NCBI GenBank assembly: GCA_030526515.1
Contig: JAUNCQ010000027.1
Span: forward strand, 1 to 33,255
From: Coriobacteriia bacterium
Lineage (GTDB): Bacteria; Actinomycetota; Coriobacteriia; Coriobacteriales; Eggerthellaceae
Reading direction: 5' to 3'
Length of the DNA: 33,255 nucleotides
Below, piece by piece: positions 1-33,255 of the stretch. The notes under the pieces are model-generated. The model was not told the origin of the DNA and made no database searches. It worked only from the letters and a program-made list of their open reading frames with translations. How positions within the stretch are numbered: the stretch's first letter is position 1; the number at the start of each line of letters is the position of its first letter. The translations under genes and the position numbers were made by a program.

Positions 1-63
1 GAGAGGAGCCCCTGGCTCATTCCTTGTATTTACACCACTTTACGGACGCGACCCCAGGCGCCG

Positions 64-140
64 CTCCACAGGTCGGGGAACTGCCATTTGGCACCCCTCG
101 AAAGGGGGTCCAACTCCACAGGTCGGGGAATTGCCACTTG
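64..140. repeat. Direct repeat pair flanking a small hairpin
   Basis: A 27-bp sequence beginning CTCCACAGGTCGGGGAA occurs at 64-90 and again at 114-140 with two mismatches. Between the copies lies a small inverted repeat, ACCCC at 93-97 against GGGGT at 105-109. The rest of 1-298 holds no convincing gene; short open frames there are not supported by a ribosome binding site. The arrangement looks like a dispersed intergenic element, but a genome-wide comparison would be needed to call it a family. Confidence 0.7.
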
Positions 141-258
141 CGCGGTTGGGAGGCAGGGCTCGGCGGCGGGGGCGCGAGCTCGGTCGGGCCTTGGGGCGCC
201 CGCGGCACGGCCTCGCGGCGATGCGCGCAGTCGGCGCGCAGCCGCGCACCAGATTCGG

Positions 259-264
259 TAGAAT
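259..264 (+). promoter_or_regulatory. Candidate -10 box TAGAAT
   Basis: TAGAAT lies 34 bases before the start codon at 299 and leaves room for a short leader with its own Shine-Dalgarno sequence. No good -35 box is visible at 16-18 bp. The same TAGAAT hexamer precedes the genes at 17164 and 29407. Confidence 0.4.
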
Positions 265-298
265 CGTGCCCAAAGAAACGCGAGCGATAGGAGGCAGC

Positions 299-2125
299 AT
301 GCCGGCATTGACTGAGTACGACGTTGTGGTGATCGGCGCGGGCGTGGTGGGATGTTGCGCCGCTCGAGAGCTTTCTCGCTATGACCTGCGCACGGTGGTG
401 CTGGAGGCGGGCTTGGACATTGCCTGCGGCGCAACCCGTGCCAACTCCGGCATCGTCCACACCGGCTACGACCCCGAGCCCGGCACCCTGAAGGCCGCCT
501 ATAACGTGCGGGGCGCGGCCCTGTTCCCGGCGCTTCAGCGGGAGCTGGCCTTTGCGTATCGCAAGAACGGCGCCCTGGTGGTGGCCTTTTCCCCGGACGA
601 GGTGGCAACCCTCCATGAGCTGGCGGAGCGCGCCCAGGCCAACGGTGCGCCGGCGGTGACCGTGGTGGACCAGGCGCAGCTGCGCGAGCTGGAGCCGGGC
701 GTTTCGCCCCAGGCAGTGGCAGCGCTGCACGTGCCCGACAGCGGCATCTGCGATCCCTACGGCTTTGCCCTGGCCCTGGCGGAAAACGCTGCCGACAACG
801 GCGTGGAGTTCGCCTTCGACGCCCGCGTGGCCTCCATCCAGGCGACCGACGCCGGCTACCAGGTGACCCTGGCCGACGGCACCCAGCTGCAGGCCCGCGC
901 CGTGGTGAACACGGCGGGCGCGTATTCGGACGAAATCAACAACATGGTCAGCGCCCGCAAGCTGCGCATCGCCCCACGCCGCGGCGAGTATCACCTGTTC
1001 AAGGAAGGCGTCCACGCCTTCGACCACACCATGTTCCCCGTGCCTACCAAGGAGGGCAAGGGCATCCTGGTAGGCACTGCCGCCTTCGGCAACCAGTTCG
1101 TGGGCCCCAACGCCGTGCCCCAGGAAAGCCGTGCGGACGTGGCTACCACCGCCGTGGGCTTGGACCAGGTCATGGACCAGGCGGCGCGCCTGTGGCCGGA
1201 CGTGGCGGAGCATACGGTCATCGCAAACTACGCGGGCATCCGTGCCACCAACGCGGAAACCGGCGACTTCGTGATCGGGCCGGTGGAGGACGCACCGGGC
1301 TTCTTCAACGCCGCGTGCATCGACTCCCCGGGCCTGGCCAGCGCCCCGGCCATCGGCGCCGACCTGGCCTCCTGGGTGGCCGAGTACCTGCAGGCTGCGC
1401 CCAACCCGACCTTCGACCCGCGCCGTGTGCCGGCGCCGCTGCTGTTCATGATGGACGACCAGGCCAGGGAGCGCCTGATCCAGGAGGATCCGCGCTTCGG
1501 CTCCAAGATCTGCGGCTGCGCCAACGTAACGGAGGGCGAGGTCGTGGCGGCCCTGCACCGCAGCATCCCGGTGCTGTGCTTCGAGGCCCTGAAGTGGCGC
1601 ACCGGCGTGACCATGGGCGAATGCCAGGGCGGCCGCTGCGTGCCCCGCATCCTGGCGGTCATGGCCGCCGAGCTGGGGGTGGAGCCCTGCACCATCCCGC
1701 GTCGCGCCGCGGGCTCCTACCTGGTGAGCCATCGCCGCTGCGCCGTGGAGGTGGCTCTGCCGCCCAAGCCCAACCGCGTGTACGAGAAGCCCCGGTCCAT
1801 GTACCGCATCCCCGGTGCCCGCGCCGCCGGCGTGTTCTCCGCCTACGGCGCCCTGTGCACCATGGCCCGGACGGGTTACTTGCCGGGCGAAACCGTGCTG
1901 GTGTGGGGCGGCCTGGACGCCGCCGACGAATGCGCCGCGGAGCTGGAGCGCGCCGGCGCCCAGGTGATCCGCGTCCGTGACGGCCAGGTGCTGCGAGTCG
2001 ACGGCGACCTGCGGGTGGAGGCCGTGGTGATCGCCGCCCCCGACGGCACCCAGACCACCTATGCCTGCGATGCCCTGATCATGTCCGACCAGATGCTGGA
2101 CCACGTCCCGGTCCGCGGCCACTAG
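299..2125 (+). CDS. GlpA/LhgO-like FAD oxidoreductase with BFD [2Fe-2S] domain and a partner-like C-terminal segment
   Basis: Predicted 608-residue flavoprotein of the anaerobic glycerol-3-phosphate dehydrogenase GlpA / YgaF (DAO) family, which oxidises a hydroxy-acid or glycerol-3-phosphate type substrate. The N-terminus has a Rossmann FAD motif (VVVIGAGVVG) and a typical DAO segment (RANSGIVHTGYD). Residues about 403-450 form a BFD-like [2Fe-2S] domain with Cys405, Cys407, Cys442 and Cys447 (ICGCANVTEGE and MGECQGGRC). The last ~120 residues resemble part of the FAD/NAD oxidoreductase usually encoded next to this gene (GVFSAYGA, then GYLPGETVLVWGGLDAADE). No separate partner gene or DUF1667 gene follows. 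The ATG at 299 is chosen because GGAGG stands just upstream; an in-frame ORF extends back to 131 without a ribosome binding site. The substrate cannot be fixed from sequence. Confidence 0.85.
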   Translation: MPALTEYDVVVIGAGVVGCCAARELSRYDLRTVVLEAGLDIACGATRANSGIVHTGYDPEPGTLKAAYNVRGAALFPALQRELAFAYRKNGALVVAFSPDEVATLHELAERAQANGAPAVTVVDQAQLRELEPGVSPQAVAALHVPDSGICDPYGFALALAENAADNGVEFAFDARVASIQATDAGYQVTLADGTQLQARAVVNTAGAYSDEINNMVSARKLRIAPRRGEYHLFKEGVHAFDHTMFPVPTKEGKGILVGTAAFGNQFVGPNAVPQESRADVATTAVGLDQVMDQAARLWPDVAEHTVIANYAGIRATNAETGDFVIGPVEDAPGFFNAACIDSPGLASAPAIGADLASWVAEYLQAAPNPTFDPRRVPAPLLFMMDDQARERLIQEDPRFGSKICGCANVTEGEVVAALHRSIPVLCFEALKWRTGVTMGECQGGRCVPRILAVMAAELGVEPCTIPRRAAGSYLVSHRRCAVEVALPPKPNRVYEKPRSMYRIPGARAAGVFSAYGALCTMARTGYLPGETVLVWGGLDAADECAAELERAGAQVIRVRDGQVLRVDGDLRVEAVVIAAPDGTQTTYACDALIMSDQMLDHVPVRGH

Positions 2126-2271
2126 GGGAGCATTGGGACCCGCGCTACTCTGATCCCGAAATTCCTACCCGCACACGGGGTAATGAGGCCCTGACCGCCA
2201 GATGTAACACCCCGTTTACAAATCTAGGCGTATTGTGGCCTTACATAACTTTTCTGCGAAAGGACGCGCTC

Positions 2272-3192
2272 ATGTTCAAGATCCACTGCCTGAACAACAT
2301 CAGCAAGGTCGGCCTGGCCGAGCTCACCGACCAGTACGAGCTCACCGACAACATCGAGGAGGCTGACGCCATCCTAGTCCGTAGCGCCAACATGCACGAA
2401 ATGGAGCTGCCCGCCAGCGTCAAGTGCATCGCCCGCGCCGGCGCCGGCGTGAACAACATCCCGCTGGAGGCCCTGGCCGAGGCCGGCGTGCCCGTGTTCA
2501 ACACCCCGGGCGCCAACGCCAACGCCGTGAAGGAGCTGGTCCTGTGCGGCATGCTGCTGGCTGCCCGTGACGTGGTGGGCGGCATCGAGTGGGTCAAGGA
2601 AAATGCCCAGGACGAAAACATCGCCAAGTCCGCTGAAAAGGCCAAGAAGGCCTTCGCTGGCGGCGAGATCATGGGCAAGACCCTGGGCGTGATCGGCCTG
2701 GGCGCCATCGGCAAGCTGGTCGTGGCCGCCGCCGAGGCCCTGGGCATGAAGGTCGTGGGCTACGACCCGTTCCTGGATGCCGAAAAGGCCGCTGCCATCT
2801 CCCCGAACATGACCTTCACCACGGAGCTTTCCGAGCTCATGGCCGCTGCCAACTACGCCACCATCCACGTGCCGGCCATGCCTGCCACCAAGGGCATGAT
2901 CAACGCCGAGCTGCTGGCTGCCGCCCCGGAGGGCCTGGTCTTCCTGAACTTCAGCCGCGACACCCTGGTCAACAACGCCGACATGGCCGCTGCCCTGGAG
3001 TCCGGCAAGGTGGCCCGCTACGTGACCGACTTCGCCACGCCTGAGGTGGTCGCCATGAAGAACGCCCTGGTCATGCCCCATCTGGGCGCATCCACGGCTG
3101 AGGCCGAGGACAACTGTGCTCGCATGGCTGCCCAGGAGGTCATGGCCTACCTGGAGCGGGGCGAAAAGATCCACTGCGTGAACATGAAGTAG
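2272..3192 (+). CDS. serA: D-3-phosphoglycerate dehydrogenase, short form without ACT domain
   Basis: NAD-dependent D-2-hydroxyacid dehydrogenase of 306 residues, most like the first enzyme of serine synthesis. The nucleotide-binding loop is GVIGLGAIG near residues 141-149. Catalytic residues of the family are visible: Arg229 in NFSRDTLVN, Glu258 in DFATPE and His270 in MPHLGAS. The protein stops at VMAYLERGEKIHCVNMK, the point at which longer Firmicutes-type homologues of about 390 residues continue into a regulatory ACT domain, so feedback control by serine through ACT is not expected. The ATG at 2272 follows GAAAGGA; a further in-frame start at 2233 has no such site. The VanZ-like gene follows after 8 bases. 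No serC or serB is present, and another 2-hydroxyacid substrate is possible. Confidence 0.82.
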   Translation: MFKIHCLNNISKVGLAELTDQYELTDNIEEADAILVRSANMHEMELPASVKCIARAGAGVNNIPLEALAEAGVPVFNTPGANANAVKELVLCGMLLAARDVVGGIEWVKENAQDENIAKSAEKAKKAFAGGEIMGKTLGVIGLGAIGKLVVAAAEALGMKVVGYDPFLDAEKAAAISPNMTFTTELSELMAAANYATIHVPAMPATKGMINAELLAAAPEGLVFLNFSRDTLVNNADMAAALESGKVARYVTDFATPEVVAMKNALVMPHLGASTAEAEDNCARMAAQEVMAYLERGEKIHCVNMK

Positions 3193-3200
3193 GACGCCCC

Positions 3201-3677
3201 TTGACGTGGTTCAAGACTCTGCGCGGCCCCAGGTCCGCTGCGGCGATCAGCTGGATTGCCGTGGTGGCCTGGGCCGCCTTCATTTTTGCGGCCAGCGCCC
3301 ATACCGGCTCCGACTTCCGGGACCAGACCGACTGGCTGGGCCAGCTGAAGGCCCAGCTGGACGCCTGGCTGGCGGCCGCGGCCATCCCCGGGCTCACCGA
3401 GTCCTCCAGCCTGGGCCACTTCACCGAGTACACGGTGCTGGGCGCGCTGCTGGCCAATGCCCTGCGACACCACCTGCCGCTGGGCCGGGCCTGCCTGGCG
3501 GCCATTGTCCTGGCCAGCTGCTACGGCGTCACCGACGAGCTGCACCAGCTCTTCGTGCCCGACCGCTGCTGCGACCCCGCCGACTGGGTGGTGGACACCC
3601 TGGGCGCGGCGCTGGGAGCGGGCCTGGCGGGTGGGGCTTTCGCCCGAAAGACGGACGGCCGCGGTCAAGGGAACTGA
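3201..3677 (+). CDS. VanZ-like family membrane protein
   Basis: Small integral membrane protein of 158 residues with about four hydrophobic stretches. It carries the VanZ-family motifs SLGHFTEYTVLG (His and Glu in a helix) and YGVTDELHQLFVPDR followed by a DWVVDTLGAALG segment. The family includes VanZ of teicoplanin resistance, but most members have no known function. The start is a TTG at 3201, 8 bases after the serA stop; AGGA at the serA stop could act as Shine-Dalgarno sequence. A GTG at 3206 is in another frame. It is probably co-transcribed with the dehydrogenase upstream. The 3' end overlaps the first copy of the 24-bp repeat described at 3667-3738. Confidence 0.8.
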   Translation: MTWFKTLRGPRSAAAISWIAVVAWAAFIFAASAHTGSDFRDQTDWLGQLKAQLDAWLAAAAIPGLTESSSLGHFTEYTVLGALLANALRHHLPLGRACLAAIVLASCYGVTDELHQLFVPDRCCDPADWVVDTLGAALGAGLAGGAFARKTDGRGQGN

Positions 3678-3738
3678 GCGGGACTTGGCCAAGGGGACGG
3701 AGCGCAATCTGTCCAAGAGGGCGAAGCGGGGCGCCGTA
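3667..3738. repeat. Three degenerate 24-bp tandem repeats
   Basis: Units start at 3667, 3691 and 3715 and share the pattern AAGGG-AC-GAGCG-...-CC; the first two are the most alike and the third has drifted. In one frame they would read KGTERDLA, KGTERNLS and KRAKRGAV, but no start or ribosome binding site supports translation. The rest of 3678-3944 holds a promoter and a leader hairpin. Confidence 0.6.
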
Positions 3739-3846
3739 AGCCCTGAGGTCGCCTGGTTCTGACCTGGGCCTTTGGGCGCGGCATGCCGTTGCTCGTAAAA
3801 TGATTGTGAAATTCATGAGATACCACAGGGAATCAAAGTATTTCCC

Positions 3847-3852
3847 TATAAT
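3847..3852 (+). promoter_or_regulatory. Candidate -10 box TATAAT of the carboxylase operon
   Basis: A perfect TATAAT followed by GG lies 92 bases before the carboxyltransferase start, in the most AT-rich part of this intergenic region. No convincing -35 box is seen. It implies a leader of about 85 nt. Confidence 0.5.
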
Positions 3853-3878
3853 GGAAAGCTACTACAACCAGCTGTTTG

Positions 3879-3911
3879 CACGGGTCCGCCTGGAAGCTTT
3901 GCGGATCCGTG
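3879..3911 (+). promoter_or_regulatory. Leader stem-loop before the carboxylase operon
   Basis: CACGGGTCCGC (3879-3889) pairs with GCGGATCCGTG (3901-3911) in an 11-bp stem with one G-U pair and an 11-nt loop. It lies between the -10 box and the Shine-Dalgarno sequence and is not followed by a T-run, so it is not a terminator. The role is unknown; mRNA stability or protein binding are possible. Confidence 0.5.
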
Positions 3912-3944
3912 GCACTTTGACGTGAAGAAAGGGGTGTTTGCCCA

Positions 3945-5825
<1,881 letters not shown>

Positions 5826-5844
5826 GGCGAAGGGGAATCGATCA

Positions 5845-7197
5845 ATGTTCGATAAGATCCTGATTGCCAACCGCGGCGAGGTTGCCCTGCGCGTCATGCG
5901 CGCCTGCCGCGAGCTGGGCGTGAAGACCGTCGCCGTGTACTCCACGGAGGACGAGAACACGTATCCCGTTCAGTATGCGGACGAAAAGGTATGCATCGGT
6001 CCCGCTCCGGCGAACCAGAGCTACCTGATCATGAGCAACATCATCATGGCCGCCAAGACCACCGGCGCCCAGGCAATCCACCCGGGCTACGGCTTCCTGG
6101 CGGAAAACGCCGACTTCGCCCGCAAGTGCCAGGAGGAGGGCCTGGTGTTCATCGGCCCCTCCCCGGAGTGCATCGAGTCCATGGGCGACAAGTCCACGGC
6201 CCGCGAGACCATGATGGCTTGTGGCGTCCCCACCGTTCCCGGCTCCGACGGCTGCATTGACACCGTCGAGGAGGCCGCCCAGTTCGCCGAGCGCGTGGGC
6301 TACCCCGTGCTGATCAAGGCTACCGCTGGCGGCGGCGGCAAGGGCATGCGCGAGGTGCATGACCCGGCCGACCTGGCTGCCCAGTACCAGGCCGCCCGTA
6401 CCGAGGCAGGCGCTGCCTTCGGCAACGACGGCGTGTACCTGGAGAAGCTGGTGCTGCGTCCCCGTCACGTCGAGGTGCAGGTCCTGGCTGACGACTTCGG
6501 CAACCGCGTTGCCCTGTGCGAGCGTGACTGCTCCATCCAGCGTCGTCACCAGAAGCTGCTGGAAGAGGCTCCGTCCCCGGCACTGACCGAGGACCTGCGT
6601 CGTGCCATGGGCGTCGCCGCCCTGAAGGCGGTCCGCGCCGTGGACTACCGCAACGCCGGCACCATCGAGTTCCTGCTGGACACCGACGGCCACTTCTACT
6701 TCATGGAGATGAACACCCGCGTGCAGGTGGAGCATCCGGTTTCCGAGGAGATCACCGGCGTGGACATCATCAAGGAGCAGCTGCGCATTGCCTCCGGCGA
6801 GCCCATGAGCTGCGCAAAGCGCGCACCGTTTTCGCCCAACGGCCATGCCATCGAGTTCCGCATCAACGCCGAGGATCCCGAGCATGGCTTCCGTCCGTGC
6901 CCCGGCACCATCACCGCATTCGACGCTCCGGCAGGTCCGGGAGTTCGCGTGGAAAGCTATGTGCGTGCAGGATCTCGCATTTCGCCGTATTATGATTCCT
7001 TGGTAGCAAAGCTGATCGTGCACGGCCAGGACCGCGAAGAGGCTCTTCAGCGCGCCGAGCGTGCTCTGGACGAGTTCCGCATCGAGGGCATTGCCACCAC
7101 GATTCCGTTCCACAAGCGCGTCTTGCAGAACGAAGCCTTCCGTGAGGGCAACGTGACCACGGACTTCATCGAGACGCAGATGGGAGACGTACTATGA
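5845..7197 (+). CDS. accC: Biotin carboxylase subunit
   Basis: ATP-grasp biotin carboxylase of 450 residues, the usual AccC length. It carboxylates the biotin of the carrier domain with bicarbonate and ATP. It has the N-terminal motif [17 protein letters not shown], the glycine-rich ATP loop GGGGKGM near residues 164-170, [13 protein letters not shown], the [19 protein letters not shown] block and the catalytic-site stretch [18 protein letters not shown]. The ATG lies 6-10 bases after AAGGGG. It sits directly behind the carboxyltransferase-BCCP fusion, so that protein is its obvious biotin donor; one AccC may serve both pyruvate carboxylation and fatty-acid synthesis. The stop codon overlaps the asp23 start (ATGA). 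Confidence 0.93.
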
Positions 7198-7538
7198 TGA
7201 AAGAGCTGAATATCGACGGCATGTCCATTTCGCCCAGCGTGGTCGAGACCATCGTGTCCATTGCCACCAGCGAAGTTGCCGGCGTTGCCTCCGTGGGCGC
7301 TGCAGGTCCCTCCGGTCTGCTGGGCAAGCTTTCCAAGCAGCCCGCCAGCCAGGGCATTGAGGTTTCCGTGAACGAGGACAACACCCTGCACATTGCCGTG
7401 CGCGTTGACGTGAAGGGCGGCTACGTGATCCCCGAGCTGGCAGCCAGCATCCGACAGGCTGTGGCTGACGCTGTGCTGACCCAGGCGGGTCTGCGCGTGG
7501 GCGACGTTGACGTCTACATCGACGGCATTCAGTTCTAA
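7194..7538 (+). CDS. Asp23/Gls24 family envelope stress protein (YqhY-like)
   Basis: 114-residue Asp23 (alkaline shock) family protein. It shows the conserved core with [20 protein letters not shown] at the N-terminus, [25 protein letters not shown] in the middle and [12 protein letters not shown] at the C-terminus. In Bacillus the homologue YqhY sits between accC and nusB and affects acetyl-CoA carboxylase activity; the same position here suggests the same job. It overlaps accC by 4 bases and is translationally coupled to it. Two adjacent ATGs (7194 and 7197) are possible starts. Confidence 0.88.
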
Positions 7539-7563
7539 ATCAATCGTTTTTCAGAGGGCTTTC

Positions 7564-7602
7564 GCCGTGCCCGCTCGGTCCCTTGCGACCGGCGGGTTCG
7601 GC
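7564..7602 (+). promoter_or_regulatory. Stem-loop between asp23 and nusB
   Basis: CCCGC-T-CGGTC (7570-7580) pairs with GACCG-GCGGG (7587-7596) around a 6-nt loop, with an outer GCCG/CGGC pairing (7564-7567 with 7599-7602). There is no T-run after it, so it is more likely an RNA processing or stability element than a terminator. It lies in the only large gap inside the operon. Confidence 0.5.
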
Positions 7603-7646
7603 GTGGGCCCTTGCCTGACTTTTACCTATGTACCTACGGGAGAACC

Positions 7647-8165
7647 ATGTCTAAGAAGCACAAGAATACCGGCGCCCGTCGTGCCGCCCTGCAGGCCCTG
7701 TACGCAGGCGCCATTGCGGAAAAGAAGGCGGCCTTCCTGATTGCCCAGGGCCTGTTCCTGGAGGACAGCGAAAAGATGTCCGACTACGCTGAGCAGCTGG
7801 TCGCCGGCACCGAGCGCTATCAGAAGGAAATCGACTCCTACCTGGAGGAAGCGTCTGACAACTGGGCGCTGGACCGCATGCCCATCGTGGACCGCACCAT
7901 CCTGCGCCTTGCCGTGTACGAGATGGTCTATGAGATCAACGTGCCCCTGTCCGTCACCATCAACGAGGCCGTTGAGCTGGCAAAGGCCTTCGGCGGCGAG
8001 GACGATTCCCCGCGCTTCGTCAACGGCGTGCTGGGCCGCATTGCCAAGCGCCTGGAGGCGGCTGTTTCGCCCGCTGCATCTGAGGAAGCGGAGCAGGGCG
8101 AAAGCGCCGCTGCTGAGGCTGCCCCTGAGGTCGCAGCCGAGCCCCAGGTTGAGGAAGCGGAGTAA
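7647..8165 (+). CDS. nusB: Transcription antitermination factor NusB
   Basis: 172-residue NusB. With NusE (S10) it binds boxA RNA and supports rRNA antitermination. The family pattern is clear: [12 protein letters not shown] at the N-terminus, then [56 protein letters not shown] (shown without one residue of the doubled Asp). The last ~40 residues are an Ala/Glu-rich tail beyond the usual fold (E. coli NusB has 139 residues) and are probably disordered. The ATG at 7647 follows GGGAG; an in-frame start at 7611 lies in the hairpin region and has no ribosome binding site. xseB follows 2 bases after the stop. Confidence 0.93.
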   Translation: [172 protein letters not shown]

Positions 8166-8167
8166 CC

Positions 8168-8383
8168 ATGAGCAATGCTGCGGTGCCTTCCGGCTCCTAC
8201 GAGCAGCTGAAGGAGCGCCTGGATCAGATCGTCGATGCCGTGAGTGTTGACGACCTGAGCCTGGACGAGGCCCTTGACCTGTACGAGGAGGCGGTGAAGC
8301 TGGGCATGCGCGCCAGCGAGCTCATTGAGCAGGACACCCGACCCCAGAGTGAGGAGCCGGCGGATGAGTCAGCGAATTCTTGA
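8168..8383 (+). CDS. xseB: Exodeoxyribonuclease VII small subunit
   Basis: 71-residue XseB, which with XseA degrades single-stranded DNA to oligonucleotides. The hallmark helical core is present (SYEQLKERLDQIVDAV, then LSLDEALDLYEEAVKLGM), followed by a short acidic tail. The length matches the family. The Shine-Dalgarno sequence (GGAAGCGGAG) lies inside the end of nusB. The large subunit xseA is not in the window, although in Bacillus it directly precedes xseB. The last 20 bases overlap dxs. Confidence 0.9.
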   Translation: MSNAAVPSGSYEQLKERLDQIVDAVSVDDLSLDEALDLYEEAVKLGMRASELIEQDTRPQSEEPADESANS

Positions 8384-10241
8384 TGCCGTCACCAGCCCGG
8401 CGGACCTGAAGGTCCTGACCGACGATGACCTGGCCATTCTTGCCGACGAGATCCGCGGCGAGATCCTGTCCGTCACGTCCAAGAACGGCGGCCACGTGGC
8501 GTCGTCCCTGGGCGCGGTGGAGACTATCCTGGCCCTGCACAGCCTGCTGGACTGCCCGAAGGACCGCATCCTGTTCGACGTGGGCCACCAGGCCTACGCC
8601 CACAAGCTGGTCACCGGGCGTCTGGAGGATTTCAAGACCCTGCGCAAGTACGGCGGCCTGTCCGGCTTCCCCAAGCCCAGCGAAAGCCCTTACGACGTGC
8701 ATCCGTCCGGTCATGCGTCGGACTCCCTTTCCGTGGCGCTGGGCCTGGCCAAGGCCCGTGACCTGCGGGGCTCGGACGAAAAGATCGTCACTGTCATCGG
8801 CGACGCATCCGTTGCCGGCGGCATGGCCTGGGAGGCGCTGAACCACATCGGCCATGCGCAGACCCCCATGGTCATTGTGCTGAACGACAACGAGATGTCC
8901 ATCTCCCGCAACGTGGGCGCCCTCATGCGCCATCTGGGCATGATGCGCGCCACCACCCAGTACCGTGAGGCCCGCGACTCCATGCAGGACAAGCTGGAGG
9001 CCCGCGGCAAGCTCGGTCGCGGCGTGGTGAGCCTGGGCCGCAACGTGAAGGAGTCGATGAAGCAGTTCATCATTCCTCACTCCATGATCTACGAGCAGCT
9101 GGGCATTGTGTGCACCACGCCCATCGACGGCCACGACATCCCGCTGCTGCGGGAGGTCTTCGCGTCCGTGCTGGAGGCCGACGGCCCGGTGCTGGTCCAT
9201 GTGGTGACCCGCAAGGGCGAAGGCTACAAGCCGGCCATGAAGGACCCTGAGCGGTTCCATGGCGTGGGTCCCTATGACCTGGGTACCGGCCAGCTGCTGA
9301 AGAAGGCCGGCGGACCGCCGACCTACACCGCCGTGTTCGGCGATGCCCTGTGCCGTGAGGCCGAGGCTGATCCGGACATCGTGGCCATGACCGCCGCCAT
9401 GAAGGGCGGTACGGGTCTGGGCGGCTTTGCCCAGAAGTTCCCGGACCGCTTCGTGGACACGGGCATTACCGAAGGTCACGCCGTGGGCATGGCTTCCGGC
9501 ATTGCCGCCGGTGGCAAGAAGCCCTTCGTGTGCATCTACTCCACGTTCCTGCAGCGCGCCCTTGATCAGGTGATCATTGACTGCGCACTGCCCAAGGCCA
9601 ACGTGAAGTTCTGCATTGACCGTGCCGGCGTGGTGGGCGATGACGGCCCCACTCACCATGGCATCTTCGACATTGCATATCTGCGCATGGTGCCTAACAT
9701 GCGGGTGCTGACCCCGTCCAACGAAGCCGAGCTGGTGCACGCCGTGCATACGCTGGCCAAGCTTGAGGGCCCGGCTTCCGTGCGCTATCCTCGCGGTGCC
9801 GCCCAGGGCGTGCCTCTGCCGGAGGAGCCCCAGCTGCTGGAGGTGGGCAAGAGCCGTCTGGTCCGCGAAGGCTCCGACGTGGCCATCCTGACCTTCGGCG
9901 CCGTAAAGACTGCAGCCGAAGGCGCTGCCGACCTGCTGGCCGAGCAGGGCATTTCCGCCCGCGTGGTGGACATGCGCTGGGCCAAGCCGCTTGACGCCCA
10001 GGCCATTGCGGAAGCCGCCGCCACCCAGCTGGTGGTCACCGTGGAGCCGGGTGCCGTTGCCGGCGGTGCGGGCGAAGGCGTGCTGGAGGTGCTGAGCCTG
10101 CAGGGAGCCAAGACGCCCACCCTGGTGCTGGGCATTGGGGACGCGTTCGTGCCCCAGGGCAGCATTCCGCAGCTCATGCACGACCAGGGCCTGGACGCGG
10201 AGGGCATTGCCGCCTCCGTGCTGAAGAAGCTCCGCGGATAG
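8364..10241 (+). CDS. dxs: 1-deoxy-D-xylulose-5-phosphate synthase
   Basis: 625-residue thiamine diphosphate enzyme that condenses pyruvate and glyceraldehyde-3-phosphate, the first step of the MEP isoprenoid pathway. Recognisable blocks are KNGGHVASSLGAVE, LFDVGHQAYAHKL, GLSGFPKPSESPYD, the ThDP motif region (IGDASVAGG ... VIVLNDN), HVVTRKGEGY and the transketolase segments FVDTGITEGHAVGMA and DRAGVVGDDGPTHHG. The ThDP motif reads GDA rather than GDG. The ATG at 8364 follows GAGGAG within xseB and overlaps it by 20 bases; an in-frame ATG at 8325 has no such site. The gene ends the operon; a strong terminator follows about 50 bases downstream. Confidence 0.94.
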   Translation: MSQRILDAVTSPADLKVLTDDDLAILADEIRGEILSVTSKNGGHVASSLGAVETILALHSLLDCPKDRILFDVGHQAYAHKLVTGRLEDFKTLRKYGGLSGFPKPSESPYDVHPSGHASDSLSVALGLAKARDLRGSDEKIVTVIGDASVAGGMAWEALNHIGHAQTPMVIVLNDNEMSISRNVGALMRHLGMMRATTQYREARDSMQDKLEARGKLGRGVVSLGRNVKESMKQFIIPHSMIYEQLGIVCTTPIDGHDIPLLREVFASVLEADGPVLVHVVTRKGEGYKPAMKDPERFHGVGPYDLGTGQLLKKAGGPPTYTAVFGDALCREAEADPDIVAMTAAMKGGTGLGGFAQKFPDRFVDTGITEGHAVGMASGIAAGGKKPFVCIYSTFLQRALDQVIIDCALPKANVKFCIDRAGVVGDDGPTHHGIFDIAYLRMVPNMRVLTPSNEAELVHAVHTLAKLEGPASVRYPRGAAQGVPLPEEPQLLEVGKSRLVREGSDVAILTFGAVKTAAEGAADLLAEQGISARVVDMRWAKPLDAQAIAEAAATQLVVTVEPGAVAGGAGEGVLEVLSLQGAKTPTLVLGIGDAFVPQGSIPQLMHDQGLDAEGIAASVLKKLRG

Positions 10242-10292
10242 GGGAGCGGGTATTTCGTCCTGCTGATCTGAAGCGTGCTACTGGATATGATG

Positions 10293-10325
10293 GCCGGTCC
10301 CGAGGAGTCGGGGCCGGCTCTTTTT
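10293..10325 (+). terminator. Rho-independent terminator of the carboxylase-dxs operon
   Basis: GCCGGTCCCGA (10293-10303) pairs with TCGGGGCCGGC (10308-10318) in an 11-bp stem with one G-U pair and a 4-nt loop. It is followed by CTC and five Ts. Textbook form. Confidence 0.9.
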
Positions 10326-10391
10326 ATGCTCATATGAGTGATGCGGCGCCCGAGGTTCGGCGGTACGGTGTGAGCATGGGTAAATCTGTCT

Positions 10392-10426
10392 TTGGCAGGC
10401 CGTTTCCTCACTGGTAACGGTACACT
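10392..10426 (+). promoter_or_regulatory. Candidate promoter of the first Fn3-like gene
   Basis: TACACT at 10421-10426 follows CTGGTA at 10411-10416, and TTTGGC stands 23 bp upstream of the TACACT. The same CTGGTA-NNNG-TACACT core, with a TTTGCC 23 bp upstream, precedes the second paralogue at 11442-11476. The spacing is too long for a normal sigma-A -35 box, so the TTTGSC part may be an activator site. Confidence 0.45.
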
Positions 10427-10463
10427 GTTGGCAAAGGGATAATACCTGTTAGGAGGGGTAATC

Positions 10464-11417
10464 ATGATTCAGGGCATTTCCCAGCGCATGGTCAGGACAG
10501 CGGCGGTATGCGCCCTGGTCCTGGGTGCCATGGGCCTGGTGGCGGCCACGTCCACCCAGGCTCACGCGCGTACGTACGTGGACCAGCTGACGTCGAACGC
10601 GGTGTACGTCAACTGCGACATGCCGACGGCGGAGCACTCCAAGATCGTGAGCATTGAGCAGTCGGCTCCGTTTGCGGGCGAAACCGCCTTCACGAAGGCC
10701 TCCTGGGCCGCGGTGGGCGATACCAATCGCATCAAGATCAAGGACCTGAAGCCGGGTCGCTTCTACGAGTTCCGCATCACCTACACGTTCACTGACAGCA
10801 GCGGCACGACCACGTCCGAATGGAACGTGTCGGGCAAGACCGTTCCGACCAAGCCGACCCAGGTGAAGCTGGCCGACCAGCTGTACGGTTCGAAGAAGCT
10901 GCGCGTTTCCTTCAAGACCAGCGTCTGCGACGGCTACACCGTGAAGCTTGACCCGGTGAAGAGCGGTCTGAGCACCCGGACCATCACCGAGGACTTCGAT
11001 TCCGACAAGACCCGCGTGATCAAGTCCGCCTACAAGACCGCCTCCCAGAACACCGCCTATCTGACGAGTGTTCGCACCTGGGTGGAGGACGACAAGGGCA
11101 AGCGCTACTACTCCGCCTGGTCCACCAAGGTCCGCCTGCTGCCCCAGCCGGTGCTGAACAAGGTCAAGGCCGTTTCCGGCGGCATGCGCCTGTACTGGAA
11201 CAAGATCAGCGGCGCCACCAGCTACACGTTGTACACCTCCACCACCAAGGGCAGCTGGAGCAAGGTGGGCACCTATAAGGGCACCCAGAAGGTAGTGAAG
11301 TCCATCAAGGGCCGCGCCTTCCAGAAGAAGCGCACCTACTACGCTCTGGTGGTCGCCAACTACGGCAGCACCAGCAAGTCCCCGAAGGTGCTGTACACGG
11401 GCTTCCGCAAGAACTAG
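10464..11417 (+). CDS. Secreted fibronectin type III-like protein, paralogue 1
   Basis: 317-residue predicted secreted protein of unknown function. A signal peptide is clear: charged start (ISQRMVR), hydrophobic core (AVCALVLGAMGLVAA) and an AxA site near QAHA|RTYV. The mature part consists of beta-rich modules typical of fibronectin type III: residues ~30-125, ~126-225 and ~226-317, with YYSAWSTKVRLLPQP and GMRLYWNKISGATSYTLYTS as landmarks. There is no LPXTG sorting signal, transmembrane anchor or catalytic motif, so it is likely released or loosely attached. Start: ATG after a strong TTAGGAGGGG. It is a tandem paralogue of the gene at 11510, with the closest similarity in the C-terminal two thirds. 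Confidence 0.8.
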   Translation: MIQGISQRMVRTAAVCALVLGAMGLVAATSTQAHARTYVDQLTSNAVYVNCDMPTAEHSKIVSIEQSAPFAGETAFTKASWAAVGDTNRIKIKDLKPGRFYEFRITYTFTDSSGTTTSEWNVSGKTVPTKPTQVKLADQLYGSKKLRVSFKTSVCDGYTVKLDPVKSGLSTRTITEDFDSDKTRVIKSAYKTASQNTAYLTSVRTWVEDDKGKRYYSAWSTKVRLLPQPVLNKVKAVSGGMRLYWNKISGATSYTLYTSTTKGSWSKVGTYKGTQKVVKSIKGRAFQKKRTYYALVVANYGSTSKSPKVLYTGFRKN

Positions 11418-11441
11418 CGCCTGTTGGGGCGGTTCGCGCTT

Positions 11442-11476
11442 TTGCCGGCTAAAGTAACCGCTGGTAGGAGTACACT
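11442..11476 (+). promoter_or_regulatory. Candidate promoter of the second Fn3-like gene
   Basis: TACACT at 11471-11476 follows CTGGTA at 11461-11466, with TTTGCC from 11441. It matches the upstream paralogue's promoter core at the same spacing while the surrounding DNA differs, which suggests that each gene has its own promoter. Confidence 0.45.
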
Positions 11477-11509
11477 AGAGACATCGGACTATTTCTTTAG
11501 GAGGGATTT

Positions 11510-12475
11510 ATGGTTACGAGCATTTCCCAGCGCGCAGCTCGGATCGCGGCGGTCTTCGCCCTGGTCCTGGGTGCCGCAGGCCTGGTTGCCGCTACGTCGG
11601 GCCAGGCGCAGGCTGTCACCTACGTGGACGGTCTGACCACCAGCTCCATCACCGTCAACTGCGACCTGAGCGCTTACAACCAGGTTCGCGTTGACTACGT
11701 GGAGGCATCTGCCCAGTACGCTGACGACAGCACCTACAAGAAGCGCTCTTGGGAGATCGTTCCCAACAGCAATCGCGTGAAGGTCAAGGGCCTGGCCGCG
11801 GGCGTGTACTACGGCATCCGCATTCACTACAGCTACAACTTCAGCGATGACGGCACCTGGTATGACGGCACCTGGTCCACCTTTGCCAAGACCGTTCCGA
11901 ACAAGCCCACCAAGGTGAAGATTGCTGATCAGCTGTACGCCACCAAGAAGCTGAGCGTTTCCTTCAAGACCGGCGCCTGCGACGGCTACACCGTGAAGCT
12001 GGATCCGGTGAAGAAGGGCCTGAGCAACAAGTACATCAAGTCTGACTACGGCGTTCTCAAGACCGGCTACGCCACCACCACCTACGCGAGCGCTTCCCAG
12101 AACACCGCTTACTACGCAACCGTCCGCACCTGGGTCAAGGACGACAACAACAAGAAGTACTACTCCGCTTGGTCCACCAAGATCCGCCTGCTGCCCCAGC
12201 CGGTGCTGACCAAGGCCAAGTCCATCAAGGGCGGCATCCGCATCTACTGGAACAAGGTCAGCGGCGCCAGCAGCTACACCCTGTACACCTCCACCACCCG
12301 GGGCAACTGGAGCAAGGTGGGCACCTTCAAGAGCACCTACAAGAACCTGAAGACCGTCAAGGGCCGTAGCATCAAGGTCGGCAAGACCTACTACGCCATG
12401 GTCGTTGCCAACTACGGTAGCAAGTACAAGTCTCCCAAGGCCCTGTGCCGTGGCTTCTATCGCTACTACACGTAG
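11510..12475 (+). CDS. Secreted fibronectin type III-like protein, paralogue 2
   Basis: 321-residue paralogue of the preceding protein. It has a signal peptide (ISQRAARIAAV, then a hydrophobic stretch ending ATSGQAQA) and the same three beta-rich modules; the block YYSAWSTKIRLLPQPVL and the module SGASSYTLYTSTTRGNWSK are nearly identical between the two. The N-terminal ~100 mature residues differ most (tyrosine-rich here: YVEASAQYADDSTY, then SYNFSDDGTWYDG), so this part probably carries the specific binding function. No anchor or catalytic site is seen. The ATG follows TTAGGAGGG. A terminator lies 27 bases after the stop. Confidence 0.8.
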   Translation: MVTSISQRAARIAAVFALVLGAAGLVAATSGQAQAVTYVDGLTTSSITVNCDLSAYNQVRVDYVEASAQYADDSTYKKRSWEIVPNSNRVKVKGLAAGVYYGIRIHYSYNFSDDGTWYDGTWSTFAKTVPNKPTKVKIADQLYATKKLSVSFKTGACDGYTVKLDPVKKGLSNKYIKSDYGVLKTGYATTTYASASQNTAYYATVRTWVKDDNNKKYYSAWSTKIRLLPQPVLTKAKSIKGGIRIYWNKVSGASSYTLYTSTTRGNWSKVGTFKSTYKNLKTVKGRSIKVGKTYYAMVVANYGSKYKSPKALCRGFYRYYT

Positions 12476-12502
12476 GATCTGCGCCTGATGCAGGTTGCTT
12501 CC

Positions 12503-12528
12503 GAGCCGCCCTCCGGGGCGGCTCTTTT
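12503..12528 (+). terminator. Rho-independent terminator after the Fn3-like pair
   Basis: GAGCCGCCC (12503-12511) and GGGCGGCTC (12516-12524) form a perfect 9-bp stem with a 4-nt loop, followed by four Ts. Confidence 0.88.
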
Positions 12529-12565
12529 CGTCTTGGGGCGCGTTTGGGCGCGCACGGCAAAAGGA

Positions 12566-12613
12566 AAGGGGACGAAAGGGCCGCTGGTTTGCGGATTCCC
12601 CTTTCGTCCCCTT
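12566..12613 (-). terminator. Long hairpin with GGGGACGAAA arms, likely terminator of the CobW-type gene
   Basis: AAGGGGACGAAAGGG (12566-12580) pairs perfectly with CCCTTTCGTCCCCTT (12599-12613), a 15-bp stem with an 18-nt loop. On the minus strand it stands 31 bases after the CobW-type stop and is followed by TCCTTTT, so it can end that transcript. The arms share the GGACGAA/TTCGTCC core with the hairpins at 14050 and 18454. Confidence 0.7.
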
Positions 12614-12643
12614 GGCTTGCGGAGTGCTGGTGGGTGCGGGTCG

Positions 12644-13891
12644 CTACTGCTTCAGGCAGGCGTCCAGCATGGCCTCGATGGCGGGACGGTCCATGTCCTT
12701 GCCGATGATGACCAGCTCGATGCGGCGGTCGCCCACCTCTTCGTCCCAGATGGCCTGCATGCCGGGGTTGTCGGCCAGGATGCGTTTCTGCTGGTAGGGG
12801 TTGCGGGCGGCTACCCAGGGGCCGTCGTCTTCGAAGTTGACCTGGCGGCCGGCCTGCTCGAACATCATGCAGGTCGCGTTGTCACAGCTGAACCACAGGT
12901 TGCCCTTGGAGCGGATGATGTTGCGAGGCCAGGTGGCCAGGCAGGCTTCGAAGGCCTCCTTCACGAAGGGCTTGCGGCGCTCGTAGACGAAGGTGCTGAT
13001 GCCGTACTCGGACAGGTGGTCGTGGCCTTCGCCGCAGTGGCCGCAGGTGCAGCCGGGACCGTGCTCGTGCTCATGGTCCTGCTCATGGTCATGGCCGTGG
13101 TCGTGGCAGCCGCAGTCGTGATGGTCGTGGCCATGCTCGTGCTCGTGCTCGAACTCGGCGTTGGTTTCGTCCGCATGGCGCAGAGCCTCCACCCAGCCGG
13201 CGGAGCCGAAGACCTTCTTGAAGTCATAGCGGTCGGTGTTCAGCAGGTCGGTCAGGGGAACGTCGCAGCGGACGGCCTCGATGATCTTGGCGTGCTTCTG
13301 CAGGGTGCCCACGATGGCGCGGAGCTCGGCCATCTGCTCGGGGGTCACCGTGTCCGCCTTGTTCAGGATCAGGGTGGAGCAGAACTCGATCTGGTTGATC
13401 AGCAGCTTTTCGATGGCGTCTTCCTCGGGGTTGATCTGGAGCAGGTCCTCGCCGCCGTTGAATTCGTCGAACATGCGGGCGCAGTCCACCACGGCGATCA
13501 GGTTGTCCAGGGTTGCCTCGGTGTCATAGTCCCAGCTTTCGTCGCAGAACTGCTTGATGCTGAAGGCAATGGGCATGGGGTCGCAGATGCCGGAGGCCTC
13601 GATGACGATGTAGTCGAAGTTGCCGCTGAAGGCCAGGCCGCGCAGCTGCGTGGTCAGGTTGTCCGAAAGGGAGCAGCAGATGCAGCCGTTGGTCATGGGG
13701 ATCAGGCTGTCGTCCACGGTGCTCACGGTGCCGGAGCTTGCGATCAGGTTGGCGTCCACGTTGACTTCGCCGATGTCGTTGACGATGACGGCGGCGCGGA
13801 TGCCTTCGTTGTTGGTCAGGATGTGGTTGAGCAAGGTCGTCTTGCCGGCTCCCAGGTAGCCGGTGAGAATCGCCAGCTTCACTCTATTCAT
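12644..13891 (-). CDS. CobW/COG0523 family GTP-binding metallochaperone
   Basis: 415-residue G3E GTPase of the CobW/ZNG family, which uses GTP to deliver metal, usually zinc or cobalt, to target proteins. Visible motifs: Walker A GYLGAGKTTLLN at residues ~9-20, the metal-binding CxCC motif (NGCICCSL), a Walker B-like segment (YIVIEASGICDP) and the guanine motif NKAD. A His/Cys-rich insert with repeated HEHEHGHDHH and GCTCGHCGEGHDH patterns (residues ~245-290) is a likely metal reservoir. The C-terminal CobW domain follows (GNLWFS ... RIELVIIGKDMDR). The start at 13891 has AGGAGGAGG upstream; a longer in-frame ORF to 13957 lacks one. No metal transporter or Zur gene is adjacent. Confidence 0.9.
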   Translation of the reverse strand: MNRVKLAILTGYLGAGKTTLLNHILTNNEGIRAAVIVNDIGEVNVDANLIASSGTVSTVDDSLIPMTNGCICCSLSDNLTTQLRGLAFSGNFDYIVIEASGICDPMPIAFSIKQFCDESWDYDTEATLDNLIAVVDCARMFDEFNGGEDLLQINPEEDAIEKLLINQIEFCSTLILNKADTVTPEQMAELRAIVGTLQKHAKIIEAVRCDVPLTDLLNTDRYDFKKVFGSAGWVEALRHADETNAEFEHEHEHGHDHHDCGCHDHGHDHEQDHEHEHGPGCTCGHCGEGHDHLSEYGISTFVYERRKPFVKEAFEACLATWPRNIIRSKGNLWFSCDNATCMMFEQAGRQVNFEDDGPWVAARNPYQQKRILADNPGMQAIWDEEVGDRRIELVIIGKDMDRPAIEAMLDACLKQ

Positions 13892-13947
13892 GGGTATCCT
13901 CCTCCTAATTGGCCGCGACGGGCCAAGGTACCGATGTTTCGTATGAC

Positions 13948-13976
13948 ATTGTGTCACTGCGGCGGGCTAAAGTAAA
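13948..13976 (-). promoter_or_regulatory. Candidate promoter of the CobW-type gene
   Basis: On the minus strand TTTACT (13976-13971), a 17-bp spacer and CACAAT (13953-13948) match four of six bases at each box. It lies 57 bases upstream of the start codon. Confidence 0.45.
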
Positions 13977-13992
13977 ACCGCGGGGCCCGCGC
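13972..13992 (-). terminator. Possible terminator of the GNAT gene
   Basis: On the minus strand CGCGG-GCC-CCGCG is followed by GTTTTACTTT. The stem is only about five pairs with a three-base loop, about 80 bases after the acetyltransferase stop. It overlaps the -35 box of the next gene, so it may be weak. Confidence 0.4.
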
Positions 13993-14049
13993 TGCCGACC
14001 CAGGTGGGCGTGGCGCAGGGTCGGGCGCAGCTGCCCGCCATGGAGTTCG

Positions 14050-14066
14050 GGACGAAACCTTCGTCC
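14050..14066. repeat. Short inverted repeat GGACGAA/TTCGTCC
   Basis: GGACGAA (14050-14056) and TTCGTCC (14060-14066) form a 7-bp dyad with a 3-nt loop, 4 bases beyond the acetyltransferase stop codon. The arms match those of the longer hairpins at 12566 and 18454. Confidence 0.6.
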
Positions 14067-14070
14067 TGCG

Positions 14071-14610
14071 CTAGGCCTGCTTCTCCATGATGTAGTCGTC
14101 CATGATGAAGCCCTGGCCGATGTCCGTTTCCACGGCGTCGATGGTCTTGAAGCCCTTGGCCTGGTAGCAGCGGATGCCCAGTTCGTTGCCCTTGTTGACG
14201 GTCAGGTACATGGCGCGCAGGTCGCGCTGGACGCACAGGGCCGTGTAGAACTGGATGACGCGGCTGGCGTAGTGCTTGCCGCGCTCGCTGGCCAGCAGGT
14301 AGATCTTGGAGATGAAGAAGCGGTTTGTTTCCGGCTCCTCGTGGCCGCCGGTGAAGCCTACGATGGGACGACCGTCCGGGGCCTTCCAGGGGCTGTCGGA
14401 CTGGCCCTCCGGCACGGTCAGGAACCAGTACTCGTAGCCTTCGGAGGCCATCTGGCGCTGGATGGCGGGCAGGCTCTGGAACTGCTCGATCATGTAGTCG
14501 GTCTGGGCCTGGCCGATGTGCTGGGGCCAGTACTCGTTCCAGATTTCGCCCGCAATGCCGGCAAGAAGCTCCTGGTCCTGGACGCGTACGGGCAGGAAAT
14601 CGATGGTCAT
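14071..14610 (-). CDS. GNAT family N-acetyltransferase
   Basis: 179-residue predicted acetyl-CoA-dependent N-acetyltransferase. The GNAT fold is recognisable from the strand-helix motif FFISKIYLLASERGKHYASRVIQF, with the acetyl-CoA loop degenerated to SERGKHYAS (usual Q/RxxGxG/A), and the late segment LTVNKGNELGIRCYQAKGFK, which is a typical GNAT motif B. The N-terminus (IAGEIWNEYWPQHIGQAQTDYMIEQF) resembles acetyltransferases of unknown substrate common in gut bacteria. The start at 14610 has AAAGGAG upstream. It is read alone and divergently from the ammonium transporter. Confidence 0.85.
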   Translation of the reverse strand: MTIDFLPVRVQDQELLAGIAGEIWNEYWPQHIGQAQTDYMIEQFQSLPAIQRQMASEGYEYWFLTVPEGQSDSPWKAPDGRPIVGFTGGHEEPETNRFFISKIYLLASERGKHYASRVIQFYTALCVQRDLRAMYLTVNKGNELGIRCYQAKGFKTIDAVETDIGQGFIMDDYIMEKQA

Positions 14611-14903
14611 AGGGTGTTCTCCTTTATTAGTTGGTGGGCAGTGCGCCTGCGGCTGGCCCGGCCCGGAGCCGCGGGTGCGGCGGGCGGCGGGGGAGTCGCG
14701 GCGGGTCTTTCGCCCTCTGTGCCCGCTGCGTCAGGGTCCGGAGGCGGGCGGCGATGGGTTTATTTCCGTATTGTATCGCTTGCGTTTCCCAGTGGCTAAA
14801 ACGCGTTTTTGCTTTGGTTAACAGAACAAGGCGAAACACTTCCTGAAACATTCGCGGGTGAAACTTTGAGCATCAAATCACTTAGCGACTTGAGGAGGTA
14901 AAG

Positions 14904-16205
14904 ATGTTTGATACGGGATCGACCGGCTTCATGCTGGTATGCGCCATGTTGGTGCTGTTGATGACGCCCGGCCTGGCGTTCTTCTACGGCGGTCTTTCGC
15001 GAAGGAAGAACGTGGGCAACACCATGGCCATGTGCTTCGTGACCATTGGCATTGTTGCGATTACGTGGTGCCTGGTGGGATGGTCGTTCGCTTACGGCGG
15101 CGACGGTTCCTGCCCGTTCTTCGGCGGCTTCGACCAGATCGGTCTGACGCAGCTGACGCAGGACATGCTTTCGGAGGAAGGTGACGGCAGCGGTTATCCG
15201 GGCATCATCGACGTGATCTTCCAGGCAGCGTTCTGCATGATCACCACCGCCATCATCACGGGCGGCGTTGCCGGCCGTATGAAGTTCGGCGCGGTGTGCG
15301 TGTTCCTGGCTGCTTGGACCGTGATCGTGTACCCGGCCCTGGCCCACATGGTGTGGGGCGGCGAAGGCTCCCTGATCGGCGATAACCTGGGTGCCCTTGA
15401 CTTTGCAGGCGGCGACGTGGTTCACATCAGCTCCGGCCTGACTGCCCTGGTGCTGGCCCTGGTCTGCGGTCGCCGCAAGGGCTTCGGCATGATGAGCTAC
15501 CGCGCTCACAACGTTCCCTTCGTGGCGCTGGGCGCAACCTTGCTGTGGTTCGGTTGGTTCGGCTTCAACGCTGGCTCCGAGTTTGCTGCTGACGGCACTG
15601 CCGGCCTGGCTCTGGTGAACACCGTGTTCGCTTCCGGCGCTGCCCTGGTTTCCTGGCTGGTGGTCGAGCGCATCCGCGTTGGCAAGCCCACCCTGGTCGG
15701 CGCTGCAACCGGTCTGGTTGCCGGCCTGGTCGTGATCACCCCGGCTGCTGGCTTCGTGGAGCCCTGGGCAGCCATCATCATGGGCCTGATCGTTTCTCCC
15801 ATCTGCTACTTCGCCATTTCCTTCTGCAAGGCAAAGTTCGGCTACGACGATGCCCTTGACGCCTTCGGCTGCCACTGCGTGGGCGGTGTTGTAGGCGGCA
15901 TCCTGACCGGCCTGTTCTGCGTGCCGCAGCTGGCTTGGGAAAGCGCCGCAAGCGCTGGCGTGATCGGCGCTGGCGGTCAGTGGGGCGGCCTGTTCTACAC
16001 TGGTGACCCGGCCCTGCTGCTTGCCCAGGTGGAAGGCATTGCACTGACCTTTGTGTTCGTGGGCATCCTGAGCCTGGTGCTGGCCCTGATCGTGAAGCTG
16101 ATCTTCAAGGGCAGCCTGCGCGTGGCCGACTCTGACGAGGCAATGGGCCTGGACGTTTCCGCACACGGCGAGTCCGCTTACCCGGCATACGTTGGCCTGG
16201 ACTAG
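14904..16205 (+). CDS. amtB: Ammonium transporter Amt
   Basis: 433-residue Amt/MEP/Rh channel with eleven hydrophobic helices. It starts directly with the first helix (GFMLVCAMLVLLMTPGLAFFYGGLSR), so no cleaved signal is evident. Conserved pore elements are present: DFAGGDVVHISSG with the first pore histidine His174, and DAFGCHCVGGVVGG with the second, His324. The C-terminal tail (DEAMGLDVSAHGESAY) is the conserved cytoplasmic segment that contacts PII. A good Shine-Dalgarno sequence (GAGGAGG) precedes the ATG. The PII gene follows after 31 bases, the standard amtB-glnK pair. The 293 bases upstream are AT-richer near 14761-14890 but show no promoter I would commit to. Confidence 0.95.
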   Translation: MFDTGSTGFMLVCAMLVLLMTPGLAFFYGGLSRRKNVGNTMAMCFVTIGIVAITWCLVGWSFAYGGDGSCPFFGGFDQIGLTQLTQDMLSEEGDGSGYPGIIDVIFQAAFCMITTAIITGGVAGRMKFGAVCVFLAAWTVIVYPALAHMVWGGEGSLIGDNLGALDFAGGDVVHISSGLTALVLALVCGRRKGFGMMSYRAHNVPFVALGATLLWFGWFGFNAGSEFAADGTAGLALVNTVFASGAALVSWLVVERIRVGKPTLVGAATGLVAGLVVITPAAGFVEPWAAIIMGLIVSPICYFAISFCKAKFGYDDALDAFGCHCVGGVVGGILTGLFCVPQLAWESAASAGVIGAGGQWGGLFYTGDPALLLAQVEGIALTFVFVGILSLVLALIVKLIFKGSLRVADSDEAMGLDVSAHGESAYPAYVGLD

Positions 16206-16236
16206 CCTGGACCATCTAGAGAGGACGTGAGTTTAC

Positions 16237-16575
16237 ATGAAGCGAATCATTGCGATTGTCCGACCCGAAAAGCTCGAGCCGGTGAAGGAAGCCCTGTTCG
16301 CAGCAAGCGTTTCCGGCATGACCATCACCCAGGTCAACGGCTGCGGCAACCAGCATGGTTGGAAGGAGTACTTCCGCGGCACCGAGGTCTTGCTGAACAT
16401 GGTCCCCAAGGTCCGGTTCGAGATCGTGACCGACGACGCCGAGGTCCAGCGAATCGTGGACGTGATCGTTGACGCGGCGGCCACCGGCCAGGTGGGTGAC
16501 GGCAAGATCTTCATTTCCCCGGTGGAGGAGGTCATCCGCATCCGCACCGGTGAGCGCGGCGCAGGCGCGGTCTAG
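16237..16575 (+). CDS. glnK: PII nitrogen regulatory protein (GlnK) without the Tyr51 modification site
   Basis: 112-residue PII protein, a trimeric sensor of ATP/ADP and 2-oxoglutarate that blocks the ammonium channel. It aligns with E. coli GlnB without gaps to residue 51. Nucleotide-binding residues are kept: Gly37, Gln39, the VGDGKIF loop (Gly-Asp-Gly-Lys) and RIRTGERG near the end. In the T-loop, HGWKEYFRGTEVLLN has Phe at 46 and Val at 51, so the tyrosine uridylylated or adenylylated in other PII proteins is absent. Arg38 is Asn. The ATG is preceded by GAGAGGA. Its place behind amtB supports the GlnK role. Confidence 0.93.
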   Translation: MKRIIAIVRPEKLEPVKEALFAASVSGMTITQVNGCGNQHGWKEYFRGTEVLLNMVPKVRFEIVTDDAEVQRIVDVIVDAAATGQVGDGKIFISPVEEVIRIRTGERGAGAV

Positions 16576-16724
16576 CCTGACGTGGGACAGCGCCGGCGGG
16601 GCGGCCCCCTCCAGCCCGGTCGGCGCGATGCTCCCGGAACCTTGACAACCTCGGCGGTCCGACCAGTGTTCCCGTTTCTGGTCGCGACCCGGCGGCGATC
16701 TGTGTGGCGTCGCCTTCCGTTCCC

Positions 16725-16762
16725 GGCCCGGTCATGCGTTTTCCTGTGCGCGTGGCCGGGCC
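16725..16762. other. Strong 14-bp stem-loop downstream of glnK
   Basis: GGCCCGGTCATGCG (16725-16738) pairs along its whole length with CGCGTGGCCGGGCC (16749-16762), with two G-U pairs and a 10-nt loop. No T-run follows, only ACTTTGCGTTT. It may end the amtB-glnK message or protect its 3' end. Confidence 0.55.
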
Positions 16763-16769
16763 ACTTTGC

Positions 16770-17065
16770 GTTTAGAGGGAGGGGCTGTCGGGACCGCGGA
16801 GGGGCTGAGCGCGGCGAGGGTTGCGAGGGCGGTTTTTCGGGTTTAGAGACCCCTGCCCGACAGAAGTGCGAGTTTAGAGAGGTCTAGACCTTTGATCCGT
16901 TTTCCTGGATGCCTGGATTCGCTTGATATGACTAATATGACCTGAATAATGTATTAAATTGTATGTTTAATATAAATTACTAGATGGAAAATGAGGGTGG
17001 AGAGGCCAGTCGAGAGGCTCTGCTCTCTCTAAACGCGCACTTCTGTCAGAGCGCTCTCGCTAAAC
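16770..17065. repeat. Inverted array of five GTTTAG repeats around an AT-rich island
   Basis: GTTTAGAGG at 16770 and GTTTAGAGA at 16841 and 16872 lie on the plus strand; GTTTAGAGA (17026-17034) and GTTTAGCGA (17057-17065) lie on the minus strand. The best pair is a 23-bp inverted repeat, 16859-16881 against 17025-17047, with one mismatch. Three units also share GACAG about 11 bases before the GTTTAG. Between the arms, 16920-16985 is very AT-rich and holds a further dyad, TATTAAA/TTTAATA (16952-16972). The region 16576-17163 has no supported gene. Confidence 0.7.
16923..16950 (+). promoter_or_regulatory. Candidate promoter in the AT-rich island
   Basis: TTGATA (16923-16928), a 16-bp spacer and AATAAT (16945-16950). 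It points toward the DUF1292 gene about 210 bases downstream and is flanked by the inverted repeat arms. Confidence 0.4.
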
Positions 17066-17098
17066 TGCAGAAACTGTCCAGAGGCGGCGTGGCTTTGC

Positions 17099-17104
17099 TA
17101 GAAT
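17099..17104 (+). promoter_or_regulatory. Candidate -10 box TAGAAT of the DUF1292 gene
   Basis: TAGAAT followed by GG lies 60 bases before the start. The last inverted GTTTAG unit (17057-17079) covers the position expected for the -35 box. Confidence 0.4.
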
Positions 17105-17163
17105 GGGGCGAAAGTAATCTGCGGTTGCCGGGTTCGGCGTCGCGAACTGCGAAAGGAATTCCC

Positions 17164-17484
17164 ATGCGTGAAGGTAGCGCTCCTAATTTCTGTCCGCCCG
17201 TGGAAGAGGGCATGGTCCTGACGTTCCAGGATGAGAAGGGCGATCTGGTCGAGCTGGAGTTCCTGGGCCTGATCCTGCATGAGGGTCGCAGCTACGGCTT
17301 CTTCTTCCCGATTGACGAGGACAACCCGGCCCTGTCCAGCGGCGAAGTGGTCCTGCTGGAGGTCACCGAGCTGGACGAGGACGGTCAGCCGGCCGCCTTC
17401 GAGCTGGTGTTTGACGAAGCCGTGGCGGCTGAGGTCTACGCGGACTTCCGTGCGGCCACTGCCGACCTGTACGACTTCGCCTAG
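17164..17484 (+). CDS. DUF1292 domain protein
   Basis: 106-residue acidic protein of the DUF1292 family (YrzB-like), function unknown. It shows the family pattern VLTFQDEKGDLVELEFLGLI, then GRSYGFFFPIDEDN, then VVLLEVTELDEDGQPAAFELV and an acidic helical end. It has no signal peptide or membrane segment. The ATG at 17164 is chosen for AAAGGAA just upstream and because 16984-17163, although open in the same frame, is repeat and promoter DNA. A perfect hairpin follows the stop. Confidence 0.8.
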   Translation: MREGSAPNFCPPVEEGMVLTFQDEKGDLVELEFLGLILHEGRSYGFFFPIDEDNPALSSGEVVLLEVTELDEDGQPAAFELVFDEAVAAEVYADFRAATADLYDFA

Positions 17485-17538
17485 GACACGGGTCATCGGA
17501 GCAAGCTGAGGACGCGGGCCGTTAGGGTCCGCTATGAC

Positions 17539-17575
17539 GACGGGGCGGGAAGCATGTTGCGCTTCCCGCCCCGTC
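17539..17575. terminator. Perfect 15-bp hairpin, probably bidirectional terminator
   Basis: GACGGGGCGGGAAGC (17539-17553) and GCTTCCCGCCCCGTC (17561-17575) pair perfectly around a 7-nt loop. It sits between the convergent DUF1292 gene and the ecfT gene and can serve both, though the T-runs on either side are poor. Confidence 0.75.
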
Positions 17576-17619
17576 TGCGTTTGGGCTTGAATTGGGGTCG
17601 TGCTTGAGCTGGGGCCGCG

Positions 17620-18420
17620 TTAGAGCAGCAGGCCGGCGGCCGTGCTGGCGGCGGCCATGGCGACCAGGACCGCAATGGCAACGAAGTCCCGGGATCCCAT
17701 GCGGGCCACGTGCAGGCGCGTGCGGCCGGCGCCGCCGTGGTAGCAGCGGGCATCCATGGCGTTGGCCAGGGTTTCTGCATGGCGGAACACGCTGACGAAC
17801 AGGGGAATGACCAGGGACTTTGCCGCGCCGTAGCGCTCCTTCAGGGACCGGTCCACCAGCTGCGCGCCGCGGGATGCCTGGGCGTTGCGGATGTGGTCCA
17901 GCTCGGTCATGAACTGGGGCAGGAAGCGCAGGGCAATGCCCGCCATCATGGCAAGCTCGTGGGAGGGCAGGCCGAAGCGGGAAAAGGGCCGCAGCATGTC
18001 CTCGGCGGCATCGGTCACGTCAAGGGCGGTCGTGGTCAGCGTCAGCAGGCAGGCGCCGAACAGCAGCAGCATCAGTCGGCAGCCCATGAACAGCGCCTGG
18101 TACACGCCGGCCTCGGACACGTGAACGGGCCCCAGGCTGAGCAGCACCGCACCGCCCTGAGTCCAGAACAGGTTGATGAGGGCCGTGACCACCACGATGA
18201 AGCTCAGCGGCAGCACCGCCCGAATGGCCACGCCCATGGGAATGCGGGCGCAGACGTAGAACCCCACCGTGAACAGGGCGCACAGCCCCAGGGCCGTCGG
18301 GTTGGCGGCCAGCAGCACCACCACGATGTAGGCCAGCAGCAGCGTGACCTTCATGCGGGCGTCCATGCGATGCACGGGGCTGGGGGTGGCGTAGTAGCGG
18401 CCGAAGACCAGCGGCGTCAT
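17620..18420 (-). CDS. ecfT: ECF transporter transmembrane subunit EcfT (riboflavin cassette)
   Basis: 266-residue EcfT, the scaffold that links the substrate-binding S subunit to the two ATPases. It has about five hydrophobic helices (for example VTLLLAYIVVVLLAA and VLPLSFIVVVTALINLF) and the cytoplasmic coupling helices, whose signature motifs read AQASRGAQ and AMDARCYHG (usual Ala-Arg-Gly). The second is ARC rather than ARG. The start codon overlaps the stop of the upstream ATPase gene by 4 bases, so translation is coupled. Last gene of the ribU-ecfA-ecfA-ecfT operon. Confidence 0.9.
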   Translation of the reverse strand: MTPLVFGRYYATPSPVHRMDARMKVTLLLAYIVVVLLAANPTALGLCALFTVGFYVCARIPMGVAIRAVLPLSFIVVVTALINLFWTQGGAVLLSLGPVHVSEAGVYQALFMGCRLMLLLFGACLLTLTTTALDVTDAAEDMLRPFSRFGLPSHELAMMAGIALRFLPQFMTELDHIRNAQASRGAQLVDRSLKERYGAAKSLVIPLFVSVFRHAETLANAMDARCYHGGAGRTRLHVARMGSRDFVAIAVLVAMAAASTAAGLLL

Positions 18421-19439
18421 GGGCGCTCCTCCGGCTCGGCGGCTTCAGGTTCGGGGGACGAAAACGCCGTTCGACCGGCGGCTTTTTCGTCCCCGTGCGC
18501 ATAGAGCGCTGCCAGCTCGGCGGCCAGGTCGGCGGCGGTGGCGTACAGGCGAGTGGGCAGCGCCAGGCCGCGGGCGCGCAGGGAGTTGGCCATGCGCTGG
18601 GCCTCGGGCACGTCAAGGCCGGCGGCGTGGAGCTCCTCCTCGTGGGCGAAGACCGCCTCCGGCACGTCCAGGAACAGCTGCCTGCCCTGGGAAAGCACCA
18701 GCACCCGGTCGCACAGGCGCGCCAGGTCGTTCATGTTGTGGCTGACCATGACCACGCTCAGGCCGCCTGCATGCAGGTCCTTGATCAGGTCCAGGAAGCT
18801 GGCCCGCGCCGCCGGGTCCAGGCCGGCCACGGGCTCGTCCAGCACCAGGACCTGGGGGTCCATGGCCAGCACGCCGGCAAAGGCCACGCGGCGCTGCTGT
18901 CCGCCGGAAAGCTCGAAGGGGCTCATGGTGCCAATGGCGGCCACGTCCAGGCCCACCTGGGCCAGGGCCCGCTCCACGCGCTCGGTCACGGCATCGGCAT
19001 CCAGCCCCAGGTTGCGGGGGCCGAAGGCAACGTCGTCGAAGGCGGTGCCGGCGAACAGCTGGTGCTCCGGATACTGGAACACCACGCCCACGGCACCGCG
19101 GATGGATCGGGCCGCGGCCTTGTCCGCCAGGTCGGCGCCGTCCACCAGCACGCGGCCGCGGGTGGGATGCAGCAGGCCGTTCAGGTGCTGGATCAGCGTG
19201 GACTTGCCGCTGCCGGTGTGACCGGCAATGCCCAGGAACTCACCGGGCTCCAGGGAAAAGCTGACGTCCTGCAGGGCCCACAGCTCGTCGGGGTCGTTGC
19301 CCCAGGCCGCCTGGCCGTGGCGCTCCAGCGAATCCGACGGGGTGGCTCCGGCGTTGCGACGTCCTCGCTTGGACCCGCGGCGCTTCTGCGTCCCGGCGTC
19401 GGCGTAGGAGAAGCTTACCTGCTCGAAATCAATGCGCAC
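18417..19439 (-). CDS. ECF transporter ATPase EcfA (second of the riboflavin cassette)
   Basis: 340-residue ABC ATPase of the CbiO/EcfA family. Walker A is GHTGSGKSTL, the Q-loop YPEHQLF, the signature LSGGQQRR, Walker B VLVLDEPVAGLD and the switch histidine lies in VMVSHNMND; all are canonical. It is longer than the usual 280 residues because of an Arg/Ser-rich insert after strand 1 (residues ~17-50, RRGSKRGRRN) and a Pro/Glu/Ala-rich tail. The tail is encoded over the hairpin at 18454-18494. It overlaps the first ATPase gene by 25 bases and ecfT by 4. The MRIDFEQVSFSYAD start matches the family start. Confidence 0.9.
   Translation of the reverse strand: MRIDFEQVSFSYADAGTQKRRGSKRGRRNAGATPSDSLERHGQAAWGNDPDELWALQDVSFSLEPGEFLGIAGHTGSGKSTLIQHLNGLLHPTRGRVLVDGADLADKAAARSIRGAVGVVFQYPEHQLFAGTAFDDVAFGPRNLGLDADAVTERVERALAQVGLDVAAIGTMSPFELSGGQQRRVAFAGVLAMDPQVLVLDEPVAGLDPAARASFLDLIKDLHAGGLSVVMVSHNMNDLARLCDRVLVLSQGRQLFLDVPEAVFAHEEELHAAGLDVPEAQRMANSLRARGLALPTRLYATAADLAAELAALYAHGDEKAAGRTAFSSPEPEAAEPEERP
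18454..18494. repeat. GGGGACGAAAA hairpin inside the 3' end of the ATPase gene
   Basis: GGGGACGAAAA-CGCCG (18454-18469) pairs with CGGCG (18476-18480) and TTTTCGTCCCC (18484-18494), about 16 pairs with a three-base bulge. It lies within coding sequence 34 bases before the ecfT start codon and encodes part of the non-conserved ATPase tail. Confidence 0.65.
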
Positions 19440-20236
19440 AGCTCCTCCTCCAGGTCGTTGTCGTGCAGATGGGTGCCCACGGGCACGCCTGCCTGCTGCA
19501 GGCAGCGGGAAAGCTCGGTGGCAAAGGGGACGGTCAGGCCCCGCTCAGTCAGGGCGGCGGCGTCGGTGAGCACGTCGGCCGGGGCGCCTTCCCGCACCAC
19601 GCGGCCGTCGTCCAGGATCAGCACCCGGTCGGCCAGGGCCGCCTCCTCCATGGAGTGGGTGATGGTCACCACGGTCATGCCCGCCTGGTGCAGCTGTTCC
19701 ATGACCCGCAGCAGGCCGGTGCGGCCGCGGGGGTCCAGCATGGCGGAGGCTTCGTCCAGGATCAGCACCCGGGGGCGCATGGCAAGCACGCCGGCGATGG
19801 CCACGCGCTGCTTCTGTCCGCCGGACAGCTGAGCGGTTTCACGCAGCTCGAAGCCCTGCAGGCCCACGGTGTGCAGGGCTTCCGTCACGCGCTCGCGCAG
19901 GTCGTCGGCGGGCAGCCCCAGGTTTTCCGGGCCAAAGGCCACGTCGTTTTCCACCAGGGTGGCCACCAGCTGGTCGTCGGGGTTCTGGAAGACCATGCCG
20001 GCGGTGGAGCGGATCAGGTACAGCGCATCCGGGTCCACGGTGGAGCGGCCGTCTACGGTGACCGTGCCCTCATCGGGCACCAGCAGGGCGTTCATGTGCT
20101 TGGCCAGCGTCGACTTGCCGCTGCCGTTGCCGCCTAGGATGGCCACGTATTCGCCCGGCCGCACGTGCAGGTCAATGCCGTCCAGCACGAAGCGCTGGCC
20201 GTTGTAGGTGAAGCGCGTGTTGTCAAAGGTGATCAT
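19415..20236 (-). CDS. ECF transporter ATPase EcfA (first of the riboflavin cassette)
   Basis: 273-residue ABC ATPase of the CbiO/EcfA family. It has Walker A GGNGSGKSTLAKH, Q-loop FQNPDDQLVATLVENDVAFGPENLG, signature LSGGQKQR, Walker B VLILDEASAMLDP and the switch histidine in VTITHSMEEA. The Walker B, signature and H-loop are all intact, so with the second ATPase it should build two competent ATP sites. The start has AAGGAC upstream. A terminator-like hairpin separates it from ribU, so expression may rely on read-through. Confidence 0.92.
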   Translation of the reverse strand: MITFDNTRFTYNGQRFVLDGIDLHVRPGEYVAILGGNGSGKSTLAKHMNALLVPDEGTVTVDGRSTVDPDALYLIRSTAGMVFQNPDDQLVATLVENDVAFGPENLGLPADDLRERVTEALHTVGLQGFELRETAQLSGGQKQRVAIAGVLAMRPRVLILDEASAMLDPRGRTGLLRVMEQLHQAGMTVVTITHSMEEAALADRVLILDDGRVVREGAPADVLTDAAALTERGLTVPFATELSRCLQQAGVPVGTHLHDNDLEEELCALISSR

Positions 20237-20276
20237 GGGAGTCCTTGCGTGTTGCCAGGTCGGGATCAGGAGGGCG

Positions 20277-20348
20277 AAAAAGCCGCCGGCCGGCCTCTGT
20301 TTTGCCCCCTACATTAATAGAGATGCGAAGCAGGGGCCGGTCGGCGGC
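20277..20348 (-). terminator. Hairpin with T-run between ribU and the ATPase genes
   Basis: On the minus strand GCCGCCGACCGGCC (20348-20335) pairs with GGCCGGCCGGCGGC (20295-20282), 14 positions with one mismatch, and is followed by TTTTT. The loop is long (39 nt). It would reduce but perhaps not abolish transcription of the ecfA-ecfA-ecfT genes. Confidence 0.6.
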
Positions 20349-20359
20349 GTTCGATTTCC

Positions 20360-20932
20360 TTAGCGGCCCTTGACCTGGTCCTTCTTGGGGGTGATCAGGT
20401 TGCTGATGCTCTTATACACCACCAGCGTCAGCACGGCGTTGAGTGCGGCCTTGATGGCGTTGAACGGCAGCAGGATGGGCACGATCATGGCCATCACGGC
20501 GTTAACGTCCACGCCGGCGTAGATGGGGGTGATCAGCAGGTTGCCCACAATTGCCAGCACCAGCGCGGCCAGGAAGCTGACCACCAGGCCGATGACGGCG
20601 CCCTTCATGGTGTGCATGCGGCGGTAGATGATGGCGGAGGGGATCACGTAGCCCATGATCACGATGACGTTCATCAGGTTGCCCCAGATGTTGCCGTCCA
20701 TCAGGCAGTGCAGGGCAATGGCCACAATGCCCACGGCCAGGCCGGGGCCGGCGCCGAACGCGAAGCCGCAGACCATTGCCGGGACGAAGGACGGGTCGTA
20801 CTTCAGCCAGGGGGCGGCGGGGAACAGCGGGATCTCCACGAAGGTCAGCAGGATGCTGATAGCGCACATGAGGGCCATGACGACCAGCTGACGGGTGGAC
20901 CAGACGTTGGTGTTCTTGATTGCTTCGGACAT
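20360..20932 (-). CDS. ribU: ECF transporter S component, riboflavin (RibU)
   Basis: 190-residue membrane protein with about six hydrophobic helices. The N-terminal half has the RibU hallmarks: QLVVMALMCAISILLTFVEIP, then the loop PWLKYDPSFVPAMVCGFAFGAGPGLAVG, matching the riboflavin-binding P-x-LK-x-D-x-S-x-x-P pattern. The start at 20932 (MSEAIKN) is used because AGGAAGG stands upstream and the in-frame extension to 21052 lies in the riboswitch terminator. The FMN riboswitch upstream supports riboflavin as substrate. Two ATPases and an EcfT follow, so this S component has a dedicated energising module nearby. Confidence 0.92.
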   Translation of the reverse strand: MSEAIKNTNVWSTRQLVVMALMCAISILLTFVEIPLFPAAPWLKYDPSFVPAMVCGFAFGAGPGLAVGIVAIALHCLMDGNIWGNLMNVIVIMGYVIPSAIIYRRMHTMKGAVIGLVVSFLAALVLAIVGNLLITPIYAGVDVNAVMAMIVPILLPFNAIKAALNAVLTLVVYKSISNLITPKKDQVKGR

Positions 20933-20983
20933 GATGTTCCTTCCTATGAGGCCGGGTGCGTTGAGCGGGTTTTCTGGCCTCAC

Positions 20984-21024
20984 AAGAAAACGAGCCCGTA
21001 TGAATCCAGTCAATACAGGCTCGT
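20984..21024 (-). terminator. Expression-platform terminator of the FMN riboswitch
   Basis: On the minus strand ACGAGCCTGTAT (21024-21013) pairs with ATACGGGCTCGT (21001-20990), 12 bp with one G-U pair and an 11-nt loop, followed by TTTCTT. It lies between aptamer and ribU and would stop transcription when FMN is bound. Confidence 0.88.
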
Positions 21025-21096
21025 GAGTTCGCGTATGCGCAGGCATCGCCATGGGGGCGTGTCAGGGTCGCGGCCGGGGCCGCGGGTGCGAACGTC

Positions 21097-21236
21097 TGCC
21101 TCTTCCATCCGGACTGTGACCGTTGGTCCCGGAGTCGCACCGGGTCAGCCTGGTCGGCGCGGGGCCGGCCAGGGTCGCGGACTTCCGCAGTGCTGCGGTT
21201 ACCGCCAGTGGGGAATTTCGCCCCGCCCTGAAACAG
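21097..21236 (-). promoter_or_regulatory. FMN riboswitch (RFN element) controlling ribU
   Basis: The minus strand carries the RFN consensus blocks in order: CAGGGCGGGGCGAAATTCCC, ACTGGCGGTA, AGTCCGCGACC, the ACCCGGTGCGACTCCGGGACC arm, GGTCACAGTCCGGATGGAAG. CTGTTTC at the start can close with GAGGCAG at the end as helix P1. FMN binding should favour the terminator at 20984-21024 and switch off riboflavin uptake. Confidence 0.96.
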
Positions 21237-21250
21237 AATTCATGGGGGCT

Positions 21251-21279
21251 ATTGTAGGCGCGCCGTGTTTCCGTTTCAA
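21251..21279 (-). promoter_or_regulatory. Promoter of the ribU operon
   Basis: On the minus strand TTGAAA (21279-21274), a 17-bp spacer and TACAAT (21256-21251) make a good sigma-A promoter. Transcription would start about 8 bases before the RFN aptamer. Confidence 0.75.
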
Positions 21280-21328
21280 GAACTGGCGGACGGAACTTGG
21301 AATGTGGCCGAGGTCGGCGGCCAGCTCT

Positions 21329-21349
21329 GGTATTATGGTAGTGGTATTA
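21329..21349 (+). promoter_or_regulatory. -10 box and direct repeat before the toxin-antitoxin pair
   Basis: TATTAT followed by GG (21331-21336) is a likely -10 box. GGTATTA occurs at 21329-21335 and 21343-21349, a 14-bp period that would place two binding sites on the promoter; this fits autoregulation by a ribbon-helix-helix antitoxin. Confidence 0.45.
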
Positions 21350-21378
21350 CGTACAACAATGGGCGAAAGGGGTGTCCC

Positions 21379-21690
21379 GTGGACGATGCCATGGTTACCG
21401 CGCGCGTTCCGCGAGGGAAGAAGCAGGCGGGGAATGCGGTGATCGCCGGGCTGGGCGAAACCACCTCCGGGGTCATCAATCGGCTGTACGACTACATAAT
21501 CGCCAACGGAGCGCTTCCCTTCGAGCGGGAGACCGGCCCGTCGCGGGCATCGGGAGAAGAGCGCGCTCGGGCCCTTCGGGAAGCTCAGGCGTGGGCGGAT
21601 GAGGTGTGCCTGCCCGAGGGCAACCGGTTCGCGACCATGACCGACGATCAGATCCGCGCTGAGCGGCTGCGTGATCGCGGATTGATGTGA
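21379..21690 (+). CDS. RelB/DinJ family antitoxin
   Basis: 103-residue ribbon-helix-helix antitoxin. The DinJ pattern is plain: a basic strand (MVTARVPRGKKQ), helix and the closing NRLYDYIIANGALPF, like the E. coli DinJ motif that ends ALPF. The C-terminal part (residues ~45-103) is charged and would wrap the toxin. The GTG start at 21379 is preferred because AAAGGGG stands 7 bases upstream; the longer ORF from 21265 runs through the ribU promoter on the other strand and the predicted promoter of this gene. An ATG at 21391 is an alternative. The toxin start overlaps the stop by one base. Confidence 0.82.
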   Translation: MDDAMVTARVPRGKKQAGNAVIAGLGETTSGVINRLYDYIIANGALPFERETGPSRASGEERARALREAQAWADEVCLPEGNRFATMTDDQIRAERLRDRGLM

Positions 21691-22151
21691 TGGGCATGAT
21701 CAACGTTCTGGTGGATAGCAACGTGGCCATTGATTTTCTGGCGCGTCGCCCAGGGTTTTACGAAGACGCCCGGAAGCTGTTCGTGTTCGGCGCCATGGGG
21801 GACTATCAGCTGTGGATGAGCTCGTCCCAGTTGACGGACCTGTTCTACATACTGACTGAGGGCAAGGCATTCGAGCGCGCACGGGGCAAGGAGCGCATGA
21901 GGCAGCTGCTCAGGTTCGTGCGGGTGTGCAGCATCGACGAAGGGGACGTGGTTGCGGCCTTGGATTCTCCGTGGGATGACTTCGAGGACGCGCTGGTCCA
22001 CAAGGCGGCCCTGAAGATGAACGCGTCTGCTCTGGTGACGCGGGACGAAAAGGGCTTTGCGGCCTCCTTCGTGCGGACGTGCGATGCAGCGGGGTTTCTC
22101 CAGTGGATGGAGGGGCAGAACGGCATCAGCTATGCGGAGGTGGAGTTCTAG
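21690..22151 (+). CDS. PIN domain toxin (VapC-like ribonuclease)
   Basis: 153-residue PIN domain protein, a predicted Mg-dependent ribonuclease toxin. The acidic residues of the fold are visible: the first Asp in VLVDSNVAIDFL, then SSSQLTDLFYILT, then DDFEDALVHKAALKMNASALVTRDEKGF, which holds the second and third acidic ligands. It resembles the PIN toxins that follow RelB/DinJ-type antitoxins in anaerobes rather than classical VapC. The ATG at 21690 overlaps the antitoxin stop (TGATG); GTG at 21687 and ATG at 21696 are possible alternatives. Confidence 0.85.
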   Translation: MGMINVLVDSNVAIDFLARRPGFYEDARKLFVFGAMGDYQLWMSSSQLTDLFYILTEGKAFERARGKERMRQLLRFVRVCSIDEGDVVAALDSPWDDFEDALVHKAALKMNASALVTRDEKGFAASFVRTCDAAGFLQWMEGQNGISYAEVEF

Positions 22152-22161
22152 GGCGGCCTGC

Positions 22162-22213
22162 GGGATGTGGCCTGCGGCGTGGTCTTTGGGATGTGGCCTG
22201 CGGCGCGGCCTTC
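22162..22213. repeat. Two tandem 26-bp repeats
   Basis: Units at 22162-22187 and 22188-22213 begin GGGATGTGGCCTGCGGCG and differ at three positions, all C/T. They occupy the short gap between the toxin and the flavoprotein gene. Confidence 0.7.
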
Positions 22214-22231
22214 GGGGCGCGATTCGACCGC

Positions 22232-22237
22232 TATAAT
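22232..22237 (+). promoter_or_regulatory. -10 box TATAAT placed for a leaderless transcript
   Basis: A perfect TATAAT ends 7 bases before the start codon at 22245, so transcription should begin at or next to the A of the ATG. No clear -35 box is seen. Confidence 0.55.
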
Positions 22238-22244
22238 CGGGGGC

Positions 22245-23714
22245 ATGAATACGCTTGCAATCATAGGTGGCGGCGCGGCGGGTCTTGCCGCGGCCGTGGA
22301 ATCCGCGCGATGCGCCCGGCAGCGCGGCGCTGACCTGCGCGTGGTGGTCTACGAGGCCGACCAGAAGGTGGGCCGCTCGATCCTGCGCAGCGGCAACGGC
22401 CGATGCAACTTCAGCAACGCCGGCATCTCGGCCTGGGACGAAGGGGCGCTGGCGGAGCTGTACTGCAACGGCGGCTTTGTGGCCCAGGTGCTGCAGGAGC
22501 TGGAGCGTTCGGGCAAAATTGCCGATCCCGCTGACGACGTTCCGCTGGATGCGGCGTGCAACCAGGTGCTGGCCTTCTTCCGATCGCTGGGCCTGGCCTG
22601 GCGCGTGGAGGGCGAAGGCCGTATGTATCCGTACGCCAACAAGGCCCAGTCGCTGCTGGATGCGCTGCGTGCTGCCATGGCTGATCTTGGGGTCGAGGTG
22701 CGCCTTGAGGCGCTGGTGTCTTCCGTGGAACCGCCCCGGAGCGCGGGCGGTCCGGTGACCCTGCGCATGGCAGACGGATCGTTCGAGCGCGCCGGCCAGG
22801 TGATCGTTGCCGTGGGCGGTACGCTGGGGTCTGAGCTGCTGGGGGATGCGGCGGAGTTCCTGCCCACCCGTCCCGTGCTGGGCCCGCTGGCGGCTCTGCC
22901 GTTGTTCGAGGGCGCAGCGGCCGGCGCCGGCCAGGCCTGCGGCGTTGATGGCCGCGGGGCGTCCGCGTCTGGGAGCGGGGATTTCGCCCCGTCATCCCGC
23001 AAGGCCCGGGCCAAGGGCAAGGGCCGCAAGAAGGGCGCGGCGGCGGAGCCGGGCGCGTCCGCGGTGCTGAACGGGCTGGACAATATTCGCGTGCGCTGCA
23101 CGGTGGCGCTGGCCCGTCCCGGCCGGGACGGCGGGCTGCAGCCGGTTGCCCAGGAGTCGGGCGAGGTGCTGTTCCGCAAGTACGGCCTGTCGGGCATTGC
23201 GGTGTTCAACCTGTCCAGGTTCGCCCAGCCGGGAGACGTGCTGCAGGTGGACCTGCTGCCGGAGCTTTCCCTGGAGCAGGCGACGGCGTGGCTGCTGCGC
23301 CGATGTGCCGATGCGGGGACTGGCGGGCTTGCGGGCGCTGCGGCGACCGCAACGACCACGGCCGACATGCTGCAGGGCTTCCTGCTTCCCAACGTGGCGC
23401 GGGCGGTGTGCCTGGCGGCGGGGGAGCGCGCCGATGCGCCGGCCCGCAGCGCCGACGCGGCTGCGCTGGCCGCGGCCTGCAAGGGGCTCGCGTTCCAGGT
23501 CCAGGGCGTGGGCGATGTCAAGCAATGCCAGGTCCATGCCGGAGGCGTGGACGTTTCCCAGGTGAGCCCGCGGACGCTGCAGCTGGCAAGCTGCTCGCAG
23601 ATCCGCGTCGTGGGCGAGGCCCTGGACATCGACGCGCCCTGCGGCGGATACAACCTGCACTGGGCCTGGGCCAGCGGCCTGCTGGCGGCTCGCTCCGCAG
23701 CGGCCGACCTGTAG
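22245..23714 (+). CDS. HI0933-like/BaiN family NAD(P)/FAD-dependent oxidoreductase
   Basis: 489-residue flavoprotein of the HI0933 family, which includes the clostridial BaiN-type enzymes; substrates are mostly unknown. FAD-binding motifs: AIIGGGAAGLAAAVE at residues 5-19, the family signature QKVGRSILRSGNGRCNFSN, and a second nucleotide segment VIVAVGG. The C-terminal block GGVDVSQVSPRTLQL and GGYNLHWAWASGLLA is typical. The protein is longer than most members because of a Gly/Ser/Lys-rich insert (residues ~222-280, with KARAKGKGRKKG) that reads as low complexity. The ATG at 22245 fits the conserved start; there is no standard Shine-Dalgarno spacing and a leaderless start is likely. The 254-bp gap to recN holds the SOS box and no gene I can support. 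Confidence 0.88.
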   Translation: MNTLAIIGGGAAGLAAAVESARCARQRGADLRVVVYEADQKVGRSILRSGNGRCNFSNAGISAWDEGALAELYCNGGFVAQVLQELERSGKIADPADDVPLDAACNQVLAFFRSLGLAWRVEGEGRMYPYANKAQSLLDALRAAMADLGVEVRLEALVSSVEPPRSAGGPVTLRMADGSFERAGQVIVAVGGTLGSELLGDAAEFLPTRPVLGPLAALPLFEGAAAGAGQACGVDGRGASASGSGDFAPSSRKARAKGKGRKKGAAAEPGASAVLNGLDNIRVRCTVALARPGRDGGLQPVAQESGEVLFRKYGLSGIAVFNLSRFAQPGDVLQVDLLPELSLEQATAWLLRRCADAGTGGLAGAAATATTTADMLQGFLLPNVARAVCLAAGERADAPARSADAAALAAACKGLAFQVQGVGDVKQCQVHAGGVDVSQVSPRTLQLASCSQIRVVGEALDIDAPCGGYNLHWAWASGLLAARSAAADL

Positions 23715-23889
23715 CGGGTGGCGGCTGCGCGCTCGCGCATTTGCGGGAGACTGCGTCTGCGTCCCTCTGGCAGCTGGCAGCAATGGCAAAACGGGAAGAA
23801 AAGGCGGATGGGCGCGGTCTTTTCGTGGAGATGCCGCTGGTCGCGGGCGGGTCTGATGGAAATCATGGGAGTCTGTGAAAAACGACGGT

Positions 23890-23907
23890 CGAACAAACAA
23901 ATGTTCG
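23890..23907 (+). promoter_or_regulatory. LexA/DinR-type SOS box upstream of recN
   Basis: CAAACAAATGTTCG (23894-23907) matches the Gram-positive SOS consensus CGAAC-RNRY-GTTCG at 13 of 14 positions. A wider dyad CGAACA-N6-TGTTCG spans 23890-23907. It covers the -35 region and ends 2 bases before the -10 box. Confidence 0.75.
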
Positions 23908-23909
23908 TA

Positions 23910-23915
23910 TATAAT
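23910..23915 (+). promoter_or_regulatory. -10 box TATAAT of recN
   Basis: Perfect TATAAT followed by GGGG, 53 bases before the recN start and next to the SOS box. Confidence 0.7.
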
Positions 23916-23968
23916 GGGGCGAAAACATCGCGACCAACCGTCGCTTCGCAGGACGAAGGGGGACCCTC

Positions 23969-25621
23969 ATGATCGATCAGATTCGCGTGCGCAACCTGGC
24001 GCTCATCGAAGAAGCGCTGCTCACCTTGGGATCGGGCATGACCGTGGTCACGGGCGAAACCGGCGCTGGCAAGACGGCGCTGCTGTCCGCCATCCGCCTG
24101 CTGCTGGGTCAGCGCGCCAATGCTGACTTCGTGCGCGAGGGCACCGACGGCCTGGTGGTGGAGGGCCGCTTCCTGGGCCTGCCGAGCCAGGACGGTGACG
24201 CCGATCCGGATGAGGAAAGCGTGGTGCGCCGAACCGTCACGGCGGAGGGCCGCTCCCGCGCCACCGTCAACGGGGACATGGTCAGCTTGAAGCAGCTGGT
24301 GTCCACCATGGAGCGCTCGGCCGACCTATGCGGCCAGCACGACCAGCAGAAGCTGCTGAAGCCCGCGGAGCATGCCCAGCTGCTGGACGACTGGGCCGTG
24401 GATTCCCTGGTCGCGCCGCTGAAGGCGTACAAGAAGGCCTTCAAGGCCGCAAAGGCCGCGGCTGACGAGCTGGAGCGGGTGCAGCAGATGAAGGATGCTT
24501 CCACCGCCCAGCTGGACGAGGCCCGCTTCATCCTGAAGCGCATCGACGAGGTGGACCCGCGTCCCGGTGAGTACGAGGAACTGCTGGCGGACCTGGACCG
24601 CGCGGAGCATGCGGAAACCCTGGCCCGTGCCGGCATGGAGGCCTGCGAGTCCCTTTCGGGCGAAGGCGGTGCCCTGGACGGCCTGAACGCGGCCGCGGCT
24701 GCGCTGGAGAACGCCGCGCGCTTCGACGCCGACCTGCTGCCCTACGCTCAGTCGCTGCGAGAGGTCACCTACGTGGTGGAGGACGTGGCCCGGGATGCCC
24801 GCAGCTATGCAGACGGCATCGACTTCGACCCTCAGGTCCTCCTTGACCAGCAGGAACGTGCTGCGGCGCTGCAGGGCTTGATCCGCGCCTATGGCCCCCG
24901 CATGGAGGACGTGCTGGCAGCCCGTGCGGAGGCGGCGGACCTGGTTTCGCTGGTGGACGACTCCGCCCAGCGTGAGGCGGCGGCCCGCAAGGCCGTGGAT
25001 GCCGCGGAGGCCGACCTGGCCGCAGTGGCCCAGGAGCTGCATGAGGTCCGGGTCCAGGCGGCGGGGGAGTTCGCCCAGGCGGTGAGCGCCCAGATGCAGC
25101 GGCTGGAGATGGGCTCCGCCAGCCTGGAGTGCCAGGTGGAGCTGCTGGACCGCGCCCGCTGGACGAGCTCCGGTCCCTCTGGCGTGGAGTTCCTGTTCCG
25201 TCCCGGTGCGGAGATGCAGCCCCGCCCCCTGGCGCGCATTGCCTCCGGCGGCGAGATCAGCCGCGTCATGCTGGCGGTCCACGTGGTCATGGGCGAACGC
25301 GACCGCATGGATACCCTGGTCTTCGACGAGGTCGACGCCGGCGTGGGCGGTGCCACGGCCCTGGCCCTGGCTGACGTGCTGGCTGACCTGTCCCGCACCC
25401 ATCAGGTGCTGGTGGTCACCCATCTGCCTCAGGTGGCGGTCCGCGCCGACCAGCATTACGTGGTGCAGAAGGACGAAAACAACGGCCTGCCCCGCACCCA
25501 GCTGGCCACCGTGGAGGGGGATGAGCGCGTTGCGGAGATCGCCCGCATGCTGGCCGGCTCCGCCACGGATGCGTCTCTGGCCCACGCCCGCCAGCTGCTG
25601 GAGGAATTTTCCGCTGAGTAG
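23969..25621 (+). CDS. recN: DNA repair protein RecN
   Basis: 550-residue SMC-like ATPase for double-strand break repair, of normal family length. Walker A is GETGAGKTALL at residues ~29-39, preceded by the conserved start IDQIRVRNLALIEE. DLCGQHDQQKLL is the RecN-specific block, followed by long coiled coils (residues ~155-340). The C-terminal head has ARIASGGEISRVMLA (signature) and Walker B TLVFDEVDAGVGGATA, then VTHLPQVA. The ATG follows GAAGGGGG. The upstream SOS box suggests induction by DNA damage. It is monocistronic here; argR and other usual neighbours are absent. Confidence 0.95.
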   Translation: MIDQIRVRNLALIEEALLTLGSGMTVVTGETGAGKTALLSAIRLLLGQRANADFVREGTDGLVVEGRFLGLPSQDGDADPDEESVVRRTVTAEGRSRATVNGDMVSLKQLVSTMERSADLCGQHDQQKLLKPAEHAQLLDDWAVDSLVAPLKAYKKAFKAAKAAADELERVQQMKDASTAQLDEARFILKRIDEVDPRPGEYEELLADLDRAEHAETLARAGMEACESLSGEGGALDGLNAAAAALENAARFDADLLPYAQSLREVTYVVEDVARDARSYADGIDFDPQVLLDQQERAAALQGLIRAYGPRMEDVLAARAEAADLVSLVDDSAQREAAARKAVDAAEADLAAVAQELHEVRVQAAGEFAQAVSAQMQRLEMGSASLECQVELLDRARWTSSGPSGVEFLFRPGAEMQPRPLARIASGGEISRVMLAVHVVMGERDRMDTLVFDEVDAGVGGATALALADVLADLSRTHQVLVVTHLPQVAVRADQHYVVQKDENNGLPRTQLATVEGDERVAEIARMLAGSATDASLAHARQLLEEFSAE

Positions 25622-25746
25622 CCGTGAGGGCGCGCTTGGCTACGTCGGGATCGTTTGGCCAGCTCAACCTGGAAAATTGCCGCTAGCGGGGCTTTCGTCC
25701 CATGTTACGGGTTTGTTAATCAGGGTGGAAAAGTCGGAATTGACGC

Positions 25747-25774
25747 TTGCTTTAGCGTGCTCGAGTGCTACTAT
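25747..25774 (+). promoter_or_regulatory. Candidate promoter of the T-box leader
   Basis: TTGCTT (25747-25752), a 16-bp spacer and TACTAT (25769-25774). A TTGACG also lies at 25740 but is 23 bp away. Confidence 0.5.
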
Positions 25775-25784
25775 GCAGTCATCA

Positions 25785-26030
25785 ACTGAATATCCTGAAA
25801 ACCGTTGAGGCGAAGGTAAAGCTTTCAGAGCACTCACAGAGAGCGGGCGTAGCTGGGATTCCCGTAGGAAGCTAGGAAGCAGAATGGGTCGCCGAGGGAA
25901 AGGGGAAAGCGTCAGGATGGAACCTGCCGCGAGTATCCGGACCGTGAGCCCGCGTTAGAGGCAAGCGTGTGATCGCACGTAGTGAGGTGGTTCCCGCAAG
26001 GGAGCAAAAAAGGTGGCACCGCAGGTTTTT
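25785..26030 (+). promoter_or_regulatory. T-box riboswitch, tryptophan specifier
   Basis: Stem I is closed by GGCGA (25809-25813) with TCGCC (25889-25893). Above it GCTT (25821-25824) pairs with AAGC (25877-25880), leaving a specifier loop that reads AGAA-TGG-GT; the codon TGG at 25885-25887 selects tRNA-Trp. The T-box AGGTGGCACCGC (26011-26022) with its tRNA-end-binding TGGC lies in an antiterminator flanked by AAAAA and TTTTT. Uncharged tRNA-Trp should permit read-through into trpP. Confidence 0.9.
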
Positions 26031-26082
26031 AAGGCCTGTCCTTTTTTCACTGGCAACAGTGGCAAAAGGACAGGCCTTTTTT
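26031..26082 (+). terminator. T-box terminator
   Basis: AAGGCCTGTCCTTTT (26031-26045) pairs perfectly with AAAAGGACAGGCCTT (26064-26078), with an inner CACTG/CAGTG stem, and runs into six Ts. The stem does not share bases with the antiterminator as I draw it, so how the two exclude each other is unclear. Confidence 0.9.
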
Positions 26083-26138
26083 GTTACCCAGGATGATCAG
26101 TTGACGCAAGGAAAGCTGCCGAACGAAAGGAAAGAACC

Positions 26139-26714
26139 ATGGCAGAGAAGCGCGTCGTATCCACTAGCACCGAAAACCAGAGCGGCTTCGCCGTTCGCGA
26201 CCTGATCCTGATCGCCGTCCTGCTTGCCGCAGGCGCGGTCCTGAAGCTGACCGTTTCCAGCTTCCTGAGCTTTGCGGGCATGAAGCCCAACTTCATGATC
26301 GCCATGTACTGCCTGGCCATCATCCTGACCAGGCCGAAGGTCTACCAGGCAGGCATCATCGGCCTGATCACCGGCCTGATCAGCCAGATTCCGCTGCTGA
26401 ACGCCACGCCGCTGGTGAACATTGGCTCCGAGCTGGTCGGCGCTGTGGTCTGCGGCATCCTGGTGGCAGCCCTGACCAAGGTGGCCACGGAAAACAAGGG
26501 CCTGCAGAATGTGGTCTTCCCGCTGATCATCACCTTCGTGTCCACCGTGTTCTCCGGCTACACCTTCGCCACCATCGTGGGCGTGGGCCTGAGCGGCCTG
26601 GGCCTGGCCGAGGTCCTGGTCATGTACGCCGTCATGGTCCTGGGCACCGCATCCATGAACGCGGTGGTCGCCGCCATCCTGACCCCGATCCTGCGCTCCG
26701 TGCTGAAGCGCTAA
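26139..26714 (+). CDS. trpP: ECF transporter S component, tryptophan (TrpP-like)
   Basis: 191-residue membrane protein of the TrpP family (Bacillus YhaG), with about five or six hydrophobic helices. The diagnostic segment GMKPNFMIAMYCLAIILTRPKVYQAGIIGLITGLISQ parallels the Bacillus TrpP block GMKPDxLLxMMF...PRVxNxxxIGIxTGIIS; the late SMNAVVAAILTPILRSVLKR also fits. The tryptophan T-box upstream gives independent support for the substrate. The ATG follows GAAAGGAAAG. A GC-rich hairpin (GCCCCGCCGC 26732-26741 with GCGGCGGGGC 26754-26763, no T-run) separates it from the ATPases; it may set a lower level of the downstream genes. Confidence 0.9.
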   Translation: MAEKRVVSTSTENQSGFAVRDLILIAVLLAAGAVLKLTVSSFLSFAGMKPNFMIAMYCLAIILTRPKVYQAGIIGLITGLISQIPLLNATPLVNIGSELVGAVVCGILVAALTKVATENKGLQNVVFPLIITFVSTVFSGYTFATIVGVGLSGLGLAEVLVMYAVMVLGTASMNAVVAAILTPILRSVLKR

Positions 26715-26785
26715 CCGCCCTCCCGTCAATTGCCCCGCCGCCGGCACCCGCCCGCGGCGGGGCAGCTTTGCTGAAAGGAACCACC

Positions 26786-27625
26786 ATGATCCAGGTAAGC
26801 GACCTGACCTTCCGCTACCGGGAAGGCGCCGAGCCGGTGATCCGCAACATCAGCTTGCAGATCCCCGATGGCCAGTTCGTGGGCATCACCGGCGCCGCGG
26901 GCTGCGGCAAGTCCACCCTGACCTACGCGTTCAACGGGATCATCCCTCATTGCTATCCCGGTGACTTCTACGGCTCGGTCCTCATCGACGGCCTGGATAC
27001 CGTGGACACCAGCCTGACCGACCTGTCCCGTCTGGTGGGCAGCGTGTGCCAGGACATCGACTCCCAGATGGTCTCCTCCGTGGTGGAGGATGAGATCCTG
27101 TACGGCCTGGAAAACTTCGGCGTGCCCCGAGACCAGGTGGAGCAGCGCATCCAATCCGCCCTGGACGCCATGGGCATTGCGGACCTGCGGGACCGCGCCA
27201 TTGCCAGCCTGTCCGGCGGCCAGAAGCAGAAGGTGGCCGTGGCCTCGGTCATAGCCCTGGAGCCCAAGGTCCTGGTGCTGGATGAGCCCACCGCCGAGCT
27301 GGATCCCGCCAGCTCCCGCGCGGTGTTCGAGCTGCTGGCCCGCTATTCCCGGGAGCGGGGCGTGACGGTCATAGTGGTCGAGCAGAAGATTGCCCTGCTT
27401 AGCGAATTTGCCGATCGCCTGCTGATCGTGGACCAGGGCCAAATAAAGTTTGACGCTCCGCCCGCCCAGGTGCTGGAGCACTCCCAGGAGCTGCTGGAGA
27501 TCGGCGTGAACTGCCCCCGCAGCACCAGCTTGTCCGTGCTGCTGCGCCAGCGCGGTCTGTACGACGGCCCGGTCTGCCGCACCGTGGACCAGGCCGTGGC
27601 CCGTTGCCTGGAGGTGATCGCATGA
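26786..27625 (+). CDS. ECF ATPase subunit 1 of the tryptophan cassette, switch His replaced by Gln
   Basis: 279-residue ABC ATPase of the EcfA/CbiO family. Walker A (GAAGCGKST), Q-loop (VCQDIDSQM), a canonical signature (LSGGQKQK) and Walker B with the catalytic Glu (VLVLDEPTAELDP) are present. The switch region reads VIVVEQKIALLSEFAD where relatives have VEHR or VTHD, so the histidine that senses the gamma phosphate is Gln200. The partner encoded next has the opposite defect. The ATG at 26786 follows GAAAGGAA; an in-frame ATG at 26768 has no site. The stop overlaps the next start (ATGA). Confidence 0.92.
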   Translation: MIQVSDLTFRYREGAEPVIRNISLQIPDGQFVGITGAAGCGKSTLTYAFNGIIPHCYPGDFYGSVLIDGLDTVDTSLTDLSRLVGSVCQDIDSQMVSSVVEDEILYGLENFGVPRDQVEQRIQSALDAMGIADLRDRAIASLSGGQKQKVAVASVIALEPKVLVLDEPTAELDPASSRAVFELLARYSRERGVTVIVVEQKIALLSEFADRLLIVDQGQIKFDAPPAQVLEHSQELLEIGVNCPRSTSLSVLLRQRGLYDGPVCRTVDQAVARCLEVIA

Positions 27626-28464
27626 TCGAGTTCAAGAACGTCTTCGCCCACTACGAAGCAGAGACCCCGATCCTTCAGGACGTGAGCTTCACCATCGACG
27701 ACGGCGAGTTCGTGGCCTTCGTGGGCACCAACGGCGCCGGCAAGTCCACCACCATGCGCCTGTGCAACGGCCTGCTGAAGCCCGTCAGCGGCCAGGTGCT
27801 CATTGACGGCGTGCCCACCACCGAGCTGCGCACCAGCGAGCTGGCCCGCCGAGTGGGCTTCCTGTTCCAGAATCCCGACCGGCAGATCTGCTGCTCCACC
27901 GTCCGCGAGGAGCTGGAGTTCGGCTTCAAGGCCCAGGATCGCCTGGACCAAGACGCCCGCCAGCGCGTGGACCAGGTCATTGCCGAGTTCGGATTCGACC
28001 CCGACGCGGAGCCCTTCCTGCTGAACCGCGGCACCCGCCAGCTTCTGGCCCTGGCCTCCATCATGGTCATGGCGCCGCCGGTCATCATCTTGGACGAGCC
28101 CACCACCGGCCTGGACTACCGCGAGTGCATGAAGGTCATGGAGGTCATCCGCCGCCTGCACCAGTCCGGCTCCACCGTGATCATGGTCTGCCACGACATG
28201 GAGGTGGTGGCGGACTTCGCCCAGCGCGTCATAGTCATGACCCGCGGCGGCGTGGTCGACCAGGGTCCCACCTTCGAGGTCCTGCGCAAGCCCGACGTGC
28301 TGCAGGCCGCGGACCTGATCCCGCCCCAGATCGTCGACCTGAGCATGCGTCTGGTCCAGGCCCGTCCCGAGCTTGCCCATACGCCCGTGGCCCAGGCCAA
28401 TACCCTGGACGAAATGGCCGACGCCCTTGCCGCGCTGGCCCAGAAGGGAGGTGAGCCCGCATGA
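27622..28464 (+). CDS. ECF ATPase subunit 2 of the tryptophan cassette, degenerate ABC signature
   Basis: 280-residue ABC ATPase, paralogue of the preceding subunit. Walker A (GTNGAGKSTTM), Q-loop (FLFQNPDRQ), Walker B (VIILDEPTTGLD) and the switch histidine His191 (VMVCHDMEV) are all present. The ABC signature, normally LSGGQ, reads LNRGT at residues 134-138 (followed by RQLLALAS). In a heterodimer this signature would face the Walker motifs of subunit 1. A C-terminal extension of ~40 residues (PPQIVDLSMRLVQARPEL) is typical of EcfA proteins. It overlaps both neighbours by 4 bases. Confidence 0.92.
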   Translation: MIEFKNVFAHYEAETPILQDVSFTIDDGEFVAFVGTNGAGKSTTMRLCNGLLKPVSGQVLIDGVPTTELRTSELARRVGFLFQNPDRQICCSTVREELEFGFKAQDRLDQDARQRVDQVIAEFGFDPDAEPFLLNRGTRQLLALASIMVMAPPVIILDEPTTGLDYRECMKVMEVIRRLHQSGSTVIMVCHDMEVVADFAQRVIVMTRGGVVDQGPTFEVLRKPDVLQAADLIPPQIVDLSMRLVQARPELAHTPVAQANTLDEMADALAALAQKGGEPA

Positions 28465-29234
28465 AGGGCTTCCTGGAGTACGTACCCGGCAACAGCTTCC
28501 TGCACCGCATGAACCCGGTGGCCAAGCTGGCCGCGGCCCTGCTGATCGTGATCACCTGCTTCGTGACCAGCAGCTTTGCCCTGCTCATTGGCATCTTGGT
28601 GCTGGACCTGGTGCTGGCTGCCCGCTGCGGCATGCTCAAGCAGACCCTGGGCCTGGCCAAGGCCGTCACGGCGTTTTCCGCGCTGCTGGGAGTGATCGCC
28701 CTGTTCACCACCCCCGAGGGAACCCAGCTGGTGGCCTTGCCCTTCGGCGGCTACCTGGGCACCGGCAGCATCCTGGCGGCGGTCCGCATCGTGCTGCGCC
28801 TGGTGGCCTGCGCCGTGCCCCTGTTCCTGGTGTTCTACGTGACCCGTCTGAACGACATCGCAAACTCCCTGGTGAAGATCCTGCACGTGCCGTACAAGTA
28901 CGCGTTCACCTTCATGTCCACCGTGCGGTTCATCCCCCTGTTCATGAACGACATGGCCGGCATCATGGAGGCCCAGACCGCCCGCGGCGTGGAGTTCGAC
29001 GGCAGCCTGGTCAAGCGCCTGCGCCTGATGGTGCCCCTGTGCGTGCCGCTGCTGGTGTCCAGCGTGCGCAAGACCAACAGCGCCGCCATTGCCGCCGAGG
29101 TCCGCGGCTTCAACCTGCGCACCAGCGCCAGCGGCTTCAAGGAGTACCCCTTCGCCAGCCGGGACTTCGCCGCCATGGGCGCCTGCCTGGTCCTGCTGGT
29201 CGGTGCCGTTGCCCTGGCCCTGCTGGGGATCTAG
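28461..29234 (+). CDS. ecfT: ECF transporter transmembrane subunit EcfT (tryptophan cassette)
   Basis: 257-residue EcfT with about five hydrophobic helices (KLAAALLIVITCFVTS, LLIGILVLDLVLAA, CAVPLFLVFYVTRL and a C-terminal CLVLLVGAVALALLG). Both coupling-helix motifs are canonical: AQTARGVE and AAEVRGFN. It shares little detail with the EcfT at 17620, so the two cassettes are not a recent duplication. The start overlaps the ATPase stop by 4 bases and has GGGAGGTGAG upstream. The 172 bases after it hold a direct repeat, GCGTCCGCGCCG at 29234 and 29282, and the promoter of the next gene. Confidence 0.92.
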   Translation: MKGFLEYVPGNSFLHRMNPVAKLAAALLIVITCFVTSSFALLIGILVLDLVLAARCGMLKQTLGLAKAVTAFSALLGVIALFTTPEGTQLVALPFGGYLGTGSILAAVRIVLRLVACAVPLFLVFYVTRLNDIANSLVKILHVPYKYAFTFMSTVRFIPLFMNDMAGIMEAQTARGVEFDGSLVKRLRLMVPLCVPLLVSSVRKTNSAAIAAEVRGFNLRTSASGFKEYPFASRDFAAMGACLVLLVGAVALALLGI

Positions 29235-29363
29235 CGTCCGCGCCGTCCGGCCCTGGTTGCTGCCGCGGATGTGGACGCCCTGCGTCCGCGCCGCCTGCCC
29301 CTGCCCTTGGTAACGATTGGCTTTCGTCCCGCGCCATGCTCCTGCCCGCAGGCCACGCTCGCG

Positions 29364-29369
29364 TAGAAT
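29364..29369 (+). promoter_or_regulatory. Candidate -10 box TAGAAT of the sensor kinase gene
   Basis: TAGAAT followed by GG lies 37 bases before the chosen start at 29407. No -35 box is evident. Confidence 0.4.
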
Positions 29370-29406
29370 GGAAGAAACCCCACGGACCCGATGGGCGGTG
29401 CAAACC

Positions 29407-32247
29407 ATGAGCAGGCTTATTCGCAGAGCAGGAGCGGCCGTTGCGGCGGTCATGCTTGCCCTGCTGTGCGCTGCCTTGTGCGCCCCCGCGGCCCTGGCGG
29501 CCCCCGACCAGGAGAAGACGGTCCGCGTGGCCTACTTCGACTCCGCCCACTTCCTGGAGGGTGCGTCGGAGGACGCCGTCAAGTCCGGCTATGCCTATGA
29601 GATCCTGCACGAGGTGTCCAACCGCACCGGCTGGCGCTACGAGTACGTGTACGGCGACTGGGCGGAGCTGTACGACCAGTTCACCAAGGGCGAAATAGAT
29701 CTGTTCCCCGGCCTGGCCGCTCGTGCGGACCGGGCATCGTTCATGAGCTGGCCTGACCACACCATCGACGTTGAGCATCACTCCGTCTTCGTGGGCCGCA
29801 ACGATTCCTCCCTGGATCCCGACGACCTGACCACCCTCAACGGCAAGCGCATCGGCCTGGTGCGCAACAACAACATGACCGACGAGTTCCTGGCCTGGGC
29901 CAGGAAGCATGATCTGAAGCCCCGGTGCGTCTACTACGACGAGCTGGACCGCATGCCCCAGGACCTGGCTGCTGGCGTCATCGACGGCTTTGCCGGGTCG
30001 GAAAACAACGTGGACAACACCCAGGACGCCGTGGTCTTTGCCCGCATTGCGCAAACCAAGTCCTACTTGGCCGTGCGCAAGGGCGCCCCTGACTTGCTGG
30101 CTGAGCTGAACGATGCCCTGGCCGCCATCGAGAAGGATCATCCCAACTTCTACCAGGAGCTGAAGGCCAAGCACTACCGCACCCGGGTGAGCGCCACGAC
30201 CCTTTCGCCCGAAGAGGAAGCCTGGGTGGCGGACCACCAGGTCCTGCGCATCGGCTACGTTGACGGCTACCTTCCCTTCAGCGGCACGGCGGACGACGGC
30301 AGCCCCCAGGGCGTGGTGGCGGACTTTGCTGAGCAGATGGTCCGGGAGCTGAGCCTGGCCGACGACCTGCGCGTGGAGCTGGTCCGCTACGGGTCCTACG
30401 AAGGCGTGCTGGGTGGCCTTGATCAGGGCGAAGTAGACGTGGCGTTTCCCGTCATGACCAGCGTCTGGCATGCGGAAAAGCACAACGTCATGGAAACCGA
30501 CCAGCTGGTTTCGTCCTCCATTTCCGCCGTATTCGCCGGGGAGTTCGACCTGTCCAAGCTGGACGTGATCGCGGTGGACCGCAACAACTCCGCCCAGAAG
30601 GACTTCGCCCGGGAAGCCTATCCGCAGAGCCAGATCCTGGAGTGCGGTTCCTCCCGGGAGGTGCTGGACGCGGTCCGCAGCGGGCGCGCCGGCTGCGCCC
30701 TGTACAACAGCTCCCGCATATCGACGGCGCTGGCGGGCAGCGGCGGCAGCCTGTCGGAGATCCCCGTGGGCAAGTCCATCGGCTTCTCCTTTGCGGTGCG
30801 CAAGGGAAACATGCCCGTGCTCGCCCTGATGAACCGCGGCGTGAGCGTGCTGGTGGACGAAAACTACTCGGATGAGATGTACCAGTACGTGAGCCAGCTG
30901 AGCGATTTCACCATCCAGGACTTCCTGCGCAAGTACGCCTTCGCCATAGTGGCCGGCGTGCTGGTGGTCCTGCTGCTGGTGCTGCTGGTGATCCTGTCCT
31001 TCCTGGGCAAGGCCCGGGCGGCCGAAGCGGAAACCGCCCAGCTCAACCGGGAGCTGCGGGAAAACCAGGCCAAGCTCGAGCGTGCCAAGGAGGCGGCCGA
31101 GCAGGCCAACGCGGCTAAGACCAACTTCCTGTTCAGCATGAGCCACGACATCCGCACTCCCATGAACGCCATCATCGGCTTCACGGACCTGGTGCGCAAG
31201 AACATCGACCGCAAGGACGTGGCCCTGGGCTACCTGGAAAAGATCCGCATGTCCAACGAGTTCCTGCTGTCCCTGATCAACAACGTCCTGGAGATGGCCC
31301 GCATCGAAAGCGGCAAGGAGCGCCTGGAGTTGGAGCGGGGCAACGCCTACGAGTTCTTTAACGAGATGTACTCCGTGTTCGAGCCCCAGATGCGGGAAAA
31401 GGGCATAGACTTCACCTACCGGGTGGACGTGGATCATCCGTGCGTGCTGACCGATGCCACCAAGTGGCGGGAAATCCTGCTGAACCTGCTCAGCAACGCC
31501 CTGAAGTACACCCCCGCAGGCGGCAGCGTGACCCTGGAGCTGACCGAGCTCTCAGCGGACGAAACAGGCCGGGCCTGCTACCGCGTTGACCTGCGGGATA
31601 CCGGCATCGGCATGTCCGCAGACTTCCTGCCCCACCTGTTCGACGAGTTCTCCCGGGAGCGCACCAGCACCGAAAGCCGCGTGTTCGGCACCGGCCTGGG
31701 CATGCCCATCGTGAAGCGCCTGGTGGACCTGATGGGCGGCACCATCCAAGTGGAGTCGGAGCTGGGCAAGGGCACCCGTTTCGTTATAGACGCTCCCCTC
31801 CAGGTGGTGGACGGCCCCCATGACCAGGGCTCCGACCGGGATGCGGCGGCGGATGCCGCGCTGCTGGCGGGCAAGCGGATCCTGCTGGCGGAAGACAACG
31901 ACCTGAATGCCGAAATTGCCCTGGCCCTGCTGGAGGAGCTGGGCCTTGCGGTGGACCGGGTGGCCAACGGCCAGCTGTGCGTGGACCAGCTGGAGCAGGC
32001 GGACCCGGGCGCCTACGACGCGGTGCTCATGGATGTGCAGATGCCCGTCATGGACGGCTACGAGGCCACCCGGCGAATCCGCGCCCTGGCTGATCCGGCC
32101 AAGGCGGCCATTCCGGTGCTGGCCATGACCGCCAACGCCTTCGAGGAAGACAAGCGCAACGCCTTCGCCGCGGGCATGAACGGCCACGTGGCCAAGCCCG
32201 TCCGCGTGGAGGAGCTGGTGGCTGCCCTGGCGGACGCGCTGCGATAG
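29407..32247 (+). CDS. Hybrid sensor histidine kinase with two periplasmic solute-binding (SBP_bac_3) domains
   Basis: 946-residue membrane sensor with EvgS/BvgS-like architecture. Signal peptide (RRAGAAVAAVMLALLCAALC ... ALAA), two Venus-flytrap domains of the SBP_bac_3 type (~25-260, starting VRVAYFDSA; ~265-500, starting LRIGYVDGYLPFSG), a transmembrane helix (~510-534), a coiled linker, HisKA with phospho-acceptor His580 in SHDIRTPMNAI, HATPase_c (NLLSNALKYTPAG, DTGIGM, GTGLGMPIVKRL) and a receiver domain with phospho-acceptor Asp876 in VLMDVQMPVMDG. There is no PAS domain, HPt domain or output domain, and no adjacent response regulator. The ligand is likely an amino acid or other small solute. 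The ATG at 29407 is chosen because it begins the signal peptide and lies beyond the -10 box; ATGs at 29317 and 29368 are less likely. Confidence 0.92.
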   Translation: MSRLIRRAGAAVAAVMLALLCAALCAPAALAAPDQEKTVRVAYFDSAHFLEGASEDAVKSGYAYEILHEVSNRTGWRYEYVYGDWAELYDQFTKGEIDLFPGLAARADRASFMSWPDHTIDVEHHSVFVGRNDSSLDPDDLTTLNGKRIGLVRNNNMTDEFLAWARKHDLKPRCVYYDELDRMPQDLAAGVIDGFAGSENNVDNTQDAVVFARIAQTKSYLAVRKGAPDLLAELNDALAAIEKDHPNFYQELKAKHYRTRVSATTLSPEEEAWVADHQVLRIGYVDGYLPFSGTADDGSPQGVVADFAEQMVRELSLADDLRVELVRYGSYEGVLGGLDQGEVDVAFPVMTSVWHAEKHNVMETDQLVSSSISAVFAGEFDLSKLDVIAVDRNNSAQKDFAREAYPQSQILECGSSREVLDAVRSGRAGCALYNSSRISTALAGSGGSLSEIPVGKSIGFSFAVRKGNMPVLALMNRGVSVLVDENYSDEMYQYVSQLSDFTIQDFLRKYAFAIVAGVLVVLLLVLLVILSFLGKARAAEAETAQLNRELRENQAKLERAKEAAEQANAAKTNFLFSMSHDIRTPMNAIIGFTDLVRKNIDRKDVALGYLEKIRMSNEFLLSLINNVLEMARIESGKERLELERGNAYEFFNEMYSVFEPQMREKGIDFTYRVDVDHPCVLTDATKWREILLNLLSNALKYTPAGGSVTLELTELSADETGRACYRVDLRDTGIGMSADFLPHLFDEFSRERTSTESRVFGTGLGMPIVKRLVDLMGGTIQVESELGKGTRFVIDAPLQVVDGPHDQGSDRDAAADAALLAGKRILLAEDNDLNAEIALALLEELGLAVDRVANGQLCVDQLEQADPGAYDAVLMDVQMPVMDGYEATRRIRALADPAKAAIPVLAMTANAFEEDKRNAFAAGMNGHVAKPVRVEELVAALADALR

Positions 32248-32327
32248 TGGAGGCCGAGCGGCGGTTTCGCCCCCTTCCATGCTGCCGTGAGCGGGGCCTG
32301 CGGCTGCGCGCGGGGCTGAACGCGTGG

Positions 32328-32333
32328 TAGGAT
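32328..32333 (+). promoter_or_regulatory. Candidate -10 box TAGGAT of the permease gene
   Basis: TAGGAT lies 47 bases before the start at 32380, upstream of a good Shine-Dalgarno sequence. No clear -35 box. Confidence 0.35.
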
Positions 32334-32379
32334 GAACGTCTATGTGTTTTGACTGCCGAACTAAGGAGCCCCGCATCCC

Positions 32380-33255
32380 ATGCTCTATCGATTGCTCATA
32401 GTCATTGCCACCATCATCTGGGGCAGCTCGTTCGTCATAGTGAAGGACGTCACCGGCTTTCTGACCACCGGCTGGCTGCTGGTGATCCGCTTCTCCGTGG
32501 CGGCGGTGCTGCTGGCGCTGGTCTTTGCCAAGAAGCGCGACCTGTACCTGCGCCGGGACCACATCCTGTTCGGCGGCCTGTTCGGCGTGGCGCTGTTCCT
32601 GGCGTACTACGTGCAGACCCAGGGCCTGATCTACACCACCCCCGGCAAGAACGCGTTCCTGACCGGCACCTACTGCGTGCTGGTGCCCTTCTTCGCATGG
32701 TTCGCCACCCGCAAGCGCCCCACCCTGGTGAACGTGGGCGCCGCGCTGCTGTGCCTGGTGGGCGTGGGCCTGGTGAGCCTTTCCGGCGACCTGACCGTGA
32801 ACATAGGCGACGCCCTGACCCTGCTGTGCGCCGTGTTCTACGCGCTGCACATCGTGCTGGTGAGCAAGTTTTCCCAGGACCGCGACATCTTCGTCCTGAC
32901 CATGTGGCAGTTCGCCGGCGTTGCCCTGTGCGCGCTGGTGGTGGCGCTGCTGACCGAGCCCGCCCCGGTGGTGCTGACCCAGCTTGACGCCGGTCAGTTC
33001 GCCCAGCTGGCGTACCTGGCGGTGGCCTGCACCACGCTGGCCCTGCTGTTCCAGAACGTGGGCCAGAAGCACCTGCCGCCGGCCAGCGCCAGCCTGCTGC
33101 TTTCGCTGGAGTCTCCTTTCGGCGTGGCGTTTTCCGTTGCCTTCGGTGCCGAGGCCCTGAACGGCCAGGTGCTGTGCGGCTTCGTGCTGATCTTCGCGGC
33201 CATCATGATCTCCGAGGTCCTGCCGGAGTACCTGGCAAAGGCCAAGGGCCAGGGG
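32380..33255 (+). CDS. DMT superfamily (EamA) permease, 3' end cut by the window
   Basis: The frame is open from the ATG at 32380 to the end of the window, giving 292 residues. It is a ten-helix drug/metabolite transporter with two EamA repeats. Landmarks: MLYRLLIVIATIIWGSSFVIVKD at the start, RFSVAAVLLALVFAKKRD, LAYYVQTQGLIYTTPGKNAFLTGTY (typical EamA), the second repeat from ALTLLCAVFYALHIVLVSKFS, and ASLLLSLESPFGVAFS near the end. Most of the protein is present, as the family has about 290-310 residues. AAGGAG lies 12 bases before the ATG. The substrate is unknown. Confidence 0.9.
   Translation, partial: MLYRLLIVIATIIWGSSFVIVKDVTGFLTTGWLLVIRFSVAAVLLALVFAKKRDLYLRRDHILFGGLFGVALFLAYYVQTQGLIYTTPGKNAFLTGTYCVLVPFFAWFATRKRPTLVNVGAALLCLVGVGLVSLSGDLTVNIGDALTLLCAVFYALHIVLVSKFSQDRDIFVLTMWQFAGVALCALVVALLTEPAPVVLTQLDAGQFAQLAYLAVACTTLALLFQNVGQKHLPPASASLLLSLESPFGVAFSVAFGAEALNGQVLCGFVLIFAAIMISEVLPEYLAKAKGQG

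Follow-up and report, generated by a model that had tools for sequence, protein, structure and literature searches.

The window analysed here, a stretch of 33,255 nucleotides from a Coriobacteriia bacterium of the family Eggerthellaceae, carries a compact operon (26139-29234, forward strand) that encodes an S component, two ABC ATPases (A1 and A2) and a T component (Table 1). All frames are open and the gene order, S-A1-A2-T, is conserved in orthologues. The S component passes the Pfam TrpP threshold, yet its 44.9 bits lie far under the 160-212 bits of solitary TrpP proteins. The coupling motifs of EcfT, read directly, are ARG at residue 174 and VRG at residue 214. The top NCBIfam matches of A1 and A2 are ECF_ATPase_1 (E 7e-68) and ECF_ATPase_2 (E 7e-65), respectively, and since the scores fall under the cut-offs of the equivalogs TIGR04520 and TIGR04521 (228.9 against 315 bits and 218.9 against 330 bits) we regard both as divergent ECF ATPases. 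The cassette has the composition of an ECF transporter, with an adjacent S component of known family, a CbiQ/EcfT-type T component carrying Arg motifs and two EcfA-type ATPases.

Table 1. Features of the window, with positions counted from its first letter.
Feature	Position	Strand	Basis
Riboflavin cassette	17623-21061	minus	FMN riboswitch at 21093-21239 (Rfam)
TrpP-like S component, 191 aa	26139..26714	+	PF17099, 44.9 bits vs cut-off 27.2
EcfA (A1), ABC ATPase, 279 aa	26786..27625	+	PF00005; motifs read
A1 signature LSGGQ, residues 142-146	27209..27223	+	Read directly; belongs to canonical site
A1 catalytic Walker B Glu167 (GAG), kept	27284..27286	+	Read directly
A1 switch position Gln200 (CAG) instead of His, in VVEQK	27383..27385	+	Read directly
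EcfA' (A2), ABC ATPase, 280 aa	27622..28464	+	PF00005; start overlaps A1 end
A2 signature LNRGT, residues 134-138	28021..28035	+	Read directly; belongs to non-consensus site
A2 switch His191 (CAC), in CHD	28192..28194	+	Read directly; belongs to canonical site
EcfT, CbiQ-type T component	28461..29234	+	PF02361, 91.4 bits

Directly downstream of EcfT lies an open frame of 976 aa (29317-32247, forward strand), by eye a sensor kinase with periplasmic solute-binding-like repeats and a receiver domain. Elsewhere in the window two adjoining and similar predicted secreted proteins (10464-11417 and 11510-12475, forward strand) appear by eye to be tandem paralogues.

The clue to the substrate comes from relatives. 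T-box leaders scoring above the Rfam cut-off immediately precede the S gene in two Butyrivibrio cassettes (L157 and L161), both of which also carry the Gln switch described below. Under the usual T-box rule the specifier loop, GAA-UGG-A, reads UGG, a tryptophan codon, and tryptophan is therefore supported as the substrate of these relatives and is the predicted substrate in the organism studied here. An Rfam scan of the window itself detected no tryptophan regulatory RNA; the sole match, an FMN riboswitch, belongs to the riboflavin cassette.

The motifs of A1 are Walker A GAAGCGKST, LSGGQ at residue 142, LDEPT at 165 and VVEQK at 197. In A2 they are GTNGAGKST, LNRGT at 134, LDEPT at 157 and CHD at 190. 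The preliminary description had paired LSGGQ with Gln200 in A1, and His191 with the LNRGT signature in A2, and on re-reading these residues and their numbers proved exact. Site 1, made up of Walker A/B and Gln200 of A1 with the LNRGT signature of A2, is non-consensus. Site 2, made up of Walker A/B and His191 of A2 with the LSGGQ signature of A1, is canonical. Changes at the switch and in the partner signature fall at one composite site and the other site is consensus, as in degenerate pairs. Replacement of the Walker B glutamate, a common though not universal mark of such pairs, does not occur; A1 retains the residue throughout the family.

The assignment of both deviations to one site was assessed with an AlphaFold model of a natural A1-A2 fusion from a Treponemataceae relative (L168, with Gln and LSRGQ), the input being 26 natural fusions. 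The model (pLDDT 85, pTM 0.78) is a closed two-domain sandwich, both domains of which overlay ATP-bound DppD (8wdb_D, 475 residues, rmsd 2.4) and outward-facing ABCB1 (453 residues, rmsd 2.4). These whole-model overlays, of a relative's fusion and not of the window pair, support a head-to-tail pairing of A1 with A2 that would place both deviations in one site, and so agree with what had been proposed. The occurrence of natural A1-A2 fusions implies a 1:1 pair.

Orthologues were retrieved in three ways. A search of the whole class with the S component gave matches in 164 of 298 genomes, and 80 of the loci were examined, giving, with the window, a set of 81 A1 proteins. The order at these loci is S-A1-A2-T, and several lineages have an A1-A2 fusion. 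The combination of Gln, LSGGQ and Glu is present in all 81 A1 sequences, and His in every complete A2. Further cassettes, from Clostridia, Treponema and other Spirochaetes, Synergistaceae, Gardnerella and Moorella, came from an alignment search across species genomes and have Gln throughout; LSGGQKQK was among the search patterns, which biases the A1 LSGGQ count in that set, but the class-wide search is unbiased. The third retrieval applied the Pfam TrpP model to 398 Bacillota genomes, so that loci were found independently of A1, and LSGGQ served only afterwards to tell A1 from A2. At the 30 best-scoring TrpP loci there is no ABC ATPase within 1.5 kb, and 20 of 20 weaker-scoring, TrpP-like loci have an ATPase pair of their own, with Gln at the switch in 16 and His in four (L290, L292, L293 and L296). 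In two of the latter, L292 (4068-5549, minus strand) and L293 (4741-6033, plus strand), the S component and A1 share one frame, an apparent S-A1 fusion in which His is kept. We also note that many cassettes of the Coriobacteriaceae/Atopobiaceae type (L086-L110, for example L092 at 4496-5761) have two tandem TrpP-like S genes per ATPase pair; a split specificity is possible.

The tally covers 151 non-redundant TrpP-like S-EcfA-EcfA'-EcfT cassettes from Coriobacteriia, Clostridia and other Bacillota, Spirochaetes and Synergistaceae. The A1 switch residue is Gln in 147 and His in four, and both LSGGQ and the catalytic Glu of A1 are present in 151 of 151. His and Glu are retained in all 150 readable A2 sequences and the Walker A Lys of site 1 is also kept. 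The A2 signature is never LSGGQ. Its third letter, counted over 160 readable rows with redundant entries included, is Arg in 146, Lys in 11 and something else in three, making Arg/Lys approximately 98%. Alongside Gln the A2 signatures are LSRGQ (56), LNRGT (33), LNRGA (16) and LSKGQ (9), with LSRGE, MSRGE, RSRGE and MSRGQ variants. Deviations are limited to the site formed by the nucleotide side of A1 and the signature of A2, leaving the opposite site untouched. The switch Gln is encoded by CAG in 122 cases and by CAA in 37, and this use of both codons indicates that the residue is held at the protein level.

How unusual are these residues in their own genome? Among 28 readable ABC domains found as ECF_ATPase_1 matches, the switch residue is His in 26 and Gln in two, namely A1 and, on contig C2, one nucleotide-binding domain (NBD) of a heterodimeric exporter. 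Every one of the 28 signatures but LNRGT has Ser at position 2. Against this background the A1/A2 pattern exceeds chance. The riboflavin cassette, which had been put forward as an internal control, holds up as one, with LSGGQ and the switch His in both ATPases. In the exporter (G000:C2:20345-22962, L227 and L228) one NBD combines FDDS, with Asp for Glu, and the Gln switch, and the partner has ISQGQ; from its motifs it reads as a textbook degenerate pair, helpful as a yardstick, the cross-wiring of which mirrors that predicted for the TrpP-like pair.

Outside the TrpP-like family the picture is mixed. The YkoE-linked thiamine-type ATPases of Actinomycetota have the switch His in every readable first domain, which rules out, for that type, that dedicated or fused ECF ATPases in general carry Gln in place of His. 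A small, pattern-retrieved sample of 17 other ECF pairs includes three (L190, L193 and L198) in which, from a reading of the neighbours, a Gln switch goes with a different S component. In the two Bacillales pairs L199 and L201, from Paenibacillus and Neobacillus, the catalytic Glu of A1 is lost (DQAT and DNAT) and the switch residue is Thr or Asn, so this ECF site appears more strongly degenerate than that of the window. Four fused ATPases (L189, L191, L197 and L204) display LTKSG or MTKSG as the second-domain signature with the switch His intact, a different type of asymmetry. The deviations in these other pairs affect the same composite site as in the TrpP-like family. The earlier statement that EcfA/EcfA' pairs normally have two competent sites stands for group II modules, in which all motifs are kept in both ATPases (PMC4820897) and both catalytic Glu are needed (PMC10368641), and has to be qualified for several other dedicated pairs, which deviate.

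Trees calculated by a quick method, with SH-aLRT support only and with the signature and switch columns removed, place nearly all TrpP-like cassettes in one group. Of the four with His, L290 and L296 branch near the base of this group and L292 and L293 are found among the outgroup. LNRG[TA] marks a single Eggerthellaceae clade (49 of 50 rows, support 100), the exception being L073, with LSRGS on a long branch. On this placement the replacement of His by Gln was likely early and nearly family-wide, whether through one gain, a few gains or a gain followed by reversion, and the replacement of Ser by Asn in LNRG[TA] likely came later, essentially in one family, the Eggerthellaceae. They do not represent one coupled change. 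The co-occurrence of Gln and LNRGT, suggested earlier as a check, does not hold as a strict linkage: Ser is kept with Gln in 95 cassettes, and L292, outside the TrpP clade, has LNRGE with an intact His.

On balance we favour, by analogy, a dedicated ECF importer of the TrpP type whose motor is asymmetric by design and driven mainly by one engine. Site 1 would probably bind ATP and hydrolyse it slowly or rarely, and in so doing might serve a holding role by keeping the two ATPases in contact. The bulk of ATP turnover would fall to the canonical site 2. ATP-driven closing of the motor would dislodge the S component from EcfT, and hydrolysis confined to site 2 would open it again. This division of labour is suggested because of the analogy with degenerate exporters. 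We are more hesitant, leaning slightly against, about the wider proposal of a dedicated ECF family that extends across phyla, with a fixed single-engine motor, a holding site that retains Glu, a second weakening in the Eggerthellaceae and one main hydrolysis per cycle, in contrast to the group II modules studied to date. Points against a single engine are the catalytic Glu retained by A1, the MRP1 precedent given below, the need of group II modules for both catalytic Glu residues, the LSRGQ or LSKGQ of most relatives, which may be functional signatures, and the His at the switch of four TrpP-like cassettes.

The main rival is that both sites hydrolyse ATP, with Gln200 taking the place of the switch His and a signature carrying Arg or Lys that works, so that an asymmetric sequence would conceal symmetric chemistry. 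In its favour are the invariant catalytic Glu and an A1 switch occupied by one particular residue, Gln, in 147 of 151 cassettes instead of by an assortment. There is also precedent in MRP1, where replacement of His by Gln or Asn at the canonical site, NBS2, is tolerated with wild-type-like transport (PMC7756269). Set against it are the invariance of the A2 His while the A1 switch varies, the loss in Eggerthellaceae of the signature Ser from the same site, and the same Gln in the degenerate exporter of this genome. We judge this reading a serious contender but rather doubtful. Neutral drift, in a site free of selection, could explain why letters 1, 2 and 5 of the A2 signature vary across the family. 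It is highly improbable given that Gln is nearly fixed across several phyla using both synonymous codons, and that the same site retains its Walker A Lys and catalytic Glu. Sequencing or assembly error, for which nothing was found to speak except that CAC and CAG differ by one base, can be dismissed since orthologues share the pattern, with the same residues in dozens of independent genomes and an open operon of conserved order; the earlier safeguard, that orthologues with intact residues would point to error, thus comes out against it, and conservation family-wide across several phyla makes the asymmetry look built-in.

If the asymmetric motor is real, then not all ECF importers need two working ATP sites, and natural variants could reveal the role of the second ATP in expelling the S component and in resetting, a question for which artificial Glu mutants have been the tool to date. 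Within the family there is a natural gradation, from His with LSRGQ through Gln with LSRGQ to Gln with LNRGT, in which each step is measurable. A search of the open-access literature did not find an ECF transporter asymmetry of this kind, which is weak evidence of absence.

Several known systems can be compared with the TrpP-like cassettes. The group II ECF transporters, such as ECF-FolT2 and ECF-CbrT of Lactobacillus delbrueckii, share the assembly of an S component, two ABC ATPases and a CbiQ/EcfT-type T component, and a further likeness is seen in the closed group II motor, where each ATP is engaged by the signature of the partner (PMC10368641). Mutating either catalytic Glu to Gln abolishes group II transport (PMC10368641). 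The TrpP-like family differs in having a site that lacks both the switch His and LSGGQ, and an S component with its own dedicated ATPases. The YkoEDC thiamine transporter (group I) is likewise a dedicated module with paired or fused ATPases, and differs by the switch His. Solitary Bacillota TrpP, of the B. subtilis type, belongs to the same S family, PF17099, but its 30 best-scoring loci lack an adjoining ABC ATPase.

In exporters, a classical degenerate site has in most cases lost the Walker B Glu as well. The likeness to TM287/288 and TmrAB drawn in the preliminary description is sound in that one site is consensus and the other non-consensus, and this extends to EfrCD, MRP1 and Pdr5, with a switch Gln or signature changes at the same site (PMC7756269, PMC4997860); the degenerate-site signature of Pdr5, LNVEQ, also has Asn for Ser (PMC7756269). 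It is less apt with respect to the catalytic Glu, usually lost from the exporters and kept in A1 of the window, and the exporters differ in direction of transport and in membrane domain. Because A1 retains Glu in every cassette, the weak site is a milder case than that of TM287/288 or TmrAB, and some ATP hydrolysis may persist there. Among importers, sequence reading has pointed to one degenerate ATP site in the fused RbsA and NupO of B. subtilis (PMC11466899), but these are type II sugar/nucleoside systems, not ECF, and the degenerate half lacks the Walker A Lys. The original observation is confirmed and its interpretation upheld in part, and the asymmetry of the family is broader and older than first proposed and milder than that of the exporters with which it was compared.
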